Source of the DNA: Mycobacterium adipatum
Lineage (GTDB): Bacteria > Actinomycetota > Actinomycetes > Mycobacteriales > Mycobacteriaceae
Reading direction: 5' to 3'
Assembly (NCBI RefSeq): GCF_001644575.1
Contig: NZ_CP015596.1
Span: 5,394,001 to 5,458,000 of the forward strand
DNA: 64,000 bases
In this document: one piece after another, positions 1 to 64,000 of the stretch
How positions within the stretch are numbered: the first letter of the stretch is position 1
Layout of the letters: the number at the start of each line of letters is the position of its first letter
Position numbers and translations under genes: made by a program
The notes under the pieces: generated by a model
Databases searched by the model: none
What the model was told of the DNA's origin: nothing
Seen by the model: only the letters and a program-made list of their open reading frames with translations

Positions 1-79
1 AAAAGGGACTCGCGCGTGCGACTCAGTTCACTTGGGAACAACAAGTGAGAACGGTTTTGACAGAAATGAAGAGGTCGTG

Positions 80-1204
80 GTGAATAGCCCCGTACCACGT
101 GTTCGGATCATTCATGAGACGAACCCTGTTAAGTACTTTCCAGCGCTTTCTGCTTTGGAAGTCGAACAGCGAATTTCGATTGTTGGGAGACATCGATACA
201 GCGTGGTGAAAGAGTGGCTACGATCTTGGCTGCGGGAGCGCAAGCCATTACGCTTACGCACCGCTACGTCGTTCGAGGATTTTCGGCTGCGCCTCCACCT
301 TCTGAACATTCGGGGCGAAATAGTCGTACTTGCGTTTGCGCCGTGGGATTGGCGGATCGCGATATATGCTGTTCTTGCACGCAGGAATACTATTATCTAC
401 CAGACGTCGTGGCCATACTGGGAACAGCACAGGACTCCTCGACAGTACGGGCCACTGACTCCTCTTCTTCGCCGCTTCTGGCTTTCATTCCTTCGTAGAG
501 ACAATGTTCACGTCGTCGCGATACTTGACGCTACAAAGCTTGAGCTCCATGAACGCTATGGCATCTCCGCCGAGGTGGTTCCTCACGCCGTGCCGGACGG
601 GTTCTTCACCGCAAGACGGGGGCTCGGTGCCGGCGCGATTGAGCCGCTTCGACTAATCTGTGTAGGAGAATTGTCCCGCAAAAAAGGCATCGAACAGCTG
701 CTCCTACTCATGGAGTCGCTAATCGACGAACCTGTAGTCCTTACGCTTGTAGGTGACGGACCCCTTCGCGAACGTTGCATCGAGGCGGCCGCGATGAACC
801 CGGCAATACGGTTTATTGGCCCCATTCAAGATCGAGCCGAAATGGCAAAGACAATGGCCGCCCATGATCTACTCGTCGTCCTATCGCAGCGCGACAGGAC
901 ATGGGAGGAGCTATTCGGCATTGTGATCGCGGAGGCGATGGCCGCCGGACTCGGCGTCATAGCCAGCGACCATATCGGACCACGCTCCCTGCTCGGGGCC
1001 GCTGAACTCGGAAATCTGTTCGCAGACAACGATCTTGATGGAGTGGCAAGACTTGTTCGCAAACTCGCATTGGACCGCGATGAGCTGCAGCGCTTTCGTG
1101 CGGGGCACTCGAATCTCGCCGACGCGTTCCGATTGTCGAACGTTGCAGACCGCTGGGAAGGAGTAATCGCTCCGCTCACTGACGAAGCCCACAAGCTCGG
1201 ATGA
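80..1204 (+). CDS. Glycosyltransferase family 4 (GT-B fold)
   Basis: Probable retaining glycosyltransferase that adds a sugar from a nucleotide-sugar donor to a surface polysaccharide or glycolipid intermediate. Numbered from the upstream TTG at 32, the C-terminal donor-binding half carries GELSRKKG (about 212-219), VGDGPLRE (240-247) and the E-x7-E element EELFGIVIAE (about 292-301), typical of GT1/GT4 enzymes. The N-terminal acceptor half is poorly conserved. The frame is open from TTG 32, but a Shine-Dalgarno-like GAAGAGG at 68-74 lies 5 nt before GTG 80, so I place the start there. It converges on the minus-strand glycan operon. Base composition is visibly more AT-rich than the ribosomal block. 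Sugar and acceptor cannot be told. Confidence 0.85.
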   Translation: MNSPVPRVRIIHETNPVKYFPALSALEVEQRISIVGRHRYSVVKEWLRSWLRERKPLRLRTATSFEDFRLRLHLLNIRGEIVVLAFAPWDWRIAIYAVLARRNTIIYQTSWPYWEQHRTPRQYGPLTPLLRRFWLSFLRRDNVHVVAILDATKLELHERYGISAEVVPHAVPDGFFTARRGLGAGAIEPLRLICVGELSRKKGIEQLLLLMESLIDEPVVLTLVGDGPLRERCIEAAAMNPAIRFIGPIQDRAEMAKTMAAHDLLVVLSQRDRTWEELFGIVIAEAMAAGLGVIASDHIGPRSLLGAAELGNLFADNDLDGVARLVRKLALDRDELQRFRAGHSNLADAFRLSNVADRWEGVIAPLTDEAHKLG

Positions 1205-1306
1205 GACAGTCAGTAGGGCATGGCTCAGCGATCGCAATCCGTACGCGTCAGTCCAGCGAGTGCCGGCAGAATATCTCGTCCTCTAACAACTCTCGGCATA
1301 CGAGGA

Positions 1307-2458
1307 CTACGCATTCGCGCCGCAGTCATCGCCGTTTGTGAGAGGTGATCGCGCGGGAGAGGCCAGGTCTGCCAAAGCCTCCATAACCGCGTCGACCGAC
1401 ACGCCCTGCATACAGTCCAGCCGCTGCCCGGCGTACTCGAAACCCAGGTCCAAGTAGCCGGATTGCGGGAGGGTTGTGACGACGGAACGTGACCGGGGGC
1501 CGATCGGCCCCCACCGTTTAGGCGGAACTGGCCCCTCAAGGCTCACTGTCTTGGCGCCCAGAAGTGCCGCAAGATGCATTACACCGGTGTTCACCGACAC
1601 CACGGCAAAACTGCGCGGGAGAAGGTCGGCGAGCTCGGATAAAGTGAACTTGCCGGCCAGGGCGACGTTACGTACGCCCAGACTGTCCAGCTTCTCGGTG
1701 AGCACGCGACTTCGATCAACGTCATCTGGCCCACCGCTGATCAGTATCTCGACGCCGTATTCGTCCTGAACCCGGCGCGCCAGCTCGATCCATCGATCAA
1801 CTGGCCACTCCTTGACATGACCCATGTAGCCGCCCGAGAACGGGTGGAACACCACAAACGGTGCCGCCGGCATTCGGTCCGCGCCGAGCACCTCCGGAGA
1901 TGGCAATGCAGGCGAAGCAAATGAACTCGCCCCGATGCTGGCTGCGAGTCGCTGGAAATTCTCGACCTGGTGAACATCACTTGAATGCTCCACCGCACGA
2001 TCGAAAGCAAAATGGCGCGCCTGTCCTTTCACTCGAAAACCCACGCGAAAGTGGGCACCCGAGAGCGCGGTAATTAGGGCGTCGTAGCGCGGCCACGGTC
2101 CGCACTCCAGCAAGACGTCAAGTTGGAGACCCCGGAGAACGCGCAGTGCCATCAGCGGCGAGCGCACAGACACAACGGCATGCTCGTCAATCGCGTGTCG
2201 TAACAGTCCGGCAGCGGAGGCGTTGTCCGTCCCAGTAATAAGTACAATCTCTGCTTTTGGGAATTGCGTTCTTAAAGCGAGGAGAGTGCTCGTCAAGAGA
2301 AGCGTGTCGCCGATAGCGGCTGTCTTGAGAACGCCTAGGCGCTGCACTCGTGCCCATTCCGGCTCTTTCCGCTTCGGCAGCAACGAGAGAGCGGCCACCA
2401 CCGGGATACCGATGTACCGGTCAAGTCTTCGGGCTGTGGATGAGGTTCGTCGGGCCAC
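1307..2458 (-). CDS. Glycosyltransferase family 9 (heptosyltransferase-like)
   Basis: 383-residue protein of the ADP-heptose:LPS heptosyltransferase-like family (GT9). Visible signatures are the N-terminal Rossmann entry LGVLKTAAIGDTLLLTS (about 42-58) and the C-terminal donor-site run NTGVMHLAALLGAKTV followed by GPVPPKRWGP, which match the D/N-TGxMHLAAALG and GPT-P-WGP motifs of the family. Mycobacteria lack LPS, so the acceptor is presumably another cell-envelope or exported glycan. It is the last gene of a minus-strand run after the sugar transferase and the FkbM methyltransferase, with about 120 nt to the upstream gene. Family assignment is firm; substrate is unknown. Confidence 0.85.
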   Translation of the reverse strand: MARRTSSTARRLDRYIGIPVVAALSLLPKRKEPEWARVQRLGVLKTAAIGDTLLLTSTLLALRTQFPKAEIVLITGTDNASAAGLLRHAIDEHAVVSVRSPLMALRVLRGLQLDVLLECGPWPRYDALITALSGAHFRVGFRVKGQARHFAFDRAVEHSSDVHQVENFQRLAASIGASSFASPALPSPEVLGADRMPAAPFVVFHPFSGGYMGHVKEWPVDRWIELARRVQDEYGVEILISGGPDDVDRSRVLTEKLDSLGVRNVALAGKFTLSELADLLPRSFAVVSVNTGVMHLAALLGAKTVSLEGPVPPKRWGPIGPRSRSVVTTLPQSGYLDLGFEYAGQRLDCMQGVSVDAVMEALADLASPARSPLTNGDDCGANA

Positions 2459-2578
2459 CGAGACAACCTAATTTTCCGGAATGAAGTACTGCGGAGGAAG
2501 TGACCCCGTCAAGGCTCCGTTAAACAATATGCTGCCCATCAGTCTCTTCCTGTGCAGGAATGTGTTCAGAGCCAATTG

Positions 2579-3328
2579 TCATCCTATGAAGCGGATCTCC
2601 GACGGCTCGTGGCTTGGCGCCGAAGGACGGTCCAGCTCGTGCGGCAACGTCACCGACTTGTAAGACACTGGGGCCTGCGGAGTGAAGGTGACCTCAAGCA
2701 CGAGCGGAATTCCGGTGTCGCTGACCGGAGCAAATGTATTCCGATGCACATGCGCAACCCGTAGTGGGAGTTTCTCAACGAAGTCCTTCAACCGCTCTTC
2801 GTGGAGATCGACATTGTGTATCTCGATCATGAGCCCGCAGATGCGGTCCGCTTCGGCGAGAAGATCGCCCAGGAGGCGATACTCCCAGCCTTCGATGTCG
2901 ATCTTGAGAAATACTCTTCCACTCGTATATTCGTTCAGAATATGCCGCAGGGTCACAAACCCTGGAGAACTGTCAAGTCCGACCATCGTCTTATAGTGAC
3001 GGGTAGACCCACTAAAGAACCGATCGTATTCTCGCCAAGCCTTTAACTTATGTTTGACGTCTTTGCGAGACAAGATGGTCTTAACCAAACGCTTGCCGAG
3101 AATATTCCGGTCGATGGTGCCATCGAAAGCGTGGATCGGAACGTTGTTGCGCTTGAGGAAGTCCTCTTCGAAACTCCAGTCGTCATTCACACCGAGCGAC
3201 ACCAGTGCCTCTGCTTCGGCGACGTCGCGCGCATCGACAAGATAACCACCGTCACGATCGCGGCCCAGCCGAACGAGGTCGAATTGACCGCTTGGCTGGA
3301 GCCACTTGGGCAGATTCACAGTATTCAT
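2579..3328 (-). CDS. FkbM-family methyltransferase
   Basis: 249-residue protein of the FkbM type of SAM-dependent methyltransferases, which often O-methylate sugars or polyketides. The key match is FLKIDIEGWEYRLL (near residue 140), equivalent to the family's K-x-D-(I/V)-E-G-x-E motif, with the upstream GVNDDWSFEEDFL segment as the cofactor-binding start of the domain. It lies between a sugar transferase and a GT9 glycosyltransferase on the same strand, which suggests methyl decoration of the same glycan. The gene is relatively AT-rich like its neighbours. The methylated position cannot be predicted. Confidence 0.8.
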   Translation of the reverse strand: MNTVNLPKWLQPSGQFDLVRLGRDRDGGYLVDARDVAEAEALVSLGVNDDWSFEEDFLKRNNVPIHAFDGTIDRNILGKRLVKTILSRKDVKHKLKAWREYDRFFSGSTRHYKTMVGLDSSPGFVTLRHILNEYTSGRVFLKIDIEGWEYRLLGDLLAEADRICGLMIEIHNVDLHEERLKDFVEKLPLRVAHVHRNTFAPVSDTGIPLVLEVTFTPQAPVSYKSVTLPHELDRPSAPSHEPSEIRFIG

Positions 3329-3402
3329 GACGTGACCTTGCTTCTGGAGATTGCTTGGGCGGCAACAACAATGGCAGCACTCCTAGGGCTTTCCTAGTCG
3401 GG

Positions 3403-4938
3403 TTACCGCTCGCGGTACAGCACAACCGCACGAAATGTCCGAATGATGATCTTGATGTCCAACCAGAGGGACCAGTTCTCGATGTAAAAGTTGTCGTATC
3501 GGCACCGGTCAGCGATAGATGTATCGCCCTTGAGCCCGCTCACCTGCGCAAATCCCGTGAGGCCCACCTGGACCCGATGGCGATGCGAGTAGCGGTCGAA
3601 TTGTGTTGAGAACTGCTCGACGAAGTGGGGGCGTTCGGGCCGCGGCCCCACGACTGTCATATCACCGCGGACGATGTTCCACAGCTGCGGTAGTTCGTCA
3701 ATTGACGTACGGCGCAGGAACTTCCCGACCGGCCCAACCCTGTTGTCGGAAGCGACGTTCCACTGTGTCTGCGACTCATTCTCGCTGGCAGGGCGCATTG
3801 AGCGGAACTTCAGCAGTTCGAACTGCTGCCCGTCACGCCCTACTCTGATCTGCCGGAAGATCACGCCGGGCCCACCTTCAAGCCGTACTGCCAGCGCCGC
3901 GGCCGCAAGTAAGGGCGAAAGTACAACCAAAGCCGCGACTGAAGCGAAGATGTCGAATGCGCGTTTCAATATTCGGGTCGGTCCCCGCAGGTTCGGATTA
4001 CGAATACGCATTATTGGGATGGGGCCGACATGGTCGGCCATTCCGGTCAAGGTGTGAAAATGGTGCATCCGCGGCACTACTAGCAGTTCGGCGTTCAGAC
4101 ACACCTCCGTGCGCACGGCACCGATCAAGGCCTGTTCATCGAAAGAGCCGTCGGCAACGAGAATCGTGTCGGCGCCCATGGTAACGACAGCCATATCCAG
4201 ATCGGCGAGGCGGCCGAGCCGTGGTACGAGCCGGCCGGCGGGACAATCCTCATCGTCGTCGACAAAGCCCTCGACTTGCAGCCCGTATTCATGGTGGTGG
4301 GCCAACGTCTTTACCAGCTCGGCAGATACAGTCCCTCCGCCGATCAAAATCGTCCGGTGCTTAGCAATGCCGAGTTTGCGCCCCCATGCACACAAGCGCG
4401 TCGTAAGCACTCGGCCGGCGACGACCAACGCAACCGACTGACACGCTGTTTCCAGAAAGATCAATACCTGAGATCTCTCGTACAAGTAGAGGACCACAGC
4501 AGCGACCGCGGCTACGGCGGCCAGCAGACGAGTGATGATCGTCGGAAGGTCGTCCAACACGCTGAGGTGAAGCGGAGCTACGTATCGCGCCCCTCCGGTA
4601 AGTAAAACGGTCGCCAGAATGGCCATTGTAAGAGTCGCGGACAATTGCAGAGGCCGCCATGCGAGCGGTGCGAGCATCAAGGCAAAATCTACGACCGGTA
4701 CGACCATCCAAGCCCTGACCCGACTTAGCCATCGCACACCGAATCTGTAGTTGTCTACAGGACGCTCGATGCCGCAGTGGCCCGCCATGAGCTTTTGCGC
4801 CACCTCAATGGGCCCACTCGGGTGGGGCTCACGCACGATGTCGGCCGGATCATCGCTGGCCGGAAGGGGCTCGGTGGCGGAAGTCCCACGTTCCGGGGCC
4901 CGATGCCTCGGGGTTGGACCGGGATCGACGACGGTCAT
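3403..4938 (-). CDS. Polyprenyl-phosphate glycosylphosphotransferase (WbaP/WcaJ type)
   Basis: 511-residue polyisoprenyl-phosphate hexose-1-phosphate transferase, the enzyme class that starts exopolysaccharide repeat-unit synthesis on undecaprenyl or decaprenyl phosphate at the inner membrane. It has four to five N-terminal hydrophobic segments (about 85-190), a Rossmann-like CoA-binding-type middle domain with LIGGGTVSAELV (near 215) and a C-terminal bacterial sugar transferase domain. That domain shows a membrane re-entrant region (AFDIFASVAALVVLSP), then LLKFRSM, RRTSIDELPQLWN and GDMTVVGPRPE, which hold the catalytic DE and Arg residues. It heads the minus-strand operon with FkbM and GT9 genes, and a tyrosine phosphatase lies about 0.9 kb upstream, a familiar partnership. 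Confidence 0.92.
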   Translation of the reverse strand: MTVVDPGPTPRHRAPERGTSATEPLPASDDPADIVREPHPSGPIEVAQKLMAGHCGIERPVDNYRFGVRWLSRVRAWMVVPVVDFALMLAPLAWRPLQLSATLTMAILATVLLTGGARYVAPLHLSVLDDLPTIITRLLAAVAAVAAVVLYLYERSQVLIFLETACQSVALVVAGRVLTTRLCAWGRKLGIAKHRTILIGGGTVSAELVKTLAHHHEYGLQVEGFVDDDEDCPAGRLVPRLGRLADLDMAVVTMGADTILVADGSFDEQALIGAVRTEVCLNAELLVVPRMHHFHTLTGMADHVGPIPIMRIRNPNLRGPTRILKRAFDIFASVAALVVLSPLLAAAALAVRLEGGPGVIFRQIRVGRDGQQFELLKFRSMRPASENESQTQWNVASDNRVGPVGKFLRRTSIDELPQLWNIVRGDMTVVGPRPERPHFVEQFSTQFDRYSHRHRVQVGLTGFAQVSGLKGDTSIADRCRYDNFYIENWSLWLDIKIIIRTFRAVVLYRER

Positions 4939-5833
4939 ACGTTGTCCGCTCGCACAATCGAGGTAAAATTGACGGCCTCGTTAGCCAGCAAAAGGTGGCG
5001 ACCCGCACCGATGTTGGGCCAGTCGACCCGATTCGAGCGTTGGACACTGCAGGCTGATCGGTCCATGCGGCTCACTTGCCTGGCCATAACGCCCCCCTGT
5101 CGCAATCTGACACTATTTTGCGGAGCGCTACGCAAATCGCAAGTCGAACGCATGATGCCCCGCACACCTGGGGGAGCACACGTGAAGCCCCCGGTTCATC
5201 CATTGAGCTGCATGTTAGTACGCAGGGCCCATGACGGACAGCGGAACAACCGACTTTTCCCAGAGTTAACCCAGATGCCCGACCCACATACTGTGTTCAG
5301 ACTATGAAGCTGCTGCTCACAGGGGTGCTCGGCGCGCATCGAGAGGCCCCGAGTCGAATAGGATGATCCGTACTTCGAACCTGACTGCGGACCGCTGTTC
5401 GTGTCCTCGCGGGGCCATAGAATTGTTTGCTGTGATTTCGTTTCAGCGTGAGATTCCGTCCAGTTCGATCACCCATATCGCGCGGCCGTGAGGTTCGAGC
5501 AGGGCGGAGGCTTCGACACAGCCACATGCGAAGTAGTTCTTATAGCAAACTTCTCGGTCGCGGAGTGTGGCCTCCAACTGCTCCCGTCGGTGCCCCGCGC
5601 ACGACACTCATGGCTTGCACTTGAACGGTGCGACGCCACCATCGGACGAACAGGAGCTCGGCTTGCGCCTTTGAACGACCTGGCCGCACCACCGGGCCCA
5701 ATTTCGCTGTGGTTGCACCACAGTGCGATAGCTGGCGAACGGAGCGTCCCAGCGCCGATACTTGGTATGGCCCGCGTGCGCCGTCCAACAGTTCGGTCAG
5801 CACGAACGCCCCCTGCAATCCAAGGAGTTCATC
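4939..5833. other. Gene-poor region between the glycan operon and the tyrosine phosphatase
   Basis: About 0.9 kb with no open frame that looks like a real gene. The frames present are short, lack recognisable motifs and overlap one another. The stretch is relatively AT-rich like the glycan genes on its left. It separates the divergently oriented sugar transferase and phosphatase genes, so it should hold both promoters. I see no tRNA, insertion sequence or strong repeat in it. Confidence 0.5.
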
Positions 5834-6352
5834 CTGCACATCCTCTTCATCTGCACTGGGAATATCTGCCGGTCGCCCACAGCGGAACGCCTGACCGCGG
5901 CCTACGCAGCCCGCCTGAAACTGCAGAGCGTTACTGTGTCAAGCGCTGGAATCCGCGCCGTGGTCGGGCACCCTATGCACCCGGACGCGCAACCCGTTTT
6001 GGCAGGTTTGGGGGGTGACCCGGCCAACTTCGCTGCTGCACAGTTCACCCCAAAGATCGCTGAGCGCGCAGACTTAATCCTCACAATGACCAGAGCCCAT
6101 CGCGAAAGTGTGTTGGAACGTGCGCCGCAAAAGTTGCATCGCACCTTCACTCTGAGCGAGGCTGCACAACTGGTCGACACCTTTAATGCGCGATGCGTTG
6201 CAGATCTCGCTAATCTGCGGGCGTTCCTCCACGCAACGCAGGTCGCGGATATTCCAGACCCGATCGGACAGAGCCCTGAGATTTTCGCAGCGGTCGGCGC
6301 TCAGATCGCCAAATTGCTACCCCCCGTACTCGAACTTTGCCGCCCCGAGTGA
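5834..6352 (+). CDS. Low-molecular-weight protein-tyrosine phosphatase
   Basis: Low-molecular-weight tyrosine phosphatase, about 172 residues, of the group that dephosphorylates tyrosine kinases and glycosyltransferases in capsule/exopolysaccharide systems (Wzb, PtpA-like). The P-loop CTGNICRS (Cys7 to Arg13 from my start) is intact and follows the usual HILFI beta-strand; a candidate general-acid loop is IPDPIG near the C-terminus. The frame is open upstream to a TTG at 5762, but the family begins immediately before HILFI. AAGGAG at 5822-5827 lies 6 nt before CTG 5834, making a CTG start likely; no ATG, GTG or TTG is in the right place. Its stop overlaps the next gene's GTG by 4 nt. No tyrosine kinase is in the window. 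Confidence 0.85.
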   Translation: MHILFICTGNICRSPTAERLTAAYAARLKLQSVTVSSAGIRAVVGHPMHPDAQPVLAGLGGDPANFAAAQFTPKIAERADLILTMTRAHRESVLERAPQKLHRTFTLSEAAQLVDTFNARCVADLANLRAFLHATQVADIPDPIGQSPEIFAAVGAQIAKLLPPVLELCRPE

Positions 6353-7365
6353 TCCACGACGCGCGAGGCTCCCGACGCCGACCTCGTCGTGCTCCGCACA
6401 TCTCGATTCCGGCATCGGTGGCGGTCGTCACACTGGTCTATGTCGTGGCCGCGCTGATCGCGCGCACCGTCCCCCTTGCTAACCTGCCGACACTGGTACT
6501 CGCGGCGAGCTTCCCCTACGTCCCGCTGGCCGCCCTGTGCGCGGCGATCCTCAGCGCGCTGTGCCGCCGGAAGCTGCTTGCCGCCGTGAGCGTCCTCCTT
6601 CTGACGATCTCGGTGGCCATTCAGGTGCCTTGGCAGGAGCTAAGCCGCACCTCCGGAAGCGGCGCGCCCAGCACCGAACTGCGGGTGCTCTCCTCGAACA
6701 TCAGGAAGGGCGAGGCCCACACCGCGGCCTTCGTCGGGCTCGCCGTCGCCAGCGCCGACATCATCACCATGTCCGAACTGACCGCCGAGGCCGCGGCACG
6801 CTTCCGCGACGGCGGCCTGCGCAAGACGTTCCCCTACTCGATCCTCGTCCCCCGCCCCGGCGCCGGCGGCATGGGCCTGTGGAGCCGCTATCCGCTCACC
6901 GCTCTCACGCCGTCGAGGTACGGGAGCAATTTCATCGCCGCCCGGGTACGAGTGCCCGGTGTCCGAGACGACCCGTTGGTGGCAAGCGTGCACCTGGTCT
7001 CCCCGCTCGCCGGCGGCGCCAACACGTTCACTGAGTGGCACCGCCAAATCAGAGCCGCCCGCTCCGAATTCGCCGACTGGGCGCGCACCGCCGGCCCGGC
7101 CGCGGTGATCATCGCCGGCGACTTCAACGCCACGCCTGATATGCGCCAGTTTCGCGACCTGCTGGACGTCGGCTACCGCGACGCGGTCGCCCAGACCCGC
7201 GTGGGCTTCTCTCCTACCTACTCACCGCACCCGGCGATCCCGCCCGTCATCACCATCGACCATGTGCTGACCCGCAATTCGGTCGCCGAGTCCATCCGCA
7301 CCGTCGACATCCCGGGCTCGGACCACCGCGCGCTGCTGGCCACCGTCGCGGTGCCGTCGCAGTAG
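6349..7365 (+). CDS. Membrane-anchored endonuclease/exonuclease/phosphatase (EEP) family protein
   Basis: About 338 residues: three hydrophobic segments (about 20-105) followed by an EEP domain, the metal-dependent phosphoesterase fold of DNase I and sphingomyelinase-like enzymes. Motifs are LSSNIRKGE, a later acidic TMSELTAE segment, GDFNATPD and the terminal SDHRALL, which hold the metal-binding Asn/Glu/Asp and catalytic His residues. The topology suggests that the domain lies outside the membrane. GTG 6349 overlaps the phosphatase stop (GTGA), implying translational coupling; the open frame also permits TTG 6337. From here on GC content rises to the level of the core genome. Substrate unknown; a phospholipid or nucleic acid phosphodiester is possible. 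Confidence 0.85.
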   Translation: MIHDARGSRRRPRRAPHISIPASVAVVTLVYVVAALIARTVPLANLPTLVLAASFPYVPLAALCAAILSALCRRKLLAAVSVLLLTISVAIQVPWQELSRTSGSGAPSTELRVLSSNIRKGEAHTAAFVGLAVASADIITMSELTAEAAARFRDGGLRKTFPYSILVPRPGAGGMGLWSRYPLTALTPSRYGSNFIAARVRVPGVRDDPLVASVHLVSPLAGGANTFTEWHRQIRAARSEFADWARTAGPAAVIIAGDFNATPDMRQFRDLLDVGYRDAVAQTRVGFSPTYSPHPAIPPVITIDHVLTRNSVAESIRTVDIPGSDHRALLATVAVPSQ

Positions 7366-7370
7366 AGCGG

Positions 7371-8951
7371 TCACGACAACGCCACGGCGAACTGCTCGGC
7401 GACCAAGGCCCGCGCGAACAGGGTCAGCAGCTCACCGTCCTTGAACGCCGGTTCCCGCGCATCGAGCACCGCGTTGCCCCGGACCAGCAGCGTGAACAGG
7501 GTCTGCAGCGTCGACGCCATCGTCGTGGAGGGCTCCGGGAACGGCGCCTCCGGCTCGTGATTGTCCACGGCGCTGAGGATCACCCGCTGCGCCAACCGCA
7601 TGTCACCCCAGGTGAATTCCACCGCGTTCCACGTGACCAGCAGACGGTCATCCACCACCGACACCAGCTGGCCCGTCACCCCGTAACCGAGATCGAGCGG
7701 TCGGGGCGCACTCACCCGCGCCTGGTCCAAGTTGTACAGCACCCGGCTGGGGAACACGTTGAAGGTGGCCGGGCGCTCACTGACGATGCTGTCCACCACC
7801 ACGGTGCGAGGACGTCCGAAGCGGTCGAATCGGATGTCGCCCTGCTGGGCGATCATCTGCTGGCGCACCACCACCGCTCCCCGTCCGTAGAAGCGGCTCA
7901 CACCGCCGTACCGCTTGGGCGCCAGCGCATTCCACCCCGGCGGCGCGGCCAGCGGCTGCCCGAGGCGCAGGACGCCCGGCGCGCTGCGCCCGACGACACT
8001 GTCGATACCGGCTGCCGGCAATGGCTGAAAGGCGAGCACCACCGTCACCGCGAGAAACAGCGGTACCGCCGACCAGACCTGTTTGGCGGCCAGGGGAGCC
8101 ACCTTGCGGTCGAACACCGTCTTCGGCTGCCCACGGCGGGCCTGCAGGTACATCACCACGCCCACCAGCGTGATCGCGGCGAGTACCGGGATCTCCTGGT
8201 ACACCAGCACCGGCGCATCCGGCAGCGTGCGTGAGATCACGAACAGCAGTGCGAATCCGACGATCCAGGCCAAGATGCCACCGATCACCCCGCGCCGCAC
8301 CGTCCGGCCGACCGCGATGCCGGCCCCGGCACCGGCTATCGCCAACGTCACCGCACCCGCGGCGACCTTCCCGCCGCCGAGCAGCACGACCAGCAGGTAA
8401 TAGGGCAAGGAGAACACCATGAGCAGCAGTCCCCACACATGCCGGAAGCGGATCACCGGACGCAATCCGAACAGCACCACGGCCGAGGACACCACGAACA
8501 GCCACATCGCCAGCAGATCCAGCCGCAGCAAGTGGAAGTAGCCGACGAACCGCTCGATCAACACCGCCTTGATGAGGATCGCCAAGCCGAAACCCATTAC
8601 GCCGACGATGATGTCGGTCTGCCGGTCGTGGATGGGCAGCTCGGTGCGGTCCCGGCGGGCCACCCCGATGGCGGCCAGGATCGCCGCCGCGGGCACCACC
8701 CACACATAGCCGCCGATCACCCCGAGTGAGGCGGTGTACGCGATGTCGACGATCGAGTCCCCGAAGGCCACGGCCGTGCCCGCCGCAATCAACACCCAAC
8801 GCAGACTCAGCCGGACCGCGGGCGGCAGCTCGTAGTAGCGCTCCATCACCGATGTGGTGTGCTCGTCGATCACCGTTGACGCCACCGGAGCCCCCAGCTG
8901 TTCTGAGCGGACAGGCTGTGCCGGCCTGAGTGACACGAATGCTAGCCCCAC
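7371..8951 (-). CDS. Cysteine-free polytopic membrane protein, exosortase/EpsI-like layout (weak)
   Basis: 526 residues with about eight to nine hydrophobic helices in residues 45-330, then a roughly 190-residue hydrophilic domain (GQPLAAPPGWNALAPKRYGG onward) probably outside the membrane. I do not recognise the family with certainty. The helical part, ending in RHVWGLLLMVFSLPYY, and the tail are reminiscent of exosortase-EpsI fusions found at exopolysaccharide loci, but the protein has no cysteine, so an active exosortase is excluded. The start may lie further in (GTG codons near 8887). The preceding rplA terminator lies just upstream of the start. The EEP gene converges on it with only 5 nt between stops. 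Confidence 0.7.
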   Translation of the reverse strand: MGLAFVSLRPAQPVRSEQLGAPVASTVIDEHTTSVMERYYELPPAVRLSLRWVLIAAGTAVAFGDSIVDIAYTASLGVIGGYVWVVPAAAILAAIGVARRDRTELPIHDRQTDIIVGVMGFGLAILIKAVLIERFVGYFHLLRLDLLAMWLFVVSSAVVLFGLRPVIRFRHVWGLLLMVFSLPYYLLVVLLGGGKVAAGAVTLAIAGAGAGIAVGRTVRRGVIGGILAWIVGFALLFVISRTLPDAPVLVYQEIPVLAAITLVGVVMYLQARRGQPKTVFDRKVAPLAAKQVWSAVPLFLAVTVVLAFQPLPAAGIDSVVGRSAPGVLRLGQPLAAPPGWNALAPKRYGGVSRFYGRGAVVVRQQMIAQQGDIRFDRFGRPRTVVVDSIVSERPATFNVFPSRVLYNLDQARVSAPRPLDLGYGVTGQLVSVVDDRLLVTWNAVEFTWGDMRLAQRVILSAVDNHEPEAPFPEPSTTMASTLQTLFTLLVRGNAVLDAREPAFKDGELLTLFARALVAEQFAVALS

Positions 8952-8979
8952 GCCGGCGCGACCACACCCGCATCGAAAG

Positions 8980-9012
8980 CAAAATGCCCCCGCACCATCG
9001 GTGCAGGGGCAT
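8980..9012 (-). terminator. Intrinsic terminator of the rplK-rplA transcript
   Basis: Read on the minus strand, ATGCCCC-t-GCACC pairs with GGTGC-g-GGGGCAT around a 3-nt loop, a 12-bp stem with one internal mismatch, followed directly by TTTT. It lies 22 nt beyond the rplA stop codon and just before the next minus-strand gene. The T-tract is short but the hairpin is strong and correctly placed. Confidence 0.85.
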
Positions 9013-9033
9013 CAAGCTCAGCTCGGGTCCAGG

Positions 9034-9750
9034 CTAGGCCTGAGCCTCCTCGGTGAAGTTCCGGGTGACCGCCGGGTCGACCGGGATGCCCGGGCCGGTG
9101 GTCGTGGAGACGGTGACCTTCTTGACGTAGCGACCCTTGGACGACGACGGCTTGGCGCGCAGGATCTCATCCAGCGCGGCGCCGTAGTTCTCCGCCAGCG
9201 CCTTCTCGTCGAAGGAGGCCTTGCCGATCACGAAATGCAGGTTGGCCTGCTTGTCGACGCGGAAGTTGATCTTGCCGCCCTTGATGTCGTTGACGGCCTT
9301 GGTGACATCGGCGGTCACGGTGCCCGTCTTCGGGTTGGGCATCAGACCACGCGGGCCGAGCACACGCGCGATGCGGCCGACCTTGGCCATCTGGTCGGGG
9401 GTGGCGATCGCGGCGTCGAAGTCCAGGAAACCGCCCTGGATCTTCTCGATCAGGTCATCGCTGCCGACGATATCGGCGCCTGCGGCGACGGCCTGCTCGG
9501 CCTTCTCACCCACGGCGAACACCGCGACACGGGCCGTCTTACCGGTGCCGTGCGGCAGGTTGACGGTGCCGCGCACCATCTGGTCTGCCTTGCGCGGGTC
9601 CACGCCCAAGCGGATCGCCACCTCGACGGTCGCGTCCTGCTTCTTCGACGAGGTCTCCTTGGCCAGCCGTGCGGCCTGGAGCGGGGTGTAGAGATTGTCG
9701 CGATCCACCTTCTCGGCGGCTTCGCGGTAAGCCTTGCTGTTCTTGCTCAT
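9034..9750 (-). CDS. rplA: 50S ribosomal protein L1
   Basis: 238-residue ribosomal protein L1, binder of the 23S rRNA L1 stalk and, in many bacteria, a translational repressor of the L11 operon. The conserved L1 features [31 protein letters not shown] and [14 protein letters not shown] are all present and length is normal. It follows rplK on the minus strand with a 69-nt gap that may hold the L1 regulatory site. It is the last gene before the hairpin terminator. The order secE-nusG-rplK-rplA is standard for bacteria. Confidence 0.98.
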
Positions 9751-9819
9751 TGATGTCTCCAGTTCAGAGTTTGTGGTTGGCGAGCCGAAGCGGGCTCTCC
9801 CACAACTACGAGGTTGTGC

Positions 9820-10248
9820 TTATTCGACCGTGATGCCCATGGACCGAGCGGTGCCGGCGATGATCTTCGCGGCAGCGTCGATGTCGTTGGCGTTGAGATC
9901 TTCCTTCTTGGTCTCGGCGATCTCGCGCACCTGATCCCAGGTCACCTTGGCGACCTTGGTGGTGTGCGGGGTGCCGGAACCCTTCTGCACGCCTGCGGCC
10001 TTGAGCAGCAGCTTGGCGGCGGGCGGGGTCTTCAGGGCGAACGTGAAACTGCGATCCTCGTAGACACTGATCTCCACGGGGATGACGTTTCCGCGCTGCG
10101 ACTCGGTCGCGGCGTTGTACGCCTTGCAGAACTCCATGATGTTGACGCCGTGCTGGCCGAGCGCCGGACCCACGGGCGGAGCAGGGTTGGCCTGCCCGGC
10201 CTGGATCTGGAGCTTGATCAACCCGACGACCTTCTTCTTCGGGGCCAT
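9820..10248 (-). CDS. rplK: 50S ribosomal protein L11
   Basis: 142-residue ribosomal protein L11, part of the GTPase-associated centre with 23S rRNA and the site of thiostrepton action. The proline-rich N-terminal signature [19 protein letters not shown] and the C-terminal MGITVE ending are typical. It lies 52 nt downstream of nusG and 69 nt upstream of rplA on the minus strand. Nothing is unusual about it. Confidence 0.98.
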
Positions 10249-10300
10249 GCTCTGGTTTTTCCTTCTCTCGATGGGCCCGGCCGATATCCGGGCCCGAAAA

Positions 10301-11095
<795 letters not shown>

Positions 11096-11548
11096 TCAGC
11101 CGAAGATGATCGCCACGAGCTTGGCCAGCCCGAGGTCGACTCCACCGATCAGCGCGACCATGAAGGCCAGGAACACCAAGACCACGGTGGTGTAGGTGAC
11201 CATCTGTTTGCGGTTCGGCCAGATGACCTTGCGCAGTTCGCCGACGACCTGCTTCAGGTAGGTCCAGACGAACAGGAACGGATTGACCCGTCCCTCACCC
11301 GTCTTCGCAGCCTTCGCCGTCTTCGTGCGTTTGGCCGGGGTGTCCTCGGATCCGGTGTCGTCTGCGTCGTCAGACCCAGAGTCCCCGGCCACCGCGACGG
11401 CGCCTCCGGCCGGTTCGGCTGCCGTGCGTCGCGACCGCTTCCCGGTGGGGCGCAACGGTCCGGCGGGAACAGCGGCGGGACCGCTCGTCTGGCCGTCCTC
11501 GGGCCCTTCGCCTGCCGAAGGCCCCAGAGGCGGTTGATCGTCGCTCAC
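11096..11548 (-). CDS. secE: Preprotein translocase subunit SecE
   Basis: 150-residue SecE, the small essential clamp subunit of the SecYEG channel. Residues 1-85 form a Pro/Gly/charged cytoplasmic extension typical of actinobacteria. The conserved part starts at FLFVWTYLKQVVGELRKVIW and ends in one transmembrane helix (TTVVLVFLAFMVALIGGVD). The start is a GTG at 11548. The tRNA-Trp gene lies just upstream and nusG just downstream, as in M. tuberculosis. Confidence 0.95.
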   Translation of the reverse strand: MSDDQPPLGPSAGEGPEDGQTSGPAAVPAGPLRPTGKRSRRTAAEPAGGAVAVAGDSGSDDADDTGSEDTPAKRTKTAKAAKTGEGRVNPFLFVWTYLKQVVGELRKVIWPNRKQMVTYTTVVLVFLAFMVALIGGVDLGLAKLVAIIFG

Positions 11549-11616
11549 CGCATGCCTTTCGTCTGATTACGTGTGGTCACCTTCCAGTGTCCACACTTGT
11601 CGAGTATTCAGTTGAG

Positions 11617-11689
<73 letters not shown>

Positions 11690-11711
11690 TCGTTCGAGGC
11701 TTCACACAACT

Positions 11712-11756
11712 GCGCGCTCTCCGATCGGTCGATTTCCGAACCGACGGACAGCGCGC
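11712..11756 (-). terminator. Hairpin between hadC and tRNA-Trp
   Basis: GCGCGCT at 11712-11718 pairs with AGCGCGC at 11750-11756. Inner CCG/CGG and TCGGT/ACCGA pairs extend the stem to about 15 bp, interrupted by a 2-nt mismatch and a bulge. There is no T-tract. It may terminate or process the had transcript ahead of tRNA-Trp; a processing site is as likely as a terminator. Confidence 0.4.
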
Positions 11757-11823
11757 TGTAGTGGGAAAACCCCGAGGACCGAGTGTACATCGGCCCACAT
11801 GCGAGTTACTAATCCCCTGCTGG

Positions 11824-12333
11824 CTACTCCCCCGCCGCGGCCCGGAGCACCTGGCCGGTCTCGCGGTCATAGCGCACCGACACCGAGTTATCGCCTTCGT
11901 GGCCCATCAGCGTGGTGAACGCCTCCATGATGACCCCGCCGTCATCGTCGGTGAGCACGTTGCGGGTCACCACGATGTCGGCGTTGAAGCGGTTCTCCAC
12001 CGATTTGATCTCCAGCTCGGCGTGCAGCCGGTCGCCGACCTTGATCGGGCGGTGGTACACGAAGCGCTGGTCGACCTGGATGATCTGCATGGTCTCCATG
12101 CCGACGTCGACGTTGCGGAAGAAGTCCTGCTGCACCAGCAGCGCCACGATCGAGACGAACGTCGGGCCGGCGACCAGCGTGTCGTGGCCCAGTTCGGCGG
12201 CGGCCTCTTCGTGCAGCGACGCCGGGTCCGGCGACTTCACCGCGAGCGCGAACTGCTTGACCTGCTCGCGGCCCACCACGAAGACCTCGGGGTACTTGTA
12301 GACCATCCCGCGGATGTCGGCTTTCAGTGCCAT
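11824..12333 (-). CDS. hadC: (3R)-hydroxyacyl-ACP dehydratase subunit HadC
   Basis: 169-residue FAS-II dehydratase subunit. HadC is the accessory partner of catalytic HadB and together (HadBC) they dehydrate longer 3-hydroxyacyl-ACP intermediates of meromycolate chains. It has the MaoC N-terminal-type hot-dog fold with VFVVGREQVKQFA near the start and FRNVDVGMETMQIIQVDQRF centrally, but lacks the catalytic D-x4-H of HadB. Its start is 1 nt past the hadB stop, so the two are translationally coupled. It resembles HadA in sequence, consistent with gene duplication. Confidence 0.95.
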   Translation of the reverse strand: MALKADIRGMVYKYPEVFVVGREQVKQFALAVKSPDPASLHEEAAAELGHDTLVAGPTFVSIVALLVQQDFFRNVDVGMETMQIIQVDQRFVYHRPIKVGDRLHAELEIKSVENRFNADIVVTRNVLTDDDGGVIMEAFTTLMGHEGDNSVSVRYDRETGQVLRAAAGE

Positions 12334-12334
12334 G

Positions 12335-12763
12335 TCAGGCCAGCTTCGCGGTCGCGACGGCGCGGCCGAAGATCTTCTTGCCGCCAGTGGTGGCGGACAG
12401 CGCGATGGTCACCGACTTGGTCTCGGGATCGACCGACTTCACGCGGCCGTTGAACACGATCTCGGCGCCGACGCCGTCATTGGGCACCGGCACGACGGCG
12501 GTGAACCGGACGTTGTACTCGGTCACCGCGGCCGGGTCGCCGACCCAGGAGGTGACGTAGCCGCCACCGAGCCCCATGGTGAGCATGCCGTGCGCGATGG
12601 CGGTGTCCAGCCCGACCTGCTTGGCGATCTCGTCGTCCCAGTGGATCGGGTTCAGGTCACCGGACACACCGGCGTAGTTGACCAGGTCCTGCCGGGTCAG
12701 CGGGATCACCTTCTCCGGAAGGGTGTCGCCGACGCTTACCGAACTGAACTCACGCAGTGCCAT
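12335..12763 (-). CDS. hadB: (3R)-hydroxyacyl-ACP dehydratase catalytic subunit HadB
   Basis: 142-residue MaoC-like hot-dog dehydratase, the catalytic subunit shared by HadAB and HadBC in mycolic acid elongation. The active-site segment GVSGDLNPIHWDDE holds the Asp and His of the hydratase-2 motif, followed by AHGMLTMGLGGGYVTSW. The open frame runs upstream, but the family start MALREFSSV at 12763 gives the expected 142 residues and overlaps the end of hadA by 14 nt. The coupled order hadA-hadB-hadC keeps the subunits balanced. Confidence 0.97.
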   Translation of the reverse strand: MALREFSSVSVGDTLPEKVIPLTRQDLVNYAGVSGDLNPIHWDDEIAKQVGLDTAIAHGMLTMGLGGGYVTSWVGDPAAVTEYNVRFTAVVPVPNDGVGAEIVFNGRVKSVDPETKSVTIALSATTGGKKIFGRAVATAKLA

Positions 12764-13226
12764 CTGAAAAGCCCTCTTCTCCGTCGCCCGAACGGCCCGC
12801 GAGGGTCGTGTAGGCCTCCTGAACGACGTCACCGCTGTCGTTGGTGATGATGTTCTTGGTGACGACGATGTCCGTCCCGTGCGCCTGCCGGACCGACTCC
12901 ACGTAGACGTCGCAATACAGCTTGTCCCCGGCCCGGATGGGGCGCTTGAACTTCAGCTCCTGATCGACCTGGACGATCTGAGCGTCGCGAATGCCGATAT
13001 TCGCGTGGTCGAAGAATGCCAGCTGCGCCGTGTACCCGAAAATGCAGATGAACGTCAGCGGCGCCGGCAGGGAGCCATGTCCCAGCTCGGCGGCGACAGC
13101 CTCATCGAAATAAAACGCATCATCGTTCTTGACGGCGATGGCGTGCTCGCGAATCTTCTCGCGGCCCACCTCGTAGGCATCGGGGTAGCGGTAGTGCAAC
13201 CCGACGATTTTCTCCGACAGAGTCAC
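12750..13226 (-). CDS. hadA: (3R)-hydroxyacyl-ACP dehydratase subunit HadA
   Basis: 158-residue accessory subunit of the HadAB FAS-II dehydratase; in M. tuberculosis it is the target affected by thiacetazone and isoxyl. It has the MaoC N-terminal domain (GLHYRYPDAYEVGREKIREH near the start, then FDHANIGIRDAQIVQVDQEL) and no catalytic motif of its own. It begins 10 nt after the rpmG stop and overlaps hadB by 14 nt. Length and order match the mycobacterial operon. The Cys residue around position 60 (TFICIF) is retained. Confidence 0.96.
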   Translation of the reverse strand: MTLSEKIVGLHYRYPDAYEVGREKIREHAIAVKNDDAFYFDEAVAAELGHGSLPAPLTFICIFGYTAQLAFFDHANIGIRDAQIVQVDQELKFKRPIRAGDKLYCDVYVESVRQAHGTDIVVTKNIITNDSGDVVQEAYTTLAGRSGDGEEGFSDGTA

Positions 13227-13236
13227 GACGTATGGG

Positions 13237-13404
13237 TTACCGCGACTCTTTGTGGGGCTGGTGGTGTCCGCAGTTCGGGCAGAACTTCTTGATCTCGAGG
13301 CGATCGGGATCGTTCCGCCGGTTCTTCTTGGTGATGTAGTTACGGTGCTTGCACACCTCGCAGGCCAAAGTGATCTTCGGCCGTACGTCGGTACTCGACG
13401 CCAC
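13237..13404 (-). CDS. rpmG: 50S ribosomal protein L33
   Basis: 55-residue L33 with both CxxC pairs (CEVCKH and CPNCGHH), so it is the zinc-binding form. The frame is open further upstream, but the family start is GTG 13404 ([10 protein letters not shown]). It is the first protein gene after tRNA-Met and reads into hadA. This corresponds to rpmG2 at the same place in M. tuberculosis. Confidence 0.95.
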
Positions 13405-13431
13405 GTCTCTTGCCTCTCGTTGTTCTGCCTG

Positions 13432-13505
13432 TAGCGGTGGGGAGGCTCGATCTCCCGACCTCACGATTATGAGTCGTGCGCTCTAACCAGCTGAGCTACA
13501 CCGCC
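13432..13505 (-). tRNA. metT: tRNA-Met (CAT anticodon, elongator type)
   Basis: Cloverleaf on the minus strand: acceptor GGCGGTG/CACCGCT with a G-U first pair and discriminator A, D-arm GCTC...GAGC, anticodon stem ACGAC/TCGTG (one imperfect pair) around CTCATAA, T-arm GGAGATCGAGCCTCC. The G-U first pair and D-arm sequence favour an elongator over an initiator tRNA. It lies between tRNA-Thr and rpmG. Confidence 0.93.
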
Positions 13506-13542
13506 CCGATCGACGCGGCGGTGCTCCGCCGAGCGTCTACCG

Positions 13543-13615
13543 AGCCCCCTAACGGAATCGAACCGTTGACCTTTTCCTTACCATGGAAACGCTCTACCGA
13601 CTGAGCTAAGGGGGC
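13543..13615 (-). tRNA. thrT: tRNA-Thr (GGT anticodon)
   Basis: Cloverleaf on the minus strand: acceptor GCCCCCT/AGGGGGC, discriminator U, D-arm GCTC...GAGC, anticodon stem TTTCC/GGAAA with loop ATGGTAA (anticodon GGT), T-arm AACGGTTCGATTCCGTT. It is the first gene of the minus-strand tRNA/rpmG/had block. Confidence 0.96.
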
Positions 13616-13647
13616 CTTGCACTTCCTTCGGCCGTAGGGCCTTAAAG

Positions 13648-13677
13648 AGGGTACATTCTCGCTGTTCCCGGCTCCAA
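13648..13677 (-). promoter_or_regulatory. Candidate promoter of the tRNA-Thr/tRNA-Met/rpmG/had block
   Basis: On the minus strand TTGGAG (13677-13672) and TACCCT (13653-13648) are spaced by 18 nt. TACCCT fits the TAnnnT -10 element of mycobacterial SigA promoters, and the start would fall about 25 nt before tRNA-Thr. This is a motif match only. Confidence 0.5.
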
Positions 13678-13867
13678 AACGGCTGGTCTGTGGCTCGTTT
13701 TGGGGCTGTTCGGCAGTGGCCGCGGCACCCATCGCGCCCAGGTACGTCAGTTCAGTCAACCAGGCGGGGCCGCGCCACTCCCTGAAGTCATGTAGGAAAG
13801 TGGGCCGTCTGACCTACCTGACGTCAGCCAACGACGGTCATCCCCGGTCTTGGCTGAAACCACGTCC

Positions 13868-14710
13868 TCACGCGGCACGCCACCCCCGGCTGTACAGGGC
13901 CGCGGCGGTTCGCCCGACGGCGTCGGCGTCGGAGTCCTCGGCGATCACCCGGATGACGATCCACCGCAACGCCGCCAGATCGCGATTGACCTTCTGGTCG
14001 CGGACGTAGGTCACGCGATCGGTCTGGTGGTGTCCGCCGTCGTACTGCACGGCGATTTTGAGGTCTTCCCAGCCCATGTCCACCTTGGCGATGATGCGTC
14101 CCCGGGCGTCCCGGACGACGATCTGGGTGCCCGTCGGTCGCATACCTGCGTCCGACAACGCCAGCCGGAGCCGGGTCTCGCGGGGCGAGTCCGCGCCGGC
14201 GTCGACCAGACCGAGCGCCGTCCGCAGATCCGCTATCCCACGGGCATGGGGATAGCGCGCGAGCAACGGCAGCACGTCATCGACCGACACCTGTCCGCGA
14301 TTGAGCAGGGCATCGATGCGGGCCACCGCCGCATCGCGCTCAAGATGCCGGCCGAGGTCGAAGATCGTGCGGGCACGCGTGGTGACTCTGATGCCGGCGA
14401 CCGTCGTCACCTCATCTTCGGCCCACGCCTCGGCGCGCGCGATCAGCCCCTTCGGCGGATGCGTGTTGACCCACAGCATCTCGACCGGGACCTCGTCGTC
14501 GACCCACTTGGCGTAGTGCAGCGCCGACGCCGCGACGCCCGCAACCACTCCCCGCCGCCGCGACCACAACCACGCTCCGCACGCCCGATCCCGAATAGAC
14601 GGGTTCAGCGGGCCGTAGACATCGGGGAACATCCGTCGATACCGCGTCCGCAACTCGTGCCGAGTCACGGTGCCTGCGGCCAACGCCGCACTGCCGATCA
14701 GAACCCCCAT
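13868..14710 (-). CDS. DUF559/AbiEi-antitoxin-like protein
   Basis: 280-residue protein of a family common in mycobacteria and other actinobacteria. The N-terminal part (SAALAAGTVTRHELRTRYRR) resembles the winged-helix domain of AbiEi-type antitoxins. The C-terminal part has DMGWEDLKIAVQYDGGHH and a run ending LAALRWIVIRV, typical of DUF559, a restriction-endonuclease-like (Vsr-related) fold. I start at MGVLIGSAALAAG (14710) rather than further upstream because the family begins there. No partner toxin (AbiEii-type nucleotidyltransferase) lies beside it, so it should not be read as a complete toxin-antitoxin pair. The function is unknown. Confidence 0.75.
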   Translation of the reverse strand: MGVLIGSAALAAGTVTRHELRTRYRRMFPDVYGPLNPSIRDRACGAWLWSRRRGVVAGVAASALHYAKWVDDEVPVEMLWVNTHPPKGLIARAEAWAEDEVTTVAGIRVTTRARTIFDLGRHLERDAAVARIDALLNRGQVSVDDVLPLLARYPHARGIADLRTALGLVDAGADSPRETRLRLALSDAGMRPTGTQIVVRDARGRIIAKVDMGWEDLKIAVQYDGGHHQTDRVTYVRDQKVNRDLAALRWIVIRVIAEDSDADAVGRTAAALYSRGWRAA

Positions 14711-14850
14711 GCTCGGATGCTGGCACGTGCTGCCCGCGAAAACAGCCCCTGGACTGGGCTCCTGTGGATAACTGCCGACTACGTGGTTTCCGTCACGGGC
14801 GGGCAACGCTGTCGCGGCTGAGGCCAGGGAGGCGATCCGGCCTGCGGACC

Positions 14851-14901
14851 TACGTGGCTTCAGTCTTCTGACGCCGTTCGCCAGAAGACTGAAGCCACGT
14901 A
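14851..14901. repeat. Perfect 20-bp inverted repeat after hmp
   Basis: TACGTGGCTTCAGTCTTCTG (14851-14870) and its exact reverse complement (14882-14901) are separated by an 11-nt loop. It begins 2 nt beyond the hmp stop codon. There is no T-tract on either side, so it is either a T-less terminator or transcript-stabilising hairpin, or a small palindromic element. Confidence 0.9.
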
Positions 14902-14903
14902 TC

Positions 14904-16040
14904 TCAGGACAGCAGCCAGTCGTTCGGGCTGAACAGCTCGCAGTGCACCCGGTCGACGCCGCGCTGCAGCAGTTGGTCGCGTACCGAGCGCACGAAGCCG
15001 TCGTTACCGCACAGGTAGACCTCGGCGTCGGCGGGGAATTCGACGTCCTCCAGCGACATCAGATCCTCGTACCAGAGCTGCAGCGTGGCATTGGGCATCT
15101 TGTCGACGAGTTCGCGCTGACGTTCCCGCAGCGGGTGGGTCTGCTCGCTGACATCGGCGTGCAGCACCTGGACGTGGGCGTCGGCCGGAAGCGTTTCCAG
15201 GATCCCGAGCATCGGGGTGATGCCGATACCGGCCGAGATCAGCACCAGTGGCGCGCCGGGCGCCGGGGTGGGCAGATCGCCGAACGGCACGGTCACATCG
15301 ATCAGATCGCCGACCCGCAGGTTGTCCCGAATCCAGCACGACACCTCGCCGGCCGGCTTGACCGCGAACGTCAGCTCGCCGGAACCGGGCTTGTTGACCA
15401 CGCTGTACTGGCGTAGCTGGCGGGCACCGTCGGGCAGCGTCACGCCCACCGAAACATATTGTCCTGCCGAGAAGTTCGCGTCGGAGGCGACGGTCACCAG
15501 GACCGCCCCGGACGGGTCGTCCACCCGGTGGGTGACCGGTGCCCGCCGGTAGACGTCACCGGGCGTCACGCCGGCCTCCTCGTAGAGCGCACGCTCCATG
15601 TCGATCAGGGTCTCGGCCATGATCCAGTAGACGCGGTCCCACGCCTCGGCGACCTCGGCGGTGACCGTGTCGGCGCCGAGCACCTCGACGATCGCCGCGA
15701 ACAGGTGCTCGTGCACGATCGGGTACTGGTCGGCGGTGATGCCCAGCGAGGCGTGCTTGTGCCCGATCCGCGACAGCAACTCGGCCGGATGCGGCAGATC
15801 CGGGTTCACCAGGTGGGTCGCGAATGTCGCGATGGACGCGGCCAGCGCGCGCTGCTGAGCGCCCTGCGCTTGGTTGCCCCGGTTGAACAGGTTGCGCAGC
15901 AGCGACGGGTGCGCGTCGAAGAGTCGCCGGTAGAACTCCCGGGTGATCGCATCGATGTTCGCCCCGACCAGGGGCAGCGTGGCCGTGACGATCTCGGCGT
16001 GCGCGGGCTCCAGGTCCTGTGCGGGGGTGGTGATGGTCAT
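14904..16040 (-). CDS. hmp: Flavohemoglobin / nitric oxide dioxygenase
   Basis: 378-residue flavohemoprotein that converts NO and O2 to nitrate using NAD(P)H. The N-terminal globin domain (1-140) has B10 Tyr (FYRRLF, about Tyr38) and the proximal His in HKHASLGI (about His96). The FAD domain shows RQYSVVN, and the NAD domain shows LISAGIGITPMLGIL and a late YLCGNDGFV. The frame is open further upstream, but MTITTPAQ at 16040 is the family start and overlaps the nsrR stop by 4 nt (ATGA). The pairing with an NsrR-type repressor supports NO detoxification as its job. Confidence 0.95.
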   Translation of the reverse strand: MTITTPAQDLEPAHAEIVTATLPLVGANIDAITREFYRRLFDAHPSLLRNLFNRGNQAQGAQQRALAASIATFATHLVNPDLPHPAELLSRIGHKHASLGITADQYPIVHEHLFAAIVEVLGADTVTAEVAEAWDRVYWIMAETLIDMERALYEEAGVTPGDVYRRAPVTHRVDDPSGAVLVTVASDANFSAGQYVSVGVTLPDGARQLRQYSVVNKPGSGELTFAVKPAGEVSCWIRDNLRVGDLIDVTVPFGDLPTPAPGAPLVLISAGIGITPMLGILETLPADAHVQVLHADVSEQTHPLRERQRELVDKMPNATLQLWYEDLMSLEDVEFPADAEVYLCGNDGFVRSVRDQLLQRGVDRVHCELFSPNDWLLS

Positions 16041-16486
16041 CGGGTGATCCTTTCCAGTGGAACAGTCACGACCGGCAGCAAGCCGCTGCCGGCCAAGTCT
16101 TCGAGGGTGTGTTTGTCGAGTTCGCGATAGAAGGCCTCTTTGGCCTCGGCGAGTACGCGGCGCAGCCGGCACCCGGCGATCAGCGGGCAAGGGTTGGCAC
16201 CGCCGTCACAGTCGATGACCTCGGCGTCGCCTTCGAGTCGGCGCACCAGCCAGCCCAGCGAGACCGTGCGGCCCGCGTCGGTCAGCGTCAACCCGCCGAC
16301 CCGGCCCCGCCGCGCGTTCACCATGCCGAGGTCCACCAGCCGCGCCACCGCCTTGGCGATGTGATGCTCCGAGGCATCGGCGCCGACCGCGATGGTCCGG
16401 GTGGTGATGCGGCGTTCGGCCGCGTCGCCCGCGGCCAGCAGCATCATGGTGCGCAGCCCCAGATCGGTGAACCGGGTGAGTTGCAT
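16037..16486 (-). CDS. nsrR: Rrf2-family NO-sensing repressor NsrR
   Basis: About 149-residue Rrf2-type winged-helix regulator. It starts MQLTRFTDLGLRTMMLLA, the typical Rrf2 beginning, and the upstream part of the open frame is therefore left out. The C-terminal half has CDGGANPCPLIAGC, three cysteines spaced as Fe-S ligands in NsrR, whose cluster is destroyed by NO. It overlaps hmp by 4 nt and is transcribed first, so it should control its own operon. A near-perfect palindrome lies 22-34 nt upstream of its start. Confidence 0.9.
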   Translation of the reverse strand: MQLTRFTDLGLRTMMLLAAGDAAERRITTRTIAVGADASEHHIAKAVARLVDLGMVNARRGRVGGLTLTDAGRTVSLGWLVRRLEGDAEVIDCDGGANPCPLIAGCRLRRVLAEAKEAFYRELDKHTLEDLAGSGLLPVVTVPLERITR

Positions 16487-16507
16487 GGCTGCGACGCTAG
16501 TAATCCT

Positions 16508-16520
16508 GCATTTCAAATAC
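16508..16520. promoter_or_regulatory. Candidate NsrR operator
   Basis: GCATTTCAAATAC is a 13-nt palindrome centred on one base with one mismatched pair. It lies 22-34 nt upstream of the nsrR start, where an autoregulated Rrf2 repressor would bind. The AT-rich ATTTCAAAT core stands out in this GC-rich region. The function is inferred from position and symmetry only. Confidence 0.5.
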
Positions 16521-16615
16521 CAGTTTTTGCGGCTGTGCCGTTAAACACGCGCTGACATGCGGTTTTTAGACCTGCGGTTATGGGCGGTACGACGCTTACC
16601 CATAAGGTGTTGCGC

Positions 16616-17335
16616 ATGGCTTCCGACGCTGATCGCCTGTACTTCCGCCAGCTGCTGTCGGGCCGCGACTTCGCGGCCTCCGATCCGATCGCCCAGCAGA
16701 TGCGCAACTTCGCCTATCTGATCGGTGACCGGGAGACCGGTGATGCCGTGGTGGTCGACCCGGCCTACGCCGCCGGCGAACTCGTCGACACACTGGAAGC
16801 CGACGGCATGCGGTTGTCCGGCGTGCTGGTCAGCCACCACCACCCTGACCACGTCGGCGGCACCATGATGGGCTTCACGCTGGCCGGGGTCGCCGAACTG
16901 CTGGAGCGCGTCAGTGTCCCGATTCACGTGAATGCGCTTGAGGCCGAATGGGTTTCGAACGTCACCGGGATCGCCATGAGCGATCTGACCGCACACGAGC
17001 ACGGCGACAAGGTCGGCGTCGGCGATATCGACATCGAATTGCTGCACACCCCCGGCCACACACCGGGCAGCCAGTGCTTCTTGCTCGACGGGCGCCTCGT
17101 CGCCGGGGACACCTTGTTCCTGGAGGGTTGCGGACGCACCGATTTCCCGGGCGGCAACGTCGACGACATGTTCCGCAGCTTGCAGGCGCTGGCCACGCTG
17201 CCGGGCGATCCGACGGTCTTCCCAGGCCACTGGTACTCGACGGAACCGAGCGCAGCCCTGTCGGATGTGAAGCGCTCCAATTACGTCTATCGGGCCAGCA
17301 ATCTCGACCAATGGCGCATGTTGATGGGCGGCTGA
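16616..17335 (+). CDS. MBL-fold metallohydrolase (glyoxalase II-like)
   Basis: About 239-residue metallo-beta-lactamase-fold hydrolase. The metal motif SHHHPDHVGG is intact, followed by HTPGHTPGSQCFLL, VAGDTLFLEGCGRTDFPGG and a C-terminal PGHWYS. This is the hydroxyacylglutathione hydrolase/persulfide dioxygenase-like arrangement. I start at ATG 16616 (MASDADRLYFRQLL); an ATG at 16580 is also in frame. In M. tuberculosis a gene annotated as glyoxalase II occupies the same neighbourhood. Mycothiol rather than glutathione would be the thiol in such a host, so the physiological substrate is uncertain. Confidence 0.85.
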   Translation: MASDADRLYFRQLLSGRDFAASDPIAQQMRNFAYLIGDRETGDAVVVDPAYAAGELVDTLEADGMRLSGVLVSHHHPDHVGGTMMGFTLAGVAELLERVSVPIHVNALEAEWVSNVTGIAMSDLTAHEHGDKVGVGDIDIELLHTPGHTPGSQCFLLDGRLVAGDTLFLEGCGRTDFPGGNVDDMFRSLQALATLPGDPTVFPGHWYSTEPSAALSDVKRSNYVYRASNLDQWRMLMGG

Positions 17336-17435
17336 GCACGCCACTCGACCCGCAATACTCTCGCGGCGTACCAGTGCCTGGACTATTCTGCGAGGTCACA
17401 GCGCCCCGGGGCGCGCGTTAGGGAGGAAACCCCGC

Positions 17436-18530
17436 ATGACGACACCGCCGACCACGGCCGGCTGGTACCCGGATCCCGACGGATCCGGTGGTCAACGCTA
17501 TTGGGACGGCACGGCGTGGACCGATCAGGGTCCCGAGGCCGTCGACACCCCCGCCGCCGACGAGGAGACCTCGGCGTGGCCCGCGGAGCTGCCGCCGTGG
17601 CCGGAAGACATGGAGATGCCGTCCTGGGAGGACGCCGGAAAGCTCGACTCGGCCGAGGCGGATGAGCCGGCCCCCGCGGACGTCCCCGAGGCCACCCACG
17701 ACGAACCCGAGCCCGAGCCCGTCTCCTCCGAAGAAACCGGCGCCGGCGCGGAGCAGGCCGCCGCCGAGGCAACGCCCGAGGCGCCCGAGCCCGAGATGAC
17801 CGCGCCCGCCGTGACCACACCCGAGGTGATCGAGCCCGCCGTGACCGTGCCCGAGGTGACCGTGCCCGCGGTACCCGCGCCCGAGATGGCGATGCCCACC
17901 GAGCCGCCGCCCGCGGCGTTCGCGGCCGCCCCGGCACCCGCCAGCCCGCTCAAGGGCTATCTGATCGGCGTCGGAGCCCTCCTGGTCGTCCTGATCGGCG
18001 TGCTGGTGTGGGCATTCGCCTTCACCGATCCGGGCACCGCAACGACTGAGGCCACCGGGGCGGACGAGTCCTCCGAGGCCACTGGGACGACGGGTGCGGC
18101 AACGGATTCCGCCGCCCCGACCGAGAGCGCCGCCGCGGAGGTCACCGGCACCGATGGGCAGGTCGTCGACGGCGACGTCACGATCACGAGCAAGGGCGTC
18201 GAGATCACCCCGACGGTCGCGGCCGTCGACAACGAGATGTTGACCAAGACGGCGGCCGGCGAGTTCGTCGTCGTGCGCCTGACACTGCTCAACAACGGTG
18301 AGCTTCCGGCCACGTTCCTCGCCGACCAGCAGGTACTCACCGCCGGCGGGCAGATCTACAACACCGAGACCGAGAGCACCTTCTACCTCGGCGGCATCTC
18401 GGCGGTGCTGAACCCGGGCGAGCCCGTCGACGTGGCCGTCGCCTTTGATGTGCCGCCGGGCACGGCACCGGAGTCCGTGCAGGTGCACGGCGACCTGGGC
18501 AGCCCGGGCGCGGTTCTCCCACTTTCCTGA
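17436..18530 (+). CDS. DUF2510 membrane protein with DUF4352-like outer domain
   Basis: 364 residues in four parts. Residues 1-30 form a DUF2510 motif (AGWYPDPDGSGGQRYWDGTA). Residues about 35-165 are Pro/Glu/Ala/Thr-rich low complexity with repeating P-E-V/M-T units. A transmembrane helix follows at about 173-193 (LIGVGALLVVLIGVLVWAF). A Ser/Thr/Ala-rich spacer then leads to an outer beta-rich domain from about 240 to the end (GEFVVVRLTLLNNGELPATF) that resembles DUF4352. Such proteins are common in actinobacteria and have no assigned role. A perfect 9-bp inverted repeat lies just past the stop. Confidence 0.85.
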   Translation: MTTPPTTAGWYPDPDGSGGQRYWDGTAWTDQGPEAVDTPAADEETSAWPAELPPWPEDMEMPSWEDAGKLDSAEADEPAPADVPEATHDEPEPEPVSSEETGAGAEQAAAEATPEAPEPEMTAPAVTTPEVIEPAVTVPEVTVPAVPAPEMAMPTEPPPAAFAAAPAPASPLKGYLIGVGALLVVLIGVLVWAFAFTDPGTATTEATGADESSEATGTTGAATDSAAPTESAAAEVTGTDGQVVDGDVTITSKGVEITPTVAAVDNEMLTKTAAGEFVVVRLTLLNNGELPATFLADQQVLTAGGQIYNTETESTFYLGGISAVLNPGEPVDVAVAFDVPPGTAPESVQVHGDLGSPGAVLPLS

Positions 18531-18547
18531 GCTGAGTTGCCCGCAAA

Positions 18548-18570
18548 CAATTGACGCTGTCCGTCAATTG
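18548..18570. repeat. Perfect 9-bp inverted repeat
   Basis: CAATTGACG and CGTCAATTG flank a 5-nt centre (CTGTC). It is 18 nt beyond the DUF2510 stop and about 160 nt before the DUF2235 gene. It could be an operator or a short terminator hairpin without a T-tract. The AT-rich core is unusual for this region. Confidence 0.7.
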
Positions 18571-18728
18571 GTGGACAGACAACTGATTTCGCGACAAGAT
18601 AGCCTTCTGACGCCGAATTTCGTTGGGTACTGATCCGTTTTCAGCGAGATTACGCCTTGGTAGCGCCAAGGCGGGTTGGCAGAATTGTTCGCTAGAACCG
18701 GATGATGTGGCATCGCAGGGGGTGGGCC

Positions 18729-19595
18729 GTGACGAACATCGTGTTGTGTTTCGACCACTCCGGCGAGAGCAATGCCACCGCCCTCTTCCGACGCGTCGAC
18801 CAGGCCGGGCAGGTGGGTTGGCGGCAGTACACCAACAGTCGTCCCGAGGAGGCCCGGGCGTCGGTCGCCGCGGCCTACTCCCATCTGGTCGATCACTGGC
18901 AGCCCGGTGACGACGTCTTCGTCTTCGGCGCCGGCAGCGGTGCGGCGTGCGCGCAGGCCCTGGCCCGGCTACTCGGCACCATCGGCGTGCTGGACGGCGA
19001 ATTGCGCAGCTACATGCTGGCCACCTATGCCCTGCCGCGCACCGCGCGCACGGCGCAGGAATGGCGCCATGTCACCGAGGTGGCCGCCGGTCTGGCCGAG
19101 CACGACGACATCACCCTGCCGGTGCGCTTCCTCGGCTTGTGGGACGCCACCCGCATCCGCGGCACCGCAGGGCCGGTCAACGTCGCCGCCGGCCGGCACG
19201 CGGTGGCCATCGACGGGGCACCGAACCTGCAGCGCGTCGACGGCGTCGATGAGGTGTGGTTCCGCGGATCGCATCGCGATATCGTGGCCAGCCCATTGAC
19301 CCTGGACTGGATGCTCGACGGCGCCGAGCAGGCCGGGCTGCGGTTGGACCGCACGCCCTCGGCGCACGTCGAGGCCGAGAGTTCGGCGCTGAACGTGGGG
19401 TTGCGGCGGGTGCCGCAAGGTGCGGCAGTACACGCCAGCGTCCAGATGTATGTGCGGGCACATCCGCGGTACTGGCGCCGGCTGCCCGCACAGGTCGAAT
19501 GGGCCGATCTGGACTGGCTGGACCGCGGCGAGCGACTGTTCGCGGGCACGGACAGCGTCCCCGTGCGGCCGCGGGCCCTCGCCACCGCTTCCTAG
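18729..19595 (+). CDS. DUF2235 (Tle1-like alpha/beta hydrolase) protein
   Basis: 288-residue protein of the DUF2235 family, the fold of the type VI phospholipase effector Tle1 and related alpha/beta hydrolases. The start MTNIVLCFDHSGES matches the family's N-terminal (V/L)xCxDGTxN element. I use GTG 18729 since the open frame's earlier ATG adds residues not seen in the family. Around residues 64-75 it reads FVFGAGSGAACA where family members have GFSRGA, so the usual nucleophile Ser is a Gly and a Ser sits one place later. Activity is therefore doubtful. Neighbours give no clue to a substrate. Confidence 0.75.
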   Translation: MTNIVLCFDHSGESNATALFRRVDQAGQVGWRQYTNSRPEEARASVAAAYSHLVDHWQPGDDVFVFGAGSGAACAQALARLLGTIGVLDGELRSYMLATYALPRTARTAQEWRHVTEVAAGLAEHDDITLPVRFLGLWDATRIRGTAGPVNVAAGRHAVAIDGAPNLQRVDGVDEVWFRGSHRDIVASPLTLDWMLDGAEQAGLRLDRTPSAHVEAESSALNVGLRRVPQGAAVHASVQMYVRAHPRYWRRLPAQVEWADLDWLDRGERLFAGTDSVPVRPRALATAS

Positions 19596-19677
19596 CTAAA
19601 TCACGCGCTGCGGTTTACGCGATCACCAGCGAAGCGCTAATGTCCGAGGCGCAATCGGATGATCAGGTGAGGTCGCG

Positions 19678-20493
19678 GTGGAATGGTTTAGGGATCGGTG
19701 GGCCGATCTGAGCGGCCTCGGGTCGGCCGGATGGTTGACGATCGCGGTGTGGGCGGGGCTGGCGCTCGGAGTGGGCGCGTTGGTGTTCACCGCTCGTACG
19801 CTCAAAAAGAACCGCCAGCTCAAAAGCGATGAATTACGGCCGCACGTCGTGGTGTACATGGAACCGCACCCGTCGGATTGGCACGTCATCGAACTCGTGG
19901 TGCGCAACTTCGGGCAGTCCGCTGCACACAACATCAGGTTCGAATTCGTGCATCCGCTTACGGTCGGGCGGTACGAGGACGCCGGACCGGAGGGCCTGCC
20001 CGAGGTGGCCGAACTTCGTCTGCCCAGCGAACTCACTCAACTTGCCCCCGGGCAGGAGTGGCGAACTGTGTGGGATTCGGCGATCAGCCGCGAGGAGTTC
20101 GGCGGGCAGATCCGGGCCAGGTTCGAGGGCACCGTGCACTACGGGGACGCGCCCGCCGGCGGGAAGCGCCGGGAGTTCGACGCGGCGGTGGTGCTGGATT
20201 GGGCGACGCTACAGCCGGTACAGCGCCTCGAGCTGATGACGACCCACGATCTGGCCAAGCGGGAGAAGCAGAAGCTGGAGCTGCTGCGCAGCGTGCTCAC
20301 CTATTTCCATTACGCCTCCAAGGAGACCCGGCCCGAGGTTTTCCGCGCCGAGATCGACCGGATGAACCGGGCGGTGCGCGAGACGCAGGATCGTTGGCGC
20401 ACACGTCAGTCCGACGAGACCACGGAGCTGGACTTTCCCTGGATCCCGTCCGAGACGTCGAATGGACGGCACCACTCCAGCCCCGCCATCTGA
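19678..20493 (+). CDS. Membrane-anchored protein of unknown function
   Basis: 271 residues starting at GTG 19678. One transmembrane helix (WLTIAVWAGLALGVGALVF, about 19-37) is followed by a basic stretch and a beta-rich domain with VVVYMEPHPSDWHVIELVVR and NFGQSAAHNIRFEF (about 58-95). The last 80 residues are charged and probably helical (HDLAKREKQKLELLRSVLTYF). The FGQSAAHNI phrase recalls proteins with a small immunoglobulin-like sensor domain found across bacteria, but I cannot name the family. It is followed after 31 nt by echA3. Confidence 0.65.
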   Translation: MEWFRDRWADLSGLGSAGWLTIAVWAGLALGVGALVFTARTLKKNRQLKSDELRPHVVVYMEPHPSDWHVIELVVRNFGQSAAHNIRFEFVHPLTVGRYEDAGPEGLPEVAELRLPSELTQLAPGQEWRTVWDSAISREEFGGQIRARFEGTVHYGDAPAGGKRREFDAAVVLDWATLQPVQRLELMTTHDLAKREKQKLELLRSVLTYFHYASKETRPEVFRAEIDRMNRAVRETQDRWRTRQSDETTELDFPWIPSETSNGRHHSSPAI

Positions 20494-20524
20494 ATGGGGT
20501 GCCGGGCTCCGTAATATCCGGGCC

Positions 20525-21238
20525 ATGACCGCCACCTACGCCGTTGACGAGGCCGTTGCGACCATCACGCTCGACGATGGCAAGGTCAATGCGCTCTCCC
20601 CGGCCATGCAGGCCGCCATCAACGCCGCGCTGGATCAGGCCGAGACCGACATCGCGGCCGGCACCGTCAAGGTCGTCGTGATCGCCGGGAACGATCGAGT
20701 GTTCAGCGGTGGATTCGACCTCAGCGTGTTCGCCTCCGGTGACGCCGACGCCGGCCACGCGATGCTCTCCGGCGGTTTCGAACTGGCGATCCGGGCGTTG
20801 ACGTTCCCGGCACCGGTGGTGATGGCCGCGACCGGGCCGGCCATCGCGATGGGCTCTTTTCTGCTGCTGAGCGGTGACCATCGGGTGGGCTCGGAGCGGT
20901 CACGCTGCCAGGCCAACGAGGTCGCGATCGGCATGACGTTGCCGATCGCCGCGCTGGAGATCATGCGGGCGCGGCTGACCGCGCCGGCCTACTCACGCGC
21001 GGTGTCGGTGGCCGCGGTGTTCGCCGGGGACGCGGCGATCGCGGGCGGCTGGCTCGACGAGATCGTGGAGCGCGAGGCGGTGCTGACGCGCGCCCAGGCG
21101 GTGGCCGCGGAGTATGCCGCGACGTTGCACCTGAAGGCCCATGTGGCCAGCAAGCTCAAGGCCCGCTCGTCGGCCATCGCGGCGATTCAGGCCGGGATCG
21201 ACGGGCTGGCGGCCGAATTCAAGATGTCGCTGAGCTGA
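20525..21238 (+). CDS. echA3: Enoyl-CoA hydratase/isomerase (crotonase family)
   Basis: 237-residue crotonase-fold protein. Visible features are TITLDDGKVNALSPAM at the N-terminus, the first oxyanion-hole strand FSGGFDLSVF, and the second around PAIAMGSFLLLSGDHRVG. The usual catalytic Glu pair of true hydratases is not obvious in the NEVAIGMTLPIAALEI region, so isomerase or other crotonase chemistry is possible. I start at ATG 20525 (MTATYAVDEAVATITL). Its place near the had operon and upstream of recC matches echA3 (Rv0632c) of M. tuberculosis, hence the symbol. Confidence 0.85.
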   Translation: MTATYAVDEAVATITLDDGKVNALSPAMQAAINAALDQAETDIAAGTVKVVVIAGNDRVFSGGFDLSVFASGDADAGHAMLSGGFELAIRALTFPAPVVMAATGPAIAMGSFLLLSGDHRVGSERSRCQANEVAIGMTLPIAALEIMRARLTAPAYSRAVSVAAVFAGDAAIAGGWLDEIVEREAVLTRAQAVAAEYAATLHLKAHVASKLKARSSAIAAIQAGIDGLAAEFKMSLS

Positions 21239-21354
21239 CGGCAGTTCGCGAACAAATTCAAGACTCTCGAGTCGGGGACCGATCGACGTTGAATAATCAC
21301 CCACACACAAATTGGTGAGGCCCCGAACGCGACCGCACCGATGGAGAGGGCCCG

Positions 21355-22185
21355 TTGAACCACCCCACGCCAGGCTCCCGACCCCCCGGAGAACCGCCGC
21401 GGCAGCGCACGACGTTGCTGTGGGTCGCGTTGGCGATTGCAGTGGTCGTCATCGTGGTGCTGTCCGTCGTCGTCATCAAACAGTTCAGCAACGACACCAC
21501 CGGGAGTCCCATCCCTTCGTCGACGGCAGCGTCGGCAACCGTCCCATCCGCACCCCCGCCGGTCTCGTCGAGCCCAGACGACGGCGTCGTCAGTTCCTCG
21601 ATGACCTGCGACGGCTACACCGCATCCGTCGACGAGGGCTCCCAGCCGGGATGGCACGCGGCGATCAATCGGTTCGGCTTGGCCTATGCCGCCCCGCCGG
21701 ATTGGACCGTCGCGGCATGCGGCGTCCGGTCGGGCTGGGCCAAGCCCTGCCCCGAAGGTCAGTGCGTCATACGGGAACTCGGCGCGGTGGCGACCGTCGC
21801 CAACCCCGCATGCCCCAAGCAGAACCTGGCGATGTCGGGTGTCGCCGGATCCAGGAACCCGGATATCAGGGCCGCCCTGGACGAGGAGTCGGCTCTGGTG
21901 GCACCGATCTATACCCAGGGCGACACGGTGCCGAATGTCGAGTTGGGCCCGGTTCGTGACTTCACCATCGGGACGCGTCCCGCGGTGCAGGTGGTGGCCA
22001 CGGTCACCGGCATCGCCGCAGACGACTGCAACGGGCCGAACGCGCTGCACAGCATGGTCGTCACCACGGTGCCCAACGTGGAGGGATCCGTCGTCTTCTT
22101 GATCTCGTTGCGCGAGGGTGCCACCGCCTCCCCGAAGTCTGATGTCATCGACGGGATGGTCCAGACGCTGCGCAGCCCCGCCTGA
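21355..22185 (+). CDS. Membrane-anchored secreted protein of unknown function
   Basis: 276 residues from TTG 21355. A Pro-rich cytoplasmic start is followed by one transmembrane helix (LLWVALAIAVVVIVVLSVVV, about 21-40), a Ser/Pro/Thr spacer (about 48-80) and an outer domain of about 190 residues. The outer domain has six to seven cysteines (TCDGY, AACGV, PCPEGQCV, NPACPK, DDCNG) that could form disulfides. I do not recognise the family. An 8-bp perfect hairpin lies 32 nt past the stop. The gene sits directly upstream of the giant repeat gene; whether they cooperate is unknown. Confidence 0.7.
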   Translation: MNHPTPGSRPPGEPPRQRTTLLWVALAIAVVVIVVLSVVVIKQFSNDTTGSPIPSSTAASATVPSAPPPVSSSPDDGVVSSSMTCDGYTASVDEGSQPGWHAAINRFGLAYAAPPDWTVAACGVRSGWAKPCPEGQCVIRELGAVATVANPACPKQNLAMSGVAGSRNPDIRAALDEESALVAPIYTQGDTVPNVELGPVRDFTIGTRPAVQVVATVTGIAADDCNGPNALHSMVVTTVPNVEGSVVFLISLREGATASPKSDVIDGMVQTLRSPA

Positions 22186-22216
22186 CGCAACCGCTTAGGT
22201 ATGGCTTAGCAAATCT

Positions 22217-22238
22217 GATCGGCCCACACCGGCCGATC
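22217..22238 (+). terminator. Hairpin downstream of the membrane-anchored protein gene
   Basis: GATCGGCC pairs perfectly with GGCCGATC across a 6-nt loop, 32 nt past the stop at 22185. There is no T-tract. It may act as a terminator before the giant gene, or as a regulatory palindrome. Confidence 0.4.
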
Positions 22239-22318
22239 GTTGCCGCGCTGTTTCAGCAAGCACGAGCGGCTCTCTGCGATCCGGCCACAATTCCGCCACC
22301 GCGGACCGCAAACGGCCT

Positions 22319-22324
22319 TACTAT
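22319..22324 (+). promoter_or_regulatory. Candidate -10 element for the giant repeat gene
   Basis: TACTAT matches the mycobacterial TAnnnT -10 pattern about 120 nt before the TTG start at 22446. No clear -35 is seen. It is a weak call based on motif and position in the 260-nt gene-free gap. Confidence 0.25.
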
Positions 22325-22445
22325 CAGGTACGTCAATTTTGCTGGGCGCATGTCGTGAGGGTCCGATGGCTGGGCACTCGCCGGGGAAACGTGCCACTGC
22401 GAGGCGAGTGGTCCAACGAGGGGCCCTGAGCGGTGGGAGTGGACA

Positions 22446-25400
22446 TTGGCATCTTCTGCACGACGCCGGGATGCGGGGCGCAATCGGGCCCGCCACCACA
22501 AGCACAAGAACCCCGCCCGAGCCCAAGCGACATACCCCACCTTCCGCCTGGACGCCCCGGCAGCCACGTCGACCGCCGACAACGGGAGCTACGGCAGATA
22601 CATCGGCCGGGTCGGCGGGCTGGCTGTCGCGCTCGGCGTCGGTGCCGCCCTGACCACCGGGCTCGGCGCCGGGATCGCCCATGCCGGGCCCAGCACGACG
22701 AAGAACACCTCGCACGACTCGCCGACGACGCCGCGCACAAAGTCACCCAAAACGGCGAAGACGTCCCCCCGGACGGCGACAAGGCCTGCGGCGCCGACCG
22801 CCGACGATCCCCCGGATGCAGTCGACGAGACCGGACCGGACGCCACAACCGACACGCCCACGCAAGCTGACCTCGACGCGACGGTCGCCACCCCAGCGTC
22901 GACCGCGGACACATCGGCGCTCACTGCGGCGCCACCGTCGTCCGAACCCGACCGCGCATACTCCGATGTGTCGGCGCCCGACTCGACACCGGCCGATCCT
23001 GACGCCTCCGTGCTGCCCACCGGATCGACTCCGTCGGCCGCCATCTCACTGCCGTCCCCGACCGACGACACTGCGCCGGCACCACAAGGCACGGGCTTCG
23101 GGACCAACAGCAGCCCGGCGGGTGCCGGCACGCCATCGGCGGCGTCCCTCGCGCCGGTCGCGGCGGCCCCGGCCGCGAAGACGAGCGTCATGCAGGTGTT
23201 CGTCTCGACGCTCCTGTCGCCGTTCCTGGCCCCGGGGCCGGCCGCCCCCTGCCAGCCGCCTCTGATGTGGGCGATGTTGGCCTCCGTCGTCCGCGAGTTC
23301 CAGCGCACGTTCTTCAACAGGTCCCCCGTGGTGCTGCCGCAGGACGTAACCCTTGTCCTGGAGCCGGACGGAACCAGCAGTCCGACAGCGTTCAACGGCC
23401 ATGACGGCGACGGTGACAAGCTCACCTACATCGTGCCGGCGCGCGGCGTCCCCGGCGGGCCCAGCCACGGATGGGTCACCGTCGACGAACTGACGGGCAC
23501 GTTCACCTACACCCGTGACGGGAACTACACCGGTCCCGACCAATTCACGGTTACGGCCAGCGACGCGGGCAACGGCTTCCACATGCACGGATTGCTCGGG
23601 TTCCTGCGCCCAGCCTGGGGCCACACCGATACGACCACGATCACGATCGACGTCGTCGCCGCCGAAACACCGCCAACCGTCAACAACGACTTCTTCACCA
23701 CCCCCGAAGACATCCCGGTGCTGGGCAGCGTGCTGAGCAATGACAGCGATCCCAACGACGAAACGCTCACCACCACACTGCTTTCCGAACCTTCTAATGG
23801 CAGCGTGACACTGGAACAGAACGGAGTGTTCAACTACACGCCGAATCCGGACTGGAATGGTGTGGACGGATTCACCTACCGCGCCTCCAACCGCATGGCC
23901 AGCGCAAGCGCATCCGTGTCGATCGTCGTCACCCCGGTCAACAAAGCGCCACAGACCAGCGACGATCTGTACACCACCACGGAGGACACGGCGATCTCCG
24001 GGAACGTGTTGAACAACGACACCGATACCGATGGCGACGCCATCACCGCCGGCCTCGTGATGCCCGCGAGTCACGGGAACGTCCAACTCAATGCCGACGG
24101 ATCCTTCAGCTACACCCCTGGCGCCAACTTCCACGGCACGGACGGATTCTCCTACGTCGCGTCGGACGGATCACTATCCAGCGCACCGACACTCGTCACC
24201 ATCACGGTCACACCGGTCAATGACGCCCCGGTCGCCCACAACGACAGCTACGCCGTCAATGAAGACAGCATCCTGACCGGCAGTGTGCTGCCGAACGACA
24301 CCGACGCAGACGGAGATTCACTCGCCGTATCGCTGGGGGTGGGACCCGCCCACGGCAGTCTCACACTCAACCCCAACGGGTCGTTCTCCTACATACCGGC
24401 GGCCAACTACAACGGGACCGACAGCTTCACCTATACCGTGACCGACGGCGTGGCCACCAGCAATTCGGCCACCGCCACCATCACGGTCAACGCCGTCAAC
24501 GACATCCCGGTAGCAAGTGATGCTTCGTTCAGTGTCAACGAGGACGGCAGCTACACGGGCACCGTGAGTGTCAACGACGTCGATGGCGATTCGGTGACCT
24601 CCGTGGTGGTCAATGGTCCCGCCCACGGAAGCCTGGCGTTCGACGGCAGTGGCGCGTTCGTGTACACGCCGGCAGCCAACTACACCGGTACAGACTCGTT
24701 CACCTACACCGCGACCGACGGTGTCGGCACCAGTTCTGTTGCCAGAGTCTCGATTACGGTGACACCGGTTAACGACACCCCCGTAGCGGTCAACGACACG
24801 TTCACCGCCAACGAGGACAGCATCCTGACCGGAAGCGTGCTCAGCAACGACACCGATGTCGACGGCAATACCCTCACGGCCACAACGGTTATCGGACCCA
24901 GCCACGGAACGCTTGTGCTGAACGCGGATGGCTCATTCAGCTACACGCCGGACGCCGACTACGCCGGGGCGGATTCGTTCGCCTACGTCGCCGACGACGG
25001 CACCGCGACAAGTTCGGTCGCCACCGTGTCCATCACCATCAGCCCCGTCAACGATGCACCCGTCGCCGGTGACGACATCTTCAGCATCAACGAGGACAGC
25101 TCGCTGACCGGGAACCTACTGGCCAATGACAGCGATGTGGACGGCGATTCGCTGACGGCGTCGCTGACCGAAGGCCCGGGGAACGGCACCCTGGAGTTCA
25201 ATTCCGACGGCACCTTCACCTACACACCCTCTGCCAACTTCAACGGCGTGGATTGGTTCACCTACACCGTCTCGGACGGGGTGCTATCCAGCGCTCCGGC
25301 ACTCGTGGTGGTGCTGGTCGACCCGGTCAACGATGTCCCGGCCGCCGGCAACGACAGCTATACCGTCAACGAAGACAGCACTCTTGCAGGCAATGTGCTG

Positions 25401-28400
25401 TCCAACGACAGCGACGCTGAATCCCTTTCGTTGACAGCAACATTGGTGTCGGGACCCACCCACGGCACCCTCACCCTGTATCCGAACGGCTCGTTCACCT
25501 ATACCCCAGCGCCGAACTACAAGGGGACGGACTCCTTTACCTATACCGCATCCGACGGTACCGCCATCAGTTCAGTGGCAGTGGTGTCGATTTCGGTCGC
25601 CCCCGACAACAAGGTCCCGGTTGCGAACGCAGACAGCTACACCGGCAATGAGGACAGCGCTCTCGCCGGCAACGTGCTGGCCAACGACACCGATGCCGAC
25701 GGCAACACGCTCACCGCGACACTGATCAGCGGGCCCGCACACGGATCGCTGGAGCTGAACGCCGACGGGACCTTCACCTACACCCCAGTGCTGAACTACA
25801 ACGGGGCTGATTCGTTCACCTACACCGCGAGCGACGGCACCGCCACCAGCTCGGTGGCCACGGTGTCGATCACGGTCAGCGCGGTCAACGACACGCCGGT
25901 TGCGGTGGGTGATGCGGCCAGCACCGACGAGGACACCGTCCTCACCGGCAACGTTCTCTCGAACGATTCGGATGTCGACGGCAACACGCTGACCGCGAGC
26001 CTGGTCGATGGGCCCGCCAACGGCACCCTGACCCTCAACCCGGACGGAAGCTTCACCTACACACCGGATGCGGACTTCGACGGCGCCGACTCCTTCACCT
26101 ACACCGCCACCGACGGCACCGCCACGAGCTCCGTTGCCACCGTCTCGATCACCGTCAACCCGGTCAACGATGCACCCGCCACCGTCGCCGATAGCTTCAC
26201 TACCGACGAGGACACGGTGCTCACCGGCAACGTGTTGTCGAATGATACCGACAACGACGGCGACACGTTGGCCGCGACCCTGGTTGACGGGCCCGCCAAC
26301 GGCACCCTCACCCTCAGCCCCGACGGCACCTTCACCTACACCCCGGACACCGACTTCAACGGCACCGACTCCTTCACCTACACCGCAGGCGACGGCACCA
26401 CCACCAGTCCGGTGGCCACCGTCTCGATCACCGTCAACCCGGTCAACGATGCACCCACCACCGTCGCCGACAGCTTCACCACCGACGAAGACACCGACCT
26501 CACCGGCAACGTTCTCTCGAACGACACCGACATCGACGCAGACACATTGACCGCGACCCTGGTCGACGGCCCCGCCAACGGCACCCTCACCCTCAACCCC
26601 GACGGCACCTTCACCTACACACCGGACACCAACTTCAACGGCACCGACTCCTTCACCTACACCGCAGGCGACGGCACCGCGACGAGTTCCGTTGCCACGG
26701 TGTCGATCACCGTCAACCCGATCAACGATGCACCGGTTGCCGCGGGTGACACGGTCAGCACCAACGAAGACACCGTCCTCACCGGCAACGTCCTGACCAA
26801 CGACTCCGATACAGACGGCGACACCCTCACCGCGACCCTGGTCGACGGCCCCACCAACGGCACCCTCACCCTCAACCCCGACGGCACCTTCACCTACACC
26901 CCGGACACCAACTTCAACGGCACCGACTCCTTCACCTACACCGCAGGCGACGGCACAGCGACCAGTTCTGTTGCCACGGTGTCGATCACCGTCAATGCTG
27001 TAAACGACGCCCCGGTCACCGTCGCCGATAGCTTCACCACCGACGAGGACACCGTCCTCACCGGAAACGTTCTCTCGAACGATTCGGACGTGGACGGCAA
27101 CACGCTCACTGCGAGCCTGGTCGACGGACCCACCAACGGCACCTTGACGCTCAACCCGGACGGCAGCTTCACCTACACTCCGGATGCGGACTTCAACGGG
27201 TCTGACTCGTTCACCTACACCGCAGGCGACGGCACCGCGACCAGTCCGGTGGCGACGGTGTCGATCACGGTCAACCCGCTCAACGATGCACCGGTTACTG
27301 TCGCCGACAGCTTCACCACCGACGAGGACACCCCACTGACCGGCAACGTCCTCTCAAACGACACCGACAACGACGGTGACACCCTCACCGCCACCCTCGT
27401 CGACGGCCCCACCAACGGCACCCTCACCCTCAACCCCGACGGAAGCTTCACCTACACCCCGACGGCCAACTACAACGGGGCCGACAGCTTCACCTACACC
27501 GCAGGCGACGGCACCGCGACCAGTTCCGTTGCCACCGTCTCCATCACGGTCAACCCCGTCAACGACACCCCGGTCACCGTCGCCGACAACTTCACCACCG
27601 ACGAAGACACCGTCCTCACCGGAAACGTGCTCACCAACGACTCGGACATCGACGGCAACACCCTCACCGCCACCCTCGTCGACGGCCCCACCAACGGCAC
27701 CCTCACCCTCAACCCCGACGGATCCTTCACCTACACCCCAGACACCAACTACAACGGGGCCGACAGCTTCACCTACACCGCAAGCGACGGCACCGCGACC
27801 AGTTCCGTGGCCACCGTCTCCATCACGGTCAGCCCGATCAATGACACCCCGGTCGCCGCGGGTGACACGGTCAGCACCAACGAAGACACCGTCCTCACCG
27901 GCAACGTGCTGACCAACGACTCGGACGTCGACGGTGACACCCTCACCGCGACCCTGGTTGACGGCCCCGCCAACGGCACCCTGACGCTGAATGCCGACGG
28001 CTCGTTCACCTACACCCCGGATGCGGACTTCAACGGGGCCGACTCCTTCACCTACACCGCCACCGACGGCACCGCGACGAGTTCGGTGGCGACGGTGTCG
28101 ATCACCGTCGACCCGGTCAACGATGCGCCAGTTGCGGCGGGTGACACGCTGAGCACCGACGAGGACACCGTCCTCGGCGGGAACGTGTTGTCGAACGACT
28201 CGGATGTCGACGGCGACACATTGACCGCGACCCTGGTTGACGGCCCCGCCAACGGCACCCTGACGCTGAATGCCGACGGCTCGTTCACCTACACCCCAAA
28301 TACAGACTTCAACGGCGCCGATTCCTTCACCTATACCGCCGGCGACGGCACCGCAACGAGCTCCGTTGCCACAGTGTCGATCACGGTCAACCCGGTCAAC

Positions 28401-31400
28401 GATTCACCCGCCACCATCAACGACAGCTTCACTACCGACGAAGACACCCCACTGAGCGGAAACGTTCTCTCGAACGATTCGGACGTGGACGGCAACACGC
28501 TCACCGCCACCCTCGTCGACGGACCCACCAACGGCACCCTGACGCTCAACGCTGACGGCAGCTTCACCTACACACCCACCGCCAACTTCAACGGCGCCGA
28601 CTCCTTCACCTACACCGCCGGCGACGGCACCGCCACCAGTCCGGTGGCAACCGTCTCCATCACCGTCAGCCCAGTCAATGACACCCCGGTCACCGCGGAT
28701 GACACGGTCTCCACCAACGAGGACACGACTCTCACCGGAAACGTTCTCTCAAACGACACCGACAACGACGGTGACACCCTCACCGCCACCCTCGTCGACG
28801 GACCCACCAACGGCACCCTGACCCTCAACCCGGACGGATCCTTCACCTACACACCCACCGCCAACTTCAACGGCGCCGAGTCCTTCACCTACACCGCCAC
28901 CGACGGCACCGCCACCAGTCCGGTGGCCACCGTCTCCATCACCGTCAACCCGGTCAACGACACACCCGTCACTGTTGATGACTCGGTGAGCACCAACGAG
29001 GACACCGCCCTCACCGGCAACGTCCTCTCAAACGACTCCGATTCAGATGGCGACACGCTGACCGCGACCCTGGTTGACGGACCCGCCAACGGCACCCTCA
29101 CCCTCAACCCGGACGGATCCTTCACCTACACCCCGGATGCGGACTTCAACGGGGCCGATTCGTTCACCTACACCGCGAGCGACGGCACGGCCACCAGTTC
29201 TGTTGCCACCGTGTCGATCACGGTCAGCGCGGCCAACGACACACCCGCCACCGTCGCCGACAGCTTCACCACCAATGAGGACACCGCCCTCACCGGAAAC
29301 GTGCTGACCAACGACTCGGACGTGGATGGCGACAGCCTCACCGCGACCCTCGTCGACGGACCCACCAACGGCACCCTCATCCTCAACGCCGACGGCACCT
29401 TCACCTACACACCCACCGCCAACTTCAACGGCACCGACTCGTTCACCTACACCGCCACCGACGGCACCTCCACCAGTTCCGTTGCCACCGTCTCCATCAC
29501 GGTCAACCCGGTCAACGATGCACCGGTTGCCGCGGGTGACGCGGTGAGCACCAACGAAGACACCCCACTGTCCGGCAACGTGCTGACCAACGACTCGGAT
29601 GTCGACGGCGGCACATTGACCGCGACCCTGGTCGACGGACCCGCCAACGGCACCCTGTCGCTGAATGCCGACGGCACCTTCACCTACACCCCGGACACTG
29701 ACTTCAGCGGTTCTGATTCCTTCACCTATACCGCAAGCGACGGAACCGCGACGAGTTCCGTTGCCACGGTGTCGATCACGGTCGATCCCGTCAATGATGC
29801 ACCGGTTGCCGCGGGTGACACGGTGAGCACCAACGAAGACACCCCACTGTCCGGCAACGTCCTCTCGAACGACTCGGATGTCGACGGCGACAGCCTCACG
29901 GCCACCCTGGTTGACGGACCCGCCAACGGCACCCTGACCCTCAATCCGGACGGAAGCTTCACCTACACCCCGAACACCGACTTCAACGGCGCCGACTCGT
30001 TCACCTACACCGCCAGCGACGCCACCGCGACGAGCTCCGTGGCCACGGTGTCGATCACCATCGCTGCGGTCAACGACGCCCCGGTGGCGGTGGGTGACAC
30101 GTTCACCACCGACGAAGACACCGTCCTCACCGGAAACGTTCTCTCCAACGACTCCGATACAGACGGCGACACCCTCACGGTGACTCTGGTCGATGGGCCG
30201 GCAAACGGCACCCTCACTCTGAACCCCGACGGGTCGTTCACCTACACACCCACCGCGAACTACAACGGCTCCGATTCGTTCACCTATACCGCCGGCGACG
30301 GCACAGCGACGAGTTCTGTTGCCACGGTGTCCATCACCGTCAATCCGGTCAACGATGCACCAGCCGCGGTGGGTGACGCGGTGAGCACCGACGAGGACAC
30401 CGTCTTCACCGGCAACGTTCTCTCCAACGATTCGGATATCGACGGCGACACCCTCACCGCGACCCTGGTCGACGGCCCCACCAACGGCACCCTGACGCTC
30501 AATGCCGACGGATCGTTCACCTACACACCCACCGCCAACTTCAACGGGGCAGACTCCTTCACGTATACCGCCGGCGACGGCACCGCGACCAGTTCCGTGG
30601 CCACCGTCTCGATCACGGTCAACCCGGTCAACGATGCACCCGCCACCATCAACGACAGCTTCACTACCGACGAAGACGCCCCACTGAGCGGAAACGTTCT
30701 CTCGAACGATTCGGACGTGGACGGCAACACGCTCACCGCCACCGTGGTCGACGGACCCACCAACGGCACCCTCACCCTCAACCCCGACGGCACCTTCACC
30801 TACACCCCGGATGCGGACTTCAACGGGTCTGACTCGTTCACCTACACCGCCGGCGACGGCACCGCCACGAGTTCGGTTGCCACCGTGTCGATCACCGTCA
30901 ACCCGGTCAACGACGCCCCGGTAGCAGTGAGTGACACGTTCACCACCGACGAAGACACCGTCCTCACCGGAAACGTTCTCTCCAACGACTCCGATACAGA
31001 CGGCGACACCCTCACGGTGACTCTGGTCGACGGCCCCGCCAACGGCACCCTCACTCTGAACCCCGACGGGTCGTTCACCTACACACCCACCGCGAACTAC
31101 AACGGCTCCGATTCGTTCACCTATACCGCCGGCGACGGCACAGCGACGAGTTCTGTTGCCACGGTGTCCATCACCGTCAATCCGGTCAACGATGCACCAG
31201 CCGCGGTGGGTGACGCGGTGAGCACCGACGAGGACACCGTCTTCACCGGCAACGTTCTCTCCAACGATTCGGATATCGACGGCGACACCCTCACCGCGAC
31301 CCTGGTCGACGGCCCCACCAACGGCACCCTGACGCTCAATGCCGACGGATCGTTCACCTACACACCCACCGCCAACTTCAACGGGGCAGACTCCTTCACG

Positions 31401-34400
31401 TATACCGCCGGCGACGGCACCGCGACCAGTTCCGTGGCCACCGTCTCGATCACGGTCAACCCGGTCAACGATGCACCCGCCACCATCAACGACAGCTTCA
31501 CTACCGACGAAGACGCCCCACTGAGCGGAAACGTTCTCTCGAACGATTCGGACGTGGACGGCAACACGCTCACCGCCACCGTGGTCGACGGACCCACCAA
31601 CGGCACCCTCACCCTCAACCCCGACGGCACCTTCACCTACACCCCGGATGCGGACTTCAACGGGTCTGACTCGTTCACCTACACCGCCGGCGACGGCACC
31701 GCCACGAGTTCGGTTGCCACCGTGTCGATCACCGTCAACCCGGTCAACGACGCCCCGGTAGCAGTGAGTGACACGTTCACCACCGACGAAGACACCGTCC
31801 TCACCGGAAACGTTCTCTCCAACGACTCCGATACAGACGGCGACACCCTCACGGTGACTCTGGTCGACGGCCCCGCCAACGGCACCCTCACTCTGAACCC
31901 CGACGGGTCGTTCACCTACACGCCCACCGCGAACTACAACGGCTCCGATTCGTTCACCTATACCGCCGGCGACGGCACAGCGACGAGTTCTGTTGCCACG
32001 GTGTCCATCACCGTCAATCCGGTCAACGATGCACCAGCCGCGGTGGGTGACGCGGTGAGCACCGACGAGGACACCGTCTTCACCGGCAACGTTCTCTCCA
32101 ACGATTCGGATATCGACGGCGACACCCTCACCGCGACCCTGGTCGACGGCCCCACCAACGGCACCCTGACGCTCAATGCCGACGGATCGTTCACCTACAC
32201 ACCCACCGCCAACTTCAACGGGGCAGACTCCTTCACGTATACCGCCGGCGACGGCACCGCGACCAGTTCCGTGGCCACCGTCTCGATCACGGTCAACCCG
32301 GTCGACGATGCACCCGCCACCATCAACGACAGCTTCACTACCGACGAAGACGCCCCACTGAGCGGAAACGTTCTCTCGAACGATTCGGACGTGGACGGCA
32401 ACACGCTCACCGCCACCGTGGTCGACGGACCCACCAACGGCACCCTCACCCTGAATGCTGACGGCACCTTCACCTACACACCCGACACCAACTTCAACGG
32501 CACCGACAGCTTCACCTACACCGCAGGCGACGGCACCACGACGAGTTCGGTGGCGACGGTGTCGATCACCGTCGACCCGGTCAACGATGCGCCAATTGCG
32601 GTGGGTGATGCGGTGAGCACCGACGAGGACACCGTCCTCGCCGGGAACGTGTTGTCGAACGACTCGGATGTCGACGGCGACACATTGACCGCGACCCTGG
32701 TGGACGGGCCCACCAACGGCACCTTGACCCTCAACTCGGACGGCTCGTTCACCTACACCCCGGATGCGGACTTCAACGGGGCCGATTCGTTCACCTACAC
32801 CGCCACCGACGGCACCGCCACGAGTTCTGTTGCTACGGTGTCGATCACGGTTAACCCGGTGAACGATGCACCCGTCACTGTTGATGACTCGGTGAGCACC
32901 AACGAGGACACCGTTCTCACCGGGAACGTGTTGTCGAACGACTCGGATGTCGACGGCGACACTTTGACCGCGACCCTGGTGGACGGCCCCACCCACGGCA
33001 CCCTGACGCTGAATGCTGACGGCTCGTTCACCTACACCCCCGATGCGGACTTCAACGGCGCCGACTCCTTCACCTACACCGCCACCGACGGCACCGCCAC
33101 GAGCTCCGTTGCCACGGTGTCAATCACGGTCAACCCAGTCAACGATGCACCGGTCGCCGCGGATGACACGTTCTCCACCGACGAGGACACCCCACTAAGC
33201 GGAAACGTCCTCTCAAACGACTCGGACGTGGACGCCGACACCCTCACCGCCACCCTGGTCGACGGCCCCGCCAACGGCACCCTGACCCTCAATGCCGACG
33301 GCTCGTTCACCTACACCCCCGATGCGGACTTCAACGGCGCCGACTCCTTCACCTACACCGCCACCGACGGCACCGCCACGAGCTCCGTTGCCACGGTGTC
33401 AATCACCGTCGACCCGGTCAACGATGCACCGGTCGCCGCGGATGACACGTTCAGCACCGATGAGGACACCCCACTAAACGGAAACGTCCTCTCAAACGAC
33501 TCGGACGTGGACGCCGACACCCTCACCGCCACCCTGGTCGACGGCCCCGCCAACGGCACCCTGACCCTCAATGCCGACGGCTCGTTCACCTACACCCCCG
33601 ATGCGGACTTCAACGGCGCCGACTCCTTCACCTACACCGCCACCGACGGCACCGCCACCAGTTCGGTTGCCACCGTCTCCATCACGGTCAACCCGGTCAA
33701 CGACACCCCGGTCGCCGCGGGTGACACGTTCAGCACCAACGAAGACACCCCACTGTCCGGCAACGTGCTGACCAACGATTCGGACGTGGACGGCGACACA
33801 TTGACCGCGGCCCTGGTCGATGGCCCCGCCAACGGCACCCTGACGCTGAATGCCGACGGCTCGTTCACCTACACCCCGGATGCGGACTTCAACGGGGCCG
33901 ACTCCTTCACCTACACCGCCACCGACGGCACCGCGACGAGTTCGGTGGCCACGGTGTCGATCACCGTCAACCCGGTCAACGATGCGCCAGTTGCGGCGGG
34001 TGACACGCTGAGCACCGACGAGGACACCGTCCTCGGCGGGAACGTGTTGTCGAACGACTCGGATGTCGACGGCGACACCCTCACCGCCACCCTCGTCGAC
34101 GGACCCACCCACGGCACCCTCACCCTCAACCCCGACGGAAGCTTCACCTACACACCGACGGCCAACTACAACGGGGCCGACAGCTTCACCTACACCGCCG
34201 CCGACGGCACCGCCACGAGTTCCGTGGCCACCGTCTCGATCACGGTCAACCCGGTCAACAACACACCCGTCACCGTCAATGACACGCTGAGCACCAACGA
34301 GGACACCGTCCTCACCGGCAACGTGCTGACCAACGACTCGGACACGGACGGCGATACCCTCACGGCAACAGTGGTTGACGGGCCTACCAACGGCACCCTC

Positions 34401-37400
34401 ACCCTCAACCCGGACGGCACCTTCACCTACACCCCAGACACCAACTTCAACGGCGCCGACTCCTTCACCTACACCGCGGGAGACGGAACCGCCACCAGTT
34501 CCGTTGCCACCGTCTCCATCACGGTCAACCCGGTCAACGACACCCCGGTCGCCGCGGGTGACACGGTCAGCACCAACGAAGACACCCCACTGTCCGGCAA
34601 CGTGCTGTCGAACGACACCGACATCGACGGTGACACCCTCACCGCCACCCTCGTCGACGGACCCACCAACGGCACCCTCACCCTCAATGCTGACGGCACC
34701 TTCACCTACACCCCGGATGCGGACTTCAACGGCGCCGACAGCTTCACCTACACCGCCACCGACGGCACCGCGACGAGTTCGGTTGCCACCGTCTCGATCA
34801 CGGTCAACCCGGTCAACGACACACCCGTCACCGTCAATGACACGCTGAGCACCGACGAGGACACCGTCCTCACCGGCAACGTGCTGACCAACGACTCGGA
34901 CACGGACGGCGATACCCTCACGGCAACAGTGGTTGACGGGCCTACCAACGGCACCCTCACCCTCAACCCGGACGGCACCTTCACCTACACCCCAGACACC
35001 AACTTCAACGGCGCCGACTCCTTCACCTACACCGCGGGAGACGGAACCGCCACCAGTTCCGTTGCCACCGTCTCCATCACGGTCAACCCGGTCAACGACA
35101 CCCCGGTCGCCGCGGGTGACACGGTCAGCACCAACGAAGACACCCCACTGTCCGGCAACGTGCTGTCGAACGACACCGACATCGACGGTGACACCCTCAC
35201 CGCCACCCTCGTCGACGGACCCACCAACGGCACCCTCACCCTCAATGCTGACGGCACCTTCACCTACACCCCGGATGCGGACTTCAACGGCGCCGACAGC
35301 TTCACCTACACCGCCACCGACGGCACCGCGACGAGTTCGGTTGCCACCGTCTCGATCACGGTCAACCCGGTCAACGACACACCCGTCACCGTCAATGACA
35401 CGCTGAGCACCGACGAGGACACCGTCCTCACCGGCAACGTGCTGACCAACGACTCGGACACGGACGGCGATACCCTCACGGCAACAGTGGTTGACGGGCC
35501 TACCAACGGCACCCTCACCCTCAACCCGGACGGCTCGTTCACCTACACACCCGACACCAACTTCAACGGCACCGACAGCTTCACCTACACCGCCACCGAC
35601 GGCACCGCGACGAGTTCTGTTGCCACGGTGTCGATCACCGTCGACCCGGTCAACGATGCGCCAGTTGCGGCGGGTGACACGGCCAGCACCGACGAGGACA
35701 CCGTCCTCACCGGGAACGTGCTGACCAACGATTCCGATGTCGACGGCGACACCCTCACCGCCACCCTCGTCGACGGTCCGGCCAACGGCACCCTGACGCT
35801 CAATGCCGACGGCTCGTTCACCTACACCCCGGACACCAACTTCAACGGCACCGACTCCTTCACCTACACCGCAGGCGACGGCACCGCGACGAGTTCTGTT
35901 GCCACGGTGTCGATCACGGTCAATCCGGTCAACGATGCACCCGTCGCGGTCGGTGACGCGGTCACCACCGACGAGGACACCGTCCTCACCGGAAACGTGC
36001 TGACCAACGATTCCGACGTGGACGGCGACACCCTCACCGCCACCCTCGTCAACGGACCCGCCAACGGCACCCTGACGCTCAACCCGGACGGCAGCTTCAC
36101 CTACACACCCACCGCCAACTTCAACGGCACCGACTCGTTCACCTACACCGCCACCGACGGCACCGCCACCAGCGACACGGCCACGGTGTCCATCACCGTC
36201 AACCCGGTCAACGACGCCCCCGTCGCCGTCGACGACTCCTTCAGCACCGACGAGGACAGCATCCTTACCGGCACGGTGCTGTCAAACGACACTGACACCG
36301 AATCGGACACACTCACAGCAACTTTGGTCGACGGACCCACCAACGGCACCCTCACCCTCAACGCCGACGGCACGTTCACCTACACCCCGACGGCCAACTA
36401 CAACGGCACCGACTCCTTCACCTACACCGCCACCGACGGCACCGCGACGAGCAACACCGCCACCGTCACGATCACCGTCAACGCGGTCAACGACGCCCCC
36501 GTCGCCGAGGACGACTCGTTCACATTCGACGAGGACAACAGCTTGTCGGCGAGCGTGCTCTCCAATGACAGCGATATCGACGGCGATACCCTCACCACCA
36601 CCCTCGTCGACGGACCGACAAACGGCACCCTGACGCTCAACGCGGATGGCACCTTCACCTACACCCCGGACGCCGACTACAACGGCACCGACAGCTTCAC
36701 CTACACCGTCAGCGACGGAACCAGCACCAGTTCCGTTGCAGCCGTGTCGATCACCGTCGACCCGATCAACGATGCCCCCATCGCGAACAACGATTCGTAT
36801 TCCATCGGCGAGGACAGCACCCTCACCGGCAACGTGTTGACCAACGACACCGACGCCGACGGCAACACCCTGACCGCAACCCTGGTCGATGGGCCCACCC
36901 ACGGCACCCTCACCCTCAACGCGGATGGCAGCTTCACCTACACCCCGACCACCGACTACACGGGCATCGACAGCTTCAGCTATCGGACATCAGACGGATC
37001 TGAGACCAGCAATACCGCCCTGGTGACCATCGCGGTGACGGCCGTCAACGATGCTCCGATTGCCGCGGATGACTCGTTCAGCACCAACGAGGACACCCAG
37101 GTCAGCGGCAATGTACTCACCAATGACACCGATGCCGACGGCGACATCCTCACCGCAACACTGGTCAGCGGACCCACCCACGGCACCCTCACCCTCAATG
37201 CCGACGGCACCTTCACCTACACCCCGACCGCCAACTACAACGGCACCGACAGCTTCACCTACGCCGCCGGCGACGGCAGCGTGACCGACAACGCCCTGGT
37301 GACCATCTCGATCACGTCCGTCAACGACACTCCGGTCGCCGCCGGGGACACCTTGAGCATCAACGAGGACAGCATCCTGACGGGCAACGTGCTCAGCAAT

Positions 37401-39524
37401 GACACCGACGCCGACGGCAACACCCTCACCGCAACCCTGGTCAGCGGACCCACCCACGGCACCCTCACCCTCAACACCGACGGCACCTTCACCTACACCC
37501 CCACCACCAACTACAACGGCACCGACAGCTTCACCTACACCGCCACCGACGGCACCGCCACCAGCAACACCGCCACCGTCTCCATCACCATCAACGCCGT
37601 CAACGACGCCCCCGTCGCCGTCTCCAACAGCTACACCACCAACGAAGACACCCAACTGACCGGCAATGTCCTGACCAATGACACTGACGCAGAAGGCAAC
37701 ACGTTGACCGCAACGCTGGCCACCGGACCCACCCACGGCACCCTCACCCTCAACACCGACGGCACCTTCACCTACACACCCACCACCAACTACAACGGCA
37801 CCGACAGCTTCACCTACACCGCCACCGACGGCACCGCCACCAGCAACACCGCCACCGTCTCCATCACCATCAACGCCGTCAACGACGCCCCCGTCGCCGT
37901 CTCCAACAGCTACACCACCAACGAAGACACCCAACTGACCGGCAACGTGCTGACCAACGACACCGACGCCGACGGAAACACCCTCACCGCAACGCTGGTC
38001 ACCGGACCCACCCACGGCACCCTGACCCTCAACACCGACGGCACCTTCACCTACACCCCGACGGCCAACTACACGGGCTCCGATGTCTTCACCTACAAGG
38101 CCAACGACGGCACCGTCAACAGCAACACCGCGGTGGTCAGCATCACCGTCACCCCGGTCAACGACACCCCGGTCGCGGTGAACGACACCTACTCCACCAA
38201 CGAGGAATCCCCCCTCAACGGCAACGTCTTGAGCAATGACACCGACGCCGACGGCAACACCCTCACCGCCACCCTCGTCAGCGGACCGGCAAACGGCACC
38301 CTGACCCTCAACACCGACGGCACCTTCACCTACACACCCACCACCAACTACAACGGCACCGACAGCTTCACCTACACCGCGGGCGACGGCACCGCCACCA
38401 GCAACACCGCCACCGTCTCCATCACCGTCAACCCGGTGAACGACGCTCCGGTCGCCGCCAACGACTCCTACTCCACCAACGAAGATGTCCAGCTCGCCGG
38501 CAACGTGCTCAGCAATGACACCGACATCGACGGCAACACCCTCACCACCACCCTCGTCAGCGGGCCGGCAAACGGCACCCTGACCCTCAACACCGACGGC
38601 ACCTTCACCTACACACCCACCACCAACTACAACGGCACCGACAGCTTCACCTACACCGCCACCGACGGCGCGATCACCAGTAACACCGCCACCGTGACGG
38701 TGACGGTCAACGCCGTCAACGACGCGCCGGTCGCCACCAACGATTCCTACAGCACCAACCAGGGCATCGCGCTGAACGGCAACGTCCTGAGCAACGACAC
38801 CGACGCCGACGGCAACACGCTCACCGCGTCCGTGGTGGCCGGGCCTGCCCATGGGTCACTGACGCTGAATGCGAACGGCTCGTTCACCTACACGCCCGCC
38901 ACGAACTACAACGGCACCGACAGCTTCACCTACGTAGCCAACGACGGTACGGCGAACAGCACCGTAGCCACCGTCAGCATCACGATCGTCGACAACGTCG
39001 CCCCGACGGCAGTCGACGTCCAGACCACCAACGGCGGCTCCGCCGGTTACTTGGACCAGGGTGACACCATCACCTACACCTTCAGCGAGGCGATCGATCC
39101 GACGACGATCCTGGCTGGATGGGATGGTTCGACGACGAACATCGTGGTGCGCGGGTACAACGGCACCCTCTTGAACGGCCTCAACGACTATCTGCAGATC
39201 TACGACTCGACCAACAGCACGATATTGCCGCTGGGCACGGTCTATCTCGGCCGCCAGGACTATCTCGCCAGCTTGAGTGGCAGCGCCCCCGTCACGTACG
39301 GCGCGACCGGAACGGCGTCCACAATGACACTGAGCGGCAACACACTCACCATCGTGCTCGGCACATATGAAGCCGACCCATTCGGCGTGTACCGACAGTT
39401 CGCTCTGGGAACCGGCGCGATGGTCTGGACGCCCTCGACGGGTACGAGACCGGAGGACCTGGCCGGGAACGTGATGACGACGACGTCGGCCACCGAGTCC
39501 GGCACCGCGGACAGGGACTTCTGA
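22446..39524 (+). CDS. Giant secreted tandem cadherin/Big_9-like repeat protein (5,692 residues)
   Basis: One unbroken frame of 17 kb. TTG 22446 is the first start after an in-frame stop, with GGTGGGAG 6 nt upstream. Residues 1-80 are an extended signal peptide: a basic 50-residue lead, RYIGRVGGLAVALGVGAALT, and a likely cut after AHA (80). Residues 81-265 are a Thr/Pro/Ala/Ser linker. At 274-293 comes MWAMLASVVREFQRTFFNRS, then one divergent domain. Residues 408-5517 are 55 tandem domains, mostly 93 residues, each with an EDT-x-L-x-GNVL-x-ND-x-D-x-DGD-x-L acidic motif, GTLTLN-x-DG-x-FTYTP and DSFTYTA. These resemble Big_9/cadherin-like modules and the acidic motif suggests calcium binding. 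The last 175 residues are a different Ig-like domain (DQGDTITYTFSEAID). No LPXTG motif or C-terminal helix. Probable adhesin or matrix protein, by inference. Confidence 0.9.
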   Translation: MASSARRRDAGRNRARHHKHKNPARAQATYPTFRLDAPAATSTADNGSYGRYIGRVGGLAVALGVGAALTTGLGAGIAHAGPSTTKNTSHDSPTTPRTKSPKTAKTSPRTATRPAAPTADDPPDAVDETGPDATTDTPTQADLDATVATPASTADTSALTAAPPSSEPDRAYSDVSAPDSTPADPDASVLPTGSTPSAAISLPSPTDDTAPAPQGTGFGTNSSPAGAGTPSAASLAPVAAAPAAKTSVMQVFVSTLLSPFLAPGPAAPCQPPLMWAMLASVVREFQRTFFNRSPVVLPQDVTLVLEPDGTSSPTAFNGHDGDGDKLTYIVPARGVPGGPSHGWVTVDELTGTFTYTRDGNYTGPDQFTVTASDAGNGFHMHGLLGFLRPAWGHTDTTTITIDVVAAETPPTVNNDFFTTPEDIPVLGSVLSNDSDPNDETLTTTLLSEPSNGSVTLEQNGVFNYTPNPDWNGVDGFTYRASNRMASASASVSIVVTPVNKAPQTSDDLYTTTEDTAISGNVLNNDTDTDGDAITAGLVMPASHGNVQLNADGSFSYTPGANFHGTDGFSYVASDGSLSSAPTLVTITVTPVNDAPVAHNDSYAVNEDSILTGSVLPNDTDADGDSLAVSLGVGPAHGSLTLNPNGSFSYIPAANYNGTDSFTYTVTDGVATSNSATATITVNAVNDIPVASDASFSVNEDGSYTGTVSVNDVDGDSVTSVVVNGPAHGSLAFDGSGAFVYTPAANYTGTDSFTYTATDGVGTSSVARVSITVTPVNDTPVAVNDTFTANEDSILTGSVLSNDTDVDGNTLTATTVIGPSHGTLVLNADGSFSYTPDADYAGADSFAYVADDGTATSSVATVSITISPVNDAPVAGDDIFSINEDSSLTGNLLANDSDVDGDSLTASLTEGPGNGTLEFNSDGTFTYTPSANFNGVDWFTYTVSDGVLSSAPALVVVLVDPVNDVPAAGNDSYTVNEDSTLAGNVLSNDSDAESLSLTATLVSGPTHGTLTLYPNGSFTYTPAPNYKGTDSFTYTASDGTAISSVAVVSISVAPDNKVPVANADSYTGNEDSALAGNVLANDTDADGNTLTATLISGPAHGSLELNADGTFTYTPVLNYNGADSFTYTASDGTATSSVATVSITVSAVNDTPVAVGDAASTDEDTVLTGNVLSNDSDVDGNTLTASLVDGPANGTLTLNPDGSFTYTPDADFDGADSFTYTATDGTATSSVATVSITVNPVNDAPATVADSFTTDEDTVLTGNVLSNDTDNDGDTLAATLVDGPANGTLTLSPDGTFTYTPDTDFNGTDSFTYTAGDGTTTSPVATVSITVNPVNDAPTTVADSFTTDEDTDLTGNVLSNDTDIDADTLTATLVDGPANGTLTLNPDGTFTYTPDTNFNGTDSFTYTAGDGTATSSVATVSITVNPINDAPVAAGDTVSTNEDTVLTGNVLTNDSDTDGDTLTATLVDGPTNGTLTLNPDGTFTYTPDTNFNGTDSFTYTAGDGTATSSVATVSITVNAVNDAPVTVADSFTTDEDTVLTGNVLSNDSDVDGNTLTASLVDGPTNGTLTLNPDGSFTYTPDADFNGSDSFTYTAGDGTATSPVATVSITVNPLNDAPVTVADSFTTDEDTPLTGNVLSNDTDNDGDTLTATLVDGPTNGTLTLNPDGSFTYTPTANYNGADSFTYTAGDGTATSSVATVSITVNPVNDTPVTVADNFTTDEDTVLTGNVLTNDSDIDGNTLTATLVDGPTNGTLTLNPDGSFTYTPDTNYNGADSFTYTASDGTATSSVATVSITVSPINDTPVAAGDTVSTNEDTVLTGNVLTNDSDVDGDTLTATLVDGPANGTLTLNADGSFTYTPDADFNGADSFTYTATDGTATSSVATVSITVDPVNDAPVAAGDTLSTDEDTVLGGNVLSNDSDVDGDTLTATLVDGPANGTLTLNADGSFTYTPNTDFNGADSFTYTAGDGTATSSVATVSITVNPVNDSPATINDSFTTDEDTPLSGNVLSNDSDVDGNTLTATLVDGPTNGTLTLNADGSFTYTPTANFNGADSFTYTAGDGTATSPVATVSITVSPVNDTPVTADDTVSTNEDTTLTGNVLSNDTDNDGDTLTATLVDGPTNGTLTLNPDGSFTYTPTANFNGAESFTYTATDGTATSPVATVSITVNPVNDTPVTVDDSVSTNEDTALTGNVLSNDSDSDGDTLTATLVDGPANGTLTLNPDGSFTYTPDADFNGADSFTYTASDGTATSSVATVSITVSAANDTPATVADSFTTNEDTALTGNVLTNDSDVDGDSLTATLVDGPTNGTLILNADGTFTYTPTANFNGTDSFTYTATDGTSTSSVATVSITVNPVNDAPVAAGDAVSTNEDTPLSGNVLTNDSDVDGGTLTATLVDGPANGTLSLNADGTFTYTPDTDFSGSDSFTYTASDGTATSSVATVSITVDPVNDAPVAAGDTVSTNEDTPLSGNVLSNDSDVDGDSLTATLVDGPANGTLTLNPDGSFTYTPNTDFNGADSFTYTASDATATSSVATVSITIAAVNDAPVAVGDTFTTDEDTVLTGNVLSNDSDTDGDTLTVTLVDGPANGTLTLNPDGSFTYTPTANYNGSDSFTYTAGDGTATSSVATVSITVNPVNDAPAAVGDAVSTDEDTVFTGNVLSNDSDIDGDTLTATLVDGPTNGTLTLNADGSFTYTPTANFNGADSFTYTAGDGTATSSVATVSITVNPVNDAPATINDSFTTDEDAPLSGNVLSNDSDVDGNTLTATVVDGPTNGTLTLNPDGTFTYTPDADFNGSDSFTYTAGDGTATSSVATVSITVNPVNDAPVAVSDTFTTDEDTVLTGNVLSNDSDTDGDTLTVTLVDGPANGTLTLNPDGSFTYTPTANYNGSDSFTYTAGDGTATSSVATVSITVNPVNDAPAAVGDAVSTDEDTVFTGNVLSNDSDIDGDTLTATLVDGPTNGTLTLNADGSFTYTPTANFNGADSFTYTAGDGTATSSVATVSITVNPVNDAPATINDSFTTDEDAPLSGNVLSNDSDVDGNTLTATVVDGPTNGTLTLNPDGTFTYTPDADFNGSDSFTYTAGDGTATSSVATVSITVNPVNDAPVAVSDTFTTDEDTVLTGNVLSNDSDTDGDTLTVTLVDGPANGTLTLNPDGSFTYTPTANYNGSDSFTYTAGDGTATSSVATVSITVNPVNDAPAAVGDAVSTDEDTVFTGNVLSNDSDIDGDTLTATLVDGPTNGTLTLNADGSFTYTPTANFNGADSFTYTAGDGTATSSVATVSITVNPVDDAPATINDSFTTDEDAPLSGNVLSNDSDVDGNTLTATVVDGPTNGTLTLNADGTFTYTPDTNFNGTDSFTYTAGDGTTTSSVATVSITVDPVNDAPIAVGDAVSTDEDTVLAGNVLSNDSDVDGDTLTATLVDGPTNGTLTLNSDGSFTYTPDADFNGADSFTYTATDGTATSSVATVSITVNPVNDAPVTVDDSVSTNEDTVLTGNVLSNDSDVDGDTLTATLVDGPTHGTLTLNADGSFTYTPDADFNGADSFTYTATDGTATSSVATVSITVNPVNDAPVAADDTFSTDEDTPLSGNVLSNDSDVDADTLTATLVDGPANGTLTLNADGSFTYTPDADFNGADSFTYTATDGTATSSVATVSITVDPVNDAPVAADDTFSTDEDTPLNGNVLSNDSDVDADTLTATLVDGPANGTLTLNADGSFTYTPDADFNGADSFTYTATDGTATSSVATVSITVNPVNDTPVAAGDTFSTNEDTPLSGNVLTNDSDVDGDTLTAALVDGPANGTLTLNADGSFTYTPDADFNGADSFTYTATDGTATSSVATVSITVNPVNDAPVAAGDTLSTDEDTVLGGNVLSNDSDVDGDTLTATLVDGPTHGTLTLNPDGSFTYTPTANYNGADSFTYTAADGTATSSVATVSITVNPVNNTPVTVNDTLSTNEDTVLTGNVLTNDSDTDGDTLTATVVDGPTNGTLTLNPDGTFTYTPDTNFNGADSFTYTAGDGTATSSVATVSITVNPVNDTPVAAGDTVSTNEDTPLSGNVLSNDTDIDGDTLTATLVDGPTNGTLTLNADGTFTYTPDADFNGADSFTYTATDGTATSSVATVSITVNPVNDTPVTVNDTLSTDEDTVLTGNVLTNDSDTDGDTLTATVVDGPTNGTLTLNPDGTFTYTPDTNFNGADSFTYTAGDGTATSSVATVSITVNPVNDTPVAAGDTVSTNEDTPLSGNVLSNDTDIDGDTLTATLVDGPTNGTLTLNADGTFTYTPDADFNGADSFTYTATDGTATSSVATVSITVNPVNDTPVTVNDTLSTDEDTVLTGNVLTNDSDTDGDTLTATVVDGPTNGTLTLNPDGSFTYTPDTNFNGTDSFTYTATDGTATSSVATVSITVDPVNDAPVAAGDTASTDEDTVLTGNVLTNDSDVDGDTLTATLVDGPANGTLTLNADGSFTYTPDTNFNGTDSFTYTAGDGTATSSVATVSITVNPVNDAPVAVGDAVTTDEDTVLTGNVLTNDSDVDGDTLTATLVNGPANGTLTLNPDGSFTYTPTANFNGTDSFTYTATDGTATSDTATVSITVNPVNDAPVAVDDSFSTDEDSILTGTVLSNDTDTESDTLTATLVDGPTNGTLTLNADGTFTYTPTANYNGTDSFTYTATDGTATSNTATVTITVNAVNDAPVAEDDSFTFDEDNSLSASVLSNDSDIDGDTLTTTLVDGPTNGTLTLNADGTFTYTPDADYNGTDSFTYTVSDGTSTSSVAAVSITVDPINDAPIANNDSYSIGEDSTLTGNVLTNDTDADGNTLTATLVDGPTHGTLTLNADGSFTYTPTTDYTGIDSFSYRTSDGSETSNTALVTIAVTAVNDAPIAADDSFSTNEDTQVSGNVLTNDTDADGDILTATLVSGPTHGTLTLNADGTFTYTPTANYNGTDSFTYAAGDGSVTDNALVTISITSVNDTPVAAGDTLSINEDSILTGNVLSNDTDADGNTLTATLVSGPTHGTLTLNTDGTFTYTPTTNYNGTDSFTYTATDGTATSNTATVSITINAVNDAPVAVSNSYTTNEDTQLTGNVLTNDTDAEGNTLTATLATGPTHGTLTLNTDGTFTYTPTTNYNGTDSFTYTATDGTATSNTATVSITINAVNDAPVAVSNSYTTNEDTQLTGNVLTNDTDADGNTLTATLVTGPTHGTLTLNTDGTFTYTPTANYTGSDVFTYKANDGTVNSNTAVVSITVTPVNDTPVAVNDTYSTNEESPLNGNVLSNDTDADGNTLTATLVSGPANGTLTLNTDGTFTYTPTTNYNGTDSFTYTAGDGTATSNTATVSITVNPVNDAPVAANDSYSTNEDVQLAGNVLSNDTDIDGNTLTTTLVSGPANGTLTLNTDGTFTYTPTTNYNGTDSFTYTATDGAITSNTATVTVTVNAVNDAPVATNDSYSTNQGIALNGNVLSNDTDADGNTLTASVVAGPAHGSLTLNANGSFTYTPATNYNGTDSFTYVANDGTANSTVATVSITIVDNVAPTAVDVQTTNGGSAGYLDQGDTITYTFSEAIDPTTILAGWDGSTTNIVVRGYNGTLLNGLNDYLQIYDSTNSTILPLGTVYLGRQDYLASLSGSAPVTYGATGTASTMTLSGNTLTIVLGTYEADPFGVYRQFALGTGAMVWTPSTGTRPEDLAGNVMTTTSATESGTADRDF
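30075..32585 (+). repeat. Three near-identical 837-nt (three-domain) duplications
   Basis: Units 24-26, 27-29 and 30-32 form three consecutive blocks (30075-30911, 30912-31748, 31749-32585) that repeat the domain order DAPVAV-, DAPAAV-, DAPATI-. The last two blocks are almost identical in DNA; visible differences include one silent change (acacca/acgccc) and one Asn-to-Asp change giving VDDAP. This is a recent segmental amplification within the array. Confidence 0.9.
34260..35654 (+). repeat. 558-nt (two-domain) duplication with a partial third copy
   Basis: Units 39-40 (34260-34817) and 41-42 (34818-35375) are nearly identical, with an early Asn/Asp codon change (agcaccaac/agcaccgac). Unit 43 (35376-35654) begins as a third copy but diverges part way, from the ggctcgttc codons near 35531. 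It looks like an unequal exchange that ended inside a domain. Confidence 0.88.
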
Positions 39525-39544
39525 CCACCCAGCAACGACTGAGA

Positions 39545-39568
39545 CGGCCCACCGCGGTGTATGGGCCG
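39545..39568 (+). terminator. Weak hairpin after the giant gene
   Basis: CGGCCCA pairs with TGGGCCG around a 10-nt loop that itself contains CCGCGG, 20 nt past the giant gene's stop. There is no T-tract. It overlaps the upstream ATG (39561) that could otherwise be taken as the recC start. Confidence 0.3.
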
Positions 39569-39611
39569 GGAGCACCCGGCGCTGTCGTACCTGCCCACTA
39601 CGCTGAGTTCG

Positions 39612-42600
39612 ATGGCTCTGCACCTGCACCGCGCCGAGCGGACGGATCAGCTCGCCGACGGCCTGGGCGCGATGCTGGCCCAACCGCTGGCGGACCCGTT
39701 TGCGACCGAGCTGGTATTGGTGCCCGCCAAGGGGGTCGAGCGGTGGCTCAGCCAACGGCTGTCCAATCGGTTGGGCATCTGCGCCGGAGTGCAGTTCCGC
39801 AACCCCCGCTCCTTGATCGCCGAATTGACCGGCACCTCGACCACCGACCCGTGGGCCGCCGATGCGATGGTCTGGCCACTGCTTGCCGTCATCGACGAAA
39901 GCCTCGACGAACCCTGGTGCGCCACGCTCGCCGCCCACCTGGGCCACCACGCGGCCGGGGAGGAACGCGAACTCCGGCAGGGTCGCCGCTACGCCGTCGC
40001 CAGACGCCTCGCCGGTCTCTACGCCTCCTACGCACGGCAACGGCCGGCGCTGCTCACCGGCTGGGACGGGCTACCCGAGGACCTGTCCTGGCAGAAGCCG
40101 TTGTGGGACAAGTTGGTCGCGCGGATCGCCGCCCCGGCACCGCACGTTCGGCAGGACGAGACAGTGGCCCGGCTCCGGGACTCCCGCACCGACCTGCCGG
40201 AGCGGATCTCACTGTTCGGGCACACCCGGCTGCCCGCGACCGAGATCGAACTGCTGGCCGCACTGTCCAGCCACCACGATCTGCACCTGTGGCTGCCGCA
40301 CCCCAGCCAGCCGCTCTGGCAAGCGCTGCGCGGCACCAAGAGAACCATCCCGCGCCGCGACGACACCAGTCACCGCCACGTCGGGCATCCGCTGCTGGCC
40401 ACCCTCGGCCGCGACCTGCGTGAACTCCAGCGTGCGTTGCCCGAGCCGGAAACCGACGAATACCTCTCCTCTGCAACATATCCCGATACTCTGCTGGGTT
40501 GGCTACAATCCGACATCGCCGCCGACGCGGTACGCCCGGCCGGCCGGACTCTCCGGAGAACCGACCGTTCGGTGCAACTACACGCCTGCCACGGCCCGGC
40601 CCGCCAGATCGATGTGCTACGCGAAGTACTGCTGGGCCTGCTCGCCGACGACCCGACGCTGGAGCCCCGCGACATCCTGGTGATGTGCCCGGACATCGAG
40701 AGTTACGCGCCCCTGATCACCGCCGGGTTCGGCCTCGGTGAGGTGGTGCGCAACGCCCACCCCGCCCATCGGCTGCGGGTGCGGCTCGCCGATCGCGCTC
40801 TGGTGCAGACGAATCCGCTGCTGAGCGTGGCGGCGCAACTGCTGGCGCTCGCGGGCGGCCGCGCCGGGGCCAGCGAGGTCCTCGACATCGCCTCGACCGC
40901 GGCGGTGCGGGCCCGCTTCTCCTTCACCGATGACGACCTGGACGCCATCACCGGCTGGGTGCGCGAGGCCAACATCCGCTGGGGCTTCGACCAGCAGCAC
41001 CGAGCCCCCTACGGCGTCGAGTTCCTCCACAACACCTGGCGCTTCGGCATCGACCGCGTGCTTGCCGGGGTCGCCATGTCCGACGACTCCCGCGCCTGGT
41101 TGGGCACCACACTGCCGCTCGACGATGTCAGCAGCAACCGAGTGGAACTGGCAGGCCGATTCGCCGATTTCGTCGAAAAACTCACCGACACCGTCGGAGC
41201 CCTGAGCGGCACTCATCCCCTGGCCGACTGGTTGGCAGCGCTCACCGACGGCATCGACGCCCTGGCGTTCGACGACGAGGAATGGCCGGCCGCCCAGCTG
41301 CGGCGCGAGTTCGCCGACATCGCCGAGAACTCGGGTGGAGCAACATCGACAGCATTGCGGCTCAGCGATATTCGCGCCCTGCTGGATCGCCACCTGGCCG
41401 GCCGGCCGACGCGCGCCAACTTTCGAACCGGCACGTTGACGGTCTGCACCATGGTGCCCATGCGATCGGTGCCGCATCGGGTGGTGTGCCTGGTCGGCCT
41501 GGACGACGGCGCGTTCCCCAGGCTCGGCGCCGTCGACGGTGACGACGTGCTGGCCCGAAACCCGATGACCGGCGAGCGCGATATCCGTTCCGAGGACCGC
41601 CAGTTGCTGCTCGACGCGATCGGCTCGGCCACCCAGACCTTGGTGATCACCTACACCGGCGCCAACGAGTACACCGGGCAGCCGCGGCCACCCGCGGTGC
41701 CGATCGCCGAGCTGATCGACACTCTGGCAGCCACCGTCACCGGCCCGCTCGATCACCTGGTGACACGACATCCTCTGCAGCCCTTTGATATCCAAAATGT
41801 GCAACCGGACGCACTGGTCCCCGACACACCGTTCACCTTCGACCGGACCGTGCTCGACACGGCACGGGCCATGGCCGGCCAACGCGCCCCCCAACCCGTG
41901 TTCGTATCCGGGCCACTACCGGCGCCGCCGACCGAGGATGTATCGCTGGCCGACCTCGTCGCGTTCTTCAAGAACCCGGTCAAGGGTTTCTTCCGCGCGC
42001 TGGACTACACCCTGCCATGGGATGTCGACGGGGTGTCCGACGTGATGCCGGTCGAGATCGACGCGTTACAGGAGTGGACTGTCGGCGACCGTATGCTCGG
42101 CGACATCCTGCGCGGAATGACCCCGCAGGACGCCCAGCAAGCCGAATGGCGGCGCGGCACACTGCCACCGGGCAAGCTGGGCTGGCGACGCGCCATCGAA
42201 CTGCGCGACCAGGCCGCACTGCTGGCGGCCGAGGCGCTGCGTTACCGCCGGACCGACGGCCGGGCATTCGACGTGGACATCGACCTCGGCGCGGGACGGC
42301 GGCTGACCGGGACGGTCAACAATGTGTTCGGCGACCACCTGGTCGGCGTCCCGACATACTCAAAACTCGGTGGTCAGCACCTGCTGGCATCGTGGATTCC
42401 GTTGCTGGCGTTGACCGCTCAGCGCGGACAGCGGTGGTCGGCGGTGTGCATCGGCCGTCCCCCGCGCGGCACCACCCCGCGGGTACAGCGCCTCGACGGT
42501 CCCAACGACGCCGTCAGCCTGCTCGGTGATCTGGTGGCGATGTACGACGAGGGCCGCCGCCGCCCGCTGCCGCTGCCGATCAAGACCTCCTACGCCTGGG

Positions 42601-42788
42601 CCGGTGCGGTCCAGGCCGGTGACGACCCGGCGCAGGCGGCCAACTACCGCTGGCGCAATGAGCGCGACGACCCGGCGGTCGAACGGGTCTGGGGCCGCGA
42701 CCCCGATCTGAGTGATCTCACCGGACTCGACGAGTACGCCCGACGGCTTTGGCTTCCACTGCTGCACGCCGAAGGCGGATCAGCGTGA
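39612..42788 (+). CDS. recC: Exodeoxyribonuclease V subunit gamma (RecC)
   Basis: About 1,058-residue RecC, the scaffold and Chi-scanning subunit of the RecBCD helicase-nuclease. It starts MALHLHRAERTDQLADGLGA, which I recall as the mycobacterial RecC beginning, so I prefer 39612 to the in-frame ATG at 39561. Conserved internal segments include HACHGPARQIDVLREVLLGL, GTLTVCTMVPMRSVPHRVVC, EPMTGERDIRSEDRQLLLDA-like sequence and FFRALDYTLPWDVD. Its stop overlaps the recB GTG by 4 nt. In mycobacteria RecBCD serves mainly single-strand annealing while AdnAB resects ends for recombination (established knowledge). Confidence 0.96.
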   Translation: MALHLHRAERTDQLADGLGAMLAQPLADPFATELVLVPAKGVERWLSQRLSNRLGICAGVQFRNPRSLIAELTGTSTTDPWAADAMVWPLLAVIDESLDEPWCATLAAHLGHHAAGEERELRQGRRYAVARRLAGLYASYARQRPALLTGWDGLPEDLSWQKPLWDKLVARIAAPAPHVRQDETVARLRDSRTDLPERISLFGHTRLPATEIELLAALSSHHDLHLWLPHPSQPLWQALRGTKRTIPRRDDTSHRHVGHPLLATLGRDLRELQRALPEPETDEYLSSATYPDTLLGWLQSDIAADAVRPAGRTLRRTDRSVQLHACHGPARQIDVLREVLLGLLADDPTLEPRDILVMCPDIESYAPLITAGFGLGEVVRNAHPAHRLRVRLADRALVQTNPLLSVAAQLLALAGGRAGASEVLDIASTAAVRARFSFTDDDLDAITGWVREANIRWGFDQQHRAPYGVEFLHNTWRFGIDRVLAGVAMSDDSRAWLGTTLPLDDVSSNRVELAGRFADFVEKLTDTVGALSGTHPLADWLAALTDGIDALAFDDEEWPAAQLRREFADIAENSGGATSTALRLSDIRALLDRHLAGRPTRANFRTGTLTVCTMVPMRSVPHRVVCLVGLDDGAFPRLGAVDGDDVLARNPMTGERDIRSEDRQLLLDAIGSATQTLVITYTGANEYTGQPRPPAVPIAELIDTLAATVTGPLDHLVTRHPLQPFDIQNVQPDALVPDTPFTFDRTVLDTARAMAGQRAPQPVFVSGPLPAPPTEDVSLADLVAFFKNPVKGFFRALDYTLPWDVDGVSDVMPVEIDALQEWTVGDRMLGDILRGMTPQDAQQAEWRRGTLPPGKLGWRRAIELRDQAALLAAEALRYRRTDGRAFDVDIDLGAGRRLTGTVNNVFGDHLVGVPTYSKLGGQHLLASWIPLLALTAQRGQRWSAVCIGRPPRGTTPRVQRLDGPNDAVSLLGDLVAMYDEGRRRPLPLPIKTSYAWAGAVQAGDDPAQAANYRWRNERDDPAVERVWGRDPDLSDLTGLDEYARRLWLPLLHAEGGSA

Positions 42789-45700
42789 GCGAACAGGTAC
42801 GTACCTTCGACCTCACCGGCCCGCTGCCCGCGCCGGCCTCCACCACGGTGCTGGAGGCCAGTGCGGGCACCGGCAAGACCTTCGCGCTGGCCGGTCTGGT
42901 GACCCGGATGGTCGCCGAAGACCGCGCGACACTCGACGAGATGCTGCTGATCACCTTCGGCCGGGCCGCCAGCCAGGAACTGCGCGAACGGGTACGGGGC
43001 CAGATCGTCGACGCGCTCGCCGCCTTCGCCGATCCCTCGGCCGCGACCACCGACCTGCTGCGCCACCTGATCGCCGAGGACCGCGAGGCGCGCCAACAGC
43101 GGCTACGTGACGCGCTGGCAGGGTTCGACGGCGCCACCATCGCGACGACACACCAGTTCTGCCACATCGTGCTGAAATCGCTCGGCGTGGCCGGTGACAG
43201 CGACAGCGGCGTCACCCTGGTGGAAAGCCTCGACGAGTTGGTGGCCGAGATCGTCGACGACCTGTACCTGGCCCGATTCGGCAATGAGTCCGACGCACCC
43301 CGGCTGAGCTACCGCGACGCCCGCAAACTGGCGACCCAGGTGGTGCGCAACCCGGCGACTCAGCTCCGCCCGACCGATGCCGACCCGGACTCCCTCACCG
43401 CCGAATGCCTGAGCTTCGCACGGGATGTGCTGGAGGAGTTGGAGATCCGTAAGCGCCGCCGCGGCGTGCTGGGCTATGACGATCTGCTGACCCGGCTCGC
43501 CGATGCGCTGGCCGACCCCGATTCGGCGGCCCGGATCCGGATGCCGCAACGCTGGCCGGTGGTGATGGTCGACGAGTTCCAGGACACCGACCCGGTGCAG
43601 TGGCAGGTCATCGAGCGGGCGTTCGCCGGGCAGTCGACGCTGATCCTGATCGGCGATCCCAAACAGGCCATCTACGCCTTCCGCGGCGGCGATATCGACA
43701 CCTACCTGCGGGCCGCCGAGACCGCAGGGGACAAGCAGACCCTCGGCATCAACTGGCGCAGCGACTCCGCCCTGGTGCAGCGGCTGCAGGTGGTGCTGGG
43801 TGGCGCGCAGCTCGGCGGGCCGGGAATCGTCGTGCACGACGTCACCGCGCATCATCAGGGTCACCGGCTGGCCGGCGCACCCCGCAATGATCCGTTCCGG
43901 TTGCGGGTGGTGACCCGCGGCGGCAAGGGCACCCGCACCATCGGCATCGATCGCCTGCGCGAGCACATCGGCCGCGACCTGGCCGCCGACATCGGTGCAC
44001 TGCTCTCCGGCGGCGCCACCTTCGCCGGCCGCCCGTTGGAGGCCCGCGATATCGCCGTCATCGTGGAAACCCACAAGGACGCCCGGGCCTGCGACAGCGC
44101 ACTCGCCGCGGCCGGTATCCCCGCGGTGTACACCGGGGACTCCAACGTGTTCGCCTCCACGGCCGCACAGGATTGGCTGTGTCTGCTGGAGGCGTTCGAT
44201 CAGCCGCACCGCTCCGGCCTGGTCCGGGCCGCGGCATCGACGGTGTTCTTTCGACAGGACGCGGAAAGCCTTGCCGCCGGCGGTGACTCACTGACCGACC
44301 GGATCGCCGAGGAGCTGCGCAGCTGGGCCGGGCACGCCAGGGAACGCGGGGTGGCCGCGGTGCTGGAGTCCGCGCAGCTGGCCGGGATGGGCAAGGAGGT
44401 GCTGTCCTGGCAGGGAGGTGAACGTCTGATGACCGACCTGGCGCACGTCACACAGCTGCTGCAGGACACCGCGCACCGTCAGGGTTTCGGGCTGCCGGCG
44501 TTACGGGATTGGCTGCGCACCCAGACGACCGAGGAGACCGGGTCGGCGGAACGCAACCGGCGCCTGGACAGCGACGCCGCCGCGGTGCAGATCATGACGG
44601 TGTGGGTGTCCAAGGGGCTGCAGTATCCGATCGTGTACCTTCCGTTCGCCTTCAACCGGTATTCGCCGGACCCGAATCCGGTGCTCTACCACGACGACGG
44701 GGCCCGCTGCCTGTATGTGGGCGACCCGGATCCGGTGGTGCTGCGCACCGGTAAGGCGGAGGCGGCCGCCAACGACAGCCGGCTGACCTATGTGGCGATG
44801 ACGCGCGCCTGTTCTCAGGTGGTGGCGTGGTGGGCGCCGTCGTGGGACGAACCCAACGGCGGGCTGTCCCGTCTGCTGCGGGGCCGCTCCCCCGGTGAGG
44901 CCGAGGTGCCGGCCGTATGCAGCCCGGCCAAAGTCTCCGATCTGGATGCGCTGGCCCGGCTGCGCGCATGGGAGGAGGCGGGCGGCCCGGTGCTGGAGGA
45001 ATCATTAATCGAGCCGGTCGCCCCGGCACCGGCGGCACCCGCGCCCACCGCGTTGGCGGTGCGGCACTTCCACCGCGCCATCGACACGACCTGGCGCCGC
45101 ACCTCCTATTCGGGTCTGCTGCGGGCGGCCGAGCAGGAGTCCTCAGTGTCCAGCGAGCCGGAGTCCACCGATCTCGACGATGAGGTGGCCGATATTCCTC
45201 TGGTGGCACCGGCAACCGGAGCGGACGTGCCCTCGCCGATGGCCGACCTGCCCTCCGGTGCGGCGTTCGGGTCACTGGTGCACGCGGTGTTGGAGACCGC
45301 CGATCCGTTCGCCGACGACCTGGCCGCCGAGCTGGCCGAGCAGGTGCGCCGCCACTCCGCGCGCTGGCCGGTGACGGTGACCCCCGAGGAGCTGGCGGCC
45401 GCGCTGGTTCCGATGCACGACACCGAGCTGGGCCCGCTGGCCCCCGGGGTCACCCTTCGTCAGATCGGGCTGGCAGACCGGTTGCGGGAGTTGGATTTCG
45501 AGTTTCCGATGGCCGGCGGCGACACCGCGGCCGCAGCGTTCGCGCGGCTGTCCGATGTGGGTGCGCTGCTGACCGAACACCTGAGCGCCGACGATCCGCT
45601 GGCCTCCTACGCGGACCGGCTGTCGGCCGGTGCGCTGGGCCGGCAACCGTTGCGGGGATACCTGTCCGGCTCGGTGGACGCGGTGCTGCGGATACGGGAC

Positions 45701-46048
45701 GGTTCCGTCACGAAATATGTTGTCGTGGACTACAAGACCAACTGGCTGGGTATCGCCGATGCGCCGCTGACCGCCGCCGATTACGGCCGCGAACGCATGG
45801 TCGAGGCCATGCTGCACTCGGATTATCCACTGCAGGCGCTGCTCTACAGCGTCGTGCTGCACCGCTACCTGTCGTGGCGGCTGCCCGGCTACGACCCGCA
45901 GCACCACCTCGGCGGCGTGATGTATCTGTTCGTGCGCGGCATGTGCGGTGCGCTCACTCCGGTGCAGGACGGCCACCCCGCCGGGGTGTTCAGCTGGAAC
46001 CCACCCCCCGCACTCACCATCGCGCTGTCGGGGCTGCTCGATGCCTGA
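42785..46048 (+). CDS. recB: Exodeoxyribonuclease V subunit beta (RecB)
   Basis: 1,087-residue SF1A helicase plus nuclease. Walker A ASAGTGKT lies near residue 25. Helicase motifs include DEFQDTDPVQW, IGDPKQAIYAFRGGD, INWRSD and a later VSKGLQYPIVYLP. The C-terminal nuclease domain has the DAVLR Asp and VVDYKTNWL motif, so both activities should be intact. GTG 42785 overlaps the recC stop (GTGA), which fixes the start against an in-frame codon at 42749. The 3' end overlaps recD by 8 nt. It is moderately shorter than the E. coli subunit. Confidence 0.96.
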   Translation: MSEQVRTFDLTGPLPAPASTTVLEASAGTGKTFALAGLVTRMVAEDRATLDEMLLITFGRAASQELRERVRGQIVDALAAFADPSAATTDLLRHLIAEDREARQQRLRDALAGFDGATIATTHQFCHIVLKSLGVAGDSDSGVTLVESLDELVAEIVDDLYLARFGNESDAPRLSYRDARKLATQVVRNPATQLRPTDADPDSLTAECLSFARDVLEELEIRKRRRGVLGYDDLLTRLADALADPDSAARIRMPQRWPVVMVDEFQDTDPVQWQVIERAFAGQSTLILIGDPKQAIYAFRGGDIDTYLRAAETAGDKQTLGINWRSDSALVQRLQVVLGGAQLGGPGIVVHDVTAHHQGHRLAGAPRNDPFRLRVVTRGGKGTRTIGIDRLREHIGRDLAADIGALLSGGATFAGRPLEARDIAVIVETHKDARACDSALAAAGIPAVYTGDSNVFASTAAQDWLCLLEAFDQPHRSGLVRAAASTVFFRQDAESLAAGGDSLTDRIAEELRSWAGHARERGVAAVLESAQLAGMGKEVLSWQGGERLMTDLAHVTQLLQDTAHRQGFGLPALRDWLRTQTTEETGSAERNRRLDSDAAAVQIMTVWVSKGLQYPIVYLPFAFNRYSPDPNPVLYHDDGARCLYVGDPDPVVLRTGKAEAAANDSRLTYVAMTRACSQVVAWWAPSWDEPNGGLSRLLRGRSPGEAEVPAVCSPAKVSDLDALARLRAWEEAGGPVLEESLIEPVAPAPAAPAPTALAVRHFHRAIDTTWRRTSYSGLLRAAEQESSVSSEPESTDLDDEVADIPLVAPATGADVPSPMADLPSGAAFGSLVHAVLETADPFADDLAAELAEQVRRHSARWPVTVTPEELAAALVPMHDTELGPLAPGVTLRQIGLADRLRELDFEFPMAGGDTAAAAFARLSDVGALLTEHLSADDPLASYADRLSAGALGRQPLRGYLSGSVDAVLRIRDGSVTKYVVVDYKTNWLGIADAPLTAADYGRERMVEAMLHSDYPLQALLYSVVLHRYLSWRLPGYDPQHHLGGVMYLFVRGMCGALTPVQDGHPAGVFSWNPPPALTIALSGLLDA

Positions 46049-47645
46049 CCTCGACTTCGAGCCCGCCGATATCCAGGTGGCACAACGGTTGACGGCGCTC
46101 GCCGGGGAAACCTCGGAAGACGTGGCGTTGGCCGTGCGACTGGTGGTGCGGGCGCTGCGCGGCGGATCGGTCTGCGTGGATCTGCGGGCGACCGCGCCGG
46201 AGGTGGGATTGCAGGCCGACGAGTGGCTGGCCGCGTTGGCGGCGAGCCCACTCGCCCAGACACCGCCGGTGCTGCGGCTGCTCGGCGATCTGCTCTACCT
46301 GGACCGGTATTGGCGGGAGGAGCAGCAGGTGTGTGCCGACGCGCTGGCCTTGGTGGGCACCGTCCCGCCCGGGCAGGCCCCGGATGTGCTGCGATTGTTC
46401 GACGACGATTACGCCGAGCAGCGGGCCGCAGCCAATATGGCGCTGTCCCAAGGGCTCACCGTGCTGACCGGCGGGCCCGGCACCGGGAAGACGACGACCG
46501 TGGCGCGGCTGCTGGCCCTGCTGGCCGAGCAGGCGGCACTGGCGGGCCGGCCGTCCCCGCGGATCGCGCTGGCCGCGCCCACCGGGAAGGCGGCCGCCCG
46601 GTTGCAGGAGGCCGTACAGGCCGCCGTCGACGCACTCGACGCCCCGGACCGGTCACGACTGACCGGCCTGCGGGCCACCACGCTGCACCGACTGCTCGGA
46701 TCGCGCCCGGACACCTCGTCGCGGTTCCGGCATCACCGCGGCAACCGGTTGCCCCACGATGTGATCGTCGTCGACGAGACGTCGATGGTCTCGTTGACCA
46801 TGATGGCCCGACTGTTGGAAGCGGTGCGCCCGGATACCCGGCTGCTGCTGGTCGGCGATCCGGATCAGTTGGCATCGGTGGAAGCCGGTGCGGTGCTGGC
46901 GGATCTGGTGCAGGGACTCGGCGCATCACGGGTGGCCTCGCTGACGACCTCGCATCGGTTCGGCGCCGATATCGGCGAGCTGGCCGCGGCGGTGCGCGAT
47001 GGCGATGCCGATGCCGCGCTGGCGGTGCTGGCGGCCGGCGGCGAGCACATCGAGTGGCTGCCCTCGGCCCAGTCGCTGCGCGATGTGCTGCTGCCGCATG
47101 CACTTCGGTTGTGGGAGGCGTGCACGCTGGGTGATGCCGGCACCGCGTTGCGGACACTGGCCGAACACCGGCTGCTCTGCGCGCACCGGCGGGAGGTGGC
47201 GCACTGGAATCGGCAGGTGGAGCGGTGGCTGACCGAGGCGACCGGCGAACCACTGTGGTCGACGTGGTATGCCGGACGCCCAGTCCTGGTGACCGCCAAC
47301 GACTATGGGCTCAAGTTGTACAACGGTGACACCGGGGTGACGGTGGCATCTCCCGGCGGTTTACGGGTGGCACTCGGCACCACGAGCTTGACGCCGGGCC
47401 GGCTGGCTGAGGTGGACACCATGCATGCGATGACGATCCACAAGTCCCAAGGCAGCCAGACCGCCGAGGTGACGGTGGTGCTGCCACCGGAGGATTCCCG
47501 GCTGCTGACCAGGGAGTTGTTCTACACCGCGGTGACGCGGGCACAGCACCGCGTACGGGTGGTGGGGTCGGAGGCCGAGGTGCGCGCAGCGATCGACCGG
47601 CAGGCCGTGCGCGCCACCGGGCTCGGCCTGCGGTTGCAGAACTAG
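46041..47645 (+). CDS. recD: Exodeoxyribonuclease V subunit alpha (RecD)
   Basis: 534-residue SF1B 5'-3' helicase subunit. Walker A GGPGTGKTTTVARLL (near residue 143), LAAPTGKAAARLQEA, VVDETSMVSLTMMARLL, GDPDQLASVEAGAVL and the C-terminal TIHKSQGSQ and FYTAVTRA motifs are all present. I start at ATG 46041 (MPDLDFEPADIQVAQRL) inside the end of recB, the usual coupled arrangement; the frame is open further upstream. Its stop overlaps by 4 nt the end of the convergent small membrane protein gene. Confidence 0.95.
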   Translation: MPDLDFEPADIQVAQRLTALAGETSEDVALAVRLVVRALRGGSVCVDLRATAPEVGLQADEWLAALAASPLAQTPPVLRLLGDLLYLDRYWREEQQVCADALALVGTVPPGQAPDVLRLFDDDYAEQRAAANMALSQGLTVLTGGPGTGKTTTVARLLALLAEQAALAGRPSPRIALAAPTGKAAARLQEAVQAAVDALDAPDRSRLTGLRATTLHRLLGSRPDTSSRFRHHRGNRLPHDVIVVDETSMVSLTMMARLLEAVRPDTRLLLVGDPDQLASVEAGAVLADLVQGLGASRVASLTTSHRFGADIGELAAAVRDGDADAALAVLAAGGEHIEWLPSAQSLRDVLLPHALRLWEACTLGDAGTALRTLAEHRLLCAHRREVAHWNRQVERWLTEATGEPLWSTWYAGRPVLVTANDYGLKLYNGDTGVTVASPGGLRVALGTTSLTPGRLAEVDTMHAMTIHKSQGSQTAEVTVVLPPEDSRLLTRELFYTAVTRAQHRVRVVGSEAEVRAAIDRQAVRATGLGLRLQN

Positions 47646-47791
47646 ACCGTCTTGGCGGCGAACGCCGCGCTAGAGATGATGCCGATCGCCAGCGCGATCG
47701 TGCCGTAGCCCAGGATCGCGGCGGCCACGACGGCGGCGATGGAGCCGGCGCCCAGCAAGACCATCACTATGCCCAGAAGTACACCGCTCAT
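47642..47791 (-). CDS. Small two-helix membrane protein
   Basis: 49 residues, almost entirely hydrophobic: two helices (about 3-22 and 25-44) ending AAFAAKTV. ATG 47791 is preceded by AAAGGGCG about 8 nt away, so I prefer it to the in-frame ATG at 47833. No family is recognised. It is monocistronic and converges on recD. Coding potential is supported by the ribosome site and clean topology only. Confidence 0.55.
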   Translation of the reverse strand: MSGVLLGIVMVLLGAGSIAAVVAAAILGYGTIALAIGIISSAAFAAKTV

Positions 47792-48062
47792 GATCGCGCC
47801 CTTTCGTATGACTGCGGTCACAATGTAGCGCATTCCGTGCGCTGAATCACACTCAACTCGGCGACAATTTGGCCGCGATCACTTACGCGCGTTTGCGCAG
47901 CGCACAGGGTAGTTTGACGACGACCCGAGGGGATATTTTGTTAGCTTGGCACACTACCGATCGCTAGCTGGTGCAGTTAGGTGAGCTATCGATTCCGCGG
48001 TGCCCCGTGCGGGCGGCGACGACACGAGGATCGGGCTAGGGAGGCGGCGAGGCGCGGAAAGT

Positions 48063-48473
48063 TCAGGTCTTCTCCCCCGCGTCGGCGCGACCCAGAAGTC
48101 GGCCGAGCAGCCCGGTCAGTTCCTCGGCGTACGCGAGGTGCTTGCGCAGTTTCTCTGCGCTTTCCCGAACCTTGCTCTCGCACTCCTGCAGTTGCTGTGC
48201 CGCGGCCGCGCGCTGCTGTGCGGACGCCCCACCGTTGAGAGTGTCGAGTGAGTCCAACAGGTCTTTCATATCGGCGAGGGCGAAGCCCAACGGCTTCATC
48301 CGCCGGATCAGAAGCAGGCGCTCGATATCGGCCTCGGTGTAGAGCCGGAACCCTCCGGTAGATCGCGCCGACGGCGTCACCAGACCGACCTCGTCGTAGT
48401 GGCGCACCGTGGCAATGGACAACTCGGTGCGGGCGGCGACCTGACCGATCTGCAGATGCGCGTCGTCGCTCAA
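48063..48473 (-). CDS. MerR-family transcriptional regulator
   Basis: 136-residue MerR-type regulator. The winged helix has LQIGQVAARTELSIATVRHY, EVGLVTPSARSTGGFRLY and ERLLLIRRMKPLGFALADMK, followed by a long coiled-coil (about 85-130) and no metal-binding cysteine apart from one in QLQECESK. It overlaps the upstream SulP transporter gene by 4 nt on the same strand, so the two are co-expressed and it may regulate the transporter. The effector is unknown. Confidence 0.9.
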   Translation of the reverse strand: MSDDAHLQIGQVAARTELSIATVRHYDEVGLVTPSARSTGGFRLYTEADIERLLLIRRMKPLGFALADMKDLLDSLDTLNGGASAQQRAAAAQQLQECESKVRESAEKLRKHLAYAEELTGLLGRLLGRADAGEKT

Positions 48474-50008
48474 TGCCCCGCACCCAGCGATCCGGACAGC
48501 CGGTCATGGCGGTCGGCGGAATCGGAGTTCAATCCCACGATGTCGACGCGCTTACCCCTGGCGTGGTACTTCGTCGTCACCGCGTCGAGTGCGGCGACGG
48601 TGGAAGCGTCCCAGATATGTGAGGCCGACATGTCGATCACGACATGCGCCGGGTCATCGGTGTAATTGAACTGGTACACAAGGTCGTTGCTGGAGGCGAA
48701 GAACAACTCACCGGTCACGCGGTACACGACGGTATCGGCGGTGCCGTCATGGTCGTCATCGGTTTCCTCGATTTTTTCGACGGTGACGAGGTGTGCCACC
48801 CGGCGCGCAAAGAGCACCATCGCGGTCAACGATCCGACGATGACGCCGTAGGCCAGGTTGTGCGTGGCAACGGTGACGACGACAGTGGCCAGCATGACCA
48901 GGGTTTCGCTACGGGGCGTGCGGCGCAAGGTTTTCGGCGCAATGCTGTGCCAGTCCATGGTGCCCACCGAGACCATGATCATCACCGCCACCAGCGCGGC
49001 CATCGGGATGAGTGCGACGATATCGCCCAGTCCGACCACCAGGACCAGCAAGAACAACCCGGCCAGGAACGTCGATATCCGGGTACGCGCCGACACCTTG
49101 ACGTTGATCATGGTCTGGCCGATCATCGCGCAGCCGCCCATCCCGCCGAAGAATCCGGTGACGAGGTTGGCAACACCCTGACCCCAGCCTTCGCGGGTCT
49201 TGTTGCTGTGCGTATCGGTGATGTCGTCGACCAGTTTCGCCGTCATCAACGATTCGAGCAGGCCGACCAAAGCCATGGCCAGTGCGTAGGGCGCGATGAT
49301 CGACAGGGTCTCCCACGTGAACGGAACGTCGGGAACGAACAGGGTCGGCAGGCTCGAGGGCAGCTCGCCCTCATCACCGACGTCGGGAATCTGTACGTGG
49401 AACACGATGGCCGCCGCGGTGAGCACCACGATGGCGACCAGGGGTGCGGGAATGGCGGTGGTCAACTTCGGCAGGAACACCATGATCAGCAGGCCGATGG
49501 CGACGAACGGGTAGACCAGCGCCGGTACGCCGAGCAGGTGCGGCAGCTGTGAGGCGAAGATCAGGATGGCCAGGGCGTTGACGAAGCCCACCATGACGCT
49601 GCGCGGGATGAACCGCATCAGCCGAGCCACCCCGAGCACGCTGAGCAGGATCTGGAACACACCCGCGAGCAGGACCGCCGCGACGAAGTAGTCGACCCCG
49701 TATTGACGGGCCAGCGGTGCGATGACCAGGGCGATCGCACCGGTGGCCGCCGAGATCATGGCGGGCCGGCCACCGACGATCGCGATGGTGACCGCCATCG
49801 TGAAGGAGGCGAACAGGCCGACCCGCGGGTCGACACCGGCGATGATGGAGAACGAGATGGCCTCGGGGATCAGGGCCAGTGCCACCACCAGGCCGGCCAG
49901 CACTTCGGTCTTGAGCCGCCTCGGCGACCGCAGCGCCGCCAGCACCGACGTGCTCGGATCACCCGCCTCCCGCACTGTAGGGGCTGGCGAACTCGGTTGT
50001 GAAGACAC
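48470..50008 (-). CDS. SulP-family anion transporter with STAS domain
   Basis: 512-residue SLC26/SulP permease of the sulfate/bicarbonate group. It has about 12 hydrophobic segments, the family-type SFSIIAGVDPRVGLFASF near residue 55 and GFFGGMGGCAMIGQTMINV in the middle. A C-terminal STAS domain of about 90 residues (HVVIDMSASHIWDASTVAAL) follows. The frame is open upstream, but GTG 50008 is preceded by GGAAA and begins the plausible protein. It is coupled to a MerR regulator. Sulfate is the classic substrate, but bicarbonate or another anion cannot be excluded. Confidence 0.9.
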   Translation of the reverse strand: MSSQPSSPAPTVREAGDPSTSVLAALRSPRRLKTEVLAGLVVALALIPEAISFSIIAGVDPRVGLFASFTMAVTIAIVGGRPAMISAATGAIALVIAPLARQYGVDYFVAAVLLAGVFQILLSVLGVARLMRFIPRSVMVGFVNALAILIFASQLPHLLGVPALVYPFVAIGLLIMVFLPKLTTAIPAPLVAIVVLTAAAIVFHVQIPDVGDEGELPSSLPTLFVPDVPFTWETLSIIAPYALAMALVGLLESLMTAKLVDDITDTHSNKTREGWGQGVANLVTGFFGGMGGCAMIGQTMINVKVSARTRISTFLAGLFLLVLVVGLGDIVALIPMAALVAVMIMVSVGTMDWHSIAPKTLRRTPRSETLVMLATVVVTVATHNLAYGVIVGSLTAMVLFARRVAHLVTVEKIEETDDDHDGTADTVVYRVTGELFFASSNDLVYQFNYTDDPAHVVIDMSASHIWDASTVAALDAVTTKYHARGKRVDIVGLNSDSADRHDRLSGSLGAGH

Positions 50009-50169
50009 GGTTTTCCGTTCGAAGTCTCGGCACCACAGTGCCAGGCGATCTTGGGGCCGGCTGTCGCGTCGATGCGATACCTTCCGCGAAGGAGCCCATA
50101 GGCGTGGGGCGCGGCCGGAAAGAAACCCTACTCTCACCCTAGGTTAGAGTGCGAATCTCGTGTGCCACC

Positions 50170-51054
50170 TCACGTCAGAGCGTCGGCGACACAGCGAAAC
50201 CCGATGTGGGTGGTCGAACTGTCCTGCGATTGCGGGGACCTGGCCGCCGGCCGGTAACGGTGGCAATACTCGGGTGCGCACAGATGCGAGCCGCCCTTGA
50301 GCACCTGGTTGACCGAGGGGTCGCCGCCGGGGGGCGGGCAGCACCCGGACACCTCCGGATGTGCGGTGTGGCGCGGGGCGTAGCGAGTGGACGTCCACTC
50401 CCACACGTTGCCGATCATGTCGAGCAGTCCGAAGCCATTGGGCGCAAAGGTGCCGACCGGTGAGGTGCCGACACAACCGAGGGCGCCGTCGTTGCGGTAC
50501 GGAAACGCGCCCTGCCAGGTGTTGGCCATCAGCGCGCCGCCGGGACGGACGTCCTCGCCCCACGCGTAGGCCGTTGTCGCACCCGCGCGGGCGGCGTACT
50601 CCCACTGCTCCTCGGTCGGCAATCGTCGCCCGGCCCATGCCGCGTAGGCGGTGGCGTCGGGATAGGCGACCTGCACCACGGGGTGATCGGGCCGGTCCTC
50701 GAACGTCGAACCCGGCCCCGACGGGTGCCGCCACGTCGCGCCGGGCACCCAGGTCCACCACTGCCGCCAGTCCCGCAGGTTCACCGGTCCGGCGGTGGGC
50801 TGGAAGACCAGCGAACCCGGTATCAGCTCGTCGGCGGGGACCCCGGGGAACGCCGCCGGATCGAGTTGTTGCTCGGCGACGGTGACATGGTCGGTGGCGG
50901 CCACGAACTCGGCGAACTGGGCATTGGTGACCGGGTGCCGCTCGATCGCAAAGGGTGCCACGGTGACGTCGTGGACCGGCGCTTCCTCCGGGTAGAAATC
51001 ACGCGATCCCATCCGGAAGGTGCCGCCGGGCAGAGCGACGAGGTCGGTGAGCAT
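50170..51054 (-). CDS. Formylglycine-generating enzyme (sulfatase activator)
   Basis: 294-residue FGE-sulfatase-domain protein, a copper-dependent oxidase that converts a sulfatase Cys to formylglycine. Key features are MVWVPGGxF-like VALPGGTFRMGS, GRRLPTEEQWEYAARAG, GNVWEWTS and the active-site GGSHLCAPEYCHRYRPAARS with Cys259 and Cys264, the pair needed for catalysis. Length equals the M. tuberculosis enzyme (Rv0712). No sulfatase gene lies in the window, so its client must be elsewhere. It is followed downstream by the SulP permease on the same strand (162-nt gap). Confidence 0.93.
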   Translation of the reverse strand: MLTDLVALPGGTFRMGSRDFYPEEAPVHDVTVAPFAIERHPVTNAQFAEFVAATDHVTVAEQQLDPAAFPGVPADELIPGSLVFQPTAGPVNLRDWRQWWTWVPGATWRHPSGPGSTFEDRPDHPVVQVAYPDATAYAAWAGRRLPTEEQWEYAARAGATTAYAWGEDVRPGGALMANTWQGAFPYRNDGALGCVGTSPVGTFAPNGFGLLDMIGNVWEWTSTRYAPRHTAHPEVSGCCPPPGGDPSVNQVLKGGSHLCAPEYCHRYRPAARSPQSQDSSTTHIGFRCVADALT

Positions 51055-51089
51055 GCGGACAGACTATGCAGCGACGCACATCGCGGCGG

Positions 51090-52568
51090 TCAACCGGGAT
51101 CCATCGCCGCCAGCAGCTCGGCCACCGGCACGGTCGCGATGCCGATCTGCGCATCGCCGATCCCGTATGGGAGGACGAGGACGCCTGCGTGCAGCAAACC
51201 GCCGCAGGAGTAGACGACGTTGGGCACGTAGCCGTCCTGTTCCTCGCGGGTGGGCGCCAACAGCGGCCGACGCAACCGTCCGATGATCCGGGTGGGGTCA
51301 TCCAGGTCGAGCAGGATCGCCCCGATCCGGTACGTCCGCATCGGCCCTACCCCGTGTGTGAGCACCAGCCAGCCCGCCTCGGTTTCCAGCGGCGGTCCGC
51401 AATTGCCCAACTGCAGGGCCTCCCAGGCCTGGTGCGGGCGCTGGCACGGCGAGGTGGTCGTCCACACCGAAAGGTCATCGGTGTAGGCGACGGTGTTCGA
51501 TTCCCGATCCGAGCGCGACAGTGCCGCATAGCGCCCGTCGACCCGGCGGGGGAATAGCGCCAGCCCCTTGTTGGCAGCCGCATCGCCCACCAGCGGCACG
51601 GAGGTGAAGGACCGAAAATCGCTGGTGGTCAACATCTGCTGACTGATGTGCGAACCGTTGTAGGCCGTATAGGTGGCGTGGTAGATCACCGATCCGTCGT
51701 CGTCGACGAACCGCACCAGCCGTGCATCCTCCATGCCGACGGCCTCGGCAGACATCGCCGGCCACAGCACCCGCTCGGAGAGCTCGGTGTCGGTGGCGAA
51801 TTCGACGGTGTACGAACGGTCTGCGATCCCCCGGAACAGTTCGATGGTCTCGGGAACATGCACCCACGTCGCGCGGTGCCGGTACAGCCGTTCGAGTCGC
51901 TCATCGAGATCCCCCCGGGTGAAGCGGGCACCGAGCCCGGCGAGCACATAGTCCGTCGCCTCGCCCGCGTGCACACCGGACAGCTCGTGGCGGAACACCG
52001 AACCGTTCAGCAGTGCCGACGCCACCGAGCCCTCGGTGGCGAACGGTACCGGCTCATCGATGACCGCACTGCCCGCAGCGTCAACGGTTCCGGTGCGAAA
52101 ACCGATGGATGACCGGTGGCCCTCGCCGATTCCGCGGACGCTCATCACAATTCGCAGGCTGCCCGGCTCGGTACCCGACTGATCGGGGTGGGCCACCATG
52201 CTCGGATTGCACAGCGCCGCCCCCTCGATTGCCACCTCGTTGGTGAATGTCGCCCCGAGCAGCAGCATGCGGTCCGCGGACAACGCGATACCGGGGTCCA
52301 GCCGGTCGGTGAGTTCACGTGCATGACTGCCGAACGTCACCACCAGATCGCGGTGGCGATCGGCAAAACGCGTCATCACATCGTCCACCGATGCCCGCAC
52401 GTCATCCTCGTCAAGCGCCAGGATTCGGGCCAGCACCGCGCCGGCGCGAGACTCGACGGCCTCGAAGCCCTCTTGCCCCGGCACGAACAACCGGGCGATG
52501 ACGCGAGACCGGTCGGCCGCCAGGCGCTGCCGACTCCGAGTGACCACCGCGTCCCGGGCGGCCGTCAT
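51090..52568 (-). CDS. Glycoside hydrolase family 130 protein (mannoside phosphorylase-like)
   Basis: 492-residue five-bladed propeller enzyme of GH130, a family of phosphorylases and hydrolases acting on beta-mannosides. Conserved pieces include LCNPSMVAHPDQSG, GMEDARLVRFVDDDG, YTAYNGSHISQQM, KGLALFPRRVDGRY and GNCGPPLETEAGWLVLTHGVG. The frame is open far upstream, but the start MTAARDAVVTRSRQR at 52568 overlaps the preceding gene's stop (ATGA). It is the third gene of the GT4-toroid-GH130 operon. Whether it phosphorolyses or hydrolyses, and which mannoside, is not decided by the sequence. Confidence 0.9.
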   Translation of the reverse strand: MTAARDAVVTRSRQRLAADRSRVIARLFVPGQEGFEAVESRAGAVLARILALDEDDVRASVDDVMTRFADRHRDLVVTFGSHARELTDRLDPGIALSADRMLLLGATFTNEVAIEGAALCNPSMVAHPDQSGTEPGSLRIVMSVRGIGEGHRSSIGFRTGTVDAAGSAVIDEPVPFATEGSVASALLNGSVFRHELSGVHAGEATDYVLAGLGARFTRGDLDERLERLYRHRATWVHVPETIELFRGIADRSYTVEFATDTELSERVLWPAMSAEAVGMEDARLVRFVDDDGSVIYHATYTAYNGSHISQQMLTTSDFRSFTSVPLVGDAAANKGLALFPRRVDGRYAALSRSDRESNTVAYTDDLSVWTTTSPCQRPHQAWEALQLGNCGPPLETEAGWLVLTHGVGPMRTYRIGAILLDLDDPTRIIGRLRRPLLAPTREEQDGYVPNVVYSCGGLLHAGVLVLPYGIGDAQIGIATVPVAELLAAMDPG

Positions 52569-53581
52569 TGCGGCACGCCGACGAACCGGCGAGCCTGCTG
52601 GAATGTGGACAGCAGGGCCAGCGTCGATTCCGCGCCCTGGTTGAGATTCACCCCATCTGGGTGCAGACCGTCGAATCCGCCGCCGGTCGCGGTGTCCCAC
52701 ATCACCGCACCGGCATCGTTGTCGCCCTGGAACCAGGCCGCTGCGGCGCGCACGGTGTCGGGCCACAGTGCGGCGGCGTCCACCATCGCGGCCCGGGCGC
52801 ACGCGTCGGCCAGCGAGGACACCTCGATGGGTTGTTGGTCGAATCCCGGCCGCGGCTCGCCGGCCGCCCAGCCGCCGACCGGGGTCGGCGACAGGTGACC
52901 GTCGTTGGTCTCCTGTTCGATGAGCCATGCCAACAGCTCCAGCCCACGCTGGGATAGCGCCGCATCGTCGCGCGCACCGCCGGCGGCGATCATCGCCTCC
53001 GCAAGCACCGCGTTGGCGTAGCTGAGCCGCGGCTCCGGCCATGGCCATGCGCTGTGGCCGGTCGGAGCGGCCAGACCGGCCGCGTAATCGCCGATCAGCT
53101 TGCGGGCGGCGACGTTTCCGGGTTCGACGGCGAGCAGTTCGGCCGCGCCGATGGCGGCAAAGGCCATGGCCCGCGGCCAGGCTGAACGGCCGTGCGCGGC
53201 ACGCTCGAACTGCACCACCGAAAGCCGACGGATGAGTCCGTTGTCACTATGCGCCGCGGCGGCACCCAGACCCCACAGGCACCTGCCCCAGCAGTCGTCG
53301 AACGCATACCCATCGGTCCAGCGCCCGGTGTGGTCCATTCGGTTGCGGCAACCGCCGAGATAGGCCTGCGCCTCGTCGAGGAACCGCACGGCGACCTTGG
53401 CCAGGCCGCGAACAGCATCACCGGCCTCGGGCTCACGGGTGGTGACCACCAGCACCCTGGCCATATCGTCGGTGCAATAGCCGTGCTCCCTGCGGGGCTG
53501 CGCGCCGCAGGCATGTTCAAAGGTGCCGTGGTGGTCGGACAGTGCCAGCAGGTGTTCGAAGCCGGGTTCTAGAACGCCCAT
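52565..53581 (-). CDS. (alpha/alpha)-toroid glycan-processing-like protein
   Basis: 338-residue protein with repeated helix pairs typical of (alpha/alpha)6 toroids such as glycosidases and epimerases. Motifs include TFEHACGAQPRREHGYCTDD near the N-terminus, RWTDGYAFDDCWGRCLWGLG and a late GFDGLHPDGVNLNQGAEST. The family is usually annotated only as a glycosyltransferase- or glycosidase-associated protein. It overlaps GT4 upstream by 13 nt and GH130 downstream by 4 nt, so all three products are made together. Acidic residues in TDD and FDD might be catalytic, by inference. Confidence 0.75.
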   Translation of the reverse strand: MGVLEPGFEHLLALSDHHGTFEHACGAQPRREHGYCTDDMARVLVVTTREPEAGDAVRGLAKVAVRFLDEAQAYLGGCRNRMDHTGRWTDGYAFDDCWGRCLWGLGAAAAHSDNGLIRRLSVVQFERAAHGRSAWPRAMAFAAIGAAELLAVEPGNVAARKLIGDYAAGLAAPTGHSAWPWPEPRLSYANAVLAEAMIAAGGARDDAALSQRGLELLAWLIEQETNDGHLSPTPVGGWAAGEPRPGFDQQPIEVSSLADACARAAMVDAAALWPDTVRAAAAWFQGDNDAGAVMWDTATGGGFDGLHPDGVNLNQGAESTLALLSTFQQARRFVGVPQ

Positions 53582-54765
53582 GTCCGTTCCACCGGCCTAG
53601 CGATGATCCTTTGTGCCACAGCCTGATAAGACTTGGCGACCAGGGACCACGCCATCGTGGGGGCAAGCCTGCGCGCTTCGGCCGCCATGCCACCGGCCAG
53701 CCGGGGGTCCGACAGCACGGATCGCAGCGCCGCGGTCATCGCGTCGGGATCATCGTGAGCGACGATCAGTCCTGCGCCGCTGCCGAGCAGCTCCACCGCG
53801 TGCGGGAAAGCCGTCGCGACCACCGGGCGTCCGCTGGCGATCGCGTCCACCAGCACCCCGGAGGTGACCTGTTCGGTGGAGTCGTACGGCAGCACCACCA
53901 GGGCCGAGGTCTGCGCCAGCGCCGACAACGATGCGGTGCTGCGGTAGGCGCCGTCGAAGGACACCGAGCCCGCCACCCCAAGTCGCTGCGCCTGTTCGGC
54001 ACGTGCCTCGCGGTAGGCCTCACCCTCGTGTGCCAGCACCTTCGGATGGGTACGGCCGGCGATGAGGTAACGGGGGCTGCCCCGCAACGTCTGCAGCGAC
54101 GGCATCGCATCGATGACCCGCTCGATGCCTTTGCCGGGCCCCAGCAACCCCCAGGTCAACAGGGTTGGCCGACCCGCCCGCTTGCCGGCGGCGACGGTCG
54201 GGGTTGTCGATCCGTGCGGAATTGTGGAGATCTTGCCGCGCTCGACATCGAATACGGCACGCAGCACCGTGGCGGCCGACTCGGACATCACCACCACGGA
54301 ATCGGCCAATCGCATCACCGACTCGAGCACCGACCGCTGATGCGCAGTCGGCCGCCTGGGAACGGTATGCAGTACGACGATCGACGGAATGGTCAGTCCG
54401 GCGAGGACGTCCACAACCTCTTGGCCGTCGGCTCCGCCGTAGATGCCGAACTCGTGCTGGATGACGGCCACATCGCTGCCGTTGAGCAATCCGGCGCAGG
54501 CGGCCACCGAGGCCTTGGAGCCGTTGACGAGTTCGCCGACGACGCGATTGCTGGGACCCGGCAGCCCGTCAGCCACCCGCACCACGTTGACCGTGGAGCC
54601 GTTGGCGGACAGAGTATCTGCCAGCGCCGCGGAGAAATTCGCCAGTCCGCATGGGGTGGGCGGGTAGGTGCTGAGCAGGCCGACGGACGGAGTGCGGCTA
54701 CGGGGACGCTCCAGTACCGAGGTGCCCGAGAAGTGGAAGGTGGGTGTGCCGACAATAGTGGTCAA
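53569..54765 (-). CDS. Glycosyltransferase family 4
   Basis: 398-residue GT-B enzyme. The acceptor half has LLSTYPPTPCGLANFSAALA, the glycine-rich loop of the family, and VIQHEFGIYGG. The donor half has TWGLLGPGKGIERVIDAM and a C-terminal segment PYDSTEQVTSGVLVDAIASG, which replaces the usual E-x7-E by a related E-x7-D. It is the first gene of the operon with the toroid and GH130 genes; a mannosyltransferase would fit but is inferred from context. Confidence 0.88.
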   Translation of the reverse strand: MTTIVGTPTFHFSGTSVLERPRSRTPSVGLLSTYPPTPCGLANFSAALADTLSANGSTVNVVRVADGLPGPSNRVVGELVNGSKASVAACAGLLNGSDVAVIQHEFGIYGGADGQEVVDVLAGLTIPSIVVLHTVPRRPTAHQRSVLESVMRLADSVVVMSESAATVLRAVFDVERGKISTIPHGSTTPTVAAGKRAGRPTLLTWGLLGPGKGIERVIDAMPSLQTLRGSPRYLIAGRTHPKVLAHEGEAYREARAEQAQRLGVAGSVSFDGAYRSTASLSALAQTSALVVLPYDSTEQVTSGVLVDAIASGRPVVATAFPHAVELLGSGAGLIVAHDDPDAMTAALRSVLSDPRLAGGMAAEARRLAPTMAWSLVAKSYQAVAQRIIARPVERTWAF

Positions 54766-54906
54766 GGGTGATCCAAACAGACGGATAACGCCTGAGTGTC
54801 CGGCGCGAGCAGTCGCTCGACGAATTCAACGGCGGACGGCTGACTCATCCCGGACCGGCTGGGTTCCCAACTTCTCCCACGCTACACCTCGTGACCTGGA
54901 TTCGAC

Positions 54907-54960
54907 GGATCAGCTGCGGCGGGCAGGAGCGCAGCGACCGGGGGATCAACTGCGGCGGGC
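54907..54960. repeat. 18-nt direct repeat at the end of the GAF-ANTAR gene
   Basis: GGATCAGCTGCGGCGGGC (54907-54924) and GGATCAACTGCGGCGGGC (54943-54960) match at 17 of 18 positions with a 36-nt period. The second copy contains the stop codon of the GAF-ANTAR gene, so the first looks like a small duplication of its 3' end. Confidence 0.75.
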
Positions 54961-55692
54961 GCGTGCCCGGCGCACGGCCTCGTCGACGATGCGCTCGGCC
55001 ACGGTGGCGAGTTTGCGATGTTCGGCCTGACTCATCGTGCGCAACTGGTCGAACGACTCACTGGTGCTGCGTCCGGTGCGCGATCGGATGATGCCGATCG
55101 CCTGGTCGATGACGGGCCTGGTCAGTAACGCCGTCTGCAGCTGATCGGTCAGCGTCAACGCGTCGGCGAGAATGCGCGCGTTGTGCACGGCGACCGCGGC
55201 AGGCTTTGCGAAAACCTCCCCGACCCGCGCGGCGTCCTCATCGAAACTGTCCTTGGCGCGGGCGTAGACGGTCATCGCACCGACCACCCGGCCCGAGACC
55301 ATCAGCGGCAGCGCCAGTGCACTGTGCACGCCCAGTCGACCCGACCGCGGCCCGAACCGCGGCCAGGATTGTTCACCGCCCAATGATCCCGACCACACGG
55401 TGTGTGCGGTCTCCGCCGCGGTGACCCCCGGCCCCTCGTGCAGCATCCGGTATTGGATGTCGTCGACCTCGGAGACGAACGGCACGCTGGCTGCCGACGC
55501 GGTCACCGTCCGGTCCTCCGGCTCGCCGTGCATCAGCGCCACCCCGGCGCCGTCGGCGCCCGGTATCGCACGCACCGCCGACGCGGCCACCTCGGCGAGC
55601 ACCTGTGGCAGACCGAGGCTGTCGGCCACCAGCCCAGCGAGCCGAGTCAGCCCGGCCTGCAGGTCGGCGGCGGTCGTGGCATTGTCGGTCAT
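54946..55692 (-). CDS. GAF-ANTAR domain RNA-binding regulator
   Basis: 248 residues: a GAF sensor domain (about 20-170, with GADGAGVALMHG and GVHSALALPLMVSGRVVGAM) and a C-terminal ANTAR domain (about 185-240, LQTALLTRPVIDQAIGIIRS). ANTAR proteins bind paired hairpins in nascent mRNA and prevent termination. In mycobacteria many genes of this type are orphans without a histidine kinase. The next gene upstream encodes a second protein of the same design but with only moderate similarity, so this is an old duplication. Signal unknown. Confidence 0.92.
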   Translation of the reverse strand: MTDNATTAADLQAGLTRLAGLVADSLGLPQVLAEVAASAVRAIPGADGAGVALMHGEPEDRTVTASAASVPFVSEVDDIQYRMLHEGPGVTAAETAHTVWSGSLGGEQSWPRFGPRSGRLGVHSALALPLMVSGRVVGAMTVYARAKDSFDEDAARVGEVFAKPAAVAVHNARILADALTLTDQLQTALLTRPVIDQAIGIIRSRTGRSTSESFDQLRTMSQAEHRKLATVAERIVDEAVRRARARRS

Positions 55693-55743
55693 CTGCTGGT
55701 GACGCGTTTCGGTTGGCCCGCAGCATGTTCGGGCTGGAGGCGA

Positions 55744-56472
55744 CTAATGGGAGCGACCGTCCAGGATATCGGTGGTGTCCGCACCGTCCACCACCGATCG
55801 GGCGATATCAGCCAGCCGCTGACGGGTGCTACGGGCATAACGGCGCAGCGCCGTGAACGCCGCATCCATGTCCAACATCCCCCGCTCAGCCAGCACCCCC
55901 TTGGCCTGTTCGATCACGGTCCTGGTGTTCAGCGCGGCCTGCAGCTGCTGGTTCACCAGCTCGGAACGGGTCATGATGCGTTGGTGCAGAATGCCGACCG
56001 TCGCCACGTCGGCGAGCGCTTGCCCCACCGCGACATCGGCGGGCGGCAACGGACCGACCTCGTGGCGAAACAGATTCAAAACCCCGATCCGTTCCTTGCG
56101 CAACCGCATGGGCAGTGCCGACATCGACCGGAATCCGTACTGTCCAGCGCGCTCGGCGAAGACCGGCCAACGTAGGGTCTCCACGCCCAGGTCGTCGACG
56201 AAGCCCGCCCTCCCCGACTGGTAGACCTCCAGGCAGGGCCCCGCGCCGGTTTCCAGTTCCCACAGCTCCAGCAGCCAGCTCTGCTCGTCGCTGGACGCGA
56301 ACGCATGCAGGACACCGTCGGCGTCACCAAGCACGATGCCGGCGGCGGTCACTGGTAGCAGCGTCATACAGCTGTCGATGAGTTCATGGGCGAGCTCGAC
56401 CGCGTCGTAGTCGGCGACGAGTGTGTCCGCTAAACCGACGAATGCGTTCGCGAGGCGTTCGTAGCGATCCAT
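55744..56472 (-). CDS. GAF-ANTAR domain RNA-binding regulator (second copy)
   Basis: 242 residues with a GAF domain (about 20-160; LPVTAAGIVLGDADGVLHA and RSMSALPMRLRKERIGVLNL) and an ANTAR domain (about 175-230; LQAALNTRTVIEQAKGVLAE). The latter has the canonical A-K-G-x-L-x(E/R) core of ANTAR better conserved than in the neighbouring copy. I start at ATG 56472 (MDRYERLANAFVGLAD); the open frame adds ten residues. It lies 51 nt upstream of the other GAF-ANTAR gene on the same strand. Probable target: transcripts with dual hexaloop hairpins elsewhere. Confidence 0.92.
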   Translation of the reverse strand: MDRYERLANAFVGLADTLVADYDAVELAHELIDSCMTLLPVTAAGIVLGDADGVLHAFASSDEQSWLLELWELETGAGPCLEVYQSGRAGFVDDLGVETLRWPVFAERAGQYGFRSMSALPMRLRKERIGVLNLFRHEVGPLPPADVAVGQALADVATVGILHQRIMTRSELVNQQLQAALNTRTVIEQAKGVLAERGMLDMDAAFTALRRYARSTRQRLADIARSVVDGADTTDILDGRSH

Positions 56473-56672
56473 CGCACTTCCTTCCGCTCCCGATCTTCCC
56501 ACGACGCCGCGGTGAGTCCCGTCCGAATCTCAATCGACGCCTCCACCGCGAAGGCCACCTCGGGATCAGCCGGTCATCTGAAGGCGGATGCGCGCAGCCG
56601 CGCAGCCGCATCGCGGACAGGCACGTCGAACTGATCGTCACCGCGTTGACGGCAGTGCGAAACCGTCGCCGG

Positions 56673-57806
56673 TTACCGCCGAACGGCCGCCCAGCCGCCG
56701 TCGGGCAATGCCAGCCGGAAGTTGGTGCGCACCGTCTGCAGGTACTGCCGCGGCAGTGAGCCGGTGGTGTAGGCGATGTTGTACTTCTCGCATAGTTCGC
56801 GTACCCGCACGCTGATCTGTGCGTAGCGGTTGCTCGGCAGGTCGGGAAACAGATGGTGCTCGATCTGATAGCACAGATTCCCGCTCGAAATCGCCAGCAG
56901 TGGACCGGCTTTGAAGTTCGCTGCACCGAGCATCTGGCGCAGATACCATTCGGCCCTGGTCTCGTTCTTGATCGACTCCGGGGTGAATTGTTGGACGCCG
57001 TCGGGGAAATGCCCGCAGAAGATCACCACATACGCCCACAGGTTGCGTAGCAGGTTCGCCACGGTATTGGCGGCCAATGTCCGGCGCCACCGGCGCAGGC
57101 TGAGCATGGGCCAGAGGACGTAGTCCTTGAGAACCTGGCGGCCCATCTTGGCCAGCATGGTCGCCGACACCGCCCGCTTGGCTTCCTCGGTGTCGGCCCG
57201 CTCCATGTCTGAGTGATACCCGTGCCGTGCGATACCCCATTCGAAGATGACGGCCAGCAAGAGGTTGCGCAGCGGCTGAAACAGGTGTTCGGGTTTCCAT
57301 GGTTGATCACGGGTCACCCGGAGCACGCCGAAACCGAGGTCGTCGTCGACACCAAGCACGTTGCTGAAGACGTGATGGCGGTAGTTGTGCGAGTAGCGCC
57401 ACTGCGACGAGGCACCCGCCATATCCCATTCCCAGGTGGTCGAGTGGATCTCCGGATCGTTCATCCAGTCCCACTGACCATGGCCGATATTGTGCCCGAG
57501 CTCCATGTTCTCAACGGATTTCGCGTAGGCCAGGGATGCGGTGCCGACCAGCCACGCCGCCTTCGAGCGACTCCCGACGATGAGCAGCCGCGCCGCCACA
57601 TCGAGTGTCCGTTGGGCGATGATCACCCGGCGGATATAGGAGGCGTCACGCGCGCCCAACGATTCTTCGACATCACTGCGAATGAGATCCAACTCGGCGC
57701 CGAACGCCTCGATATCGGCTCGACTCAAGTTCGCGTAGGCCGCGGTATTACCTATTGCCACTGAAAATTCCCGGTCATCTGTCCATGGCGGCAGGGTCCG
57801 GGCCAC
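56673..57806 (-). CDS. DesA3-like acyl-CoA fatty acid desaturase
   Basis: 377-residue membrane diiron desaturase. The three histidine boxes are GHNIGHGQWDW (His105, His109), SHNYRHHVF (His140, His144, His145) and QIEHHLFP near residue 310. The start GTG 57806 is the first in the frame; a later start near ANLSRADIEAFGAEL would match DesA3 of M. tuberculosis better. Long hydrophobic regions flank the boxes. DesA3 makes oleoyl-CoA with the reductase Rv3230c, but no reductase gene is adjacent here. The first 25 residues overlap the region upstream of the divergent NYN gene. Confidence 0.9.
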   Translation of the reverse strand: MARTLPPWTDDREFSVAIGNTAAYANLSRADIEAFGAELDLIRSDVEESLGARDASYIRRVIIAQRTLDVAARLLIVGSRSKAAWLVGTASLAYAKSVENMELGHNIGHGQWDWMNDPEIHSTTWEWDMAGASSQWRYSHNYRHHVFSNVLGVDDDLGFGVLRVTRDQPWKPEHLFQPLRNLLLAVIFEWGIARHGYHSDMERADTEEAKRAVSATMLAKMGRQVLKDYVLWPMLSLRRWRRTLAANTVANLLRNLWAYVVIFCGHFPDGVQQFTPESIKNETRAEWYLRQMLGAANFKAGPLLAISSGNLCYQIEHHLFPDLPSNRYAQISVRVRELCEKYNIAYTTGSLPRQYLQTVRTNFRLALPDGGWAAVRR

Positions 57807-57883
57807 CTCGATTGTCTTGGCTCCAGCCTAGGCGTACGCGTCGTTGCGCGCCACAGCGCGGTCCTATGGGCAAGACTGGCACC

Positions 57884-58771
57884 ATGACGGACATCGCCGC
57901 CACCCGGGTCGCGGTCTATCTCGACTTCGACAATATTGTCATATCGCGATACGACCAGGTCAACGGGCGCAATTCATTTCAACGCGACAAGGCCAAAGGC
58001 TTGGAGTCCGCCCGGCTGGAGCGCGCCACCGTCGACGTGGGCGCGGTACTGGACTTCGCGTCCTCGTTCGGCACGCTGGTGCTCACCCGCGCCTACGCGG
58101 ACTGGTCCGCCGACGTCAACGCCGGCTACCGCCAGCAACTGGTGGGACGGGCAGTGGACCTGGTGCAACTGTTCCCCGCCGCCGCCTACGGCAAGAACGG
58201 CGCCGATATCCGGCTGGCCGTCGACACCGTGGAGGACATGTTCCGGCTGCCCGATCTGACTCACGTGGTGATCGTGGCCGGTGATTCCGATTACATTCCG
58301 CTGGCCCAGCGGTGCAAGCGTCTCGGCCGTTACGTGGTGGGCATCGGGGTGGCCGGTTCCTCGAGCCGTGCGCTGGCCGCGGCGTGCGACGACTTCGTCA
58401 TCTACGACGCGCTGCCGGGGGTGCCGGTGTTCGAGCCCGAACCCGCCGCCGAGCCGAAGAAGGCCACCCGCCGCTCCACCAAGAAGACCGACCCGACCGA
58501 CGCGGAAACCGAGCCCGAATCGGAACCGGATCCGCAGCCGGCGGCGACCGCGTTGCTCATCCGTGCACTGCGGATCGGCCTGGAGAAGGATGACGTCGAG
58601 TGGTTGCACAACTCGGCGGTGAAGGCTCAGATGAAGCGGATGGATCCGTCGTTCAGCGAAAGATCGCTAGGTTTCAAGTCTTTCAGTGATTTCCTGCGTT
58701 CTCGTTCCGACGTGGTAGAGCTCGACGAGAGTTCGACGACGCGGCTGGTGCGGCTACGCAGCGCGGAGTGA
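57884..58771 (+). CDS. NYN-domain (PIN-like) putative RNase with C-terminal OST-HTH-like domain
   Basis: 295 residues. The NYN domain (1-165) has AVYLDFDNIVIS, GADIRLAVDTVED and VIVAGDSDYIPLAQRCKR, which carry the conserved metal-binding Asps of PIN-like nucleases. A charged, Pro/Glu/Lys-rich linker (about 180-215) follows. The end (ALLIRALRIGLEKDD to RSRSDVVELDE) matches an OST-HTH/LOTUS-type RNA-binding domain. I start at ATG 57884; an in-frame ATG at 57866 is possible. It is divergent from the desaturase gene. The role is probably RNA processing or decay; no target is known. Confidence 0.87.
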   Translation: MTDIAATRVAVYLDFDNIVISRYDQVNGRNSFQRDKAKGLESARLERATVDVGAVLDFASSFGTLVLTRAYADWSADVNAGYRQQLVGRAVDLVQLFPAAAYGKNGADIRLAVDTVEDMFRLPDLTHVVIVAGDSDYIPLAQRCKRLGRYVVGIGVAGSSSRALAAACDDFVIYDALPGVPVFEPEPAAEPKKATRRSTKKTDPTDAETEPESEPDPQPAATALLIRALRIGLEKDDVEWLHNSAVKAQMKRMDPSFSERSLGFKSFSDFLRSRSDVVELDESSTTRLVRLRSAE

Positions 58772-58993
58772 GACCGGTTGGATCGAAACGCCCGCTGAGT
58801 CCCACCGGGACACGGCGCTCTCGAGATCGCGGTGCCGCCGCGCTGTTTCTTCCGCATCACCCAGACGAAATTCGCCGAATCGCAATGGAGTTCGCGGACT
58901 GCACCTTCCGGTGAACGCCGCGACCCGCTGATGTGAACGTGTATGGTCGGGGCACAGGGACCACAACAGGCCCCCCATTCGAAGGGGCCACCG

Positions 58994-59125
58994 ATGGCCG
59001 ACAAGTCGCCACGCCAGAGCATGACGAAGAAATCCGGCAAGTCGCTCAAGGAGAAACGCGCCGCCAAACGCGCCGATTCATCCACGCATACCACCGAGGA
59101 CGTGCTGCACCCCAAGAAGCGCTGA
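58994..59125 (+). CDS. Small basic protein
   Basis: 43 residues from ATG 58994, preceded by GAAGGGG at 58981-58987. The sequence is Lys/Arg/Ser-rich (SMTKKSGKSLKEKRAAKRAD) and ends in DVLHPKKR. The frame also allows an ATG at 58943. Very similar short Lys-rich proteins occur widely in actinobacterial genomes as far as I recall, but their function is unknown. It is compatible with a nucleic-acid-binding or ribosome-associated role, which is inference. Confidence 0.65.
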   Translation: MADKSPRQSMTKKSGKSLKEKRAAKRADSSTHTTEDVLHPKKR

Positions 59126-59137
59126 CCCGAAGGGCCG

Positions 59138-60892
59138 CTAGCGCGACGCCCCGTTGAGCTTCGGCGCCGTGATCATCCCGCGTTCCACACCCCACATGGT
59201 CGCAATGGTCTTGTACTCGCCGGTCTCGATGAGGTGCTCCAACGCGCGCAGCAGCGGGCCCGAGAGCTTCGAGCCCTTGGCGACCGGCCAGCCGTAGGGC
59301 GCCGAATCGAACACCTGACCCGCCGGCACCAGCGCACCGCCGCTGAGCTTGATGGCGAAACCGGTCACCGGTGAGTCCGCCGACATGGCATCGATCTCCC
59401 CGGCGATCAACGCGGCGGTGACATTGTCCTGCTGGCTGAACACCACCTTCTCGATCGGCGCCAGCCCGGCCGCCACGCACGCATCACTCTTGGCGGGGAT
59501 CTCCACCGTCTCCTGAATAACGCTGTGCGCCACCCCGACCCGCAGTCCGCACGCCGCCGACGGGTCGATCGCCGAGCCGCGTTGCTGCGCCCACAGCGTG
59601 CCCGCCTCGAAGTAGGTGACGAAATCGACCAGCTTCTGGCGATCCAACGTGTCGGTGAACGAGGACATCCCGACGTCCAGCGTGCCGTCCTGCACCGCGG
59701 GGATGATGGCGTCGAACTCGCTCTCGCGGTACTCGGTGGCCAGCCCCATCGTTCGGGCGACCGCGTCCATCAGATCCACGTCGAACCCGACGATCTCACC
59801 CTCGGAGTTGGTGAATTCGTTGGGGGCATAGGGCACGTTGACCCCGATGACGAGCTTGCCGTCCGCGCGGACCTCCGCAGGCACACTCGCCGCGATCGCC
59901 GGCACCGCGCCCTCCGGGAAATCCTCCGTCGAGCGCGCGTCCCACCACTTCCAGGCGCCGACCGCGCCGGCGCCGACGAGCACCAACACCCCGGCCATCA
60001 CCAGCGCCCGCCGCGGTAAACGGCGCCCACCGCCGGACCGCGCCGCGGTGTGCCGGCCCGACCCGGTGACCCGCACCGGCGCGGACAACGCGCGTCGGGC
60101 GGCCGCGGCCAGCTCGGCGCCGGTCTGGTAGCGCTTCTCCGGTTTCTTGGCCATGCCCTTGGCGATGACCTCGTCGAAGGCGGCCAGCCGCGGATTGGAC
60201 TCCGACGGCTTGGGCGCGGGCGACACCATATGCCCGGCGATCTGCTGCTCCAGGCTGTCCGCCGGGTAGGGCCGCGCGCCGGTCAGACATTCATAGAGCA
60301 CGCACGTCAACGCGTAGGTGTCGGCGCGGGCGTCGGCGAACCCGCCGTCGAAACGTTCCGGGGCCATATAGGCCAACGTGCCCAGCGTGCTGCCCGCCGT
60401 GGTCATCCCCGACTCACCGGCGGTGCGGGCCAGCCCGAAGTCGATCAGGTAGGCGAAGTTGGCCTTGGTGAGCAGGATGTTGGAGGGTTTGACGTCGCGG
60501 TGGATCAGCCCCAGCTGATGGGCGGCGTCCAGCGCCGAGGCCACCTGCTCGACGATCTGCACTGCGAAGTCCGGCTCGAGGGGCTTCTCGGTTTCGGCGA
60601 GCAGCGCGCCGAGCGTGCGGCCCTCGATGAGTCGCATATCCAGATACAGCCGGCCGTCGATCTCGCCATACCCGTGGATCGGCACCACATGCGGGTCGTT
60701 GACGCCGGCGGCGGCCTGCGATTCGCGGCGGAACCGCTGCTGGAACACGGCGTCCTGAGCCAGCTGCGGCGGCAACACCTTGACGGCGACGACGCGGTCG
60801 GTCTTGGTGTCGTAGGCCCGGTAAACCTCGCCCATACCGCCCCGGCCGATCAGCTCCTGGAGCTGATAGTGCCCGAAAGGTGTCGCGTCCAC
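59138..60892 (-). CDS. Receptor Ser/Thr protein kinase with extracellular family-3 solute-binding domain
   Basis: 584 residues. The cytoplasmic kinase domain (about 9-265) has GRGGMGEVYRA, catalytic Lys38, HRDVKPSN (Asp133), DFGLAR (151-156) and GTLAYMAPE, all intact, so it should be active. A basic juxtamembrane stretch leads to one transmembrane helix (about 296-314). The outer part, about 345-580, is a family-3 substrate-binding domain (VIGVNVPYAPNEFTN, GFDVDLMDAVARTMGL, LDVGMSSFTDT), the type that binds amino acids. This predicts a kinase that reads amino-acid-like ligands outside the cell. It ends 13 nt from the small basic gene (convergent). Confidence 0.93.
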   Translation of the reverse strand: MDATPFGHYQLQELIGRGGMGEVYRAYDTKTDRVVAVKVLPPQLAQDAVFQQRFRRESQAAAGVNDPHVVPIHGYGEIDGRLYLDMRLIEGRTLGALLAETEKPLEPDFAVQIVEQVASALDAAHQLGLIHRDVKPSNILLTKANFAYLIDFGLARTAGESGMTTAGSTLGTLAYMAPERFDGGFADARADTYALTCVLYECLTGARPYPADSLEQQIAGHMVSPAPKPSESNPRLAAFDEVIAKGMAKKPEKRYQTGAELAAAARRALSAPVRVTGSGRHTAARSGGGRRLPRRALVMAGVLVLVGAGAVGAWKWWDARSTEDFPEGAVPAIAASVPAEVRADGKLVIGVNVPYAPNEFTNSEGEIVGFDVDLMDAVARTMGLATEYRESEFDAIIPAVQDGTLDVGMSSFTDTLDRQKLVDFVTYFEAGTLWAQQRGSAIDPSAACGLRVGVAHSVIQETVEIPAKSDACVAAGLAPIEKVVFSQQDNVTAALIAGEIDAMSADSPVTGFAIKLSGGALVPAGQVFDSAPYGWPVAKGSKLSGPLLRALEHLIETGEYKTIATMWGVERGMITAPKLNGASR

Positions 60893-60978
60893 CGGTTTTC
60901 CTCTCGGCGCGGGCCCCCTGGCGTCGATATGTCGATCGAAGTTACATCACGCGTGGCAAAAATGTCATGACGAGACAG

Positions 60979-62403
60979 TTAAGCCGGCGGCAACTCGCGC
61001 CGGCCGGCGTCGTCCACGGGTCCCCGGTCGATCTCCCGATGATCGCCGGATTCGTCCAGCACGACACCCCGGCGCGACTCGATCCGCGGTCCGGACACCT
61101 CCACCCAGTCGCGTTCGGCCGTCACCTGCTGGGGTTGCTCGCCGCCCTCGGACTCCACGGTGACGCGGTGCGTGCGCCGCATCGTGAAGTGGAACTCCTC
61201 GGTCTCCTCGAACACCTGCCGGATCGGCTTCGTCGCGCTCTCGATGGCCCCCGCCACGATCGGCGGCACGAAGGGCCGGATGAACCGGACGGCGGCCCGG
61301 GTGACGTCGGGCAGGATCGGGACCCCGCCGCCGGAATGCGGCTCCACCTCCGTCCCGGGTTCCCTGCCGGTGGCGGCGGGTTCTCTGCTGGCGGCGACGG
61401 GCAGCGCGGCCGGCACCGGCTCGGCGTCCTCGGACGGCGCCAGCGCCTCGGGGTCCTCGGACGGCGCCAGCGCCTCGGCGACCCGGCGGCGCTGCCGCTC
61501 GGCGTCGATCGCGTTCTGCGCCTCGACAGCCATCCGGGCGCTGTGCAATTCCTGCTCGGCCCACAGCTCGTCGACCTGCGCCCGCACCTGCGCCCGTTTC
61601 ACCGCGATCGCCGTGTCGGCCGCCGACTCGGCCTCGGATGTGGTGGCGCCCTGCCACCGCTTCATCAGCAGCGCCAAGATGGTCAACAGGACAAAGAACG
61701 CCGCGATCAGGGCCCGCAGCACCAGCGGGCCCGGATGGTCGAGGGTGTACGCGTTCATCCCCTGCCACCGGGCGCCCAGACCACCGGCCAGCGCGGCGTC
61801 GTGGGCCTGCGCCAGCGCCTGCTCCCGCGCGGCCACCTCGGCGTCCAGTGCCGCGGCCCGGCCGTCCCGGTCGGCGATCGCCGTGTCCAGGGCACGGTCG
61901 GCATCGCGCAGGAAATCGTCGGCGGTGCGCGCCCCGGGCCCGCTGCCGGGCAGTCCGGTGATCCGGGTCTGCGGGCAGTCCGCGGCCGGGTTCACCTCGC
62001 ACCGCGCCACCACCAGCGCGTCATCGCGGCGCTGCTCGGCCCGCACCACCTCAGCGTCCACACCGGCCCGGGCTCCACGTGCCTGCTCGAGCGATGCGGT
62101 GGCCGCCTCGATCGCCGGCGCGGCCTGCCGCACCAGCTGCGCGTCGACGGGCCCGCTGAACACCACCACGGTGGCCAGCTCACCGAGCACCAACCCGACC
62201 GCGACCCCCACACCCAACCGGGCCGGCAGCGCCGAACGGCCGGCGGACACCGCATGTGCGACCACACCGGCCAACGCCCCGGCGACGATGCCACCCCCGA
62301 GAACCGCCGCCGTCGGCCAGGTCGTCGAGGCGGCCAGCGCCATCGAACAGACCACCGCCGCGATGGCCGCGAGCAGGACTTCTACCATTCGATCGGCACG
62401 CAT
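60979..62403 (-). CDS. DUF4407 membrane protein
   Basis: 474 residues. Three to four helices occur in the first 90 residues, then a long charged coiled-coil-like region (about 85-215, SLEQARGARAGVDAEVVRAE) that is probably outside, another helix (about 228-248, LRALIAAFFVLLTILALLMK) and an acidic/Pro-rich cytoplasmic tail. This is the usual DUF4407 layout. A 9-residue tandem repeat (EALAPSEDP/EALAPSEDA) lies in the tail. It is upstream of the receptor kinase gene on the same strand with an 86-nt gap, so co-expression is possible. Function unknown. Confidence 0.82.
   Translation of the reverse strand: MRADRMVEVLLAAIAAVVCSMALAASTTWPTAAVLGGGIVAGALAGVVAHAVSAGRSALPARLGVGVAVGLVLGELATVVVFSGPVDAQLVRQAAPAIEAATASLEQARGARAGVDAEVVRAEQRRDDALVVARCEVNPAADCPQTRITGLPGSGPGARTADDFLRDADRALDTAIADRDGRAAALDAEVAAREQALAQAHDAALAGGLGARWQGMNAYTLDHPGPLVLRALIAAFFVLLTILALLMKRWQGATTSEAESAADTAIAVKRAQVRAQVDELWAEQELHSARMAVEAQNAIDAERQRRRVAEALAPSEDPEALAPSEDAEPVPAALPVAASREPAATGREPGTEVEPHSGGGVPILPDVTRAAVRFIRPFVPPIVAGAIESATKPIRQVFEETEEFHFTMRRTHRVTVESEGGEQPQQVTAERDWVEVSGPRIESRRGVVLDESGDHREIDRGPVDDAGRRELPPA
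61426..61478. repeat. 27-nt tandem repeat in the DUF4407 gene
   Basis: Two copies of a 27-nt unit (26 nt identical, 61426-61451 and 61453-61478) encode EALAPSED twice. It keeps the frame and lengthens the tail by nine residues. It is a likely site of copy-number variation. Confidence 0.85.
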
Positions 62404-62541
62404 TGAGGCTCCAAGGTGTTTGGTTCGGTGCTGTGCGCCATGCGGAATCCCTCACGCCGGCTGCGAATACCGGGATCATCTCACAGGCCCGTTGGTTGCG
62501 CTTCGCGCGCACAGGGTCCCGGCACGGTTACGTTGTTCCCC

Positions 62542-64000
62542 GTGCGAGTCGACGGGCGGGACATCAGTGTCACCGGCAGCCTGCTGCAACCGTTGACGCG
62601 GCGCACCAACGAGATCCTGCGGGTGGTGCTGTCGGCGGCGTTCCTCGCCGTCGTGATCACCAGCTCCCTGATCACCCGCAACGACTGGGTGGCGCTGGAG
62701 CGGTCGGTGTCCGAGATCATCGGTGTGCTCACCCCGACCCAGTCCAACCTGGTGTACCTGGCCTACGGCGTGGCGATCCTCGCGCTGCCGTTCGTGATTC
62801 TCGTCCAGCTGGTCATCGGCAGGCACTGGACGCTGCTGGCCGCCTACGCCGCCGCCGGTGTGCTGGCCGTGCTGGCGTTGTCGATCAGCGGCCGGGGTAT
62901 CGCCGCGCCGCAATGGCATTTCGATCTGCGTGACCGCCTGGACACCCAGCTGTCGCAATTCCTCGACGATCCGCGCTGGATCGCGCTGCTGGCCGCGGTG
63001 CTGACCGTCTCCGGGCCGTGGCTGTCGCGTCGGCTGCGCCGGTACTGGTGGGCACTGCTGCTGGCGTTCGTGCCGATTCACCTGGTGGTCAGCGCGGTCG
63101 TGCCGGCCCGCTCCCTGCTCGGTCTGGCGGTGGGCTGGTTCGTGGGCGCGCTGGTCGTGTGGGTGGTGGGCACGCCCGCCCTGGAGGTCCCCCTCGACGG
63201 TGCGGTGCGGGCACTGACCCGGCGCGGTTTCGTGGTGTCGGCCCTTGCCGTCATCCGCCCGCCCGGGCCGGGCCCACTGGTACTCGCCGCGACCGGTCCG
63301 GAGACCACCGCCGTCGTCGAGTTGTACGGACCGAATCAGCGCAGCGGTGGCGCGCTGAGCCAGCTGTGGCGCAAGTTCCGGCTGCGCACCGACGAGACGG
63401 CGCCGCTGCAGGCCTCCATGCGCCGGGTCGTGGAGCACCGCGCCCTGATGGCCATCGCCATCGACGATCTCGGACTGTCCAACATCTCCTCGGTGACGGT
63501 GAGCGCACTGGACCGCGGCTGGACGCTGTATGCCCGCAAGCCGGCCCGCGGGACACCGTTGAGCGCGCACGCCGCCCCGGTGGCCGATGTCTGGCAGGCG
63601 TTGCACACCCTGCATCGGGGCCAGATCGCGCATGGCGACCTGTGCCGCGACGAGATCACCGTGCACGACGGGCAGGTGCAGTTCGGCGGATTCGACAACG
63701 CCGAGTACGGCGCCACCGACGCGCAACTGCAATCCGATATCGCCCAACTGTTGGTGACCACCTCGGCGATGTATGACCCCGCCTCCGCGGTATCCGCCGC
63801 GATCGACGCGTTCGGCCGCGAGACCGTGCTGACGGCGTCGCGCCGGCTCACCAAAACGGCTGTGCCCGCCCGCATCCGCGACTCGGTGACCGATGCCAAG
63901 GCCGTCATCGCGGCGGCCCGCGAACAGGTGCAGCACCAGACCGGCGCCGACAAGATCACCACCGAGACGATCACCCGCTTCACCCGGGTTCAACTCATCC
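62542..64000 (+). CDS. Membrane protein with degenerate kinase-like domain, 5' part (runs off the window)
   Basis: Open from GTG 62542 to the window end without a stop, so partial (486 codons seen). The N-terminal 210 residues have about six hydrophobic helices. Then comes a cytoplasmic domain resembling small-molecule/lipopolysaccharide kinases: QIAHGDLCRDEITVHDG then VQFGGFDNAEYG. HGDL is kept, but the Asn after it and the Asp of the DF-x motif (here GGFDNA) are replaced, so phosphotransfer is doubtful. In actinobacteria this arrangement often precedes a lysylphosphatidylglycerol-synthase-type (UPF0104) membrane half, which would lie beyond the window. The call rests on my own translation. 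Confidence 0.75.
   Translation, partial: MRVDGRDISVTGSLLQPLTRRTNEILRVVLSAAFLAVVITSSLITRNDWVALERSVSEIIGVLTPTQSNLVYLAYGVAILALPFVILVQLVIGRHWTLLAAYAAAGVLAVLALSISGRGIAAPQWHFDLRDRLDTQLSQFLDDPRWIALLAAVLTVSGPWLSRRLRRYWWALLLAFVPIHLVVSAVVPARSLLGLAVGWFVGALVVWVVGTPALEVPLDGAVRALTRRGFVVSALAVIRPPGPGPLVLAATGPETTAVVELYGPNQRSGGALSQLWRKFRLRTDETAPLQASMRRVVEHRALMAIAIDDLGLSNISSVTVSALDRGWTLYARKPARGTPLSAHAAPVADVWQALHTLHRGQIAHGDLCRDEITVHDGQVQFGGFDNAEYGATDAQLQSDIAQLLVTTSAMYDPASAVSAAIDAFGRETVLTASRRLTKTAVPARIRDSVTDAKAVIAAAREQVQHQTGADKITTETITRFTRVQLI

Follow-up and report, generated by a model that had tools for sequence, protein, structure and literature searches.

Giant adhesins with immunoglobulin (Ig)-like repeats are already known from Gram-negative bacteria and from sortase-bearing Actinomycetota such as Mobiluncus. 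The Gram-negative BapA, LapF and RTX giants leave the cell by type I secretion, are retained at their N-terminal end and have a very long acidic stalk that is probably stiffened by calcium. In one account of RTX adhesins, calcium is placed in the linkers and the C-terminal adhesion domains (PMC7493085). Mobiluncus mulieris has a giant adhesin of 7,651 aa with 51 Ig domains that is described as sortase-anchored; it bears an LPxTG at its C-terminal end, contains cross-linked domains and is predicted to have an adhesion domain at its N-terminal end (PMC10619420). For mycobacteria, a review reports no sortase activity in any species and presents practically all known adhesins as attached non-covalently and apparently often loosely; the main text of this review of mycobacterial adhesion contains neither "giant" nor "Ig-like" (PMC8875947). 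A first-pass annotation of the DNA analyzed here had remarked that giant repeat adhesins have not been studied as a system in mycolate bacteria and, in keeping with this remark, no description was found in the literature searched, a body of work that left most subscription journals outside its scope.

The window, by which we mean the whole 64,000-nucleotide stretch of the Mycobacterium adipatum genome that was analyzed, encodes a protein comparable to these systems in several respects. Like the Gram-negative giants, it has a very long acidic and probably calcium-stiffened stalk, but it has an ordinary N-terminal signal peptide. Like the M. mulieris adhesin, it comes from an actinomycete and consists of a single-chain Ig stalk of a size of the same order, whereas its genome has no Pfam Sortase match and its sequence ends in DRDF. 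With the tandem-95, Big_9 and bacterial cadherin-like giants it has its repeats in common, and what sets it apart from them is its ends, one mycobacterial and the other actinobacterial. What is new is the presence of a payload-independent mycobacterial N-terminal module and an actinobacterial C-terminal domain on a 56-domain stalk with no detectable sortase. The features of the gene are as follows.

22446-39524, plus strand: giant stalk gene, TTG start, uninterrupted frame of 5,692 aa, 17 kb.
22446-22685, plus strand: extended signal peptide (residues 1-80), seen in the sequence, its n-region being present in most stalk relatives.
22686-23201, plus strand: Ala/Thr/Pro/Ser-rich linker (residues 81-252), recognized by composition.
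23202-23660, plus strand: N-proximal module (residues 253-405), delimited by alignment, model and sharing with other payloads.
About 23259-23315, plus strand: helix of the module (residues 272-290), followed by a divergent cadherin/Ig domain.
23673-38987, plus strand: 55 tandem-95/Big_9/cadherin-like repeats of about 93 residues each, most with D-x-D-x-D-G.
30204-31921, plus strand: 881-bp stretch duplicated exactly and in direct orientation, offset 837 bp, unit of three repeats.
34297-35534, plus strand: 680-bp stretch duplicated exactly and in direct orientation, offset 558 bp, unit of two repeats.
38988-39521, plus strand: C-terminal beta domain of 177-178 residues (5515-5692), candidate tip, ending in ESGTADRDF at the stop.

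The first-pass annotation had proposed a single intact 17-kb gene for a giant secreted protein with a signal peptide, a Thr/Pro linker and 55 acidic Ig-like domains, and the analysis supports this outline. There is no stop within the 5,692 codons, GGGAG lies about 8 nt 5' of the TTG start, and a second full-length copy of the protein (P0002; 5,504 aa, 97% identity over the part used as query, with the same two ends) starts at the same residue. The signal peptide opens with an n-region of about 53 residues counted from the TTG (RARHHKHK..RAQATYPTFRL..YGRYI) and continues with the hydrophobic core GRVGGLAVALGVGAALTTG and a likely cleavage site after AHA. The protein has 12 Lys, 29 Arg and 1 Cys and a net charge of -729, in line with the acidic character ascribed to its domains, and its repeats match Big_9 and cadherin families. 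A profile built from the protein's own repeats gives 56 matches, one of them partial and divergent (residues 296-379) and the other 55 spanning residues 410-5520, so that the count of 55 is valid for the regular repeats and one divergent Ig domain has to be added, making 56 in total. The earlier anatomy overlooked two features, a separate domain of 177 residues at the C-terminal end and the recurrence of the N-terminal module in other proteins. The GC3 of the gene is 0.86, compared with 0.84-0.88 in three neighbours. Within the repeat array, the minus strand has an open frame of 1,317 aa (29043-32996), which probably shadows the repetitive, high-GC coding strand; the stalks of relatives likewise have long antisense frames opposite.

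By its repeats, the window's protein is a tandem-95/Big_9 protein. In Pfam and NF scans that took in residues 1-3519 and the last 347 residues, the repeats matched Big_9, Cadherin_4, Cadherin_5 and tandem-95 far above the cut-offs (PF17963, PF17803, PF17892, NF012211). Over residues 1-3519, Big_9 scored 2,699.9 bits and NF012211 2,774 bits (cut-off 90) in 35 stretches. The whole protein contains 48 D-x-D-x-D-G motifs; loops of the DxDxDG type bind calcium in other proteins, and their presence is suggestive of calcium binding by the window's repeats. Membership of the BapA/Bap/LapF large adhesin family (NF045619) was considered and rejected: residues 1-3519 score 693 bits against a cut-off of 180 in 32 stretches (the best covering 121-212 of 458), an above-cut-off score that reflects repeat similarity, and the C-terminal 347 residues score 43.1 bits against the same cut-off (best stretch 137-233 of 458), the C-terminal region of the family not being found. 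No RTX family was among the Pfam matches at E <= 1 for residues 1-3519 and the C-terminal 347.

The N-proximal module consists of a helix (PPLMWAMLASVVREFQRTFFNRSP; pattern PPLxWAMLAxVRRE..TFFNRxP) and a divergent cadherin/Ig domain into which a histidine-rich segment is inserted (HMHGLLGFLRPAWGH). An AlphaFold2 model based on seven sequences (mean pLDDT 71.5, pTM 0.59) places the helix, with moderate confidence only, at module positions 20-38 and gives the insertion a pLDDT below 50; cadherin domains head the list of PDB structures matching this model. Pfam recognizes no more of the module than its Ig domain, which it assigns to Big_9 in some but not all of the proteins. Searching the N-terminal part in its own genome also retrieved a GH1 glycosidase (L020), whose module is 41% identical to the window's in the alignment, a second protein (L022), and a DUF4185 protein (L021), in which the match covers the signal peptide, the linker and the helix but no Ig domain can be seen. 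Two same-genome proteins with the N module, L022 and L082, are without any Pfam match. DUF4185 enzymes have been described as endo-D-arabinanases acting on mycobacterial wall glycans (PMC10115798). Mycobacterial "family 1 glycosylhydrolase" proteins with an N-terminal Big_9 carry the same helix and divergent Ig module as the window's protein, with a catalytic domain in place of the stalk. The GH1 protein L020, used as a query, had at least 208 matches of 455-1449 aa in the protein database, scoring being limited to the 7,992 candidates with most words in common. Every one of the 120 listed contains GH1.

A profile of seven modules, whose seed alignment includes that of the window (its own membership therefore holds by construction), matched 34 of 60 same-genus genomes at E <= 1e-5 when Ig-only matches are included; matches that take in the helix, starting by model position 25, occur in at least 31 of the 60 among the matches listed. 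Nine matches starting by position 16 sit, again among those listed, in frames of more than 2,000 aa (7 of the 60 genomes), and long frames with the N module are therefore not unique to the window. In an order-wide sample the profile matched 17 of 121 genomes, six of them from the same genus; of the 11 from other genera only G294, a member of the same family, has a match starting before model position 27 among the matches listed. Within the loci examined, 57 frames (52 distinct) match from model position 25 or earlier to position 70 or beyond, and in the 52 distinct modules the N and P of FFNRxP are invariant and one preceding arginine is found at 0.90. Downstream pieces were scanned for 45 of the 57 frames and contained, among the best 25 of 52 matching families, Big_9 (12), GH1 (6), Lactonase-type propellers (4), Exo_endo_phos (3) and peptidases M13 (1) and M4 (1). 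That such unrelated payloads follow the module argues that the job of the N-terminal end is independent of the payload. Most proteins of the stalk group also have a long n-region in front of the core of the signal peptide (RHxKxK, QATYPxFxL, YxRYI), the middle part of which (QATYPxFxL) is absent from L055.

The C-terminal domain yielded an AlphaFold2 model with a pLDDT of 93.0 and a pTM of 0.90. Pfam gave no match on the window's copy and a weak Big_5 match in 3 of 30 copies. In 36 distinct frames the domain is always C-terminal, with 10 residues or fewer beyond the match, and 35 of these frames end in F at the stop, a residue kept even where the rest of the domain diverges. Five of 148 same-genus genomes have it, that of the window among them, and it occurs also in other Actinomycetota. 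Each of the ten C-domain proteins encountered in mycobacteria is a stalk of the Big_9 type; for seven of them the N-terminal end lies in the examined DNA, and all seven have the N module. The C-domain stalk of Mycobacterium sp. MBM, the gene for which is split between two contigs inside the array, also has the N module. Two further stalks with the N module (L065 and L066) are devoid of the C domain and have different ends, which argues for a constant base and a variable tip.

We favour, with a probability of about 0.5, the reading that the protein is a giant surface tether, exported by the Sec pathway, held by its N module, stiffened by calcium along its stalk and tipped by its C-terminal domain. 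The extended signal peptide would direct Sec export, and the cleaved protein would be kept at the surface by its N-proximal part, in which the Ala/Thr/Pro linker would traverse the wall and be followed by the conserved helix and the divergent Ig domain; mycobacteria place this module before exported enzymes as well. The 55 acidic repeats would take up calcium in their DxDxDG loops and form a stiff stalk. A cadherin domain is about 4 nm long; at that length per domain the stalk would measure about 0.2-0.25 micrometre, with the 177-residue domain outermost and in contact with a surface, a particle or other cells. We infer adhesion, N-terminal anchorage, a C-terminal tip and calcium binding. As to polarity, an end common to unrelated payloads most likely serves location and one that varies among stalks contact; since the N-terminal end is shared with unrelated payloads and the C-terminal end differs among stalks, the former would be the base and the latter the tip, the same polarity as in the Gram-negative adhesins retained at their N-terminal end. 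The first-pass annotation had left open how the protein is held; the N-proximal module common to non-stalk mycobacterial proteins now presents itself as a candidate anchor.

The opposite polarity, with the C-terminal domain and its DRDF end acting as a retention or assembly signal and the N module as a folding spacer or distal tip, appears to us rather doubtful. The anchoring role of the N module in the tether reading is derived from its sharing, and a secreted enzyme may bear a spacer domain without being anchored. The C-terminal domain, for its part, is the constant portion of other Actinomycetota proteins in which the N module was not seen, and so could be the retained end; these are small proteins, some encoded beside a SipW-type signal peptidase. 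Two of them (L058 and L059) are about 340 aa long, share the domain with the window's protein at 53% and 48% identity, lack the mycobacterial N module and have a SipW-type peptidase gene directly upstream. The strictly terminal position of the domain and its final F fit such a signal, as does the last residue block of the model, which is its least confident (pLDDT 69 against a mean of 93), as expected of a conserved linear signal. Set against this is the rarity of the C-terminal domain relative to the N module (5 of 148 against at least 31 of 60 same-genus genomes), from which it follows that most module proteins manage without it.

The tether reading calls for retention by a route other than sortase. 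Pfam Sortase (PF04203) had no match in the M. adipatum genome and was positive in 3 of 14 control genomes, and the protein sequence has no C-terminal membrane helix; the first-pass annotation had seen neither a sortase motif nor such a helix. An LPXTG/sortase-anchored protein was accordingly rejected, given the lack of a Sortase match and a C-terminal end that is a folded domain ending in DRDF. The same two absences would suit a matrix protein that is secreted unanchored and cross-links cells as a calcium-dependent biofilm fibre, an alternative we regard as unlikely. SipW-type peptidases process biofilm-matrix proteins in Bacillus, and tblastn with two actinobacterial SipW-type queries placed such a gene near 7 of 39 C-domain loci, all seven of them non-mycobacterial. 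None was found by tblastn at the ten mycobacterial C-domain loci (L053-L057, L060, L061, L105, L106 and L130; flanks of 1.5-10 kb), on which ground a SipW-dependent (TasA-type) exported protein was rejected, and a freely released fibre would have no obvious need of a conserved extended signal peptide and N module. For the tether, a link to the wall is conceivable, as two mycomembrane proteins of Corynebacterium are reported in a preprint to be linked to the cell wall (PMC12632848) and helical segments elsewhere in the same order might be linked likewise.

The exact duplications within the array point to its recent growth, and because of them the exact repeat number hinges on the assembly; a further 381-bp exact copy of parts of the 881-bp duplication starts at 31923. 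Repeat-profile matches number 56 in the window, 54 in P0002, whose array is differently composed and arranged, 38 in M. frederiksbergense LB501T, 43 in M. arenosum, 27 and 11 in the two stalks of G132 and 24 in that of G011. The median dN/dS among equal-length repeats is 0.23 (1,268 pairs with usable dS). In the comparison with M. frederiksbergense LB501T, dN/dS is 0.10 for the N module, 0.18 for the C-terminal domain, 0.24 for the signal peptide with its extension (70 codons) and 0.45 for the linker, the highest of the four parts, recC giving a dN of 0.07 and a dS of 0.50 by the same method; for the C-terminal domain against Mycobacterium sp. MBM it is 0.12. Against the more distant M. arenosum the ratios are 0.43 (signal peptide), 0.34 (N module) and 0.41 (C-terminal domain) at a dS near 1, and purifying selection looks weaker. 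Both ends of the stalk are under purifying selection while the repeat number shifts between relatives. A largely non-functional expansion, in which recombination would have lengthened a minor secreted protein and left the stalk unselected, accords with the exact duplications of 881 and 680 bp, the differing order and number of repeats among close relatives and the scarcity of the C-terminal domain, but is very improbable in view of a frame free of stops, of dN/dS values of 0.23 between repeats and 0.10-0.24 in the N module, C-terminal domain and signal peptide against M. frederiksbergense LB501T, and of the maintenance of long arrays in several species and at several loci.

The genes upstream of the stalk gene include those for an enoyl-CoA hydratase and a 276-aa protein, and recC, recB and recD lie downstream. 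The 276-aa protein (21355-22185, plus strand), which has one hydrophobic helix, lies between the hydratase and the stalk gene; homologues at the level of 65% or more were found in only 5 of 146 same-genus genomes, each with a related stalk, and in G011 and G132 they lie about 5 kb from the stalks at a different locus. A second stalk locus (L060, L061, L065/L151, L019/L152) occurs in M. bacteremicum, M. aurum, G011 and G132, where it lies upstream of a set of genes for a TetR protein, an enoyl-CoA hydratase and an SDR. Three of the four have two stalk-type genes in tandem there, and glpD is nearby in each of the three cases in which the flank is long enough. Also upstream of the stalk in the window (18702-19595, plus strand) lies a gene whose product matches the catalytic domain of T6SS Tle1-like phospholipases (PF09994); M. 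frederiksbergense and Mycobacterium sp. MBM have a counterpart at the equivalent position.

M. frederiksbergense LB501T, a close relative carrying the stalk gene, reportedly degrades anthracene. M. adipatum YC-RL4 is described as a phthalate degrader from petroleum-contaminated soil (PMC10517868), and given these capacities of host and relative it is plausible that the stalk is used for attachment to solid pollutants. With regard to how mycobacteria retain adhesins without sortase (cf. PMC8875947), a module common to a giant stalk and many enzymes provides a concrete candidate display signal. It is possible, and we advance it tentatively, that the extended signal peptide, wall-spanning Ala/Thr/Pro linker, FFNRxP helix and divergent Ig domain together make up a general mycobacterial N-terminal surface-display module that would hold payloads as diverse as glycosidases, peptidases, propellers and the giant calcium tether at the mycolate envelope, the -DRDF domain serving as an adhesive tip. 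Such a module would be the mycomembrane equivalent of LPXTG sorting.
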